Shown: in pieces, positions 1 to 45,539 of the stretch | Layout: every line of letters begins with the position of its first letter | Numbering within the stretch: position 1 is the first letter of the stretch | Assembly (NCBI GenBank): GCA_023663735.1 | Contig: JAMPGV010000016.1 | Location: 1 to 45,539, forward strand | Source: Muribaculum sp. | Lineage (GTDB): Bacteria; Bacillota; Clostridia; Lachnospirales; Lachnospiraceae | Length of the DNA stretch: 45,539 nucleotides | Direction of reading: 5' to 3' | The notes under the pieces: model-generated | Seen by the model: only the letters and a program-made list of their open reading frames with translations | Database searches by the model: none | What the model was told of the DNA's origin: nothing | Made by a program: the position numbers and the translations under genes

Positions 1-217
1 CTGCCATGATGCCCAAATCATTATATAAATTATCTGTTAGAACATTGTCTATCGTTACAATATCCAGCGTATCTTCTGTTGCGTCCGTATCCTCTGGGTG
101 TAATGTCTTATACAGCGCAAGCAAATTCTTTTTATCTTGGAAAAGGTCTAAAAACACACTGTTTTTTGCGGTACGCTTTGCCTTGACTTCCTGTGTCCGC
201 TTTGTATCGTCCTGCAC
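1..217 (-). CDS. Rpn-family (PD-(D/E)XK) nuclease/transposase-like protein, N-terminal part
   Basis: Reading the minus strand from a GTG at 217 gives an open frame of 72 codons that leaves the window. It contains FLDLFQDKKNLLALYKTLHP and, further on, DNVLTDNLYNDLGIMA, which is typical of the N-terminal nuclease region of Rpn/YhgA-like recombination-promoting nucleases. The start is supported by an AGGTG Shine-Dalgarno five bases upstream and by a good promoter at 284-312. Rpn proteins are DNA endonucleases, often multicopy, linked to recombination and phage defence. The catalytic core lies outside the window, so activity cannot be judged. Family assignment is by recognition of the sequence pattern. 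Confidence 0.75.
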   Translation of the reverse strand, partial: MQDDTKRTQEVKAKRTAKNSVFLDLFQDKKNLLALYKTLHPEDTDATEDTLDIVTIDNVLTDNLYNDLGIMA

Positions 218-283
218 CTTATCACCTCGGTTTCCTAAAATCTGTGACAGAAGATAGTATAGATTGCTCCCTGTCACACCCTA

Positions 284-312
284 ATTATACAGAAAAATGT
301 TCGTGTTTACAA
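284..312 (-). promoter_or_regulatory. Promoter of the Rpn-family gene
   Basis: On the minus strand TTGTAA (307-312) and TATAAT (284-289) are separated by 17 bases, a near-consensus sigma-A promoter. The leader carries an 8-bp inverted repeat, TGTGACAG (243-250) against CTGTCACA (271-278), which could fold as a hairpin upstream of the ribosome binding site. Confidence 0.7.
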
Positions 313-445
313 TAAAATTCGCATTAAAGACAAAACAATTCATTCCGTAGAACCGGATACGCAAACTGGCATGGTAAAAAAGTTCTGTTTTGGCTCTTTT
401 TATAAAGCCATTTTCCCTATACACTGTCAATATCCCGCTGAGAGA

Positions 446-494
446 AGTTTGCGTCCGCGCCGCACCGCAAACTAGGAGCCGGACAAGGCGGCGC
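446..494 (+). promoter_or_regulatory. Possible H-type pseudoknot leader of the ECF S-component gene
   Basis: An 8-bp stem AGTTTGCG (446-453) with CGCAAACT (466-473) encloses a 12-base loop. Seven bases of that loop, GCGCCGC (457-463), are perfectly complementary to GCGGCGC (488-494) downstream. Together they describe a compact H-type pseudoknot ending seven bases before the GAGGAG Shine-Dalgarno (501-506). The pairing is seen directly; a riboswitch role is inference. It does not match the TPP, THF or preQ1-I consensus as I know them. Confidence 0.45.
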
Positions 495-512
495 AGAAAT
501 GAGGAGTATACA

Positions 513-1310
513 ATGAGAAAAAAGAGTTATGGCATGTTGATCGCAGGACTGATCCTTCTGCTTCTTTCCATCGTCTGCACGATTTTGTGGACTTATCCGA
601 GATATCAGGCCGGAGAGGAGCGCCCTTATGCCTACAGTCTGATCGCCCTGTTTGCGGCCGTCATGCTGACCCTGCGCGGCCTGTATCTGACGCTGGTCGG
701 CTCTGCCGCCTCCCGGAAAGCAGACCTGCGGCGTCTGGCACAGGCGGGTCTTTTGGCCGCCCTGTGCTACATCGGTTTCGCCTTCTTTAAAATCGACATT
801 CCCGTGGGGACGGAGAAGACTTCCTTCCACTTCGGCAATGTGTTCTGCGTGCTGGCCGCTCTGCTGGTGGGCGGTTACTGGGGCGGTCTGGCGGGCGCCA
901 TAGGCATGACCATCGGCGATCTGACCACCGCCTACGTCACTAGCGCCCCCAAAACATTCTTCTTAAAACTGTGCATCGGCTTGATCGTCGGTCTGGTGGC
1001 GCACAAAATTTTCAAATTAAGCCGCACCCACTCCCCGAAATATGTGATGGGCGTCACGATTCTGGCGAGCGTCTGCGGCATGGGATTTAACGTTGTGGCC
1101 GATCCTCTGACCGGGTATTTTTACAAGACCTATCTGCTGGGCGTGCCGCAGGAACTGTCCAAAGCGCTGTCCAAAATGGGCGCTGTGACCACCTTTGTGA
1201 ACGCCGTGGTAGCGGTGGCGGCGGCCTCCGTGTTCTATCTGGCGCTTCGTCCCGCCCTCAAAAAATCCGGCCTGTTCATACAGCTGGACGCAGAAAAGCC
1301 CACCATGTAA
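513..1310 (+). CDS. ECF transporter S component (PF07155-like)
   Basis: The 265-residue membrane protein has two N-terminal hydrophobic segments (about 8-28 and 40-62) and then a core of about five more. The core segment TSFHFGNVFCVLAALLVGG followed by GGLAGAIGMTIGDL and SAPKTFFLKL is characteristic of ECF-ribofla_trS S components, which bind a vitamin or related compound and dock onto a shared EcfAA'T energy module. No EcfA or EcfT gene is adjacent, as expected for a group II system. The ATG at 513 follows GAGGAG by six bases; the frame is open further upstream but those codons overlap the structured leader. The two extra N-terminal helices are unusual. The substrate cannot be told from the sequence. 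Confidence 0.8.
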   Translation: MRKKSYGMLIAGLILLLLSIVCTILWTYPRYQAGEERPYAYSLIALFAAVMLTLRGLYLTLVGSAASRKADLRRLAQAGLLAALCYIGFAFFKIDIPVGTEKTSFHFGNVFCVLAALLVGGYWGGLAGAIGMTIGDLTTAYVTSAPKTFFLKLCIGLIVGLVAHKIFKLSRTHSPKYVMGVTILASVCGMGFNVVADPLTGYFYKTYLLGVPQELSKALSKMGAVTTFVNAVVAVAAASVFYLALRPALKKSGLFIQLDAEKPTM

Positions 1311-1317
1311 AACAGAC

Positions 1318-1332
1318 CGGATGCTTCATCCG
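1318..1332. terminator. Small hairpin between convergent genes, possible weak terminator
   Basis: CGGATG-CTT-CATCCG fills the 22-bp gap between the ECF gene and the convergent DUF4097 gene. On the minus strand a TTTT run follows about seven bases after the stem; on the plus strand there is no T-tract. Termination is therefore only weakly supported. Confidence 0.35.
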
Positions 1333-2232
1333 TCACTCGGCAAAATGCACCTCGATACTGCCCGCGGCACATTCCAGCTCCATCCCGGCAGAGGCATTGT
1401 TGTCGATATCCTTCGTCCGGCTCAGACCGCTGAAGGAAGTGCTGCCGATGCGGATATCGCCCATTGCAACCGAAACCGTATAGTTATAGTCCGTTTCCGC
1501 TCCGCCCATCCGGAACACCACACTGCCCGCGGCGCACTCCACATCCGCAAATTCCCGGATGCCGCCGCTGACCTCCAGAGAACCCGCTCCGACCTCGGCG
1601 TCCAGTCTGCCCACGTCCAGATCGTCCAGCGTAATCGCTCCGGCGCCCAGCTCGATATCCAGCTCGGACGCCGTCAGCGTACTCTTTCCACGCAGTTCTC
1701 CGGCTCCCAGCACCATCTCAACCTCGTCGAACGTATACCCTGCCGGAATTGCCAGCAGGAGCGTACAGTCGGAACCCGTTTCCTGTGATTTCCGGATGCA
1801 CTTCAAATGAAGCGTTCCGTCGCTCACATAGCCCTGATAGGATTTGGCTTTCTTCACGCTCACATGGAAGTCTTCATCCTCGGAGTCCTCCAAGACCACA
1901 GTACAGCCTCCCGCCTCGATTTCCAGTTCTCTGACCGCCGACACGTCAGGGTCGAAAACCTGTTCCGCATCTCCGCTCAGCACGTCATATCCCGCCGCAA
2001 AGTTCCCTTTTAATTCATCTTCCAGCGAAAAGCGCACACCGCTGTCGAGCCGATCCAGATCTCCCAGTTTGGAGAGAATATCCTCCTCCAGATCCCCGTC
2101 CAGACGGATGGAGTTCCTAAGCTGCGAAAACGTAATCGGCCCTTGAACCGCTCCCGCCGCAAGACTCATCCCCATTCCGCCCACGATCATCACAAGCGCC
2201 AGAATTCCACAGATTTTCATAAACTTTTTCAT
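1333..2232 (-). CDS. DUF4097 family (putative adhesin-like) membrane-anchored protein
   Basis: The 299-residue protein has an N-terminal hydrophobic helix (about 5-27) that serves as signal or anchor. Beyond about residue 100 it consists of repeating short strands such as LDIELGAGAITLDDL, LDAEVGAGSLEVSGG and VECAAGSVVF, the solenoid-like beta pattern of DUF4097. Its ATG overlaps the stop codon of the upstream DUF1700 gene by four bases, and AGGAGG lies eight bases upstream, so the two are translationally coupled. In Firmicutes these proteins accompany a PadR regulator and a HAAS/DUF1700 membrane protein in envelope-stress-like modules. The biochemical function is unknown. Confidence 0.8.
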   Translation of the reverse strand: MKKFMKICGILALVMIVGGMGMSLAAGAVQGPITFSQLRNSIRLDGDLEEDILSKLGDLDRLDSGVRFSLEDELKGNFAAGYDVLSGDAEQVFDPDVSAVRELEIEAGGCTVVLEDSEDEDFHVSVKKAKSYQGYVSDGTLHLKCIRKSQETGSDCTLLLAIPAGYTFDEVEMVLGAGELRGKSTLTASELDIELGAGAITLDDLDVGRLDAEVGAGSLEVSGGIREFADVECAAGSVVFRMGGAETDYNYTVSVAMGDIRIGSTSFSGLSRTKDIDNNASAGMELECAAGSIEVHFAE

Positions 2233-2978
2233 GCTGCCGCCCTCCTACCGAATTTAGAAGCCAAATATTTGCAAAGACTGCTCAGACCGCTGAAAATCGC
2301 CGGTGTGACAATTCCGGCCAGCGCCACGGTCAGCATGAGGAAAAGGATGCCCAAGCCGCCGCAGACCAGCCCGCCGCCCATCAGCGCAACCCCCACAAGC
2401 GGCGTCTCGATCAGACACATACATCCCACAACAATCAAAACTACCAACACGACAAGCAGAACAAACGAAGCCAGACCGATGGCCAAAATGACGGAAAACC
2501 ATCCCACAAGAGCGCCGATCACCGCACTCCCCAGCGCGGACACCAGCCCGGCAAGGATCGGAATCAGGAAAATCGCCCCTATGATGCAGAGTACCAGCTG
2601 CCAAGTGGGCATCTCGCCCGGTTTTTTGAACTTCGACGCGTCTTCTCGGAATTTTCCCTGTGATTTTTCATCGGATTGTCCTGATGATTGTCCCGCATTT
2701 TCCTGCTCCTGCGTCCCGGCGTTCTGGTATTTGATCACGGGATGATCCATGCGGTTTTTCTGCAAATCCTCCTCCCGGTATCCGTTCCCGGCCAGCCCCC
2801 GCTTGATATTCTCGGCGACTCTGGCCGGATTTCCCAATGCCTCCAGCACATCCTGCTCGTTCTCAGCTCCCGCATCCTCAAAATAGTCGTTATAATACCG
2901 CAGGGCCGCATCCCGTTCCGCCTGTGGAATCCCCTGCAGCAGCCTCTCCAGCTGTCTTATAAACTCCGCTCTGTCCAT
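2229..2978 (-). CDS. DUF1700/HAAS-domain membrane protein
   Basis: The 249-residue protein begins with a soluble HAAS-type helical domain (MDRAEFIRQLERLLQGIP, then NDYFEDAG and a segment resembling LGNPARVAENIK). A polar linker (about 85-120) leads to at least three hydrophobic segments rich in Gly, Val and Leu between about 128 and 230. HAAS domains are thought to interact with PadR-type regulators, which fits the padR gene 21 bases upstream. GAGGG precedes the ATG. It is the middle gene of a three-gene operon. Signalling between membrane and regulator is inferred from the family, not shown here. Confidence 0.8.
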   Translation of the reverse strand: MDRAEFIRQLERLLQGIPQAERDAALRYYNDYFEDAGAENEQDVLEALGNPARVAENIKRGLAGNGYREEDLQKNRMDHPVIKYQNAGTQEQENAGQSSGQSDEKSQGKFREDASKFKKPGEMPTWQLVLCIIGAIFLIPILAGLVSALGSAVIGALVGWFSVILAIGLASFVLLVVLVVLIVVGCMCLIETPLVGVALMGGGLVCGGLGILFLMLTVALAGIVTPAIFSGLSSLCKYLASKFGRRAAA

Positions 2979-2999
2979 ATTTCCCTCTCATTCCGCCGT

Positions 3000-3359
3000 T
3001 CATACGGCACCCTTTCCTGAATCTTTGCACTTCCCCGCAGACTCCGTCCTGCCCTCAAACAAGCTCGTCACCTTTTCCGCATATTGTCTCCATTCGCTCT
3101 CATAGAGCTGCAGCTGCGCCCAACCCCTGCTGGTCACCTTATAATACCGCCTGTTGCGCCCCGCGCACTCCATGTCATACACGATCAGACACTCATCCTT
3201 CTGGAGCCTCCGAAGCACCGGATAGAGCGTGGATTCCGACAGATCAATGACCCGTCGGACGTCCTGTGTGATCTTGTATCCATAAGTCCCCTCCGGTTCC
3301 TTGGACACTACGGCCAGCACAATCGCATCTAAGAGAGCCGCACCCGTATTAAATACCAT
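3000..3359 (-). CDS. PadR family transcriptional regulator
   Basis: The 119-residue protein fits the short PadR class: a winged helix from about 8 to 85 including YGYKITQDVRRVIDLSESTLYPVLRRLQKDE split across recognition helix and wing (YYKVTSRGWAQL), followed by a short C-terminal dimerisation helix. GGGGG lies seven bases before the ATG. It is the first gene of the operon with DUF1700 and DUF4097. Self-complementary elements at 3375-3414 and 3463-3496 lie between it and its promoter, so autoregulation is likely. PadR proteins usually repress and respond to ligand or membrane stress; the inducer is unknown. Confidence 0.88.
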   Translation of the reverse strand: MVFNTGAALLDAIVLAVVSKEPEGTYGYKITQDVRRVIDLSESTLYPVLRRLQKDECLIVYDMECAGRNRRYYKVTSRGWAQLQLYESEWRQYAEKVTSLFEGRTESAGKCKDSGKGAV

Positions 3360-3374
3360 TTTTATACCCCCGCA

Positions 3375-3414
3375 TATCGCAGGTCTACCTGCGATACTAC
3401 AGTCTGATAGACTG
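3375..3414. promoter_or_regulatory. Two adjacent inverted repeats in the padR leader
   Basis: TATCGCAGGT-CT-ACCTGCGATA (3375-3396) is a perfect 10-bp inverted repeat, and CAGTCT-GAT-AGACTG (3400-3414) is a second, 6-bp one. They start 16 bases upstream of the padR ATG and would lie in its 5' untranslated region. They may be operators or RNA hairpins limiting translation. Confidence 0.5.
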
Positions 3415-3462
3415 CAGCATTTTCCGCAGTCCGTCCTAAAATCCCGTCTGTACTCTTGAATT

Positions 3463-3496
3463 TATAATATTATATGTTGTATAATATTATAGACAA
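3463..3496 (-). promoter_or_regulatory. padR operon promoter embedded in a repeated palindrome
   Basis: The 12-bp self-complementary word TATAATATTATA occurs twice (3463-3474 and 3480-3491) with centres 17 bp apart. On the minus strand it supplies a perfect -10 TATAAT (3469-3474) with a -35-like TTGTCT (3491-3496) 16 bp upstream. Overlap of the promoter with a repeated dyad suggests repressor control, probably by PadR (inference). Confidence 0.55.
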
Positions 3497-3522
3497 TAAT
3501 AATATATAGCATCTCATAGAAA

Positions 3523-3549
3523 ATGTCAAGGACAAAACGTCCTTGACAT
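3523..3549 (-). terminator. Intrinsic terminator after the solute-binding-protein gene
   Basis: ATGTCAAGGAC-AAAAC-GTCCTTGACAT is a perfect 11-bp hairpin beginning 26 bases after the stop codon. On the minus strand it is followed by a short TTTTCT tract. It separates this gene from the padR operon promoter. Confidence 0.65.
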
Positions 3550-3575
3550 CAAAAGTGGAACATATTCGATTCTGT

Positions 3576-5831
3576 CTACCAATTCTCATCCAGATAAAGC
3601 TGTACGCGGTTTTGGATGATGACGGCCACAGCATCAGCCGATTTCCGGTTCTGGAAAAACGCCTCCGCTTCCTCAAAGATGATGCGGGAGATTGCGGCGT
3701 CTTTGGAAGTGTCAAACTGCGCCGTCTCCAGCAAAGAAATCACCAACGCGGCCTCATCCTCCGTCACCGCATGATATTCATATTCTTTCCCATTATAGAT
3801 CACCGTGCCGTATTTGGGCAAAGACCTGCCGCTTGTATCCGACAGGATATCGCCGTTGGAATCCCTAAGATATTCCACCGCGGTCATTCTTTGCCGTAAA
3901 GCCTCTTTCCGACAGGGAAAACCATCTTTCTGCCATTCCCCGTCCTCCGCATTGGCCAAAAACTCAATGAACTTCCAGGCTTCTTCTTTATGTTTGCTTT
4001 TAGAAGCGATTGCACAGGCATTGAAAGTAACAAGTTCACAGCCGTTGCTTCCGTCTGCAGTCGGATATCCGATAAAAGTTACGCCGCCGTACTGCTCGTC
4101 ATACAGCTGGATATCCTGATAAGCCGAAACTGACACCAAACTAAGCAGCAGTCCGCCTTCCCGCATCTTCTCGCTGTCAACCGTCGAATAATCATATGTC
4201 ACACTGTCTGGAGAGGGATACCTGCCGGCAAATAGGAGCATCTTCTTAAATTTGTCACAATCAAAATCCGCTCTGCCGCTTGTCCAGTCAATGAAATCTC
4301 TGTATCCGAATTTCAGACAGGTTCTTAAGATGGACTGATTGTTGGGAAAAGACTCCGGCTGCATATCCGGATTTTGATCTATGATTTCTGCCATTTCCTC
4401 AAAAGTCCATCCGATCTCCTCACCCACAAAATCGGTTCTTCCGATCAGCGTTGACAGTCTGACCGTGGCCGGGATCGCTGTCAAAATACCGTCAAAGGTA
4501 TAATTTGCAAGAACATTCTCCAGAAAATCCTCTTTGTCTAACACCGGGCTTTGTGCCAGATAAGGGTCTAAGTCTTCAAACACTCCGTTTCCCGCAAGAG
4601 CCTCTGCATTCAGATTCCATAAAGCCAAGAGATCCGGGCAGTTTTCCTCCGAGATGATATCCAGATTCAGATTCTGCAGCGCTTCCTCGTCAGAGAGATA
4701 GACCTCTCCGCCGTCGGTATAATTTCGGATCGTGATATGACAGGTATCGCTCTGTCTGTTAAACGCAGCTGCCGCTGCTTGTAAATCTCCTCCTGCGTCT
4801 AAGGCCCCCAGCACAAGCTCCGTTTTCTCAGGGAGCGCGGAGGCGTCCGTCTTCGCAAGAACCGCCATCTCCGCGGAGGCTCTGCCCAATCCGCTTCTGG
4901 TGAACACTTTGATCGTCCCATCTTCATCACAGAAAAAAGCCCCCATCGGATTTACGCTGATTCCGCAGTCCGCCCAATCCAGAAGTTTTTCCGCGGACTC
5001 TGCCGCCAACTGATAGCCGTACAGGCTGCCTCCGTCGTTTAGCAGAAAATCACAGTCGCTTCCGGCAATGAGATTATACTGCATACTGACCGGAACGTTT
5101 TGATAAATCCGATCGTCCAGCTTTCCCGACTCAAAATCAACGGAAGCGAGCGATGTGCCGTCCGCCAGAAGCCGCCCGCTTTGGTAACTCACATAAACTC
5201 TCCCGTCCTTTCCCACGCCGATGCTGTCCACATGACTGTCCTTCAGCGCAATTTCCCCTGACAGGGTCCCATCCGCGTTCATCAAGGCGATCGTATTATT
5301 TTGCAGCACGATATACATCCGGTTCTGGCAATCCACGGCAAACATCTGGGATAATCTCGCGCCGAATGCGGAAAGGTCCACCTGCATCTGTAGTTCTCCC
5401 TGCCCGTCAAACACAAGAATCCTGCCATATGGCTCTGATAAAACCGAATCGGAGACATACACCCTTCCGTCTTCCGCCACCCGGATATCATAGGTAAATC
5501 CGGCCTCGGCGCTCAGCAGCATTTTTCTTGTCTCCCGCTGCTCCGTCAGGGAATATTCGCACAAGAAGCGTTTGACCGCAGAAGAATCCGCTTCTGTCTT
5601 GGTATAATAGAGAAAATCTCCTATGATTCTGGAGTCTGCTACATTGGCAGCCTCGGCGCCAAAGAGTTCCACATATTCCGGAACATAGACATATTGCGTC
5701 TCCTGCTCCTTGCCATCGCTCTCCTCCGCCACAAGATCGTCCCCCGCCTTTGCGCAGGCGCAAAAAAGCAAACAGAACGCCAGCAGGACCGGGAGGATCT
5801 TCCTATTCGGTTTCTGATTTCTGTCGTTCAT
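3576..5831 (-). CDS. Extracellular solute-binding lipoprotein with N-terminal propeller-like region
   Basis: The 751-residue protein has a basic N-terminus, a hydrophobic core and Cys residues (LLFCACAKAG) compatible with a lipoprotein signal. Residues about 50-330 contain repeats of the form DGRVYVS / NRMYIVL / GRILVFDGQGEL, typical of beta-propeller blades. From about 335 the chain reads as an ABC family 1 sugar-binding protein: ELVLGALDAGGDLQAAAAAFN, LDIISEENCPDLLAL, then CAIASKSKHKEEAWKFIEFL. No permease or ATPase genes are near, so transport or sensing is uncertain. It lies downstream of the giant pectate-lyase-like gene but a terminator separates them. GAGG lies seven bases before the ATG. 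Confidence 0.75.
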   Translation of the reverse strand: MNDRNQKPNRKILPVLLAFCLLFCACAKAGDDLVAEESDGKEQETQYVYVPEYVELFGAEAANVADSRIIGDFLYYTKTEADSSAVKRFLCEYSLTEQRETRKMLLSAEAGFTYDIRVAEDGRVYVSDSVLSEPYGRILVFDGQGELQMQVDLSAFGARLSQMFAVDCQNRMYIVLQNNTIALMNADGTLSGEIALKDSHVDSIGVGKDGRVYVSYQSGRLLADGTSLASVDFESGKLDDRIYQNVPVSMQYNLIAGSDCDFLLNDGGSLYGYQLAAESAEKLLDWADCGISVNPMGAFFCDEDGTIKVFTRSGLGRASAEMAVLAKTDASALPEKTELVLGALDAGGDLQAAAAAFNRQSDTCHITIRNYTDGGEVYLSDEEALQNLNLDIISEENCPDLLALWNLNAEALAGNGVFEDLDPYLAQSPVLDKEDFLENVLANYTFDGILTAIPATVRLSTLIGRTDFVGEEIGWTFEEMAEIIDQNPDMQPESFPNNQSILRTCLKFGYRDFIDWTSGRADFDCDKFKKMLLFAGRYPSPDSVTYDYSTVDSEKMREGGLLLSLVSVSAYQDIQLYDEQYGGVTFIGYPTADGSNGCELVTFNACAIASKSKHKEEAWKFIEFLANAEDGEWQKDGFPCRKEALRQRMTAVEYLRDSNGDILSDTSGRSLPKYGTVIYNGKEYEYHAVTEDEAALVISLLETAQFDTSKDAAISRIIFEEAEAFFQNRKSADAVAVIIQNRVQLYLDENW

Positions 5832-5887
5832 ATCGTTTCCTCGTCAGCTTCACGCTTATTGGCATATCATTACACAATCCGGATTCC

Positions 5888-5923
5888 GAAAAACAGGGAA
5901 GACGTTCCACACATCTTCCCTGT
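5888..5923 (-). terminator. Intrinsic terminator after the giant surface protein gene
   Basis: On the minus strand a 10-bp stem ACAGGGAAGA / TCTTCCCTGT (5893-5902 with 5914-5923) with an 11-base loop is followed directly by TTTTT. It begins 16 bases after the stop codon at 5940. Confidence 0.8.
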
Positions 5924-5939
5924 CCGCTTCTAGTGTCAG

Positions 5940-8900
5940 TCAAAAACCGCGTCTGCGCTGCGCCTCTTCCTTAAAACTCTGGATCAGGCTTGCGGCGTCA
6001 TTCCAAGTCCCCTCGCCGACAATCTGCATGGGTTTGCCGACAATCTTGAATTTCACGGTCTTTGTGCCGCTGTAATCGTTGATGCCCATGAGAACCGCCG
6101 TGGCGGTGCCTTTTTTGACATTGTTGGTGTAGGAGGCAATCACATAATCCGTTCCCAGCACAAGCGTCTTGGTGTAAGGCTTCTTGTTCTCATCTTTCAA
6201 TTTGATGGTAACGGTCAAGTCGCTTGCCTGCAGCGAAACGGGCTTGCCGGTGTAGGTCTTGGTGATGGCCTTTTTGCCTTCCTTTGCAAGCACTGCCTTC
6301 GCACCGGCGATGTTCGTTCCCACCGTAACCTCCAGCCGCTTAGTCTGTCCTGTGAGATTTACGGTATCTTTGGCCACCGCCGTCACATAAATCTTGCCCG
6401 CAGCCAGCTTTTCCCCGGCGTCGTAGAGCGTTGTTCCGTCCTCCTTGTAGACCTGCAGCGTGTACTGTGAGGCCTTGAGCGCGGTTCCGTCCTTGTCAAG
6501 CACTGTCGCCGTCACTTTGCCGGCCTTTAAGTTCGTATACGCTTTAACCGCCTGAATCTCCAGTCCGGCCAGATCAAGCTGTCCGATGGTATACGTTGCG
6601 CCGGTGTATTTCTTGGCATAATTGCCTTTTCCGGTAATCGTAATCTTCGCAGGGGCAGACTCTCCCGCCACCTTCTTGTTGAGCGTGTACTTTGCGGTGT
6701 AATCCGTACCGTTTCTGAGTTTACGGCCGTCGTAGGTCACGGTGATGGACGCCGGAGCCGCACCCTTTACGGCATAGACGCCGGGCTGAACTTCCACTTT
6801 GAGCTTCTCCGCATTCTTCGAGAGATCCACCGCCGTAATCTTGAAGGTCTTCTTCACCTTGGTGGCATTGCCCTTCGCGTCCTTCTCACCTGTGATCAGA
6901 ATCGTCGCGGTACCCTTGTTCACATTGTTGGAGAGCGCCACATTGGCCGCGATGGGATCGCCCTCCGCCGTCTTGTAGCATTTAGATACCGGATCATACT
7001 GATACTCCGTGGAGGTTCTGTCCTTTAAGGTCAGCGTGAAATTGGGATACTGCGCCTCGCCCGTATAGGTCACTGCATCAATCTTGGCAAGCTTGGAGGA
7101 TTTTAGGTTCAACAGTCCCTCCGTCACCGTGTCCACTTCCACAATCTGAAAGGTCTTGGAAAGATCTTTGCCCGCATAGTTGCCCTTTCCGGTCACGGTC
7201 ACCGTCGCGTCCCCGGGCTTGGTATTATTTTTATAACTCACGGTATAATCGACGCCCTGCGTCAGCAGTTTCCCATTGTCGATATCGTAATCCGCCACGC
7301 CGATGTTCGGCAAGATCTTGGCTCCCGTATACGCATAGGACTTCTCCAGCCCGATGATGTGAATGCCCTCTTTGCTCGCGAAAACGCCTGTCACGCCATA
7401 GACTGCTTTCAGGGTCACGTCCTGCGTCACCGTGTAGGGCATCGTCACCTTTTCGCCGTTCACGCTCCAATATTTGAAGACATAGCCGGACTTCTCGCAC
7501 TCGCCGGGATCAATGGTCTTGCCGGACTCGATCAGCCGCTCTTTTCCGCCGCCGTCAACCAGCGTTCCGCCGTCCGTATCCAGCGTCACGGTGTAATAAA
7601 CCGTCTGGTCGCCCTCGGCCGCATACAGCGCTTTCAGCGTAATTGTATTGTTCTGATCCGCATCCGCGGGATTGACCGTGTAAACCGCTGTAATCAGCTC
7701 GCCCGTACCCCCGATGCTCCAGCCCGTGAACTTCTGTCCGGCCGCCGGCGTACAAGCGCCCAGCGTCACGTTCTGCCCCGCTGTGACGGTGACGCTCTCC
7801 TGCGTTCCCGCGGGCAGCGTTCCGCCGTTTGCATCATACTTCAGCGTGTAGGGAATCGCCTCGTAGACCGCCTCGAGCAGAATCACGCCGTCCAGCGCAT
7901 CCTCAGCGCTGACGGTATAGGAATCTTCCTTGCGCGTAGCGCCGCCGTCCGTCGTCCAGCCTTTGAAGAGATATCCTGCCGGAGGCATGCAGACGGGCAG
8001 TTCCACCACGTCTCCCTCCTTGAAGACTCCGCCCTCGATCGATCCCTCCGCGGTTCCTGCGCCAATCCGATACAGAACCGTGTATTGATGTTCGGTGAAG
8101 TTCAGATTAAAATATACGACGCCTCTTTCTCCCTCGGCGTACAAATAATACGTTCCCGCCTCATTTACTTCAAACGTCTTAGCGGTCCGCTTCTTCCCAA
8201 TGTCTTTCAGCGATATCCGCCCAGCCTCCGCAAGAGAACCGTCCGCCGCCCGCTTGGCAAGCACCAGATCATATTGTTTATTCTGATCCGGCGCTTTGGT
8301 CAAAGCCAGCTCCGCTTTCAAAATACCGGGGCCGCCCGCCGTGAACTCAATGGTCTTCAGCAGTCCGTCCTCATTGCCTTCGATGTTCTTGTCCGTCAGG
8401 CGCACGCCGTTGGTGAAAAGCCCCATGGCATCGCCGTTATTGGCATCCGCTTTGACAGTCATATAATATTTCGGGTTTTCCTGTCCCTCGGAACCGACGC
8501 CGCCAGCCAGCGCATGAATCGTAAAGCCGCCCACGGGCGTCGGCTCCGTAATGTTCACCTCCGACTTGCCGTTCAGATAATCGGCGAAATCTTTGGACAC
8601 ATCCAGCGAATGTTTCACGTCATCCACCGCATTCCAGTGTGCATAGACGGTGAAATCGCCGTTCATCCGCGAACCGTCCACCTTGTCGATATAATTGCCG
8701 CCCTCCAGCGCGTCGTACCAGCCCGTGAACGCATAGCCGGCCCGCGTGGTACGCTGGGTGATCTCATAAATCTGCTTGGTCGAGATCCAGACCGTCGCCA
8801 CGGCGCTGCCGCCGTTGGAATTGAAAATCAGCCGATAGGTTGTCACAACCTCCGTATCATCCTCCGCCCAATCCGCATACAGGGTGGCGTTGCCGTTTAC

Positions 8901-11900
8901 CACATAGGGATACGACACCGCCTGCGTGCAGGACGCATCTTTGTATAATCCGCTCAACACATAGCCGCTTCTCGTGAAAGAGACGGGCGCTAACGCCGAC
9001 GGGGAGGCATAGGACGTCCCCTCCAGCACCTGCCGGGTCATCGCCTCAGGCGCGTCTTCATAATTGTATTCAAACGAAAGGGTGCAGACCTCCGCCGCCG
9101 TCCCCCCGTTTGCCACCGACAAATAGAACAGATTGATGGAATCCCCCTTGGTGATCTCATGGGAACCGCCCGCAAGCTCCACGGTCACCGTACCACCGGC
9201 GCCCGTCGTATAATTCTTCCCGTCCACCTTCACCGTCTTGCCGCTCTCCGTGGAGGCGAAGGCCATGAACAGCTTGGCTCCGTCGTTACAGGAGAAACCA
9301 ATCTTCGTCTTCGACTCCATTTTCAGGCATTCTTCATATTTCACGCCGTTGACCATGGTGGAACCCTTGGAATTGGCATAGCTTCCGGTCACCGTGAAGA
9401 AATTGGATGCATCGTTCTCCTGTAAGCCTTCAAAGGTGAGGATATAATCGCCCGCCGCCGTGATATTCTGGTCGCCGGTGTTTCCGCCTGTGCCGGAAGA
9501 ACCTGCCGGAATCACGGCGACGTCGATGGAATCACACCGGATGCAGCGACGGCTCTTCTGTCCCGGTTCCTCCTCGGTGGCCTCCTTATCGACCGTCCAG
9601 CTGCCATAAGAATGACCGAGCGCCGAAACCGCCTCCTGTTTGGACTGCTGGTCGCAGGTACCGACGGTCCCCGCACAGGTGAAGTAATTCATTCCCTCCT
9701 CCACACAGGTGGGCGCTACGCATTTCGAGGGATCCAGAACCCATTTGTGGTAATGTTTGCCCTCTTCCACCGGCTCGATGGTCAGAGAACTGATGGTGAC
9801 GTCTTTGAACGTGGCGAGCGTCTTCGCGTCACCGGGCTGAAAGTTCACCGCATGTATCATATAAGTGCCTTCCGGCAGCTCCGCCACGCTTCCGTCTCCG
9901 GTCAGCAGATTCTCACCCGCCTCGTTTACCAGCACGCCGGGTTCTCCGCTGTAGGACACCTCCAGATTGAATGCCCCCCCGACCCGGAACGCATATGCAC
10001 TTTTGGTCATCTTGCCGGGCGCAAGGGTCTGCTTCACTGCAAGATCGATGTCGTTGACCTCCGCGCCGCGCTGGGCAATGACGGAGTATTCGCCCGCCGT
10101 CACGTCCGCGGGCTGCTTGGGTCTGCGCGCCTGTGTCCCGGTCTGGGAGGCGATCACCTTCCTAAGCTCCGTAAAGTCTGTCTCCAGCTGATAATGATTG
10201 CCCGGAATATAGGAGAGCGCGGGATCCGTGTCGAATTTGTCATACTTGATCCCTGCCGCCTGATACTGGCAGTTGTTCGGTACATACTGTGATTTATCCA
10301 TCACAATGGTTCCCGCCGATCCCTTGTTCCAGATCACGCCGGCAATGGAGTCGTGATAGCTCTTGATTGCGCCGCCCTCCACAGCCTGCGGGCTTTTGCA
10401 CATGTAGAACAGATTGTATTCCGAGAAGATATATGCGTCCGCCCGGGTATTCTGGGCGTAGTCGGTCTGCATATCCACAACATTATTGTACATATGGATA
10501 TTGGCATTGCGTGCAAGAGGCCCTCTCGCTTTACAGCGGTTCCAATGATTGTGATGATACGATATATTATACTGAATCGTTTTGTCACTCGCACCTACCA
10601 GATTCGTCTTGTGGCAGCCCTCAAAATAGTTGTAGCTGCAGGTAAAATACTGCCCCCGCTTAAAGTCCACCGAACCGTCTCCCTCGCTCTTATCCGACTC
10701 CGCAGGGCTTCCGATGACGGGCGCGTAAAACTCGTTGTGGTGAACCCAGCACCGCTCCACGCTGGAATTAATGGTTGCAGAGGTCTTATCCTCCGACTGC
10801 TGACCCTCCATGCCGACGGCATCCTCGGGCGTATTGATAAAGGTCAGATTGCGCACCTCAAAACTTTTCCCGAGTTCCGGCGCAGAACCTTCTGCGATAT
10901 AGTGGAATCCCCAGCCGTCAATGGTGGCGTCATATCCGATTCCCTCCAGCGTGACGTCCTTGCCGGACTGGATGCGGGCCATATGGCCGTTATCTTTTTT
11001 AGAACCGCCGTTATTCACAGACGCATAATCCGTAAGGCCGTCAATCTTTCCATCCTTAGAAGCATCGCAGACTCCATTGTCATCATATTCCGTCTCCGAC
11101 ACCGTTCCCACGAACCGAACCACCAGAGGCTTCCCGGCTTTGGCAAGCGCCTTGATGATCCCCTGATTGGTGTTGGCCGTCCCGCCGTTACTGGTCTTCC
11201 CGCCGCTCGCCTCCTGACCCACGGAATTTAAGATGTTGCCGATTCCTCTTACGGTGATGCCGCCGCAGGTGAGCGACACGCTGTTCTTATTGGCGTCCGT
11301 CACATAGAGGATCACCGCATTGTCTTTGAGCGTGCCGTCGTTCTTGTATGCGCCCACGCCGCCGTTCGGATCGTTAAAATGCGCATATCCCGAGCGGTCA
11401 TACGCATAGACCTTGATCCCTTCCTTGGTGAGGGTGTTGGCACCCACTTTCACCGTAAGGGTATAAGTACCCGCCCGAAGTCCCGGGATATCAATGCGGA
11501 CGCCGTCCCCGCTGTCGCGCACCAGATAGGTCAGATCGTCTCCCGTGAGGCTCCCGCTCATCTCACCCGAATAGCTGACCGCCGTGACGTCGGCGTCCTT
11601 CACCCCGGCGATCTCCGCATAGATGCTCTCGTTCCAGCCTCCCACATTGGAGAAATCCGATACCGCCAGCGGCACCGCCGTGCCGAGGGGCGAAACGTAC
11701 TCTGAAGGGATGCTTTCCCCGTCCTGCGTTCCCCAGAAGGCCGCCTCATCCGATCCGCTTCCGACCGTCTGGTCAGCGGCTGCGGTCTCGTCAGACGGCG
11801 ATTCCGTTTCCGACAGAATTCCCCATCCGGCCTCCGCAGCATACACCGGCGTACTCTGCAGTACGGGCGACAAAAGCATGGCCGCACTCAAGAGTACAGC

Positions 11901-11936
11901 CGTCAGCCTGTTACTCATGTTCGTTGTGTTCTTCAT
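5940..11936 (-). CDS. Giant secreted multidomain pectate-lyase-like protein (PL1-type beta helix, InlB-type repeats)
   Basis: The 1,998-residue protein starts at the ATG at 11936, which has AGGGAG upstream; the frame is open to 12098 but those codons lack a ribosome binding site and a secretion signal. A signal peptide spans about 1-34 (ends VYAAEAG). A right-handed beta-helix resembling polysaccharide lyase family 1 covers about 320-590, with DGSVDFKRGQYFTCSYNYF and the RCKARGPLAR motif where family 1 places its catalytic Arg. A Cys/His-rich segment follows (about 720-810), then a carbohydrate-binding-like beta domain, five InlB/Listeria-Bacteroides-like repeats (GYxFxGW) between about 960 and 1520, and several YTG-GxDYTVSYxNN-GNY repeats to the end. 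No LPXTG motif is visible. Role: extracellular pectin or uronic-polymer binding and cleavage (inference). Confidence 0.8.
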   Translation of the reverse strand: MKNTTNMSNRLTAVLLSAAMLLSPVLQSTPVYAAEAGWGILSETESPSDETAAADQTVGSGSDEAAFWGTQDGESIPSEYVSPLGTAVPLAVSDFSNVGGWNESIYAEIAGVKDADVTAVSYSGEMSGSLTGDDLTYLVRDSGDGVRIDIPGLRAGTYTLTVKVGANTLTKEGIKVYAYDRSGYAHFNDPNGGVGAYKNDGTLKDNAVILYVTDANKNSVSLTCGGITVRGIGNILNSVGQEASGGKTSNGGTANTNQGIIKALAKAGKPLVVRFVGTVSETEYDDNGVCDASKDGKIDGLTDYASVNNGGSKKDNGHMARIQSGKDVTLEGIGYDATIDGWGFHYIAEGSAPELGKSFEVRNLTFINTPEDAVGMEGQQSEDKTSATINSSVERCWVHHNEFYAPVIGSPAESDKSEGDGSVDFKRGQYFTCSYNYFEGCHKTNLVGASDKTIQYNISYHHNHWNRCKARGPLARNANIHMYNNVVDMQTDYAQNTRADAYIFSEYNLFYMCKSPQAVEGGAIKSYHDSIAGVIWNKGSAGTIVMDKSQYVPNNCQYQAAGIKYDKFDTDPALSYIPGNHYQLETDFTELRKVIASQTGTQARRPKQPADVTAGEYSVIAQRGAEVNDIDLAVKQTLAPGKMTKSAYAFRVGGAFNLEVSYSGEPGVLVNEAGENLLTGDGSVAELPEGTYMIHAVNFQPGDAKTLATFKDVTISSLTIEPVEEGKHYHKWVLDPSKCVAPTCVEEGMNYFTCAGTVGTCDQQSKQEAVSALGHSYGSWTVDKEATEEEPGQKSRRCIRCDSIDVAVIPAGSSGTGGNTGDQNITAAGDYILTFEGLQENDASNFFTVTGSYANSKGSTMVNGVKYEECLKMESKTKIGFSCNDGAKLFMAFASTESGKTVKVDGKNYTTGAGGTVTVELAGGSHEITKGDSINLFYLSVANGGTAAEVCTLSFEYNYEDAPEAMTRQVLEGTSYASPSALAPVSFTRSGYVLSGLYKDASCTQAVSYPYVVNGNATLYADWAEDDTEVVTTYRLIFNSNGGSAVATVWISTKQIYEITQRTTRAGYAFTGWYDALEGGNYIDKVDGSRMNGDFTVYAHWNAVDDVKHSLDVSKDFADYLNGKSEVNITEPTPVGGFTIHALAGGVGSEGQENPKYYMTVKADANNGDAMGLFTNGVRLTDKNIEGNEDGLLKTIEFTAGGPGILKAELALTKAPDQNKQYDLVLAKRAADGSLAEAGRISLKDIGKKRTAKTFEVNEAGTYYLYAEGERGVVYFNLNFTEHQYTVLYRIGAGTAEGSIEGGVFKEGDVVELPVCMPPAGYLFKGWTTDGGATRKEDSYTVSAEDALDGVILLEAVYEAIPYTLKYDANGGTLPAGTQESVTVTAGQNVTLGACTPAAGQKFTGWSIGGTGELITAVYTVNPADADQNNTITLKALYAAEGDQTVYYTVTLDTDGGTLVDGGGKERLIESGKTIDPGECEKSGYVFKYWSVNGEKVTMPYTVTQDVTLKAVYGVTGVFASKEGIHIIGLEKSYAYTGAKILPNIGVADYDIDNGKLLTQGVDYTVSYKNNTKPGDATVTVTGKGNYAGKDLSKTFQIVEVDTVTEGLLNLKSSKLAKIDAVTYTGEAQYPNFTLTLKDRTSTEYQYDPVSKCYKTAEGDPIAANVALSNNVNKGTATILITGEKDAKGNATKVKKTFKITAVDLSKNAEKLKVEVQPGVYAVKGAAPASITVTYDGRKLRNGTDYTAKYTLNKKVAGESAPAKITITGKGNYAKKYTGATYTIGQLDLAGLEIQAVKAYTNLKAGKVTATVLDKDGTALKASQYTLQVYKEDGTTLYDAGEKLAAGKIYVTAVAKDTVNLTGQTKRLEVTVGTNIAGAKAVLAKEGKKAITKTYTGKPVSLQASDLTVTIKLKDENKKPYTKTLVLGTDYVIASYTNNVKKGTATAVLMGINDYSGTKTVKFKIVGKPMQIVGEGTWNDAASLIQSFKEEAQRRRGF

Positions 11937-12110
11937 TGCTCTCCCTCTTTCACCAGTCGATTGGGCCGACAAGGCCTCCGGACATCGGCTTCCACACATG
12001 CCGCCCGGTTCCCGCAACCCTGTAAACATCGTCAGAATGTAGGTAAAATACCAACATCTCCCGATTATCATTTTATAATAAATAAAGGCGGACAACAACC
12101 TCTATTTTCG

Positions 12111-12176
12111 CAAAACGGGCGGGAATAAACGCCAAAATTTCATACAAAAATTTGGTCACTTTTTACTCCCGCCCGT
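12111..12176 (-). terminator. Long-stem terminator after the GH13 gene
   Basis: ACGGGCGGGA (12115-12124) and TCCCGCCCGT (12167-12176) form a 10-bp stem with a 42-base loop that has an inner imperfect pairing of its AT-rich parts. On the minus strand the stem starts four bases after the stop codon and is followed by TTTT. The large loop makes it less certain than a classical terminator. Confidence 0.5.
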
Positions 12177-12180
12177 CATA

Positions 12181-13494
12181 CTACCGCTCCATCTTCCAGA
12201 AGAATGCGCTGTAGGCCGGCAGCACGCTGCCGCCGCCGAAATCATGAAGCTCTCCCGTGATCAGATCCTCCGCCTGTCCGCAGCCAGCGTCAAAATGAGC
12301 CGTAAAGTCCTGACCATCCGCATTAATCGCCACCAGAACCCGCTCTTTATCCGTCTTTCGTTCAAAAATGCACTGTTTGTTGGTGAGCAGGACGGAACGG
12401 AAATTTCCGTAATTGAGCGCGTCAGAATGCTTCTTGGCCTCCGCAAGCCTGCTGATCCAGCCACACAATTCGTTCCAGACAGGCGCTTCCAGACAGGGCC
12501 GCAGCGCCGGATCCCCCTGATGCTTCTCCGCCTTCTCCCCCCATTCGCTTCCATAATAAATGCAGGGAATGCCGGGCATTCCGAACATCAGCGCATAAAT
12601 CAAGGGCAGATGCTTTTCATTGGTCAGGATGCTGGCCACGCGGGTCACATCATGGTTGTCCACAAAGGAAAGCATGTGCTTGCCCTTGTAGAGCGTCCAG
12701 TTCTCCGGCCCGAACTGGCGCAGCAGGGAATGGACGATCTCAAACAGGTTCATGCTGTTAAAACTGCTGTAAAGCCCTTTATAACACTCGTAATTGGTCG
12801 CCGAATGCAGCATGGCGTCATTGACCAGCCGGTTGTAATCTCCATGCAGCATCTCTCCCAGCAGATAAAAGTCCTCCTTAAGCCCCGCCGTGTACTCCCG
12901 CAGCCTTCTCACAAATCCCTCGTCCAGACTGTAGGCCACGTCCAGCCGCAGCCCGTCGATATCGAACTCCTCCACCCAATATTTCACGCTCTCCAGAAGA
13001 TAATTGACCACCTCTTCGTTGCGCAGATTGAGTTTCACCAGATCATAGTTCCCCTCCCAGCCTTCGTACCAGAGTCCATCGTTATAATTGGAATTTCCGC
13101 CGAAATCAATGCGGTAAAACCAGCCGGTATAACGGGAATGCTCCCGGTTCTGCACCACGTCCATAAACGGTCCGAATCCTCTGCCCACATGGTTGAACAC
13201 ACCATCCAGCACCACCCGGATCCCGGTCTCATGCAGCGCGCCGCACACTTCGCGGAAATCCTCGTTCGTCCCCAAACGCACATCCAACTTGCGGTAATCT
13301 CGGGTGTTGTAGCCGTGGGTATCCGATTCAAAGACCGGGGAAAAGTACACCGCGTCAATTCCCAGCTTCCGCATATGGGGAATCCACTCCTTCACCTTCA
13401 AAATCCGATGCGCAGGCACCCCGTCATTTTCAAAAGGAGCGCCGCAAAAGCCCAGCGGATAGATCTGATAGAACACACTTTCATAAGCCCACAT
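12181..13494 (-). CDS. Cytoplasmic glycoside hydrolase family 13 (alpha-amylase/maltodextrinase type)
   Basis: The 437-residue protein lacks a signal peptide. GH13 signature regions are all present: DGVFNHVG (97-104), the nucleophile in DGLRLDVAY (Asp185), the acid/base in LLGEML (Glu214) and the stabiliser in FVDNHDVTR (Asp282). GIPCIYYGSEWG marks the end of the barrel and a short beta C-domain follows. The size fits a small intracellular maltodextrin- or oligosaccharide-cleaving enzyme rather than a secreted amylase. GGGAGG precedes the ATG by eight bases. It is a single-gene unit; the upstream 330 bp hold a REP-like element and DnaA-box-like repeats. Exact substrate and linkage are not determinable. 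Confidence 0.88.
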   Translation of the reverse strand: MWAYESVFYQIYPLGFCGAPFENDGVPAHRILKVKEWIPHMRKLGIDAVYFSPVFESDTHGYNTRDYRKLDVRLGTNEDFREVCGALHETGIRVVLDGVFNHVGRGFGPFMDVVQNREHSRYTGWFYRIDFGGNSNYNDGLWYEGWEGNYDLVKLNLRNEEVVNYLLESVKYWVEEFDIDGLRLDVAYSLDEGFVRRLREYTAGLKEDFYLLGEMLHGDYNRLVNDAMLHSATNYECYKGLYSSFNSMNLFEIVHSLLRQFGPENWTLYKGKHMLSFVDNHDVTRVASILTNEKHLPLIYALMFGMPGIPCIYYGSEWGEKAEKHQGDPALRPCLEAPVWNELCGWISRLAEAKKHSDALNYGNFRSVLLTNKQCIFERKTDKERVLVAINADGQDFTAHFDAGCGQAEDLITGELHDFGGGSVLPAYSAFFWKMER

Positions 13495-13520
13495 TTTATT
13501 TTCCTCCCATTTTTTCTTTC

Positions 13521-13585
13521 AGGCGTTTGCGAAACTATAATTTGCACAATGACTCTTTACAGAAACAAGAATTTCGCAAATGCCT
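13521..13585 (+). repeat. REP-like palindromic element, copy 1
   Basis: A 65-bp element bounded by AGGCGTTTGCGAAA and TTTCGCAAATGCCT (14-bp inverted repeat, one mismatch), with AATTTGCACAATGAC inside. A second, diverged copy lies at 38221-38284 in the opposite orientation. It sits 27 bp upstream of the GH13 start codon. Confidence 0.65.
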
Positions 13586-13720
13586 ATTTTCTTCTTTTTC
13601 GGTTTCCCTCCGATGTACTGTTTTTCGGCATTCGGTTTTTCCGTCTTGCAAAAATCCTGCAAAAATTACCGACATGCTTACCGGGGCGTTTCTGTTACAT
13701 TTTTACTGGGGATTTGCACG

Positions 13721-13812
13721 GAATCCACAGAATCCACATAGTTATCCACAGCCTAACACCCATGTCATTTTACCATGTTTTTCATGTCATTTCCACTATT
13801 TTGATGTCGTTT
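13721..13812. promoter_or_regulatory. DnaA-box-like cluster followed by three spaced ATGTCATTT repeats
   Basis: GAATCCACA (13721-13729), GAATCCACA (13730-13738) and TTATCCACA (13742-13750, exact DnaA-box consensus TTATNCACA) are followed by ATGTCATTT at 13762 and 13784 and ATGTCGTTT at 13804, spaced 22 and 20 bp. All are in the 327-bp gap between the helicase stop and the GH13 start. The words are seen directly; binding is inference. Confidence 0.4.
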
Positions 13813-13821
13813 CCGTCAAAA

Positions 13822-16533
13822 TTAGAGCCAATCGTTCCAAAAATGTTCCACCCGTTTTGCAACGCTGTCCACATCCACCCTCTCGAAATCTTCCCATCCT
13901 CTGGGAAAGAGCCGCCGATTGGACATCTGCAGGAACCGCTCGTCCAGAAGCGCCACAATTCCCACGTCCTCCTCCGTGCGGATCACCCGCCCCGCGGCCT
14001 GCAGCACCTTATTCATCCCCGGATAGCGGTACGCGTAATCAAAACCGTTCTGGCTCTTGCCGTCAAAATAGTTCTTCAGGATCTCCCGCTCGACGCAGAC
14101 CTGCGGAAGTCCGGTTCCCACAATCACCACGCCGATCAGGCTGTCCTTTTTCAGGTCGATCCCCTCCCCGAAAATCCCGCCCAGCACACAGAATGCGATC
14201 AACGTATGATCCAGCTCCTCAATCTCCATGTGGATCATCTGCTGCAGATCCGGCCCGCCTTCCCCGCGGAAACGCCCCAGAAAGGCCTCCCGCTCCTCCT
14301 CGCTCATGAATTCCTGCTGTAGGATACACTCTTTCTCCTCGTCGGCATAGCGCTCCTCATACAACGTATAGAGCCTCTGCATAAAGCTGTAGGAAGGGCA
14401 GAATACCATATAATTACCGTGGCGGTTCCGCACGATCTCGTCGATATAGCGCACGATCCGGTCATACTCCTCGTCGGAACGCCGCGAATACTTGCTGGTC
14501 ACGTCATTTGCGATAAATAACGCACGCTTTTCATGCCGGAAAACCGACTCCGCATAGACTTCATAGTCCTCCGCATCCCCGCCCAGCAGTTCTTTATAAT
14601 ATTGAATCGGAAGAAGCGTCGCCGAAAACAAAATGCTGCTGCGCCCCCGCCCCATACATTCCTTGAGATTCTCTCTGGGATTGACGCAGAAGAGTTTGAG
14701 CAGGAATTCCCCGTCCTCCTGCATCTGCGTATACTTCACATAATGATCGTCCACCCGTTCATAAATCGTCAGAAAATGCGAAATTTCAAAATAGAAATCC
14801 AGTATGCTCTCCCGCACGGGCAGCACACCCTCCTCCTGCTCCTCCAGATAATCCGACATGGCGCTATAGAGGCGCGCCAAGGCGTTTACGAAATCCTCGA
14901 TACTTTCCACCAACCGATAGCTCTCGCACTCGCGCTTTAACTTCAGCAATTCCTTGTTGCAGCGCTCCAGACGCTGCTGGATTTTCTCCCCATAACCTTG
15001 GCGCAGGAGGACGGAACGCCCCGCCTGACGTCCGCCGCAGCTTCTCTCGGCGGATGCGGACTCCATATGCGGATCGTCCTCTATTGTTTCATCGGACAGA
15101 TCTTCACAAATTCCGGTTCCGCCAAGTTCCGCCACTGATGTCATTTCCTCGATTTTCCCGCCGACTGACACGCCTGTCATTTCCAGTGTCATCTGGCCGG
15201 ATACCTGATTCCTACGGTTTTTCTCTTCCATCTCCGACATGATCGTCTTTTGAATTTCCCGCTTTAACGACAGAAAGTCCTCCTTCACAAGCGCGGCGCT
15301 GTACATCTCCCTTCCCCGCTCCAAAAGATTGTGCGCCTCGTCAATCAGAAAGAGATAATCGCCTCCCGCGCTTTCCGCAAAAAAGCGCTTTAGATATACA
15401 TGCGGATCAAAAAGATAATTGTAGTCTCCGATGATCGCGTCCGCAAAGAGACTCATGTCCAGACAAAACTCAAACGGACACACCCGATGTTTCACCGCAT
15501 ACGTTTCTATGACTTCCCGGCTGAAACGCTCCTCCGAGGTGAGCAGGTCATAGACCGCCTCATTGATCCGGTCGTAATGCCCCTTCGCATACGGACAGCT
15601 CTGGGGATTGCAGTCCGGCCGCTCCAGAAAACAGATCTTCTCCTTGGCTGTGAGCGTGACGCTCTTGAAACGAAGCCCCCGTTCTCTGAGCAGCTGCACG
15701 GTATCGTCCGCCACCGTGCGCGTAATGGTTTTGGCTGTGAGATAAAAAATTCTCTCCCCCATCCCCCTGCCCATGGCCTTGACCGCGGGAAACAGGGTGG
15801 AAATCGTCTTGCCCACCCCCGTGGGCGCCTCCAGAAAAAGCTTCCTCCCATGATAGATCGTCCGGTAAACATGGGACACCAACTCCCTCTGCCCCTTCCG
15901 GTATGGGAACGGAAATTCCAGATCCCCGATCGACTGCTGGCGGATCTGCTTCCACTGCCAAGTATAATCCGCCCATTTCCGGTACTCTCCTATCAGCCCT
16001 TCAAACCACCGTTCCAACTGGCCAAAGGTATAATCCTCATAAAAATAGCGGATCGCTTCCGTCTCCAGATTGCAATAGGTCATACGGATGCGGATCTCTT
16101 TCAGCTCTTTCCGCAGACAATAAAAGTACGCATAACATTTGGCCTGCGCCACATGCAGCATCTCCGGCTCTCTCATGCGGGCAAGATCGCGGTAAGTTCC
16201 CTTGATTTCATCTATGGTGACTCCCTCGGCGTTCTCTATGATTCCGTCCGCCCGTCCTTCCACCGTCAGCGTGTACTGTTTTGTGGGAAGCGTATAGCGC
16301 AGGGACACCTCCGCCTGATAATCCGCTCTCATCCTGCGCTGAATCATGCGGTGAATGCGTCCGCCCTCCTGCATGGCGTTCTCGGGAGAACCATGCCGCC
16401 TGTTATCAATATCTCCGTGCCGAAGGACGAACTCCACCAATCCCCGCACAGAAATGCGCACCTCGCCGGGCGTCTGCTCTGTCCGGGTATTCTCATTATC
16501 CGCCTTTTTTAACTCAATCTGTGTCTGTTCCAC
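13822..16533 (-). CDS. XPD/DinG-like superfamily 2 DNA helicase with N-terminal PD-(D/E)XK nuclease domain
   Basis: The 903-residue protein starts with a Cas4/PD-(D/E)XK-like domain whose likely catalytic residues are Asp96, Glu109 and Lys111 (GRADGII...DEIKG). The helicase follows: Walker A APTGVGKT (236-243), four Cys (301, 308, 313, 352) placed like the iron-sulphur cluster of XPD/Rad3/DinG helicases, and DEAH at 398-401. Helicase motifs near the end include GGIFGEGIDL and AAGRVIRTEEDVG. An insertion of about 60 polar residues near 430-520 is poorly conserved-looking. It is the last gene after the TIGR03916 and TIGR03915 genes, separated by about 200 bp. Role: DNA repair or structure processing (family inference). 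Confidence 0.88.
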   Translation of the reverse strand: MEQTQIELKKADNENTRTEQTPGEVRISVRGLVEFVLRHGDIDNRRHGSPENAMQEGGRIHRMIQRRMRADYQAEVSLRYTLPTKQYTLTVEGRADGIIENAEGVTIDEIKGTYRDLARMREPEMLHVAQAKCYAYFYCLRKELKEIRIRMTYCNLETEAIRYFYEDYTFGQLERWFEGLIGEYRKWADYTWQWKQIRQQSIGDLEFPFPYRKGQRELVSHVYRTIYHGRKLFLEAPTGVGKTISTLFPAVKAMGRGMGERIFYLTAKTITRTVADDTVQLLRERGLRFKSVTLTAKEKICFLERPDCNPQSCPYAKGHYDRINEAVYDLLTSEERFSREVIETYAVKHRVCPFEFCLDMSLFADAIIGDYNYLFDPHVYLKRFFAESAGGDYLFLIDEAHNLLERGREMYSAALVKEDFLSLKREIQKTIMSEMEEKNRRNQVSGQMTLEMTGVSVGGKIEEMTSVAELGGTGICEDLSDETIEDDPHMESASAERSCGGRQAGRSVLLRQGYGEKIQQRLERCNKELLKLKRECESYRLVESIEDFVNALARLYSAMSDYLEEQEEGVLPVRESILDFYFEISHFLTIYERVDDHYVKYTQMQEDGEFLLKLFCVNPRENLKECMGRGRSSILFSATLLPIQYYKELLGGDAEDYEVYAESVFRHEKRALFIANDVTSKYSRRSDEEYDRIVRYIDEIVRNRHGNYMVFCPSYSFMQRLYTLYEERYADEEKECILQQEFMSEEEREAFLGRFRGEGGPDLQQMIHMEIEELDHTLIAFCVLGGIFGEGIDLKKDSLIGVVIVGTGLPQVCVEREILKNYFDGKSQNGFDYAYRYPGMNKVLQAAGRVIRTEEDVGIVALLDERFLQMSNRRLFPRGWEDFERVDVDSVAKRVEHFWNDWL

Positions 16534-16734
16534 GTGTCTCTCCGCCCGTCCGCAGCTGTATCTGCACCGCCTGACGCCGCCCGCCGTTTTACTCTCTTTA
16601 TATAGTACTCTCTCTTATACTATTCCCTTCTATAGTACCCCCTTGCAGCTTTCGCGTCAAATTCTATTCGTCATTGTATCCGCTCCGGCTCCCCATTCCT
16701 GTCTCCGCCGCGCCGTTTTCTCAGTCCCGTCCGC

Positions 16735-17496
16735 TCAATTCTCCTGAAATTCCGGCATATATTCCCTGAAATACAGCGGCAGCATTCCCGTCTGCAGCTT
16801 GCCGTTTTGCCGCTCTTCAATGGCAATGCTCTTGCAGAAATGCCGAAACAACATCCGGTATCTGTTCTCGTCCGCGGAGAGAACCGGATCCTCCGAAAGC
16901 AGTTCCGCCCCACGCAGCAGATACCATTGTTCCGAGGCCGGATGGACGCCGAACCACCCCCGCCCCACATCGTGCAGCACAAAGTTCTCCTCCGGAAAGC
17001 GATCTGCAAAATGCGGCATCAGAAAACTCAACACATTGCTCTTCGGCGCAATCTTCCCGTAGAGCAGCCCGTTCTCCAGCTCGGCAAAGCGCAGGAACTG
17101 CTGTAGATGCCCGCTCTCCCTGTTCACATGGAGGGCAAGTCGGAACGCTTTGTGTACATATGCGTTCGTCAGATTGTCAAATAAATGTCCGAAACCGCAT
17201 CCGCCGTCCAATCCCGCCGCCACCGTGCCATAGACCGCCTGTGCTTTCTCCACATCCTGCGCCGCAAGCGCCAGACACAGGTACTCATAATCTTTCTCGC
17301 CAAACCGCCGCTTTAACGTGCGGATGACCTTCTTTGCCTTTTCCGGGTCGGCCTCCACCTCGACCACCGTGGAGAAGAGCCACGCCTCGTCCTCCAACGC
17401 AAGCCTTACCTCCTCCCGGCTGCGCCGCTCCTCATAAACCCGGTAAATCGCCGTAAAAATGCCCTCCAACGTATCCTCACACCGATAAATATACAT
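16735..17496 (-). CDS. TIGR03915 family DNA metabolism protein (DUF4130)
   Basis: The 253-residue protein matches the TIGR03915/DUF4130 pattern: N-terminal MYIYRCEDTLEGIFTAIY, central KAFRLALHVNRESGHLQQFLRF, then GLLYGKIAPKSNVLSFLMPHFADRFP and FVLHDVGRGWFGVH, and C-terminal RYRMLFRHFCKSIAIEERQN. Members almost always sit beside the TIGR03916 radical SAM protein, as here with a 17-base gap, and the pair is predicted to act in nucleic-acid modification or repair. GAGGGG precedes the ATG. The DUF4130 fold resembles a uracil-DNA-glycosylase-like fusion partner in some genomes, but no activity can be read from this sequence. Confidence 0.88.
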   Translation of the reverse strand: MYIYRCEDTLEGIFTAIYRVYEERRSREEVRLALEDEAWLFSTVVEVEADPEKAKKVIRTLKRRFGEKDYEYLCLALAAQDVEKAQAVYGTVAAGLDGGCGFGHLFDNLTNAYVHKAFRLALHVNRESGHLQQFLRFAELENGLLYGKIAPKSNVLSFLMPHFADRFPEENFVLHDVGRGWFGVHPASEQWYLLRGAELLSEDPVLSADENRYRMLFRHFCKSIAIEERQNGKLQTGMLPLYFREYMPEFQEN

Positions 17497-17513
17497 GTCC
17501 CCTCATTCCCTTC

Positions 17514-18944
17514 TCACAGTTCCCCTACCGCAGCCTGCAGCGCCTCCTCGGAGGTCACAGGCCGTTGAAAAACACCGTCGTCGAACAGCGACATCTGCCG
17601 ATAGCTCATCCCGTCGCTTCCGAAACGGATCCGCTCCTGCTCGCTTGTGAGATTGCGCACGATATAATCCTCCTCCAGCTTCGTGGGATACATCATGCGT
17701 CCGCTGCAGGTGACAAAATATAACGCCCGTTTCAACACTACGCCCAGCTTTTTCAAATCCGCAAAGGTCAGATTGCAGCTTCTACGCGCCGCTATGATGC
17801 GCCTTGCGCTCTTGACTCCCACCCCCGGGATCCGCAGCAGCTTCTCGTAGGGCGCCCGGTTGATCTCCACGGGGAATTCCTCCAGATGCCGCACCGCCCA
17901 ATCCTCTTTGGGATCCAGCATCACATTAAAAAACGGCCTCTTCTCATCCAGAAGTTCCTGTGCCTCGAACCCGTAAAACCGCAGCAGCCAGTCCGCCTGA
18001 TACAGCCTGTGTTCCCGAAGCAGCGGCGGCCCGTCCGGCAGAGCCGGGAGACTCTTGTCCTGATTGACCTGCACATAGGCGGAATAGAAAACTCTCTTCA
18101 AGTCAAACTTCCGATACAGGCTCTCCGCCACATGCAAGATCTGATAATCGTTCTCCGGGGTCGCTCCGATAATCATCTGCGTGGACTGGCCTCCCGCCAC
18201 GAAGCGCGGCGCATGGCGATAGAGCGCCAGTTCATTCTTATTCTCCGTAATGCCGTTTTGAATCTGGCGCATAGGCGTTAGAATGTTCCTGCGGTGTTTG
18301 TTGGGCGCCAGCGTGCGCAGCCCTTCCGCCGTCGGAAGCTCTAAATTGACGCTCATCCTGTCAACTAAGAATCCCGTCCGCCGAATCAGCTCCGCATCCG
18401 CCCCCGGGATTGCCTTCACATGGACGTAACCGTTGAAGCGGTACTTGACCCGCAGGAGATAGACGGTGCGGCAGATCTGTTCCATGGTGAAATCCGGACT
18501 GTTGATAATCCCGGAACTTAAGAACAACCCTTCTATATAATTGCGCCGATAAAATTCAATGGTGAGCGCGCAGATTTCCTCCGGCGTGAAAGTGGCTCTG
18601 GGTACATCGTTGGAACGGCGGTTCAAGCAATATTTACAGTCGTAAATACATTCGTTGGTCATCAGAATCTTCAACAGCGAGATGCATCGCCCGTCGCCGG
18701 AAAAACTGTGGCAGATGCCCGCCGCAATGCAGTTTCCCATGGCTTTGGCACGCCCCGCGCCGCACGCTCCGCCGGGCAGCGTCCTATCCCGCCCCGCGCC
18801 GCCTCCCATACCGTCCCAAGGCCTGTCGCTCCCGCTTCTGTCCACGCCGCTGGAAGTGCAGGAAACATCATATTTGGCGGCATCCGTCAGGATTCCCAAT
18901 TTTGTCATAAGAGACTGAGCCTGTCCCGTTACCATGTATTCCAC
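17514..18944 (-). CDS. TIGR03916 putative DNA modification/repair radical SAM protein
   Basis: The protein has the radical SAM motif CIYDCKYC (Cx3Cx2C) near residue 100, SLLKILMTNE just before it, and a C-terminal helix-hairpin-helix (LRIPGVGVKSARRII) that usually binds DNA. I choose the GTG at 18944, which has GGAGG seven bases upstream; an ATG at 18935 is also plausible, while the ATG at 18962 overlaps the Shine-Dalgarno. Between AAKYDVSC and NCIAAGICHSF there is an extra Gly/Arg-rich stretch of about 35 residues where relatives, as I recall them, have a much shorter loop. It forms an operon with the TIGR03915 gene. The modified substrate is unknown. Confidence 0.87.
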   Translation of the reverse strand: MEYMVTGQAQSLMTKLGILTDAAKYDVSCTSSGVDRSGSDRPWDGMGGGAGRDRTLPGGACGAGRAKAMGNCIAAGICHSFSGDGRCISLLKILMTNECIYDCKYCLNRRSNDVPRATFTPEEICALTIEFYRRNYIEGLFLSSGIINSPDFTMEQICRTVYLLRVKYRFNGYVHVKAIPGADAELIRRTGFLVDRMSVNLELPTAEGLRTLAPNKHRRNILTPMRQIQNGITENKNELALYRHAPRFVAGGQSTQMIIGATPENDYQILHVAESLYRKFDLKRVFYSAYVQVNQDKSLPALPDGPPLLREHRLYQADWLLRFYGFEAQELLDEKRPFFNVMLDPKEDWAVRHLEEFPVEINRAPYEKLLRIPGVGVKSARRIIAARRSCNLTFADLKKLGVVLKRALYFVTCSGRMMYPTKLEEDYIVRNLTSEQERIRFGSDGMSYRQMSLFDDGVFQRPVTSEEALQAAVGEL

Positions 18945-19031
18945 CTGCGCACCTCCGAACATTTGTTTGTATCTATATTAGCACATATGTTCTGGATACG
19001 CAAGTATTTCCTGTTTATTTCCGCGAATAAT

Positions 19032-19060
19032 GAGCAAAGTCAATGCAATTGACTTTGCTC
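19032..19060. repeat. Perfect 13-bp inverted repeat in the 364-bp gap before the PepSY gene
   Basis: GAGCAAAGTCAAT-GCA-ATTGACTTTGCTC. Neither strand has a T-tract after it, so it is not a standard terminator. The gap (18945-19308) lies between divergent genes and also holds a weaker hairpin near 19190-19219 (CCGTACTGT / ACAATACGG) and AT-rich promoter-like DNA. No further gene was seen in it. Confidence 0.55.
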
Positions 19061-19308
19061 CAATGACTGCATGGACAGTTGACGAATGCCGCGAGGATCA
19101 AAACATAAATGAATCCCTCAATTATCAGTTGCTAAATCAGCGCGGATTGCTTATAATTTCTATATCAAAAGCACTTTGCACGAGATCTATCCGTACTGTA
19201 TTTGTGTAAAAACAATACGGGAATTCGGATTCTGCCCAACTCAGATTGCAAAATGAGCGGTTTCGTAATCGTCCGGCTGATAATTCTATTGATAAGGAGT
19301 AGAAAATC

Positions 19309-20313
19309 ATGAGACAAAAGGAAAGAAAACTGCGCAAAAAGACCGATTTCAGATGCATCGCCTCTGCATTTGTTTTGGCAATGCTGTGCGGCTGCGGAAA
19401 TCCTTCTGCCGCCGGGGACGGACAGGCGGATCTGTCTGGCGGAACAGATTATATTACCACTTCGGAAGCGAAGAATATCGTGCTGGAAAACGCGGGATTT
19501 TCGGAAGAACAGATCCGGTTTGTGCGCTTCCACCTGAATACGGACGGCGATGGCGCAAGCTATGAAATTGAATTTATAAGCGAGACGGAGGAGTATGACT
19601 ATCTGCTTGATGCGGCAACGGGAGAAATCTTGGCCATGAACTGCGAAGCGGTCAATCTGCCGCTTGCGGAGGCCGCACAGGAAACGGTGCCGGAAAGCAC
19701 GCAAACACAAGGCGCATCTGGGAACGCACAGACACAGGGTGTACCGGGAAACGCACAGACACAAGGCGCACCGGGAAACGCACAGACACAGGGTCTACCG
19801 GGAAACGCACAGACACAGAGCGCCCAAAACGGCGGCTCTGCGCCTGTAAAGGATGAGTACATTGGCCGGGAGGCGGCCAAACAGGCCGCGCTGCAACATG
19901 CGGGGTTTGATGCGGACAGCGTGAATTTCACCCATGTACATTTGGAATTTGACGACGGACGCTGGCAATATGATGTGGAATTTCATCAGGGACAAGAAGA
20001 GTATGATTACGATATCGATGCGGTGACGGGAGAGATTCTGTCCTACGATCACGATACCGATTATAAGAAAACGGTCTCTGCCGCCGAAACCCAAACGGCC
20101 GGCGGACGAATTACCGAAGCCGAGGCCAAACGGCTGGCGCTGCAACATGCGGGAATCTCCGAAAGCGATGCGCAGTCCCTGACAATCGAATTGGATTATG
20201 ACGACGGGCGGGCAGAATATGAAGTCGAATGGCATGTGGGAGAGACGGAATACACCTGCGACGTGGACGCTTACACCGGGGAAATCCTCAGTTTTGAGGC
20301 GGAGCTGGACTAA
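19309..20313 (+). CDS. Lipoprotein with three PepSY domains and a repeat linker
   Basis: The 334-residue protein has a positively charged N-terminus, a hydrophobic segment and a lipobox-like LCGC about residue 27-30. Three PepSY-type units follow, each with a helix of the form EAKxxxLxxAG and paired strands ending YDxDAxTGEIL: about 48-110, 178-245 and 262-330. The first two are joined by a linker made of four 9-residue repeats (G-[AVL]-[SP]-G-N-A-Q-T-Q). PepSY domains often inhibit or regulate extracellular proteases. AAGGAG precedes the ATG by nine bases. The stop codon overlaps the end of a convergent gene by 26 bp. Confidence 0.83.
   Translation: MRQKERKLRKKTDFRCIASAFVLAMLCGCGNPSAAGDGQADLSGGTDYITTSEAKNIVLENAGFSEEQIRFVRFHLNTDGDGASYEIEFISETEEYDYLLDAATGEILAMNCEAVNLPLAEAAQETVPESTQTQGASGNAQTQGVPGNAQTQGAPGNAQTQGLPGNAQTQSAQNGGSAPVKDEYIGREAAKQAALQHAGFDADSVNFTHVHLEFDDGRWQYDVEFHQGQEEYDYDIDAVTGEILSYDHDTDYKKTVSAAETQTAGGRITEAEAKRLALQHAGISESDAQSLTIELDYDDGRAEYEVEWHVGETEYTCDVDAYTGEILSFEAELD
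19711..19818 (+). repeat. Four tandem 27-bp repeats inside the PepSY lipoprotein gene
   Basis: Four in-frame units begin at 19711, 19738, 19765 and 19792, each encoding nine residues ending GNAQTQ. Near-identity at the DNA level implies recent slippage or recombination; repeat number may vary between strains and would change linker length only. Confidence 0.85.
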
Positions 20314-20827
20314 AGAGTCTGCTGCGCCTTTTGTCCGATCGTTTTTTCGCCCACAAACCGATCAAATAGGGAATCTCAAAGAGCAGAACCGGGAGAAACA
20401 GAATCCCCGGCAGCCACCAGTTCCCTATCCCCAGAAAGAGTACCCCCATCGCCATCGTCAGGACGGCTCCCGCCAGCGCCGCCGTCAACGATGCTTTGAG
20501 TTCAAAGCCCGTAACCTGAGCAGACCTCACCAGTGCAATCACCAAGAGCGGTATCATCATGGACGCTGTCTGCGCAAATAGCACCGCAAAATATATAACG
20601 CCCGTTATCACCGAGAGTACGCCATTCAGCCCATGGACTGCCGTGTTTGCAATGTAGGTAAAATTTTCGCCGTCCACATAAATATCCGACACCGTAACTG
20701 CAGCGGGCGGCGCATACACCAATCCATAGGCATACCAGAATGCGGATGCGCACAAGATGACGTGAAAAATGATAAAAAGCCTGAACCGCAGCTTATCCGG
20801 CTGCTGCACTTCTCTTTTTTCTTCCAT
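20288..20827 (-). CDS. Small polytopic membrane protein of unknown function
   Basis: The 179-residue protein shows about four hydrophobic segments: near 16-40, 65-90, 90-103 with 112-135, and 137-158. The N-terminus (MEEKREVQQPDKLRFRL) is charged and the C-terminus is strongly basic (KKRSDKRRSR). I do not recognise a family. It is convergent with the PepSY lipoprotein gene and overlaps its 3' end by 26 bp with no terminator between them. The overall amino-acid pattern and an uninterrupted frame support it as a real gene. Confidence 0.6.
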   Translation of the reverse strand: MEEKREVQQPDKLRFRLFIIFHVILCASAFWYAYGLVYAPPAAVTVSDIYVDGENFTYIANTAVHGLNGVLSVITGVIYFAVLFAQTASMMIPLLVIALVRSAQVTGFELKASLTAALAGAVLTMAMGVLFLGIGNWWLPGILFLPVLLFEIPYLIGLWAKKRSDKRRSRLFSPAPPQN

Positions 20828-20944
20828 AGAATCTCCTCCAACCGACTCCTTCGCTTTGAGGCGGAATCGGCCGTGATGCTTTTATCTTAACATAACCGCC
20901 CGCAGGCGGCAATCTCTTTCCGCCAAAGTTTGCACAAAAAACTA

Positions 20945-20973
20945 TTGCAAAATCCTGCAAAAAGCGTTTAAAT
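20945..20973 (+). promoter_or_regulatory. Probable asnA promoter
   Basis: TTGCAA (20945-20950) and TTAAAT (20968-20973) are 17 bp apart. The -35 region lies inside an inverted repeat TTGCA-N6-TGCAA (20945-20960) that also occurs, with one more spacer base, at 13646-13662. A GC-rich hairpin (about 20988-21007) lies in the leader before the asnA start. Confidence 0.4.
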
Positions 20974-21048
20974 AATAGAGGAGGCGGAGCGGGCAAAACT
21001 GCCCCGCGCAAAATTGATAAAATCGATATCAGGAAAGCAGGATTTGCC

Positions 21049-22059
21049 ATGTCAAAATTAGTGATTCCCAAGGACTATCAGTCCGAGCTTAATCTGTACG
21101 ACACACAGATTGCCATCAAGACCGTAAAGGATTTCTTCCAGACGCTCCTCGCCGAGCGGCTGCATCTTCTGCGGGTGTCCGCACCGCTTTTCGTGGAACC
21201 GGCGTCGGGATTAAATGACAATTTAAACGGTGTGGAACGCCCGGTCAGCTTCGACATCGGCGAACAGGAGGGCGCTGTGGGCGAGATCGTCCAGTCCCTC
21301 GCCAAATGGAAGCGCTATGCCTTGCAAAAATACGGATTCTCCGTGGGAGAAGGCCTCTATACCGATATGAGCGCCATCCGCAGGGACGAAGTGACCGACA
21401 ACATCCATTCCATCTATGTGGATCAATGGGACTGGGAGAAAATTATCGCCAGAGAGGACCGCAATCTGGACACGCTCAAAGAGACCGTCCGCACCGTGTA
21501 CAAAGTCCTGCGCAAGACCGAGAAATATATGTCCATCCATTACGACTACATCAACGAGATTCTTCCTCCCGAGATCTTTTTTGTGACGACCCGAGAGCTG
21601 GAGGAAATGTTCCCGGACTACACGCCCAAAGAGCGTGAATACTACATTGCCAAGGCCAAGGGCGCTGTCTGCGTGATGCAGATCGGCGACAAGTTGGAGA
21701 ACGGAGAACCCCATGACGGGCGCGCACCGGACTATGACGACTGGGCGCTGAACGCCGACATCATCGTCTATTATCCCGTGCTGGACATCGCTCTGGAACT
21801 CTCCAGCATGGGGATCCGCGTGGACAAAAAAGCCATGGAGGAACAGCTTGAGAAAGCGGGCTGCACCGAGCGCGCCAGCCTCCCCTTTCATCAGGCAATC
21901 CTCAAAGAAGAGCTGCCCTTCACCATCGGAGGCGGCATCGGCCAATCCCGCATCTGTATGTTTTTCCTGCGCAAGGCGCATATCGGAGAGGTACAATGTT
22001 CCCTGTGGCCCGACAAGGTCATGGCGGAAGCCAAAGCAAAAGGTCTGCAGCTTTTATAA
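21049..22059 (+). CDS. asnA: Aspartate--ammonia ligase
   Basis: The 336-residue protein matches AsnA throughout: MSKLVIPKDYQSELNLYDTQ at the N-terminus, LFVEPASGLNDNLNGVERPV, SLAKWKRYAL, GLYTDMSAIRRDE, VDQWDWEK, and GGGIGQSRICMFFL with QCSLWPD near the end. AsnA makes asparagine from aspartate, ammonia and ATP in the cytoplasm, with a class II aminoacyl-tRNA-synthetase-like fold. Length and motifs are normal for the family. It is a single-gene unit with its own promoter region and terminator, the terminator stem starting inside the last codons. Confidence 0.97.
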   Translation: MSKLVIPKDYQSELNLYDTQIAIKTVKDFFQTLLAERLHLLRVSAPLFVEPASGLNDNLNGVERPVSFDIGEQEGAVGEIVQSLAKWKRYALQKYGFSVGEGLYTDMSAIRRDEVTDNIHSIYVDQWDWEKIIAREDRNLDTLKETVRTVYKVLRKTEKYMSIHYDYINEILPPEIFFVTTRELEEMFPDYTPKEREYYIAKAKGAVCVMQIGDKLENGEPHDGRAPDYDDWALNADIIVYYPVLDIALELSSMGIRVDKKAMEEQLEKAGCTERASLPFHQAILKEELPFTIGGGIGQSRICMFFLRKAHIGEVQCSLWPDKVMAEAKAKGLQLL

Positions 22060-22078
22060 GCCGCAGACCTTTTGTTTT
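22041..22078 (+). terminator. Intrinsic terminator overlapping the 3' end of asnA
   Basis: AGGTCTGC (22041-22048) pairs with GCAGACCT (22063-22070), followed by TTTTGTTTT. The 5' arm is coding sequence and the stop codon lies in the loop. Confidence 0.85.
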
Positions 22079-22119
22079 CCTGCGCCGCATCCCCGCCGTC
22101 CCGGTCAGAACCGCCCCTC

Positions 22120-24045
22120 CTACCGCCGCGCCTGATACAGCATAAATTTCTCATTTTCATAAGTTAAATCATAAGAAAACATCTCCATAAAGTCCGCAAT
22201 CAAATCTAATTTCTTAAGATTCATCTTCTCCCAAGCCGCCTCCGACAAACCATTCTCCGCCAGCAGTTCCGTGCCTCCCCGCAGATACAGGCCACAGTTT
22301 CTCTCCAGAATAACCACCGGACAGCCGCTCTCCCGCGCGGCAATCTCTTCTTCCAACTCCCGCAGATCCTGCGCCATCACCTCATACTGATAGGAAGCCA
22401 GATCACTCCATGGATTAAAGGCCGAAGGCATCTGTAAATAATAGGACAGCGCCGGAATAGAGCCGTAGAGGATCACTTCCTGCCCCTCCAATCCCTCTTC
22501 CGCCACATAGGCGCTGATACCGCTCATCCACTCCGCCCGCTCGGGACTCATCCGGATGCCGGACAGCACCTCATTGTTTTCAATAACACATGTTGCGTTT
22601 TGGATTCCCGTGGCTTCCGCAAACACGAATCCCATACCAAACTGCCCCGTCTGCGATAAGAACATCGCCAGAAACGCCGCCAGTACCGCCTTGAGCGGAA
22701 ACAGGCTGATGAACCGGCCTCCCTTCCAGTCCTCATCCCCCACATAACAGATCAGTCTGCCAATCTGCCACAGGGTATACGGAGCCGCCACAAAGAGATT
22801 GTTCAAGCTCGGATACACATTGTTATTGCTCCCCAGCGCCGTCAAAGGCACCACCAGCAGCACCAAACCGCTGATCAACCGCTCCTGCGGCGGGCTGCCC
22901 GAATGCACTGTGCGAAAGAATGCGATCCCCATGGAAAGCATCAGGAACAAGACGCCGGGCCGCAAGATCGAACCGTATGAATAAAACTCCAGCGAACAGA
23001 ATCCCCTTTCATAAAGCCACATCAGCATCAGAACCGCCAGACCACAGGCGCCAATCTTCGCGAGACTCCACACAATCTTCCTTCCAACGGATTCCTCCGC
23101 AGCGCCCGCCCTCGGGAAAATACGAACCAAACAGCGCCACAGACATCTGAGCAGGGCAAATCCGGCGGTTCCCGCCAGCACAATCACAGCGATGCGCGCC
23201 AGCCAGTACAGGTTTTCCCGATAAGGATCGATCAGTCCGCTCAACATGGACGTGGGTTTATAGTCCGTGGCGTCCTCCGTCATGGCAAACAGGCGCAGAA
23301 TGCCGCTTATGTACGCATCCAGCCCGTAGCGGATCTGCAGATAGACAAGCCCCGCCGCCAACGCCGTCAGATATCCCCCCAGACAAAATCCGGTATACCG
23401 CGCCGCCAACGCCAGACTGCCCCGCATTCCCTTTTCCCGCGCCCCAAGCAGCGCATAACCCCACACGGCCACAATCAAAGCCGCCTCCGGAAGATTGGAA
23501 AAGCGCACAAACAGATTCGCCGCCAGACAAATCCCCGCCGCAAAAAGATATCCCATCCGCTCCCTCGTCAGCCCAGCGTACAGCAAAATAACCCCGGCCA
23601 GAAAGAGAATGTAGGTCAAATAATTATAGAGCAGCGCCGTGGGACACCAGCACAGGCTCAGCGCCGTCATCTCCCCCACAAACGCAATCGCCCGCGGAAT
23701 CTCCAGCATTCTCGTGCAAAACAGATAGCCCATGATGGCCAGCGCAGCCGCAAAGAGTCCCGTATACAGATTCATGCCCGCCAGCCCGTCCGCTCCGGGC
23801 AGTATGGTCAGAAGATGCCCCACCGCATTGGCCAGATAAGTGGAAAACAGCCACATCGGATCCATATGTTCCGTTCCCATATAGACAAAATTGGCATAAT
23901 TGTATCCCGTGTCCCACAGATCCACACCCCAGTGAATATGCCGCAGAGGATACCAGAACAGGATGAGTACAAGCAGCGGCTCCCACCACACTCCGGAAGC
24001 CCTCCGCCGCTGCGGTTCCCCCACTCTGTGATTTTTATTCTCCAT
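22120..24045 (-). CDS. Polytopic GT-C-like membrane protein
   Basis: The 641-residue protein has roughly ten to thirteen hydrophobic segments up to about residue 490 and a soluble C-terminal part. The first external loop carries acidic residues in WGVDLWDTGYNYANF, placed like the catalytic acidic residues of GT-C glycosyltransferases, but a recognised GT39 or GT83 signature is missing, so this is a fold-level guess. The C-terminal domain contains VILYGSIPALSYYL and CPVVILERN. It lies 60 bp downstream of the acyltransferase gene on the same strand, suggesting joint action in cell-surface glycan synthesis or modification. GGAG lies five bases before the ATG. Confidence 0.6.
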   Translation of the reverse strand: MENKNHRVGEPQRRRASGVWWEPLLVLILFWYPLRHIHWGVDLWDTGYNYANFVYMGTEHMDPMWLFSTYLANAVGHLLTILPGADGLAGMNLYTGLFAAALAIMGYLFCTRMLEIPRAIAFVGEMTALSLCWCPTALLYNYLTYILFLAGVILLYAGLTRERMGYLFAAGICLAANLFVRFSNLPEAALIVAVWGYALLGAREKGMRGSLALAARYTGFCLGGYLTALAAGLVYLQIRYGLDAYISGILRLFAMTEDATDYKPTSMLSGLIDPYRENLYWLARIAVIVLAGTAGFALLRCLWRCLVRIFPRAGAAEESVGRKIVWSLAKIGACGLAVLMLMWLYERGFCSLEFYSYGSILRPGVLFLMLSMGIAFFRTVHSGSPPQERLISGLVLLVVPLTALGSNNNVYPSLNNLFVAAPYTLWQIGRLICYVGDEDWKGGRFISLFPLKAVLAAFLAMFLSQTGQFGMGFVFAEATGIQNATCVIENNEVLSGIRMSPERAEWMSGISAYVAEEGLEGQEVILYGSIPALSYYLQMPSAFNPWSDLASYQYEVMAQDLRELEEEIAARESGCPVVILERNCGLYLRGGTELLAENGLSEAAWEKMNLKKLDLIADFMEMFSYDLTYENEKFMLYQARR

Positions 24046-24105
24046 AGGATCTCCAATCCTCCCAAGATCAGGTAATTTACATATTAAATCTTGTTTTATC
24101 TCTCA

Positions 24106-25233
24106 TTATTCTTCTGTTTGGGCAAACAAACAATCCCATTGAGCCAGCTTTTCCATCCAAATCTTCCACCACTTGGCTCCTGAGAACAGCCGCCCCAGAC
24201 ACACCATGAGAAAGCTGCGCAGCCACTCAATAATAACACCTGTTACAAACATGCAGACCACCGCAGCCGCTGTTTTCGCCAAAAGCTCCGGCACCGTCCT
24301 AACATTCCCCGCGCCAAACCATCCCATCCATTCATAGCGCAGCGCCATGTGTTCATGAAACAGATAGACACCCAGCACATAAGGACCCGCCTGTGCCGCT
24401 ATACGCCCAACAACGCCCGCTCCTTTTCCGTGTAAAAACCACCCGAACAGCCCTACTGCCGCCAGAAACACAAACACATGATTGTACTCCATGCTGATCT
24501 TCAGGATCAGCCCCAGACTGCCCGTGTGCAGATAGACCGTCCGCAGAGCCAGAAGTTCAGCCAAAAGCGCCGCACATCCCACCGCATAGAGCAGCCCGCA
24601 CCGCCACCGCTTTTCCAGAAACAGGACGCCGAACTTCCGGATATAAGCCGCCGCCAGAAAGACGCACAGATACCACAGGCAGTCATACCCCATCCGGTCT
24701 TCCTCCAGCCGGAAGGGGAGAACCGACTTCAGCACGCAGAATGCCAGCAAAAGAATGATTAAAGCAAGTTTTAACTGTTCCTTCGTCATCTGTCTGACGG
24801 CCGCACCCACAAAAGGCAGGAACAGATACAGGAATACATACGCCGTCATAAACCAATAATGCCCCATGGACACCGGGAACAGCAGCGTCAAAAAATCATG
24901 TGTATCCCACCCCGCCGTCAGGCCTCCAAGCCCCGCAGCCAGACCGATTCCTACAGAGTACATCCAGACCTGCAGGTAGAGCCGGATCAAGCGGCTCGGC
25001 TTAAAAGAGGACTCGCAGAGCAGATAACCGCTGATGAGCATATACACATCCACAGCGACGATGCAGAACGCCTCCAGCACCCATGCGGCAAGCCCCGCCG
25101 CGCTCATTTCCGGCGCGGTCACATCCCCCAAAAGTTCCCCTTTGCCCAGAAAATGCAGTACGACCACCATCATCATAGCCAGACAGCGCAGTTCCTCCAG
25201 ATTCTTTTTTCTACCGTCCACCCGTCGCATCAT
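24106..25233 (-). CDS. Membrane acyltransferase, AT3 family (PF01757)
   Basis: The 375-residue protein starts with KNLEELRCLAMMMVVVLHFL, the AT3 entry helix with its characteristic Arg and His residues, and continues with about ten membrane segments including VDVYMLISGYLL, GHYWFMTAYVFLYLFLPF and GVYLFHEH. AT3 proteins transfer acyl groups, often acetyl, onto sugars of surface polymers. It lies between a small membrane-peptide gene and the GT-C-like gene, all on the minus strand. The start is an ATG pair at 25233; the ribosome binding site (GGGGAT) is weak. Confidence 0.87.
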   Translation of the reverse strand: MMRRVDGRKKNLEELRCLAMMMVVVLHFLGKGELLGDVTAPEMSAAGLAAWVLEAFCIVAVDVYMLISGYLLCESSFKPSRLIRLYLQVWMYSVGIGLAAGLGGLTAGWDTHDFLTLLFPVSMGHYWFMTAYVFLYLFLPFVGAAVRQMTKEQLKLALIILLLAFCVLKSVLPFRLEEDRMGYDCLWYLCVFLAAAYIRKFGVLFLEKRWRCGLLYAVGCAALLAELLALRTVYLHTGSLGLILKISMEYNHVFVFLAAVGLFGWFLHGKGAGVVGRIAAQAGPYVLGVYLFHEHMALRYEWMGWFGAGNVRTVPELLAKTAAAVVCMFVTGVIIEWLRSFLMVCLGRLFSGAKWWKIWMEKLAQWDCLFAQTEE

Positions 25234-25255
25234 TTATCAAATCCCCATTTAACAT

Positions 25256-25363
25256 TCATTTCTGCCCGCCGTTTCCCCTGCCGTTCGTAAGATATCCCAC
25301 GACTCCCAGAATCAAGATCAACAGAGTCGCTATCTCTACAACATGGTTTATGGTATCGTACAT
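25256..25363 (-). CDS. Small single-helix membrane peptide (35 aa)
   Basis: An ATG at 25363 (a second ATG just upstream at 25366) has GGAGG seven bases upstream and encodes MYDTINHVVEIATLLILIL followed by GVVGYLTNGRGNGGQK. It has one hydrophobic helix and a polar, basic tail, resembling small membrane peptides and holin-like type I toxins. The frame is open further upstream but without another ribosome binding site. It is 22 bp ahead of the acyltransferase gene and shares the promoter at 25484-25492. Function unknown. Confidence 0.5.
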   Translation of the reverse strand: MYDTINHVVEIATLLILILGVVGYLTNGRGNGGQK

Positions 25364-25483
25364 CATCCTTCCTCCCATCCGCGCCGCAAGGTACCCCCGC
25401 CGCTTTACTGTTCCCGCTGCCCACGGGCAGAACCCGCAAAACCTCCTGCTTTCCGGATTCGCTTCGCTCTGCCCTTCGCGAAC

Positions 25484-25492
25484 ATTATACCA
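25484..25492 (-). promoter_or_regulatory. Extended -10 promoter for the small peptide/acyltransferase unit
   Basis: On the minus strand TGG-TATAAT forms an extended -10; no good -35 is visible. The leader of about 110 bases contains the strong hairpin CTGCCC-GT-GGGCAG. It is divergent from the blaI promoter. Confidence 0.5.
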
Positions 25493-25562
25493 CAATCCAT
25501 ACAGAATAGGATAGCCCGATTCGTATCCTTTTCTTCATTTTATCATTTCCTCCCGATTTCCC

Positions 25563-25631
25563 TTGACAAATCCACTCTAATGAATTAGACTAACCTTAAG
25601 CTCGAACACATTAGAGTATTAGAGATTAGAG
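25563..25631 (+). promoter_or_regulatory. blaI promoter with dyad operator and ATTAGAG direct repeats
   Basis: TTGACA (25563-25568), 16 bp, TAGACT (25585-25590). TCTAAT-GA-ATTAGA (25576-25589) is a perfect dyad covering the -10 side, and ATTAGAG is repeated three times at 25610, 25618 and 25625 in the leader. This is a typical arrangement for autorepression by a BlaI dimer; the assignment to BlaI is inference. Confidence 0.65.
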
Positions 25632-25646
25632 CATCGGAGGCATCTT

Positions 25647-25997
25647 ATGAACACACCCAAAATATTCGAGAGCGAATACCGCTTCTGCCTGATTCTCTGG
25701 GAGCATGAGCCGATCAAGAGCAAGGAGCTTGTAACGCTCTGCAAAGAACAGCTGGGCTGGAAATCCACCACCACCTACACCGTCATCAAACGTCTCTCCG
25801 AGCGGGGCGTCCTCCGCAATGAGAACACCGTCGTCACCTCCCTCGTCTCCAAGGACGAAGTGCAGGAGGCTGAGATCGAAGAGCTGGTGCAGAAGAAATT
25901 TCAAGGTTCCCTTCCCGCCTTTATCGCCGCCTTCGGCAGACATAAAAAGCTGTCCGAGGCGGAAGTGGAAGAGATCCGCAGAATCATCGAAGAATAG
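25647..25997 (+). CDS. BlaI/MecI/CopY family repressor
   Basis: The 116-residue protein has the BlaI winged helix: IFESEYRFCLILWEHEPIKS, then WKSTTTYTVIKRLSERGVL as recognition helix and wing, and a C-terminal dimerisation helix region (LPAFIAAFG...KLSEAEVEEIRRIIEE). Members repress target operons until cleaved or released after activation of a membrane M56 protease. GGAGG lies six bases before the ATG. The M56 receptor gene starts 11 bases after its stop codon, and dyad and direct repeats overlap its promoter. No beta-lactamase or penicillin-binding-protein gene is nearby. Confidence 0.92.
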   Translation: MNTPKIFESEYRFCLILWEHEPIKSKELVTLCKEQLGWKSTTTYTVIKRLSERGVLRNENTVVTSLVSKDEVQEAEIEELVQKKFQGSLPAFIAAFGRHKKLSEAEVEEIRRIIEE

Positions 25998-26008
25998 GAG
26001 GAACAACC

Positions 26009-27898
26009 ATGTCTATCTTTATCCAATGTATTAATCTGAGCATCAGCGCGGGCGGGCTGATACTTGCCGTCATTGTATTGCGGTATTTTTTGAAGAAAAC
26101 GCCCCGCCAGCTGATCTGCCTGCTTTGGATTGCGGCAGGGCTTCGGCTGCTCTGCCCCTTTACCTTCACAAGCCCCATCGGCCTGCTCCCCAGCGCGGAA
26201 ACCATCCCGCAGTCCATTGCGTACAGTCCCGATCCCGCAATCTCCAGCGGGATTGCGCCGCTCGACCGCGGAGTCAATCCGATTCTCTCGGCGTCCTTTG
26301 CCCCCGCACCCGGCGACAGCGTCAATCCGCTGCAGGTTTTCCTCATGATTGCCTCTCTCGTCTGGCTGGCCGGCATAGCCGCCATGCTCTTGTTTCTGCT
26401 GGGAAGTTATCTGCGTCTCCACCGGAGGCTTTGCACCGCAACCCTGCTCCGGGACAATATCCGCAGGAGCGAATTTGTGGACTCGCCCTTTATTCTGGGG
26501 ATTGTACGGCCGCAGATCTATGTGCCTTATGGGCTGGACGCCGGAGATCTGGAGCATGTGCTGGCTCACGAGCGGGCGCATCTTGCCAGAAAGGATCATC
26601 TGCTCAAACCCCTTGCCTTTGTGATCCTCTCGATCTATTGGTTCCACCCTCTTGTCTGGGCCGCGTTCTTCCTCTTCTGCCAAGATTTGGAACTGGCCTG
26701 CGACGAGCGGGTCATCCGCAGTCTGGACGACGCCGGGCGCAGATCCTATTCTCTGGCGCTTCTGCACTGTGCGCAGGAAGACGCTGCAAGCCGCCGCAGG
26801 TTCGGCGTCTGTCCTCTCGCCTTCGGTGAGCTGGGCGTGAAAAAGCGCATCCTGCGCATCAAATCCTACCGCAATCCCAAGCTGGGGCTTGTGCTTGCCG
26901 CGGCTCTGGCCTGTGCGGCGGCTCTGTGCTGCCTATTGACCACTCCCGCCAGTCGGGAGGCGTCCGAGCATCCCGACGGTAGCCGCACCACTTTGGAACA
27001 TCCCTCCCCCGACACGACAGAGTCAGAGTCCCCCGATATGGATCCCAAGGAATCCGAAGATTCAGTCCCTGCGTCCGAAGACCCAAGCCCCGCTGTCTCC
27101 GGCGTCCCGCCTGTCTCCGACGGCGTCCCGGCTGCCATGGGTCTCTCACGGGAGGAGGCCGCCGCAGTGACGGACGCCATCCTCACCCACAACCGACGCA
27201 ATTCCTCGCCGCAGAACGTCCTATCCTGCTGCAGCTTTGTCCCGCTGGCCGTCCAGTACGCCTCCCCCGCTGCCGAAAGCACCACCCACCGGATCACCTA
27301 CTATGGCTGGGCGCTCTATCAGGAATACACCGTCACCGAAACCGGCATCCGCGACGAGGGCGGCACCCACATCCCCGTGGAGCTTACCTTCGAGCTGGCC
27401 AACGACCACCACGAATGGCTGGCGTATCAATCCGTCCCGCTCGGAGTCTACAGACAAGACCCCGGTTATGTCCTGAAAGAATTCTGGACGCCCCGGGAAG
27501 GCAGCTATTATGCGGAGGACATCCGGAGCCGCTTTCCGTCCCATATTCAGGCGGAGGCGCTGGACCCACAGAAATATATTCTGCCCCAGATCCAGAGCTG
27601 TTACCGTCAGGCCGTCATTGCAGGGGGTCTGACGCCAGAGCAGGTGGACGGGATTCTGGCGTCCCTTCTGGAGACTGTCTGCACTCCCTCCCCCGCCTCC
27701 GACGTGCAGAGCTACATTGACGCGCATCCCATCGAATACCGGGAACTCATTTATTATGGGGAATACACGCTGGATTACAGCGAAAGACGCCCCGGGCAGG
27801 ATCTAAAAGGACAAATCCTGCTCAGGGCGTGTGAAGAGATCCGCAATGCCATATCGGCTGTCACTTCCAATTCCGGTGACACTTCCGCAAGCTTATAA
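26009..27898 (+). CDS. M56 family (BlaR1-like) membrane metallopeptidase with a non-beta-lactam C-terminal domain
   Basis: The 629-residue protein has N-terminal membrane helices (about 8-28, 34-55, 110-132), the zinc motif HERAH within LEHVLAHERAHLARKDH (about 188-204), a further helix, and DLELACDERV, all as in BlaR1/MecR1. A helix near 290-310 ends the sensor-transducer part. A Pro/Ser/Glu-rich linker (about 315-375) follows and then an extracellular domain of about 250 residues (RITYYGWALYQEYTV, HHEWLAYQSVPLGVY). That domain lacks the SxxK and KTG motifs of the penicillin-binding sensor, so the signal is something else. It is operonic with blaI. The 3' end is three bases from the convergent gltD stop. 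Confidence 0.88.
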   Translation: MSIFIQCINLSISAGGLILAVIVLRYFLKKTPRQLICLLWIAAGLRLLCPFTFTSPIGLLPSAETIPQSIAYSPDPAISSGIAPLDRGVNPILSASFAPAPGDSVNPLQVFLMIASLVWLAGIAAMLLFLLGSYLRLHRRLCTATLLRDNIRRSEFVDSPFILGIVRPQIYVPYGLDAGDLEHVLAHERAHLARKDHLLKPLAFVILSIYWFHPLVWAAFFLFCQDLELACDERVIRSLDDAGRRSYSLALLHCAQEDAASRRRFGVCPLAFGELGVKKRILRIKSYRNPKLGLVLAAALACAAALCCLLTTPASREASEHPDGSRTTLEHPSPDTTESESPDMDPKESEDSVPASEDPSPAVSGVPPVSDGVPAAMGLSREEAAAVTDAILTHNRRNSSPQNVLSCCSFVPLAVQYASPAAESTTHRITYYGWALYQEYTVTETGIRDEGGTHIPVELTFELANDHHEWLAYQSVPLGVYRQDPGYVLKEFWTPREGSYYAEDIRSRFPSHIQAEALDPQKYILPQIQSCYRQAVIAGGLTPEQVDGILASLLETVCTPSPASDVQSYIDAHPIEYRELIYYGEYTLDYSERRPGQDLKGQILLRACEEIRNAISAVTSNSGDTSASL

Positions 27899-27901
27899 AC
27901 T

Positions 27902-29395
27902 TTACTGCACAAACAAATTAGAATATCCCATCAGACTCTCATCCACGGCGCGGGCAGCCTCCCTGCCCTCGCGGATCGCCCACACCACAAGGGACTGTCC
28001 CCTATGCATATCGCCCGTGGCGAACACTTGCTCCACATTCGTCTGATAGGCCCCGGCTTCGGTCTTGACATTGGTGCGCTCGTTCAACTCCACGCCGAAG
28101 GCCTCCGCCACATAGCTCTGCGCGCCGAGAAATCCGGCGGCGATCAGCACGATATCCGCGTCCAAAAGCTGCTCACTGCCCTCAACCTCCCGCATGTTCA
28201 TACGCCCGGTCTTTTCGTCCTTCACCCAGTCGAGCTTGACGATTCTCACGGCTTTCAGACTGCCGTCTTTATCTTTCACAAACTCCTTCACCGTGGATTC
28301 ATAGATGCGGGGATCATGGCCATACAGGGCGATCGCCTCCTCCTGACCGTAGTCGGTCTTGCACACCTTGGGCCACTCGGGCCAAGGATTGTTCTCTGCC
28401 CGGCGGTCCGGCGCCTTGGGCATCATCTCGATCTGCGTCACGCTCTTTGCGCCGTGGCGGATGGAGGTACCCACGCAGTCGTTTCCGGTGTCCCCGCCCC
28501 CGATGATGACCACATGCTTCCCCTTCGTGTCCACATAAGCCTTATCCGCAAAATCGGAATCCAACAGACTCTTCGTGTTCGCCTTTAAGAAATCCACCGC
28601 AAAATAAATTCCCTTTGCATCTCTCCCGGGAGCCTTGATATCTCTGGGATTGGAAGCGCCGCAGGCCAGCACCACCCGGTCAAAATCATGGAGCAGTTTA
28701 TCCGCCTTGACGTCCCTGCCCACATCTGCCCCGGTGACGAAGGTCACGCCCTCCTCCTGCATAATTTTCACCTTGCGCTCCACGATCTGCTTCTCCAGCT
28801 TCATATTGGGAATGCCGTACATCAAAAGCCCGCCGATTCTGTCGGAGCGCTCGAACACGGTCACCTCATGCCCTCTTTTGTTGAGCTGGTCTGCGGCGGC
28901 CAGTCCCGAAGGACCGCTTCCCACCACCGCAACCCGCTTCCCGGTGCGCACCTTGGGCGGATTGGCGGCCGCATAGCCCTCCGCATAGGCGTTCTCGATG
29001 ATGGCGTACTCGTTCTCCTTGGTGGAGACGGGATCGCCGTTCAGGCCGCAGGTACAGGCCGCCTCACACAGCGCGGGACAGACTCTGGACGTAAACTCCG
29101 GGAAATTATTGGTCTTTTTCAGGCGGTTATAGGCCTGTTCCCAATTCCCGGTATACACCAGATCGTTCCACTCCGGCACCAGATTGTGAAGCGGACAACC
29201 GCTGGCCATACCGCAGATCATCATGCCTGCCTGACAAAACGGCACTCCGCACTCCATACAGCGCGCCCCCTGAAGCTGCTGCCTCTCCTTGGGCATATGC
29301 CTGTGAAACTCGTTAAAATGTTTGATCCTCTCCTCGGGCAGTTCAGCCTCGCTGACCTCCCGCTCATATTCCATAAACCCTGTCGGTTTGCCCAT
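27902..29395 (-). CDS. gltD: Glutamate synthase small subunit
   Basis: The 497-residue protein has the N-terminal Cys-rich iron-sulphur part (CMECGVPFCQ, CPLHNLVP, CPALCEAACTCG), an FAD-binding VAVVGSGPSGLAAAD near 148, and a second dinucleotide motif VVIIGGGDTGNDC near 290. These features define GltD, which passes electrons from NADPH to the large subunit in ammonia assimilation. It follows gltB by 100 bp in the same direction, with AGGAGG upstream of the ATG. Length and motifs are normal. Confidence 0.97.
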   Translation of the reverse strand: MGKPTGFMEYEREVSEAELPEERIKHFNEFHRHMPKERQQLQGARCMECGVPFCQAGMMICGMASGCPLHNLVPEWNDLVYTGNWEQAYNRLKKTNNFPEFTSRVCPALCEAACTCGLNGDPVSTKENEYAIIENAYAEGYAAANPPKVRTGKRVAVVGSGPSGLAAADQLNKRGHEVTVFERSDRIGGLLMYGIPNMKLEKQIVERKVKIMQEEGVTFVTGADVGRDVKADKLLHDFDRVVLACGASNPRDIKAPGRDAKGIYFAVDFLKANTKSLLDSDFADKAYVDTKGKHVVIIGGGDTGNDCVGTSIRHGAKSVTQIEMMPKAPDRRAENNPWPEWPKVCKTDYGQEEAIALYGHDPRIYESTVKEFVKDKDGSLKAVRIVKLDWVKDEKTGRMNMREVEGSEQLLDADIVLIAAGFLGAQSYVAEAFGVELNERTNVKTEAGAYQTNVEQVFATGDMHRGQSLVVWAIREGREAARAVDESLMGYSNLFVQ

Positions 29396-29495
29396 CTCTC
29401 CATGTCCTCCTATCTACCGCACGTTTTCCCGCGTATGCACCCCTATGAACGCCCCCGCTTCCTGTCTGCCTCCTGCCTGCCGCAGACCAAAAACA

Positions 29496-32400
29496 CTATT
29501 TTCTTGTGTTGGCATAAAACGCTTCGATCTGCGCCTGTTCCGCGCTGAGTCCCTTCTCCTCCATCTGCACGATGGTCTTCAAGACCCGCTCGTAGTCATG
29601 GGGAATAATCTTCTTAAACTTGGGCAGATAGTCGCCGAAATGATCCAGCACCTCTTTTCCCTTCGCCGAATTGGTCAGCGCCACATGCTCCTGAATCATG
29701 GCTTTCAATTCCAGCACGTCATATTTGGAAGTGATCTCGTGGGAAGAGACCATCTCCTTGTTCAGACGCTTGTATAAGTCATTGTTCTCGTCCAGCACAT
29801 AGGCGATTCCGCCGCTCATTCCCGCGGCAAAGTTCTTGCCCGTGCCGCCCAGAACAACCACGCGTCCCCCGGTCATATATTCGCAGCCGTGGTCTCCCAC
29901 GCCCTCCACTACCGCATGGGCGCCGGAATTTCTCACGCAGAAGCGCTCCCCGGCCACGCCGTTGATAAACGCCTTGCCGCCGGTTGCGCCGTAGAGCGCC
30001 ACGTTTCCGATGATGATATTCTCCTCCGCCTTAAAACCGCTGCCCTTGGGCGGATATACCACAAGTTTCCCGCCGGAGAGTCCTTTTCCGAAGTAATCGT
30101 TGGATTCCCCCGCCAGCTCCAGCGTAAGTCCCTTGGGGATAAAGGCTCCGAAGGATTGGCCGCCCGCTCCTTTGCACAGCACGCGGTAGCTGTCCTCCTC
30201 CACGTCGTCCCCCAGCTTTCTCGTGATCTCGCTTCCCAGAATCGTGCCGAAAGCACGATCCGTGTTGGCGGCCTCCACCTCAATGCTGCGCTTCTGTCCC
30301 GCGGCGATGGCTTTCCCCAGCTGTTTTAACAGCACTCTCTCGTCCACGGTCTTCTCCAGCTCGAAATCATAGATCTGTTTCGGGTCGAACGTCACTTTCT
30401 GTCTGCCGCCCTCATAGGGATTGGATAGAATCGCGCTCAGGTCCACCCTGCCGTAAGGATTTTCCAGATTCTCCTTCACCTTCAGAAACTCCGTGCGGCC
30501 CACCAGCTCGTCCACGGTGCGCACGCCCAGCTTCGCCATGTACTCCCGCAGTTCCTGCGCGATAAATTTCATGAAGTTCTCCACATACTCGGGTTTGCCC
30601 TTGAACTTTTTTCTCAATTCCGGATTCTGGGTGGCCACGCCCACAGGACAGGTGTCCAGATTGCAGACGCGCATCATCACGCATCCCATGGTCACTAACG
30701 GCGCGGTGGCAAAACCGAATTCCTCGGCTCCCAAAATGGCGGCGATCGCCACGTCCCTGCCGCTCATCAGCTTTCCGTCCGTCTCCACACGGACTTTGCT
30801 GCGCAGTCCGTTCATAATCAAAGTCTGGTGCGTCTCGGCAAGCCCCAGCTCCCACGGAAGCCCCGCGTTGTGGATGGAACTTGCGGGAGCCGCCCCGGTG
30901 CCGCCGTCATAGCCCGATACCAAAATCACCTGCGCTCCGGCTTTGGCCACACCGGCCGCCACCGTCCCAACGCCGGCCTCCGACACCAGCTTCACGGAGA
31001 TGCGGGCGTCCTTGTTGGCATTTTTCAGATCATAAATCAGCTGCGCCAGATCCTCGATGGAATAGATATCGTGATGAGGCGGCGGCGAAATCAGGGACAC
31101 GCCCGGCGTGGAATGTCTGGTCTTGGCAATCCAGGGATAGACCTTGCCTCCGGGAAGATGCCCGCCCTCGCCGGGTTTTGCTCCCTGCGCCATCTTGATC
31201 TGCAGCTCCTTGGCGCTCACCAGATACCTGCTGGTGACGCCGAACCGCCCGCTGGCCACCTGCTTGATGGCGGAACAGCGGTCCAGCCCGTCCGGACCCA
31301 CGGTCAGCCGCTCCAGATCCTCGCCGCCCTCGCCGGAATTGGATTTCCCGTGCAGACGGTTCATGGCGATCGCCATGGTCTCATGCGCCTCCTTGGAGAT
31401 GGATCCGTAGGACATGGCTCCGGTCTTAAAGCGGGTCACAATGGACTCCACCGGCTCCACCTCCTCGATGGCAACGCCCTTTTTCGGGAAATTGAAATCC
31501 ATCAGTCCCCGCAGATTCCGGATGGAATGCTCGTCGTTCACCATGGCGGTATACTGCTTGAACATACCGTAATCCCCCCGTCTGGTGGATTCCTGCAGCA
31601 TATGGATGGTGGCGGGATTGTAGAGATGTTCGTCGCCGCCGCTTCTGGCCTTGTGATGCCCCGGGCTGTCCAGCGTCAGATCCGTCTGCAGCCCCAGCGG
31701 ATCGAAGGCCTGAGAGTGCAGCGTATCCACCTGTTTCTCGATATCTTTTAAACTCATGCCGCCCACCCGGCAGACCGTATTGCTGAAATACCTGCCGATC
31801 ACGTCTGCGTCAATCCCGATGGCCTCAAAAATCCGCGCCCCCTGATAGGACTGAATGGTGCTGATGCCCATCTTGGACGCGATTTTCACGATTCCGTGCA
31901 GCACCGCATAATTATAGTCGTTCACCGCCGCATAGTAATCTTTGTCCAGCATGTGATTCTCGATCAGCTCCTTGATGGATTCCTGCGCCAGATAGGGATT
32001 CACCGCACAGGCGCCGTAGCCCAGAAGCGTGGCAAAATCATGCACCTCTCTCGGCTCCCCGGTCTCCACGATCAACGCCACGCGGGTGCGCTTCTTCGTG
32101 CGCACCAGATATTGGTTCAAAGCGGACACCGCCAGCAGAGAAGGGATGGCCACATGGTTCTCGTCCACGCCCCGATCAGAGAGAATCAGGATGTTCACGC
32201 CGTCCCGGTAGGCTCTGTCCACCTCCACGAACAGCCTGTCGATGGCCCGCTCCAAGCTGGTGTTTTTATAATAGGTGATCGGTACCACCTCCACCTTGAA
32301 CCCCTCCGCCTTCATGTACTTAATCTTCAAGAGATCCGTGTTGGTGAGAATGGGATTGTTCACCTTCAATACATTGCAGTTGGCGGGTTTCTCCTCCAAG

Positions 32401-34043
32401 AGATTCCCCTCCGGCCCGATATACACCGTGGTGGAAGTCACGATTTCCTCCCGGATGGCGTCGATGGGCGGATTCGTCACCTGCGCAAACAACTGCTTAA
32501 ACGAATGGGACAGCGGATGATAGGTCTTTGACAGAACCGGAATCGGCGTATCCACACCCATTGCCGCAATGGCCTCGCCGCCGTTTTTAGCCATGGGCAG
32601 GATCGTGCTTTTCAACTCGTCATAGGTATAACCGAACGCCTTCTGCATCCGCTGACGCTCCTCTTTCCCATACTCCGGCACGCGCTGGTTGGGAATGTGC
32701 AGGTCTTTTAGTTCCACCAGATTGCTGTCGAGCCACTCGCCGTAGGGCTGCGCCGACGCATAGCGCTCCTTTAACTCCTCGTCGTCGATCACCCTGCCCT
32801 GCACCGTGTCCACCAGCAGCATCTTGCCGGGGCGGAGCCTCTCTTTCAGCTTAATCTTCTCAGGCTCGATATCCAGCACCCCCACCTCGGAGGAGAGAAT
32901 CAGCGTATCGTCCGTCGTGATCATATACCGGGAGGGTCTAAGCCCGTTTCTGTCCAGCACGGCGCCCATGATGTCCCCGTCGGAGAAGAGGATGGAGGCA
33001 GGACCGTCCCAAGGCTCCATCATGGTGGCATAATATTGGTAAAAATCCCGTCTGCTCTGGGACATGGCTTTATTGTTCGCCCAGGGTTCCGGAATGGCGA
33101 TCATCACCGCAAGAGGCAGATCCATGCCGCTCATCACCAGAAATTCCAGCGTGTTGTCCAGCATGGCGGAGTCGGAACCGGTCTTATTGATGGCGGGCAG
33201 CACCTTGTGAAGCTGTCCCTTTAAATACTCCGACTCCATATTTTCCTCTCTGGCCAGCATCTTGTCCGCATTGCCCCGGATGGTATTGATCTCGCCGTTA
33301 TGTACCATCAGGCGGTTGGGATGCGCCCGCTCCCAGCTGGGATTGGTGTTGGTGGAGAAACGGGAATGCACCATGGCGATGGCGGACTCAAAATCCGCGC
33401 ACTGCAGATCTGCGAAGAACGTGCGCAGCTGTCCCACCAGAAACATACCCTTGTAGACGATCGTCCTGCTGGAGAAAGAAACCACATAGGTGTCGTCGGT
33501 GGACTGTTCAAACACGCGCCGCGCCATATAGAGTCTGCGGTCAAAAGCAATCCCCCGCTCCACATCCGCAGGCTTTTTCACAAATCCCTGCATGATGCAG
33601 GGCATACACTCCACCGCCTTGTGACCCAGCACATTGGGGAACGTGGGAACCTCGCGCCAGCCTAAGAACTCCATTCCCTCTTTCTCCACAATGATCTCAA
33701 ACATCTTCTTGGCCTGATTGCGTCGAAGCTCCTCCTGCGGGAAAAAGAACATGCCCACGCCGTATTCCCGCTCACCGCCAAGCGCAATGCCCAGCGCTTT
33801 CGTCACCCGCGCGAAAAATTTATGGGGAATCTGGGTGAGAATCCCCACGCCGTCTCCGGTCTTGCCCTCGGCGTCCTTGCCCGCCCTGTGTTCCAGATTC
33901 TCCACAATCTTCAGGGCGTTCTCCACCGTGGCTCTGCTCTTCCTGCCGTTGATATTGACACACGCGCCGATTCCGCAGTTGTCATGTTCAAATTCTTCCC
34001 GGTAGAGCGGCGACTGCGGCTCCTCCCTTTTTACATCAAACAT
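29496..34043 (-). CDS. gltB: Glutamate synthase large subunit
   Basis: The 1,515-residue protein starts at the ATG at 34043 with AAGGAG seven bases upstream; the frame is open to 34103 but those codons lack a ribosome binding site. A 22-residue propeptide precedes Cys23 of DNCGIGACVN, the expected N-terminal nucleophile of the glutaminase domain after processing. The central and FMN-binding synthase domains follow (PPPHHDIYSIEDL, GGTGAAPASSIHNAG), then the iron-sulphur Cys cluster (GCVMMRVCNLDTCPVG) and the GXGXG C-terminal repeat domain (GGKAFINGVAGERFCVRNSG). The enzyme makes two glutamates from glutamine and 2-oxoglutarate. Expression probably depends on the promoter and hairpin at 34110-34186. 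Confidence 0.97.
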   Translation of the reverse strand: MFDVKREEPQSPLYREEFEHDNCGIGACVNINGRKSRATVENALKIVENLEHRAGKDAEGKTGDGVGILTQIPHKFFARVTKALGIALGGEREYGVGMFFFPQEELRRNQAKKMFEIIVEKEGMEFLGWREVPTFPNVLGHKAVECMPCIMQGFVKKPADVERGIAFDRRLYMARRVFEQSTDDTYVVSFSSRTIVYKGMFLVGQLRTFFADLQCADFESAIAMVHSRFSTNTNPSWERAHPNRLMVHNGEINTIRGNADKMLAREENMESEYLKGQLHKVLPAINKTGSDSAMLDNTLEFLVMSGMDLPLAVMIAIPEPWANNKAMSQSRRDFYQYYATMMEPWDGPASILFSDGDIMGAVLDRNGLRPSRYMITTDDTLILSSEVGVLDIEPEKIKLKERLRPGKMLLVDTVQGRVIDDEELKERYASAQPYGEWLDSNLVELKDLHIPNQRVPEYGKEERQRMQKAFGYTYDELKSTILPMAKNGGEAIAAMGVDTPIPVLSKTYHPLSHSFKQLFAQVTNPPIDAIREEIVTSTTVYIGPEGNLLEEKPANCNVLKVNNPILTNTDLLKIKYMKAEGFKVEVVPITYYKNTSLERAIDRLFVEVDRAYRDGVNILILSDRGVDENHVAIPSLLAVSALNQYLVRTKKRTRVALIVETGEPREVHDFATLLGYGACAVNPYLAQESIKELIENHMLDKDYYAAVNDYNYAVLHGIVKIASKMGISTIQSYQGARIFEAIGIDADVIGRYFSNTVCRVGGMSLKDIEKQVDTLHSQAFDPLGLQTDLTLDSPGHHKARSGGDEHLYNPATIHMLQESTRRGDYGMFKQYTAMVNDEHSIRNLRGLMDFNFPKKGVAIEEVEPVESIVTRFKTGAMSYGSISKEAHETMAIAMNRLHGKSNSGEGGEDLERLTVGPDGLDRCSAIKQVASGRFGVTSRYLVSAKELQIKMAQGAKPGEGGHLPGGKVYPWIAKTRHSTPGVSLISPPPHHDIYSIEDLAQLIYDLKNANKDARISVKLVSEAGVGTVAAGVAKAGAQVILVSGYDGGTGAAPASSIHNAGLPWELGLAETHQTLIMNGLRSKVRVETDGKLMSGRDVAIAAILGAEEFGFATAPLVTMGCVMMRVCNLDTCPVGVATQNPELRKKFKGKPEYVENFMKFIAQELREYMAKLGVRTVDELVGRTEFLKVKENLENPYGRVDLSAILSNPYEGGRQKVTFDPKQIYDFELEKTVDERVLLKQLGKAIAAGQKRSIEVEAANTDRAFGTILGSEITRKLGDDVEEDSYRVLCKGAGGQSFGAFIPKGLTLELAGESNDYFGKGLSGGKLVVYPPKGSGFKAEENIIIGNVALYGATGGKAFINGVAGERFCVRNSGAHAVVEGVGDHGCEYMTGGRVVVLGGTGKNFAAGMSGGIAYVLDENNDLYKRLNKEMVSSHEITSKYDVLELKAMIQEHVALTNSAKGKEVLDHFGDYLPKFKKIIPHDYERVLKTIVQMEEKGLSAEQAQIEAFYANTRK

Positions 34044-34109
34044 CGTATTTCTCCTTTCCCGATCCGGCCGTATCCGGCATTTTATTGTAAATTTCTCTCC
34101 CATTCACAC

Positions 34110-34153
34110 AAAAAAAGCCGCAGGAAGACCTCGTTTCGCTCCCTTGCGACTTT
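34110..34153 (-). terminator. Terminator-like hairpin at the gltB transcription start
   Basis: On the minus strand about 14 paired bases (AAAGTCGCA, a bulged A, GGGAG against CTTCCTGCGGCTTT), an 11-base loop and a run of seven T make a strong intrinsic terminator. Its 5' arm begins at the predicted transcription start of the promoter at 34158-34186 and it ends 66 bp before the gltB ATG. It may also end read-through from the upstream glycosyltransferase operon. Confidence 0.7.
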
Positions 34154-34157
34154 ATTT

Positions 34158-34186
34158 ACTATACAACTTTTTTCCCCGTCTGTAAA
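34158..34186 (-). promoter_or_regulatory. gltBD promoter
   Basis: On the minus strand TTTACA (34181-34186) and TATAGT (34158-34163) are 17 bp apart, each matching five of six consensus bases. An inverted repeat TGTAAA-N8-TTTACA (34181-34200) overlaps the -35. The remaining sequence up to the glycosyltransferase stop at 34352 shows no gene. Confidence 0.7.
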
Positions 34187-34351
34187 CAACTTTTTTTACA
34201 AAATTGTCAGATAATTTGTCTATTTAAGTTTCTGCGTCCTATTTTCAGACTTATAAATACCGCATTCGCAAAATGTGCATCAATACACTGTCTGTCCCGA
34301 ACCCCACCGTTTCAAAGCCAACCACACGCTCCCCGGCAAAATCCGCAGTTT

Positions 34352-35152
34352 CTACCGATACAAGCGCTCCTTCAGCCAGTGATAGATCCCCGAGGTAAAC
34401 CGGTTCTCCGCCAAAAAGCTCCGCAACGGCGCCAGCGTGAACGCCATGGCCATGCGGTATCTACGAAGCTCCCACGCAGACAGATACTCCTCTGTGATCC
34501 GCCTGTGTTCCGCCTTGTCACGCTTGCGGTTCTCCCGGCTCTCCGAATAACCGCCGCCCTCATAGGCAGCCACCGGATCTTCCAGATACACGGTCTCCGC
34601 ACCCGCCCGGTAAACACACCACAAGAAATGGTCATAATCCGCCCGGATTCGGTATGCGGGATCATAGGGCTTCTCCCTGCACAGCTTGGCCGCATAGAAA
34701 CAGGACTGATGACAGGGGATGTTGCGGTAACAGGCAAAACCGTCTATCCTGTGCGGCGCGGCGATCATCACACCGTTCTTTGCGCCGTAAGTGTCCCCAT
34801 ACAGAAGAAGCGGACGCTCCCCCCGCTCCTTCCCCGCTTCCGCCGCAATGCGCGCCGCCGTGCGCTCCAGCACCTTGTCGTCATAAAAGACGTCCCCGCA
34901 GTTTAGGAAGAGAAAATACTCCCCCTGCGCTCTGGCCGACGCCTGATTCATGGCGTCATAAATTCCCTTGTCCGGTTCCGTGAAAACGCGCATATGCGGA
35001 TTCTTTTCAAGCCCCTCCACGGAGCCGTCCGTACTGCCCCCGTCCTTCACCACAATCTCATAATCATCATAGGTCTGGGACAGGACGCTGTCGATCGTCC
35101 GCTTGAGCTTCTCCCCCGGATTCAGCGCCACCACGATAATGGAAAACTTCAT
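34352..35152 (-). CDS. Glycosyltransferase family 2
   Basis: The 266-residue protein has the GT2 N-terminal fold: MKFSIIVVALNPGEKLKRTI, SVLSQTYDDYEIVVKDGGSTDGS, EPDKGIYDAMNQA and FLFLNCGDVFYDD, where the GD pair stands for the usual DxD metal site. The second half (NIPCHQSCFY, IRADYDHFLW) resembles colanic-acid type transferases. It is cytoplasmic and probably membrane-associated, using a nucleotide sugar to extend a surface glycan. It is the last gene of the mraY-like-greA-HAD/CPBP operon, 17 bp after the fusion gene. Confidence 0.88.
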   Translation of the reverse strand: MKFSIIVVALNPGEKLKRTIDSVLSQTYDDYEIVVKDGGSTDGSVEGLEKNPHMRVFTEPDKGIYDAMNQASARAQGEYFLFLNCGDVFYDDKVLERTAARIAAEAGKERGERPLLLYGDTYGAKNGVMIAAPHRIDGFACYRNIPCHQSCFYAAKLCREKPYDPAYRIRADYDHFLWCVYRAGAETVYLEDPVAAYEGGGYSESRENRKRDKAEHRRITEEYLSAWELRRYRMAMAFTLAPLRSFLAENRFTSGIYHWLKERLYR

Positions 35153-35169
35153 TGATTCCCGCTCCTGTT

Positions 35170-36705
35170 TTAAAATACAATTTTTCTTTTATTCAGCGCG
35201 CTCAAACAGCCCACCGCCAGCGCCGCGCACACAATGCACACGGGCCAGCTCACCAAAAACGAGGCGGCTATCGGCGTATAGGTCAGACAATACACCAGCA
35301 GATTCGATACCGCATGAACGGCCAGCGCCATCTTAAAGTCCCCGAAATACTCATAGGCATACGCGATCAGGCATCCCATGATGAAACCGTATACCCCCTG
35401 CACGGAATTCATGTGGTACACGCCAAAGAGCGCGGAGGAGACAAAGAGCGCCATCTTGGGATTGATGAATCTGCGCAGATAATTGTGTATGATCCCGCGG
35501 AACAACAATTCCTCCGCCACGGGCGAGATCACGCCGAAGGTAATCAATCCCAGCAGAAACGAGGCGGAATACTGATCCTCCCGCACCGCCTGATACGCCC
35601 CCGACTTGTCCACGATTCCCAGAAGCTCCAGCAGCAGGTTCAGCCCAAGCACCGCTCCCACGGCCGCCCCTGCCAGCAGAAGATAACTTGACCTGCCCTC
35701 GCGCCGCAGGTATCTGAGTTTATTTTCCTCCGCCGTCTTTTGGATCAAAAGCTTCGCATTGGACCATACCGCCACTGCGCCGCCCACAAACCCCAGCGCC
35801 GATTTCAGCACGCCCTGATTGCCGGTAAAAGCAAAATCTGCGTCCCCCATCGCCGCCTTGTCCCGCACGAACAAAAAGGCGTCCAGCGCCGCCGGTAGAT
35901 TCATGTCCCACAGCTTGACACAGGCCAGTTCCACCGCATACATGACAACGCTGCGCACCAGCATGAACAACAGAAAAGAATAGAGCATCACCCAGATCCG
36001 CTGGAAGGTCAGACCCTTCGGCTCATTCGCCGCCTTCTCTTCCTCCACGCCGCGCATCAGAAAACGCTCCAGCTCCTCCACGCTGCGCACGATATAATCC
36101 GCCTTGGCCGCTTTCAGCTCCTCCATGCTGCCGTATCCGTAGGCCACGCCCACGCTCTCGATTCCCAGCGCCTTCGCGCCCTCCACATCAAAGCTCCTGT
36201 CGCCGATCATATAGACCTGTCCCTTTTGGATGGGCTTGTACGCAAACAGGCGGTTTAACGCCTCCTGCACCACCTCGTCCTTGTTCTCCCTGCTGCCGTC
36301 CAGCTCGCTTCCCACGACCACCTTAAAATACTTGCGCAGGTCAAAGTGATCCAAGATCCGCTCCACGAACACCTGCGGCTTGGAGGAAGCCACAGCCAGA
36401 AAAAAGCCCTTGGACTGCAGCGTATGAAGCATCTTCGGAATCCCTTCATACACCTCGTTCTCAAAGATTCCCGTGTCCTGAAAACGCTCCCGGTACTTCG
36501 CCACCGCCTCCTCCGCCTGACCCGCGTCGAAACCGTAGAAATTCATGAAGCTGTCCCGCAGGGGCGGACCGATAAACTGCTCCAGCTTGGCGCGGTCTTC
36601 CTCCTCAATCCCGAACGACTGCAACGCATACTGTACGCAGGTGGTAATTCCCACCCCGGGGTCGGTCAATGTTCCGTCCAAATCAAACAACAGATATTTT
36701 TTCAT
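35170..36705 (-). CDS. Fusion: HAD phosphatase (phosphoglycolate phosphatase-like) with CPBP intramembrane protease
   Basis: Residues 1 to about 215 form a complete HAD hydrolase: FDLDGTLTD with catalytic Asp8 and Asp10, VASSKPQVF as motif II, Lys and GDRSFDVEGAK as motifs III and IV. After a basic linker, about eight membrane segments follow from 228 to the end. They contain the CPBP/ABI signature: PVAEELLFRG (about 395), FGVYHMN (about 430) and HAVSNLL (about 465), the Glu and His residues of glutamic-type intramembrane proteases. Its ATG follows the greA stop codon directly and uses a Shine-Dalgarno inside greA. Both halves look catalytically intact, so this is a genuine fusion rather than a misread frame. 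Substrates are unknown. Confidence 0.88.
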   Translation of the reverse strand: MKKYLLFDLDGTLTDPGVGITTCVQYALQSFGIEEEDRAKLEQFIGPPLRDSFMNFYGFDAGQAEEAVAKYRERFQDTGIFENEVYEGIPKMLHTLQSKGFFLAVASSKPQVFVERILDHFDLRKYFKVVVGSELDGSRENKDEVVQEALNRLFAYKPIQKGQVYMIGDRSFDVEGAKALGIESVGVAYGYGSMEELKAAKADYIVRSVEELERFLMRGVEEEKAANEPKGLTFQRIWVMLYSFLLFMLVRSVVMYAVELACVKLWDMNLPAALDAFLFVRDKAAMGDADFAFTGNQGVLKSALGFVGGAVAVWSNAKLLIQKTAEENKLRYLRREGRSSYLLLAGAAVGAVLGLNLLLELLGIVDKSGAYQAVREDQYSASFLLGLITFGVISPVAEELLFRGIIHNYLRRFINPKMALFVSSALFGVYHMNSVQGVYGFIMGCLIAYAYEYFGDFKMALAVHAVSNLLVYCLTYTPIAASFLVSWPVCIVCAALAVGCLSALNKRKIVF

Positions 36706-37206
36706 CTAAAAACTCCTTATTTTATCTCCGTCATCCACGGTATTTTCAATCTTGACAATGCGCACGTCATATCCCACGGACTCGCTCACCTGCACATGAG
36801 CCGTCTCACCCGCCTTCCTGCCCAGCAGCGCTTTGCCAAGCGGTGACTCGTTGCTGATCAGCCCCTCCAGAGAATTGCCCCGCACCGTGGTGACGATCTT
36901 GTAAGTTTCCTCGCTTCCGTCGTCCAGAAAAGCCACCGTCACCGTATTGTTGATGCCCACTTCGTCCGCCGCGGAATCCTCGGAGATCACCCGCGCCGTC
37001 CGGATCATCCGCTCCAGATACCGGATGCGGCTCTCGTTCTGATTCTTCACTTTCTTGGCCGCATGATACTCAAAATTCTCACTCAAATCCCCGTGCGCCC
37101 GAGCCTCTTTCACATCCTCCAAGGCCTTCGGCCGCACCACCAGCCTGCGGTACTCGATCTCCTCTTCCATTTTCTTGATATCGCTGGGCGTCAATTCGTC
37201 ATACAT
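36706..37206 (-). CDS. greA: Transcription elongation factor GreA
   Basis: The 166-residue protein has the N-terminal coiled coil with tip acidic residues (ARAHGDLSENFEYHAAKK) and the C-terminal FKBP-like domain (NNTVTVAFLDDGSEETYKIV, ISNESPLGKALLGRKAGET). GreA rescues backtracked RNA polymerase by stimulating transcript cleavage. A ribosome binding site GGGAG precedes the ATG. Unusually it sits inside an envelope-type operon, 18 bp after the MraY-like gene and abutting the HAD-CPBP fusion. Whether it is the only Gre factor of the genome cannot be seen. Confidence 0.95.
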   Translation of the reverse strand: MYDELTPSDIKKMEEEIEYRRLVVRPKALEDVKEARAHGDLSENFEYHAAKKVKNQNESRIRYLERMIRTARVISEDSAADEVGINNTVTVAFLDDGSEETYKIVTTVRGNSLEGLISNESPLGKALLGRKAGETAHVQVSESVGYDVRIVKIENTVDDGDKIRSF

Positions 37207-37224
37207 AAGCGCTCCCTCTCTCCT

Positions 37225-38190
37225 TTATCCCTGAATCCCCAAAACCACCGCCGCGGACACAATGATCTGGATGATGGCAAACCGATACACCGTCTGGGTG
37301 TTAGACCACCCCCACACCTTGCGCACATGGTCGTGCAGCGGCGTCCTCGTGTGGGTGAGGATATGAATTTTGCAAAACCGCAGAAGCGCCACTTTCACCA
37401 GCCCCAGACCGCCGTCGAGCATCAGCACAACGGCCACCGGAAGATACAGCACGGGACAGCCCGTCTTCAAGATGGCAATGCTGATGAACAATCCCATGGC
37501 GCGGCTTCCCGCATCTCCCATCATCAGCTTGCTGGGCGTGGCGTTATACCACAAATATCCCAGAATGCAGACCGAGAAGAGCAGAATCGCAAAAGAGAAA
37601 TTCTCGGGCCTGCCTTTGATGCGGTCCACCAGATAAATCGTCATCAGCGTGATGATGCCCAGCGTCCCCGACAGCCCGTCCACTCCGTCGGCGCAGTTTG
37701 TCACGTTCACGGATCCCCACACCAGCGCCACCGCCAACAGGGCAAACACCACCGGATGCAGCACGAATTTCACATGAAAAAGCGCCAACTCCACCACATT
37801 GGAATTGTATTTCAAAAACGTCATGGACACCAGCGCCGCCACGCACAGATCCAGAAATCCCTTCTTGTATTCGTTCCACGGCGTCTCCGACGCATCGTCC
37901 AGATAGCCCGTGAGCATACAAATCGTAAGAAGGATCAAATAGATGGTCATCTCCGCCTGCAGCGGAATAAAGAGCAGCGCCGTCGCCACGAACACCAGCA
38001 CAAAGATGATGCCCGCCCCTCTGGGTTTTCCAGCAGACAGCTTCCCGTCATGGGCAAATTCCCGGCCGCCGTCCTTGGGCAGATAGACGCTCAATTTCCC
38101 GGTGGCCAGCACCGTCGCCGCAAATCCGCACAAAATTCCCGCAAACACATAAAGACTGCTGCCGCCCGCAGGCCAAAACTGATAAATCAT
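37225..38190 (-). CDS. MraY-like phospho-N-acetylmuramoyl-pentapeptide-transferase family membrane enzyme
   Basis: The 321-residue protein has about ten membrane helices and the polyprenyl-phosphate hexose-1-phosphate transferase signatures: GYLDDASE (Asp-Asp), VNVTNCADGVDGLSG, MGDAGSRAMG and a C-terminal HDHVRKVWGWSNTQTVYRF that parallels the MraY His-rich loop. MraY transfers phospho-MurNAc-pentapeptide to undecaprenyl phosphate. The absence of the dcw cluster suggests a second paralogue or a displaced gene. The ATG at 38190 has GGGGAGG seven bases upstream; the open frame extends to 38304 through the repeat at 38221-38284 and is not used. It is the first gene of the greA operon. Confidence 0.85.
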   Translation of the reverse strand: MIYQFWPAGGSSLYVFAGILCGFAATVLATGKLSVYLPKDGGREFAHDGKLSAGKPRGAGIIFVLVFVATALLFIPLQAEMTIYLILLTICMLTGYLDDASETPWNEYKKGFLDLCVAALVSMTFLKYNSNVVELALFHVKFVLHPVVFALLAVALVWGSVNVTNCADGVDGLSGTLGIITLMTIYLVDRIKGRPENFSFAILLFSVCILGYLWYNATPSKLMMGDAGSRAMGLFISIAILKTGCPVLYLPVAVVLMLDGGLGLVKVALLRFCKIHILTHTRTPLHDHVRKVWGWSNTQTVYRFAIIQIIVSAAVVLGIQG

Positions 38191-38220
38191 AACGACACCT
38201 CCCCTTCGATGTGTGTATCC

Positions 38221-38284
38221 AGACGATTGCGAAACGCTCACTTCGGAAAGCGTCATTGTGCAAATTGGCGATTCGCAAACGTCT
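38221..38284 (-). repeat. REP-like palindromic element, copy 2
   Basis: A 64-bp element with ends AGACGATTGCGAA and TTCGCAAACGTCT (13-bp inverted repeat, one mismatch). Its reverse complement aligns along its whole length with 13521-13585, sharing CGTTTGCGAA, AATTTGCACAATGAC and TTTCGCAA. It sits 31 bp upstream of the mraY-like start codon. Confidence 0.65.
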
Positions 38285-38300
38285 GAATGTGTGTATCTTA

Positions 38301-41183
38301 TCACAAAAAAGGCCTGAACGCAATCCGGCTGTCGCGCTCCGTGTAAACCTCCCGCAGTTCTTCCGCCGCTTTCTCCACAGTCTGATACAAATCCGCCGCG
38401 GACATGCGCAAGGCGCCGGCTCCCCAGACAACGGTCTGCTCCAGCGCATCGGACGTGGCCACCGTCACCTGATACCGGCTCCCCAGCTCATGCACCGACC
38501 GCTCGATATACTGATCCGCCGTCTCCGCTTCTTTCGTGTAAACCACGTCGATATTGTGATAACGCATTGAGCGCCCCGGATTGCCCTTGACTTTATAAGC
38601 GTCGAACACCAGAACCAGCGCGCCTCCCGCGGTTCCCTGATAATTGCTCAAAATATCCATGAGCCGGTCTCTGGCGCTGTCGATGTTGGCTCGCGCCAGT
38701 TCCCGCAGTTCTTCCCATGCAAAAATGATATTATAGCCGTCCACCAAAAGACAGGCTTCCTTCCGTGTCCCGCCGGTCTCCCCGCGGGCGTTCCCCACCT
38801 CCTGTGCGGTTTTGCGCCTCCCGCTCTCATAGGCGTCCCGGCGGCTGACATGATACCGTCTCCTGCGCCGTTCGTCCCGCTCATGTCCCCCGTATGTCTG
38901 CCGGAAAATCGTCTCGATCTCCTCCTGCGTGATCACACGCTCCGCACGCTGGCCGGACGCAGGAACCCTGCGGCCATATCCCGCATTCCCGGCGCCTGCG
39001 TCTCCGCCGCCCGCAGCCTCCGGACAATCCTCCCCATAGCTTAGCGGCACAGCCGCCTCACCGCCCTCCGCATCCTGTGTCAGCCCAGCCTCCGCCAGCC
39101 GCTTCACGGATTCCGGAATCTCCGTATGGGCATACTCCGGCACCCGATCCCAGCTCACCACAAATCCCGCCCCATGGGCGCAGAACACCGACCCCGTGGG
39201 ATTCTCCACATCCGCCTCCGGGTCATACCCGCGCGCTGCGATCACTTCCTCCGCATTGTGACAGGGCGCATAGCCGTCCAGGACACAGCTCAGATGCCCT
39301 TCCCCGTGCGTGTAGGCGTTGACCTGCCGCTGATAAGCGCCCATCGCCGCCACGGGCGCCCTGCCCACAAGCGTACTGCGGCCGCCCTCCGTCACGGGGG
39401 ATTCAAAGCTCCCGCACATCCGCTGCACATCCGCCATGGCTCGCCCCAGACATTCCGCCGGTAGCTCCAGCACAAAGGAAAACATCGGCTCTAACAGCAC
39501 ATTCTCACAGTTCATCAGCCCCTGCCTAAGCGCCCGGTAGGTCGCCTGCCTGAAATCGCCGCCCTCCGTGTGCTTCACATGGGATCTGCCCGCCACCAGA
39601 AGAACCCGCAGATCCGTCACGGGAGACCCGGTCAACACGCCCACATGCTCCCGCTCCTCCAGATGAGTGCGGATCAGCCGCTGCCAATTCCTGTCCAGCA
39701 TGTCCTCGCCGCACAAGCTGGCAAACTGCAGTCCGCTGCCCCGCTCCCCCGGCTCCAAGAGAAGCGCTACCTCCGCATAATGCCGGAGCGGCTCAAAGTG
39801 GCCGATGCCCACCGCCCCCTTAGCGATCGTCTCTTTGTATAAAATGCTTCCCTCGCCAAAACGCACCGAAAGCCCGAACCGCTCTGCAATCAGCTTCTCC
39901 AAAACCTCGATCTGCACCTCTCCCATGACCTGAGCATGAATCTCACGGCTCTCCTCCTGCCACAGGATATGCAAAAGCGGTTCTTCCTCCTCCAGCTGCC
40001 GGAGTTGTCCCAGCGCCTGCACCGCATCCGCCCCGTCCGGCAGTTCCACACGATAGCTCAGCACAGGCTCCAGCACAGGAGGCCCGTTCTCCTCCTCCGC
40101 GCCAAGCCCCTGTCCCGCAAAGGTCTTGGTCAGCCCCGCCACCGCACAGACGCCGCCCGCCGATACCTCCTCCGCCGTCACAAAACCGGCTCCGCTGTAA
40201 ATCCGGAGCTGATCCGCCTTCTCCTGAAAAGATGCGCTCCCAGACGCCGCACCCGCCCGGTTCTCCACCCACATTTTCACCCGCAGACTCCCGCCCGTCA
40301 CTTTCAGATGAGTGAGCCGGACGCCGCTTGGATCTCGGGAAATCTTAAACACCCGCGCACCGAACTCCTCCGGATAAAGGGGCTGCAAGCCATACTGCCC
40401 GACGCCGTCCAGAAGCGCCTCCACGCCTTCCAGCCGAAGCGCCGCGCCAAAATAGCACGGGAATACCCTGCGCTCCCAGACCGCCTCCGCAATCTCCTCT
40501 CTGGTCAGCTCCCCCCGCTCCAGATAGGCGTTCATCAACGCTTCCCCGCAAGTGGCAATCTCCTCCATGACATGGCCGCCAAGCCGCACCTCCGGACGCC
40601 CCCCGTCCGTCCCTTGGCTATATGCCTGTCCCTCCGTGCGCCGCACGATTTCTGCATAGTCCGTCGCCGAGAACGCCACGCAATTTGCATCCAGCTGCTT
40701 TTTTAAAGACGCCATCAGCCGCGCGCCGTCCGCCTGCGGCTGATCCATCTTGTTTACAAACAAAAAAACCGGTATTTCATACCGCTCCAAAAGCTTCCAC
40801 AGCGTCCGGGTATGTCCCTGTACGCCGTCCGCTCCGTTGATGACCAGCACCGCATAATCCAGCACTTGCAGCGTCCGCTCCGTCTCCGCGGAGAAATCCA
40901 CATGCCCCGGCGTATCCAGAAGCGTCAACTCCAGATCTTTCCACACCGTCTGCGCCTGCTTGGAGAAAATCGTGATCCCCCGCTCCCGCTCCAGCGCAAA
41001 ATTATCCAGAAAGGCATCCCCGTGGTCTACCCTGCCCAGCTTTCTGATCCGGCCGCCCAGATAGAGCATACTCTCCGCCAGCGTGGTCTTGCCCGCATCC
41101 ACATGGGCAAGAATCCCCAGCACCAGTCTCTTCGATTGTTCCTGTCCGCTTCTCTGTCCATTGGACCGGGCTGTCTCCGGCAC
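38301..41183 (-). CDS. Tet(M)/EF-G-like ribosomal-protection GTPase fused to a C-terminal NYN (YacP/Rae1-like) nuclease domain
   Basis: The 960-residue protein begins (GTG start, GGAGG eight bases upstream) with a translational GTPase: AHVDAGKT (26-33), RERGITI as switch I, DTPGH (90-94) and NKMD (144-147). EF-G domains II to V follow in the order of tetracycline ribosomal-protection proteins up to about 690. A low-complexity basic linker (about 700-815) leads to an NYN/PIN-like domain from about 820: LLVDGYNIIFAW (Asp825), LVFDAYKVKG (Asp871), ETADQYIER (Asp900) and VATSDALEQ (Asp922), the acidic set of YacP. YacP/Rae1 of Bacillus subtilis cleaves mRNA in the ribosomal A site. Both domains look intact. 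Function as a ribosome-targeted RNase is inference; tetracycline resistance cannot be claimed. Confidence 0.88.
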   Translation of the reverse strand: MPETARSNGQRSGQEQSKRLVLGILAHVDAGKTTLAESMLYLGGRIRKLGRVDHGDAFLDNFALERERGITIFSKQAQTVWKDLELTLLDTPGHVDFSAETERTLQVLDYAVLVINGADGVQGHTRTLWKLLERYEIPVFLFVNKMDQPQADGARLMASLKKQLDANCVAFSATDYAEIVRRTEGQAYSQGTDGGRPEVRLGGHVMEEIATCGEALMNAYLERGELTREEIAEAVWERRVFPCYFGAALRLEGVEALLDGVGQYGLQPLYPEEFGARVFKISRDPSGVRLTHLKVTGGSLRVKMWVENRAGAASGSASFQEKADQLRIYSGAGFVTAEEVSAGGVCAVAGLTKTFAGQGLGAEEENGPPVLEPVLSYRVELPDGADAVQALGQLRQLEEEEPLLHILWQEESREIHAQVMGEVQIEVLEKLIAERFGLSVRFGEGSILYKETIAKGAVGIGHFEPLRHYAEVALLLEPGERGSGLQFASLCGEDMLDRNWQRLIRTHLEEREHVGVLTGSPVTDLRVLLVAGRSHVKHTEGGDFRQATYRALRQGLMNCENVLLEPMFSFVLELPAECLGRAMADVQRMCGSFESPVTEGGRSTLVGRAPVAAMGAYQRQVNAYTHGEGHLSCVLDGYAPCHNAEEVIAARGYDPEADVENPTGSVFCAHGAGFVVSWDRVPEYAHTEIPESVKRLAEAGLTQDAEGGEAAVPLSYGEDCPEAAGGGDAGAGNAGYGRRVPASGQRAERVITQEEIETIFRQTYGGHERDERRRRRYHVSRRDAYESGRRKTAQEVGNARGETGGTRKEACLLVDGYNIIFAWEELRELARANIDSARDRLMDILSNYQGTAGGALVLVFDAYKVKGNPGRSMRYHNIDVVYTKEAETADQYIERSVHELGSRYQVTVATSDALEQTVVWGAGALRMSAADLYQTVEKAAEELREVYTERDSRIAFRPFL

Positions 41184-41214
41184 GCGTCCTACCTCCGTTT
41201 CTGTTCTGCTTACC

Positions 41215-41366
41215 TAGTTTGATTGATTCCTATTTGACTGCTTCCTGTTTGATTGATTCCTTTTGAACGATTCCCCTTTGATCAATTCCCTTTTGATTGA
41301 TTCCCTTTTGATTGATTCCTTTTGGATTGATTTCCTTTTGGATTGATTTCCTTTTGATCAATTCCC
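41215..41366. repeat. Ten tandem 14-16-bp repeats upstream of the GTPase-NYN gene
   Basis: Units follow the pattern TTTTGATTGATTCCC on the plus strand, i.e. GGAATCAATCAAAA on the minus strand, starting at 41215, 41231, 41246, 41261, 41276, 41291, 41306, 41320, 41336 and 41352. Units 8 and 9 are identical; others differ at one to five positions. There are no spacers, so this is not CRISPR. The array lies in the leader or promoter-proximal region of the gene starting at 41183. A possible minus-strand promoter (AAGACA-N17-TATAGT) lies just upstream, around 41410-41440. Confidence 0.85.
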
Positions 41367-41464
41367 TTCATGATCCAATGTGGAATCTCTCCGAATCCGC
41401 CGCATTAAAATGCAACTATATATTCCGTTTTCTGATTTGTCTTTATTGAAATCCTCAAAAATTA

Positions 41465-43135
41465 TCATAATATCTCCAAGATCAGAAACCCGCCCTGCTC
41501 CCATACCACCTCATAAGGCGCGGCCACCGCTTCCAGATCCCCCTCCTGCAACAGATACAGCCCCTCCCGGTCACAGCCTGTCCAATCATAATTCTGCACA
41601 TTGATATAATGATATCTCTCGGAATAGGGCAGAAGCTCCCTGCCTCCCGTGACGTCCGTCTGCTCCTGATAATACCGTGCGTCGATCCGACAGGCATACT
41701 GAGTCAAGATCTCCGCCATGGACAGATTGTACTGCCAGCCCATATTGCCCGTGATATAGAGCCTCTCGCATTCCGCCGCCTCGTCCGCTGTCCGCACGGC
41801 CTCCAGAAACGCCCCGTTATAATACTGTGCCGACTTTTCCGGATACACCGTAAAATAAGCCCCCACAAACAACAGGGCGCACACGCCATAGACTGCTCCC
41901 GCCGCGGCCAGCCACTTTCCGCTCCGCTCCGCCAGACGGCAGATTCCATACGCGCAGACCAGAATCAGCGGATAAAAGATGATATTGATGCGGTTCACAT
42001 TCACTTCATAGGTGATGACGCCCGTCCAGACGCCCGTGGCCAAAAATCCCCACAGCGCCAGCTTGTGCGCCTGCGCTTTCACATCCTTCTCCCCGAACAA
42101 ATCCTTGGTGAGAAGCGCCGTCCCACCCGCCATAAAGGGAATGCTGATATGATACAGCGGCCCGAAGGCCGGAATTGCATTGAACCAATAGTCCGGGAAC
42201 TGCAAAAAACTGCTCTTAAACAGCGCGCAGATATTCTTCCAGAGTTGGGAAAAAGAAAAATTCAAAAACAAGATATCGTTCCCACGGACCGTCTCCGGAA
42301 AACGGCTCATGGTAATCCACCCGGTTTCGATGGTATCCCAGTGGAACAGATTGATAGCCAGCACCAAGACCTCCGGCAAGGCCACCGCTCCGAAGATCAA
42401 AACACAGACAAGCGCCTCCCTCCATGAAAACAGCTTCTTCCGCAATCCCCACAGGGCAAAAACGGCCAGAAACGGCGTCACGGAATACACCGCAATCCCG
42501 TAGCAATAAAAAGTCAGCCCGAAGAAAAACATGGACAAATACAGATACCTCTTTTTTTCAATGCCCAGAAGCAGGAGATAAAAGGCCAGCAAAAAGACAT
42601 GAGGAAACAGATTGCAGTCAATGGACCAGCGGCTCTGCATAAAATGCCAGGGATTGACCGCAGTGAGCGCCATTGCCACGAAAGCAAACCGAACGCCGAA
42701 CATGCGCTTTCCGATCAGATATACCAGCGCGATTCCTCCCACGCTGGCAAGCAGCATGGGCAGACGGATCACCCAAGTGTGAAATCCCAAAATACGGATA
42801 AACGGAATCATCAGATAAGACAGCAGCACGCTCATCTGGCTCACCTGCCATGCGGCAAAGTGTACGGGAAGGCGCACGCCGAACCGATCCGTCCCATACA
42901 AGGACAGCGCCCATGCGTCCACCGCCCCCATGGCCTCGTCCTGATTGACGCCAAAGGGGAGCGAACCAAACCGAATCAGCCGCAACAATAGAGCGCCAAG
43001 CAGAATCGTCCAGAACAGAACCAGCCGTTTCTTCCCTGCCATCCCGTCCCCGTTTTCCCTATAGCCGCCTCCGGCTTTTCCCTGCGCTCTCTCCATTCGG
43101 CCCTCTCTCATCCTGTTTTCCCATACTCCGCTCAT
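41465..43135 (-). CDS. GT39/ArnT-like GT-C glycosyltransferase
   Basis: The 556-residue protein has a charged N-terminus, a first membrane helix (about 36-53) and then FGVNQDEAMGAVDAWAL, the external-loop Asp-Glu motif of GT-C enzymes of the GT39/GT83 type. About eleven further helices follow (such as FHTWVIRLPMLLASVGGIALVYLIG and LYLSMFFFGLTFYCYGIA) and an extracytoplasmic C-terminal domain from about 450. Such enzymes use polyprenyl-phosphate sugars to glycosylate lipids or proteins outside the membrane. The true start may be the internal Met of MAGKKRLVLFW (about residue 32). It is the last backbone gene before the defence island. Confidence 0.8.
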   Translation of the reverse strand: MSGVWENRMREGRMERAQGKAGGGYRENGDGMAGKKRLVLFWTILLGALLLRLIRFGSLPFGVNQDEAMGAVDAWALSLYGTDRFGVRLPVHFAAWQVSQMSVLLSYLMIPFIRILGFHTWVIRLPMLLASVGGIALVYLIGKRMFGVRFAFVAMALTAVNPWHFMQSRWSIDCNLFPHVFLLAFYLLLLGIEKKRYLYLSMFFFGLTFYCYGIAVYSVTPFLAVFALWGLRKKLFSWREALVCVLIFGAVALPEVLVLAINLFHWDTIETGWITMSRFPETVRGNDILFLNFSFSQLWKNICALFKSSFLQFPDYWFNAIPAFGPLYHISIPFMAGGTALLTKDLFGEKDVKAQAHKLALWGFLATGVWTGVITYEVNVNRINIIFYPLILVCAYGICRLAERSGKWLAAAGAVYGVCALLFVGAYFTVYPEKSAQYYNGAFLEAVRTADEAAECERLYITGNMGWQYNLSMAEILTQYACRIDARYYQEQTDVTGGRELLPYSERYHYINVQNYDWTGCDREGLYLLQEGDLEAVAAPYEVVWEQGGFLILEIL

Positions 43136-43155
43136 TCCGCTCTATTCTTGTTATT

Positions 43156-43233
43156 CTAGCATCTTTTCCCTTGGATTACAAGACTGGATTGCAAGCCGTA
43201 CTGTTTTAACAAATTATCTACCTTGACTGGCAT
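43156..43233 (-). pseudogene. Truncated duplicate of the MNT nucleotidyltransferase 5' end
   Basis: 43198-43248 repeats 44648-44698 with two mismatches in 51 bases, covering the ribosome binding site and the first 12-13 codons of the MNT gene (MPV[KR]VDNLLKQY). The reading frame then runs into unrelated sequence and stops after 25 codons at 43156. It marks the edge of the accessory island. Confidence 0.75.
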
Positions 43234-43252
43234 AGGGCTATCCCTCCTGTTT

Positions 43253-43384
43253 CTAATATACTGTTCCTTTTTCTATCCATTCTTTTAATTTCTTCTGAAG
43301 TTCCTTTTTATCCGGCAAATATAATTGATACCATGCCCGATGGAAAAACCTAAGTGGATTTTGTAGCCTCGCACAATTTCCCAT
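43253..43384 (-). CDS. Short ORF or gene remnant, unrecognised
   Basis: A 43-codon frame encodes CARLQNPLRFFHRAWYQL and DKKELQKKLKEWIEKGTVY, which has the look of a real C-terminal helical segment. The frame continues upstream for only about 15 codons before a stop, and AGAGG lies too close to the ATG. I cannot assign a family. It precedes the truncated MNT copy much as another gene end precedes the intact one. Confidence 0.3.
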   Translation of the reverse strand: MGNCARLQNPLRFFHRAWYQLYLPDKKELQKKLKEWIEKGTVY

Positions 43385-43398
43385 CCTCTTTAGCAGCT

Positions 43399-43977
43399 TT
43401 ACTTTAGCACTACCTTGTAAACAGCGTTATTTGTATTCCCACTTACTTCAACATATCCTGTTCCTACAAGCATAGATAAGTATCTATATGTAGTTGATTT
43501 CGATTTTTTGAGTACTGCCTCAGCAATTTGTGGCGTTATCTCCTTATTTTTATCCAAATATTTAATAATAGGTAAAACCTTTTCGTAATTTTTCTTTGTT
43601 AAAACTTCGGTCAAAACTTCGGTCAAACTTCGGTCATTTTTTTGACCGAAGTTTTCTTTTCCATATTCAAATTCCTCATGAAATTTTATCGCCGCTTTTT
43701 TATCGCCGCTTTTTCTGTCTACATTTTCCTTACTCCGCCAAATACCATCTGCACCCACTTGTCCATACTGCCCATATCTTAGTATAGACATATATTTCTC
43801 ACATCCTGATGCATTAATCGAAACGCCTCCGTTTTCAGCATCTATAAGCGGAAGCGGCGCGTTTACTTTCCTGCATTCTTGAATCGGGATTCCTGTTGCA
43901 TAATCTTTATGTTTCGGACTTTTATCTGCACTTAGTTTATCATTTTTGCGACAACCTGTTTTTACAATATTCCTCAA
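43399..43977 (-). CDS. Winged-helix protein, probably a remnant or chimera of a larger regulator
   Basis: The 192-residue frame ends in a winged-helix-like segment: KVLPIIKYLDKNKEITPQIA, then KSKSTTYRYLSMLVGTGYVEV, similar to the C-terminal helix-turn-helix of AlbA_2/ATP-binding regulators. The N-terminal 110 residues are unrecognised and the start lies inside the HEPN gene without a clear ribosome binding site, so the true start may be internal (for example the Met of MSILRYGQYG). A second decayed copy of its middle part (SKENVDRKSG) is at 44776-44831. It contains LTEVLTEVLT, encoded by direct repeats. It is probably a decaying gene. Confidence 0.45.
   Translation of the reverse strand: MRNIVKTGCRKNDKLSADKSPKHKDYATGIPIQECRKVNAPLPLIDAENGGVSINASGCEKYMSILRYGQYGQVGADGIWRSKENVDRKSGDKKAAIKFHEEFEYGKENFGQKNDRSLTEVLTEVLTKKNYEKVLPIIKYLDKNKEITPQIAEAVLKKSKSTTYRYLSMLVGTGYVEVSGNTNNAVYKVVLK
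43601..43655. repeat. Three direct and one inverted copy of AAACTTCGGTC inside a gene
   Basis: AAAACTTCGGTC at 43601 and 43613, AAACTTCGGTC at 43625, then after ATTTTTTT the inverted GACCGAAGTTTT at 43644-43655. The last two form a perfect 11-bp hairpin within the coding frame of the winged-helix protein. Confidence 0.75.
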
Positions 43978-44308
43978 CTTTTTTAATTAATTCTTCTGCT
44001 GTTTCAACTTGTTCCTGCGTTCTTTCTCTTGTGGCAACATAAAAATCATCATAATCACTCGCATGACGAATCTCCTCTGCTCGAGAGATTTTTCTCCCTA
44101 TTTCTCTGGAGAAAATCTCTGTTTTTATATAATCTCTGTTGAAACCGCCTATCGCATCTTTATGTTTTTTATACGCCTTTTGGTCAAGAGCATGGATAGC
44201 TGATATTGCATGAAAGATAGCATAGTAAGCCCTGTTATTTGATGCCCTGTATTCTTTTGCGTCCGACAATATTTTTGCTGCTTTTAAGTCACTTTTAGCT
44301 GTTTCCAA
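43940..44308 (-). CDS. HEPN domain protein, toxin-like partner of the MNT gene
   Basis: The 122-residue protein matches PF05168 HEPN: AKSDLKAAKILSDAKEYRAS, NRAYYAIFHAISAIHAL, FNRDYIKTEIFSREIGRKIS, and SDYDDFYVATRE before a C-terminal helix. HEPN proteins of MNT-HEPN modules are RNase-type toxins controlled by the nucleotidyltransferase. The frame can start only at a TTG (44308) or non-standard codon. A good Shine-Dalgarno (GAGGGG, 44335-44340) points to start codons at 44327 or 44333 that are out of frame by one base, so a 5' frameshift is possible. It follows the MNT gene closely. Confidence 0.75.
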   Translation of the reverse strand: METAKSDLKAAKILSDAKEYRASNNRAYYAIFHAISAIHALDQKAYKKHKDAIGGFNRDYIKTEIFSREIGRKISRAEEIRHASDYDDFYVATRERTQEQVETAEELIKKVEEYCKNRLSQK

Positions 44309-44341
44309 CCTTATTTCATCAAATCAATTGCATTCCCCTCA

Positions 44342-44683
44342 CTACGCTGCTCCATACAGTTTGATCCCCTCTCTCTCAATGTTCGCATAAAACGGATAAG
44401 CTTTTAACCAATATTTAAAATGTTCCTCATATTTTGCAAGAGGTTTAATATCTACGTCATTGTCCATATTAAAATCATATGTCATATCTGATAACTGGTG
44501 TCTATAGCGCTCAATTTCTATATCTGTTATATTAAGCAAGATCATAATATCAATATCCGAATCTTCCCTATAATCCCCCCTTGCATAAGAACCATACAAT
44601 ATAACTGTTTTTAGATGCTGACCATAAATTTCTTTTATTTTGCTCACGTACTGTTTTAACAAATTATCTACCCTGACTGGCAT
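44342..44683 (-). CDS. MNT-type minimal nucleotidyltransferase (antitoxin-like)
   Basis: The 113-residue protein contains LYGSYARGDYREDSDIDIMI, the GSx10DxD signature of minimal nucleotidyltransferases of the MntA/Pol-beta superfamily, with a third acidic residue in DVDIKPL. I start at the ATG at 44683, with AAGGAGGG nine bases upstream; an upstream in-frame start at 44716 lies before this ribosome binding site. In MntA-HepT modules the MNT protein inactivates the HEPN RNase by adding AMP. Here the HEPN gene is immediately downstream and the type I restriction gene hsdR upstream. Confidence 0.87.
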   Translation of the reverse strand: MPVRVDNLLKQYVSKIKEIYGQHLKTVILYGSYARGDYREDSDIDIMILLNITDIEIERYRHQLSDMTYDFNMDNDVDIKPLAKYEEHFKYWLKAYPFYANIEREGIKLYGAA

Positions 44684-44775
44684 AAGGCTATCCCTCCTTA
44701 TTTTTCTTCCCACCATTCCACAATCTTTTCATTATTCCATAAATGTAAGAATTGTGCCATACTGCATTTGCGCCT

Positions 44776-44831
44776 TTATCGCCGCTTTTTATTACCACTT
44801 TTTCTGTCTACAGTCTCTTTGCTTCACCAAG
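44776..44831 (-). pseudogene. Decayed copy of part of the winged-helix gene
   Basis: This stretch aligns with 43686-43740 (ATCGCCGCTTTTT, TTTTTCTGTCTACA and flanks). In the matching frame it reads SKETVDRKSGNKK flanked by stops, against SKENVDRKSGDKK in the longer copy. The gap 44684-44907 otherwise holds only a 20-codon frame (MAQFLHLWNNEKIVEWWEEK) without a ribosome binding site. Confidence 0.55.
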
Positions 44832-44907
44832 TGTGGCTTGCTGTAATTCTGTCTCGAAAAAGTTAAACCCTGTTTCAGATTTCTTTTGAGACTCGTTCCG
44901 AATTACG

Positions 44908-45539
44908 CTATTCGTGTCCTTTCCCATCTCCATATGGCACTGGATCTTCCGCCGCCATAGACAATCCTTGCGGCATCTCATATGTATAAGCCTCAGACCC
45001 TTCCGTCCTCTTAATCCCTTTCTTCCTCATCTCCCGGTACACAACCTCTGCCAACGCACTCATAACCGCATTATATTTCGCCGTATCCTCAAACAAGCTC
45101 TGATACGACTCCTGTGCTTCTACATACCCATCTTGAGCCGCCATGCCAAACGCCTTGGGAAAGATGCTTTCCACAAAAATCTGCGGATCAGAGGACTGCG
45201 CCATTTTTTTCAATTTTTTATCAGAAAGCAGCTTATCCCTGAGTGCCGATAAAATCACCTTATCCCCTTCTGTGAAATTGCCCTTGAACTTTTCATTGAT
45301 TTTCGCGATCACCTCGTCCAAGGGTGTTTTTTCGTCCATTCCCTTGACGCCCTTGTGCTTTGCCGGAACATATACCGTCCTTGCTTCCTCCAGAGTAATT
45401 TCCCCTTGGAATGTTTTTTGCAGCTTATAATATTCCAGTTTCAGCTTGCCGTCTAAATCAATCGGCTCCTCGGCATCCTTCGGCAGCAATCCAATCAGAT
45501 ACGAACAAAATACATACTCCTTCTGCAGCTCCTTATCAA
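44908..45539 (-). CDS. hsdR: Type I restriction enzyme HsdR subunit, C-terminal part
   Basis: The frame is open to the window edge (about 210 codons visible). It shows the HsdR C-terminal helical region: TPLDEVIAKINEKFKGNFTE, ALRDKLLSDKKLKKMAQSSD, QIFVESIFPKAFGMAAQDGY and a closing segment around SLFEDTAKYNAVMSALAEVV. This region of HsdR contacts the methyltransferase core; the nuclease and helicase parts lie outside the window. Residues upstream of LLPKDAEEP continue in frame (KEYVFCSYLIG), so the gene does not start here. It is followed by the MNT-HEPN pair on the same strand. Confidence 0.85.
   Translation of the reverse strand, partial: DKELQKEYVFCSYLIGLLPKDAEEPIDLDGKLKLEYYKLQKTFQGEITLEEARTVYVPAKHKGVKGMDEKTPLDEVIAKINEKFKGNFTEGDKVILSALRDKLLSDKKLKKMAQSSDPQIFVESIFPKAFGMAAQDGYVEAQESYQSLFEDTAKYNAVMSALAEVVYREMRKKGIKRTEGSEAYTYEMPQGLSMAAEDPVPYGDGKGHE

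Follow-up and report, generated by a model that had tools for sequence, protein, structure and literature searches.

An EF-G-fold GTPase fused to a Rae1-type NYN nuclease, an apparent replacement of free-standing Rae1 in most Lachnospiraceae

INTRODUCTION

How bacteria free ribosomes that hold an intact mRNA in the A site is only partly understood. Two kinds of described protein act close to this position, and domain IV of both EF-G and the Tet proteins reaches the decoding site. Rae1 (YacP) of Bacillus subtilis is described, in the part of the source available to us, as an endonuclease that cuts mRNA in the A site, and the same source, of 2025, calls the known set of nucleases that cleave mRNA on the ribosome incomplete (PMC12320835). 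The enzyme is described as non-essential in B. subtilis in the consulted section of PMC8266666. The Tet-type ribosomal protection proteins bind an A-site location that overlaps that of EF-G, and Pro509 of Tet(M) is reported in the drug site (both from excerpts of PMC8161019); the same proline is numbered 591 in the corresponding excerpt of PMC10187937, and the numbering as 509 fits the Tet(M) sequence aligned here. A GTPase joined to an NYN nuclease is already in print (Atkinson 2015, BMC Genomics 16:78, consulted in part as PMC4342817).

Here we describe such a fusion in the window, by which we mean the whole stretch of 45,539 nucleotides of Lachnospiraceae DNA that was analyzed, and compare it with these systems.

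RESULTS

A single open reading frame for GTPase, linker and nuclease

The fused gene encodes a protein of 960 residues (Table 1). The preliminary description had noticed a GTPase-NYN fusion here with the right coordinates, and we add that the gene lies on the minus strand. It starts with GTG, with a GGAGG about 8 bases 5' of it by eye, and the Pfam domains follow one another in the order GTP_EFTU, EFG_III, EFG_IV, EFG_C, and NYN_YacP. A pattern scan of a species-genome collection returned at least 597 matches and at least 588 relatives, the best 80 of which were used. Both parts stood in one open frame in all 80 of these best 80 of at least 588 relatives, which are mostly Lachnospiraceae by title and include one (L078) that runs past its contig end. 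An assembly join, one of the concerns of the preliminary description, is therefore excluded as the origin of the fusion, as is chance; absence of the fusion from all relatives, another of its concerns, is answered by the fact that the fusion is kept across genera.

Table 1. Features of the fused gene, in positions of the window
Feature	Coordinates	Strand	Evidence
Whole ORF, GTPase-linker-NYN, 960 aa	38301..41183	-	One-frame architecture also in the best 80 of at least 588 relatives
GTP-binding domain, residues 20-263, AHVDAGKT/DTPGH/NKMD	40395..41126	-	Pfam GTP_EFTU, E 5.6e-49
EF-G domain III, residues 372-443	39855..40070	-	Pfam EFG_III, E 5e-07
EF-G domain IV, residues 446-559	39507..39848	-	Pfam EFG_IV, E 1.4e-16
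Domain IV tip loop HxKHTEGGDF, residues 535-544	39552..39581	-	Alignment of 81 proteins
EF-G domain V, residues 562-643	39255..39500	-	Pfam EFG_C, E 4.2e-16
Conserved post-domain V extension, about residues 638-688, PCHN ... SVFCxHGAGF	39120..39272	-	Alignment, invariant columns
Linker, predicted disordered, residues 691-808	38760..39113	-	pLDDT of predicted structure; dN above that of both domains
Conserved short linker helix (predicted), residues 753-764, within ITQEEIETIFRQTYGG	38892..38927	-	Predicted structure and conservation
YacP/Rae1-type NYN nuclease domain, residues 812-951	38331..38750	-	Pfam NYN_YacP, E 1.9e-48

The GTPase half is complete and lies outside the Tet sequences in a tree

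The GTPase half has the GTP-binding domain, domains III, IV, and V, and the G motifs of the EF2/EF-G translational GTPases, and it is a complete EF-G-fold GTPase, as had been proposed. Its G-motif positions are invariant in all 81 aligned proteins, except for Ala30 (79 of 81). At the tip of domain IV, eight of the nine scored positions of the loop HxKHTEGGDF are the same in 81 of 81 proteins, and Glu540 in 80.

The identification of this half as a Tet(M)-like ribosomal protection protein was not supported. The best NCBIfam match of the window protein is tet_protect (E 1.4e-117), and the scores of 393.5 and 445 bits fall below the equivalog cut-off of 775 bits, which Tet(M) (L137, 875.8 bits) and L134 (892 bits) exceed. 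Three Tet-like proteins (L130, L131, and L165) also stay under it, at 582, 453, and 606 bits. Pro509 of Tet(M) aligns with Lys537, a lysine in 81 of 81 proteins; the three Tet-like sequences also have no proline there. In a GTPase tree built by a quick method with few Tet references, the fused sequences formed their own clade (SH-aLRT 100) outside the Tet sequences and beside unfused GTPases, their nearest relatives, which make two branches of 2 and 18 sequences. The extension that follows domain V is common to these unfused relatives and absent from the Tet and EF-G sequences compared. In the tree the unfused group, of about 654 residues, belongs with neither Tet nor EF-G, and its members occur with or without a genomic NYN gene.

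The NYN half resembles Rae1 and keeps its acidic residues

The nuclease domain scores 165 bits against the NYN_YacP model, for which the curated cut-off is 24.6. By alignment, residues 812-940 share 56 of 128 aligned residues (44%) with Rae1 (PDB 5mq8). The acidic residues of the preliminary description are present and align with those of Rae1, although its numbers (825, 871, 900, and 922) are each 10 too high: Asp815, Asp861, Asp890, and Asp912 align with D7, D53, D81, and D104 of Rae1 and are conserved in all 81 proteins of the alignment. We take D7 and D81 to be catalytic residues of Rae1.

Nearly all fused NYN sequences in the NYN tree (52 of 53) formed one clade (100/99) together with 11 free NYNs of Lachnospirales and a split one, the inner order of this clade being unresolved; the other free NYNs lay apart from it. 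The exception is L139 (genome G346), a fused GTPase whose NYN stands among the free ones on a long branch (1.56), possibly a second independent fusion or an artefact.

A disordered linker with one conserved helix

The linker is long, as had been described, and is predicted to be disordered, but the window protein has no net basic charge there: residues 688-811 hold 21 Lys and Arg against 22 Asp and Glu, and the median net charge over 110 sequences is +2 (L141 gave an empty stretch). In the predicted structure, pLDDT was below 50 at model residues 689-739 and 752-793 (model number plus 12 gives the protein residue). Between model residues 688 and 796 a single helix is predicted, at model 741-752, that is, protein residues 753-764; it coincides with a conserved EExxxIFxxTYG, of which a simple pattern matches 72 of 110 sequences, and its E755 and I759 are invariant among 45. 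Against five close relatives, dN was 0.14-0.18 for the GTPase, 0.15-0.19 for the NYN domain, and 0.54-0.79 for the linker, with dS between 0.9 and 2.6 where computable and saturated for the NYN domain against L002. Both the GTPase and the NYN domain are under purifying selection.

Distribution of fused, free and unfused forms

The family was sampled with 150 Lachnospiraceae genomes, the window's own included. NYN_YacP was found in 137, whose forms were counted by eye, with fusion scored by a frame of at least 516 residues (three are short: G081, 516; G119, 601; G115, 690). The frame was long, hence scored as fused, in 127; the NYN was free in 8 (G048, G017, G082, G005, G137, G054, G043, and G022), split in one (G033), and apparently cut by a contig end in one (G078). 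No GTPase was found in any of the 13 genomes without NYN. When 10 Lachnospiraceae genomes with short NYN frames were tested, the split G033 among them, 9 had a GTPase relative, that of G054 being Tet-like only (418 bits); G005 has a free NYN and no GTPase relative.

The class sample of 293 genomes had NYN in 192 and a GTPase match at E 1e-60 in 143. At a threshold of 480 bits, 116 of the 293 have both, 6 the GTPase only, 76 the NYN only, and 95 neither. Typing covered 124 class genomes, namely those with a best GTPase match of at least 490 bits plus two fragments. The GTPase frame reaches at least 780 residues in 99 of them, all 99 with an NYN match, a partly circular count, as such a frame exceeds the GTPase; an unfused GTPase occurs in 17, 6 of which have no NYN at all. 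A fused and a free NYN occur together in G430 (frames of 883 and 174 residues), and two NYN matches each were found in G269, G323, and G356. The phylum sample (299 genomes) had NYN in 163, and here the fusion extends beyond the class, as confirmed in L153-L157.

At a query coverage of at least 80%, the fusion was matched in 2 of 72,556 plasmid records and in 2 of 50,697 phage records, and mobile spread was rejected on this near-absence. The one phage record that was inspected (L210, MT835514.1, labelled Bacteriophage sp.) has the fusion among genes that by eye resemble a bacterial chromosome and is probably mislabelled.

We inspected six genomes in which the frame is short or broken. The breaks lie in the linker (G033), in the post-domain V extension (G383), in domain V (G193), and near domain III (G119), whereas the frame of G211 is interrupted by a stop codon within the G domain and that of G115 is without part of the GTPase. 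As no break point is shared, a conserved fission of the fusion was rejected, errors or decay being as likely. In G033 the split (L188, 5516-8198, minus strand) consists of two frames that overlap by about 20 bases in the linker, either a real split or a frameshift error.

The old place of rae1

Six of the nine known loci of free NYN in Lachnospiraceae were inspected. Four (L180-L183) have the order cysS-mrnC-rlmB-rae1, with sigH next to rae1 in L181 and farther on, behind other sequence, in L180, whose genes were checked by Pfam and whose sigma factor was identified as of the sigma-70 type only; the other two (L178 and L179) are not beside rlmB. A locus of another family (L184) reads mrnC-rlmB-rae1-sigH. 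We then consider rlmB in 32 hand-picked, fusion-bearing genomes of the Lachnospiraceae, the window's own (L193) among them. No NYN gene was found in the rlmB flank examined in any of the 32; sigH stands behind rlmB in 25, at a gap of 8-341 bp, and was not found in the flank examined in 7. Six genomes without any NYN are alike, with none near rlmB in 6 of 6 and sigH next in 5 of 6 (gaps of 24-742 bp). In the window's own genome, which is 87% complete, the one NYN match is the fusion. With no NYN near rlmB in any of the 32 and sigH directly behind it in 25, the old place of rae1 appears closed and the fusion appears to stand in for rae1. It seems to have replaced free rae1 across most of the Lachnospiraceae. 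The two forms are not strictly exclusive, since at least one genome outside the family has both.

Genomic context and leader

A clustering of neighbours over 80 loci and the window, several of them on short contigs, gave no neighbour family in more than 10 loci, and a conserved operon was rejected on this basis. In the window, a glycosyltransferase-4 gene may begin at a GTG that overlaps the stop codon of the fused gene. A 15-base tandem repeat of about 9 copies (41218-41368) separates the fused gene from an upstream PMT_2 gene. Rfam gave no match in 36000-43500, and inspection by eye of the DNA 5' of the gene in 13 relatives showed neither the repeat nor a common leader; an attenuator or leader reading was rejected on these grounds. 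The preliminary suggestion of a specific link to an antibiotic response was not supported, as no common leader was noticed by eye in the 13 relatives, no Rfam match was obtained, and no neighbour is widely conserved. A thiamine-riboswitch-like sequence was seen by eye upstream in L013, L015, L016, and L017; it is on the opposite strand and probably belongs to a divergent gene. The window's own genome has a tmRNA gene.

Two other loci of the window are mentioned in their own right. On the minus strand, 35170-36705 encodes a 511-residue HAD hydrolase joined to a membrane protease of the Rce1/CAAX type, with relatives in 6 of the 81 clustered loci, the window counted. At 43940-44716, also on the minus strand, there are adjacent small proteins with a HEPN domain and an MNT-like nucleotidyltransferase domain (Pfam), presumably a HEPN/MNT toxin-antitoxin pair.

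DISCUSSION

Proposed function and its alternatives

The account that we favor, in which our confidence is about even, is that the gene is this bacterium's Rae1 tethered to an EF-G-fold GTPase and acts as a chromosomal translation-quality factor, making a Rae1-type cut at ribosomes with a vacant A site. Because Rae1 cuts in the A site and Tet-type proteins bind there, the fusion would most likely bring the Rae1 cut to a vacant or blocked A site, and by analogy with both families it would bind the ribosome and cleave in that site. Delivery of an RNase to stalled ribosomes, as suggested in the preliminary description, remains plausible, and its Rae1 half is strengthened by the apparent replacement of rae1. 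The GTP-bound GTPase part would dock at the factor-binding site of ribosomes with a long-empty or blocked A site. Hydrolysis of GTP would withdraw domain IV and release or swing the factor, and the NYN domain, tethered by a linker of about 120 residues, could then enter the A site and cut the mRNA. The truncated complex would be left to tmRNA and the mRNA to decay. Since domain IV would occupy the site of the nuclease, the GTPase and the NYN domain would have to take turns or work on separate ribosomes. Both the order of these steps and any gating or guiding role of the GTPase in the cut we only infer. Several observations speak against the account: the two families also occur apart in the class sample (76 of 293 genomes with NYN only and 6 with the GTPase only), fused and free NYN coexist in G430 and two NYN matches occur in G269, G323, and G356, G005 has a free NYN and no GTPase relative, and two of six free-NYN loci (L178 and L179) lie away from rlmB. 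A wider proposal, made tentatively and at less than even confidence, is that most Lachnospiraceae have dispensed with free Rae1 and that their one route to cutting A-site mRNA is a GTP-gated enzyme. In it, a GTPase that senses the ribosome would license the nuclease; this GTPase would form a group separate from both EF-G and Tet and have an invariant tip of its own, HxKHTEGGDF.

The two halves might also have separate jobs, the GTPase serving as an EF-G paralogue for rare problems of translocation or recycling while the fusion merely keeps an RNase near ribosomes, with no control by GTP. Unfused relatives of the GTPase with and without a genomic NYN (6 of 17 without), together with a long linker that is mostly disordered in the predicted structure, speak for such an arrangement, and as far as sequence goes, a gated cut and a tether that merely concentrates the RNase fit equally. 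We nevertheless consider separate jobs rather unlikely, as the fusion is kept over many genera, an NYN match is present in every one of the 99 genomes of the class whose GTPase frame reaches 780 residues (with the partial circularity given above), and the linker contains a conserved helix. Still less probable is a factor for ribosome assembly or RNA maturation, in which the GTPase would sense an assembly intermediate and the NYN domain would trim rRNA or tRNA. The NYN domain has been proposed earlier to take part in rRNA and tRNA maturation (cited in the section of PMC4342817 consulted), and free rae1 is mostly beside rlmB and mrnC, an rRNA methylase gene and an RNase III-type gene; however, Rae1, the nearest of the studied relatives, is reported to target mRNA in the A site (PMC12320835, in part) and to be non-essential in B. 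subtilis (PMC8266666, in part).

Resistance is the function offered for the fusion in print in 2015: a ribosomal protection protein of the Tet type would dislodge tetracycline, with an RNase added. The overall similarity to Tet proteins, with tet_protect as the best NCBIfam match (393.5 bits, E 1.4e-117), agrees with it, as does the treatment of ten clostridial cases as Tet with a suggested RNase-based resistance (PMC4342817, in the consulted part); in addition, the failure at the cut-off and the missing Pro509 are not unique to the fusion, being found likewise in the Tet-like L130, L131, and L165. Against this, the fusion lies outside the Tet sequences in the GTPase tree, scores 393.5 and 445 bits where the cut-off is 775 and where Tet(M) (L137, 876) and L134 (892) pass, has Lys537 in place of Pro509 in 81 of 81 proteins, occurs in 127 of the 150 genera that were sampled in one family and in 2 of 72,556 plasmid records, and has no common leader seen in 13 relatives. 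On these grounds a resistance gene was rejected as the main account, and we consider this function quite improbable. Apparently standing in place of a free-standing enzyme, the fusion is suggested to be a translation-quality factor rather than an antibiotic-resistance gene. This is an argument against counting such genes as tetracycline-resistance genes without proof. Lachnospiraceae are common in the gut. If our account is true, ribosome sensing would be coupled directly to an mRNA cut in a testable single-protein system.

Comparison with known systems

Apart from PMC4342817, our search found the fusion in no other print; it lacked the Rae1 papers PMC5412759, PMC6152456, and PMC10351889 and the papers on Tet(O) and Tet(M) structures. 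The portions consulted of PMC3814617, PMC12320835, PMC10100781, PMC6613710, PMC8266666, PMC8161019, PMC10187937, PMC11780869, PMC11346440, and PMC6294520 do not mention it. Within that search, to which the main Rae1 papers are external, we found nothing in print on the GTPase as a group of its own, on the near-fixation of the fusion in Lachnospiraceae, or on its apparent replacement of rae1.

Tet(M) and Tet(O) have the same EF-G-like domain order and GTPase motifs as the fusion, which is about 28% identical to Tet(M). The fusion forms its own group in the tree, the tip of Tet(M) reads YSPVSTPADF instead of HxKHTEGGDF, and the post-domain V extension is an extra of the fusion. EF-G shares the fold over model residues 1-645, with identities of 23-32% among the 50 structural matches listed (RF3 and EF-G2 entries included), but its tip loops differ and the fused nuclease is a feature of the fusion. 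The unfused GTPases of about 654 residues (L118-L129, L133, and L158-L164) share the domain IV loops and the PCHN...SVFC extension and, unlike the fusion, have neither linker nor NYN domain.

On the nuclease side, the counterpart is Rae1/YacP of B. subtilis (PDB 5mq8 and 5mq9), usually present in single copy, with an NYN domain 44% identical and the acidic residues kept. It is a free-standing chain of 181 residues (5mq8), whereas here it is the C-terminal domain of a GTPase; free NYN genes mostly adjoin rlmB, whereas the fused NYN sits elsewhere in the genome. The clostridial "Tet"-NYN fusions of Atkinson (2015) have the same architecture, a Tet/EF-G-like GTPase with a YacP-like NYN in Clostridiales. 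According to the consulted part of that paper (PMC4342817), they were known from ten species and filed as Tet with a possible resistance mechanism, whereas here the fusion belongs to a separate GTPase group, is found in most of the sampled genera of Lachnospiraceae, and appears to stand in place of rae1.
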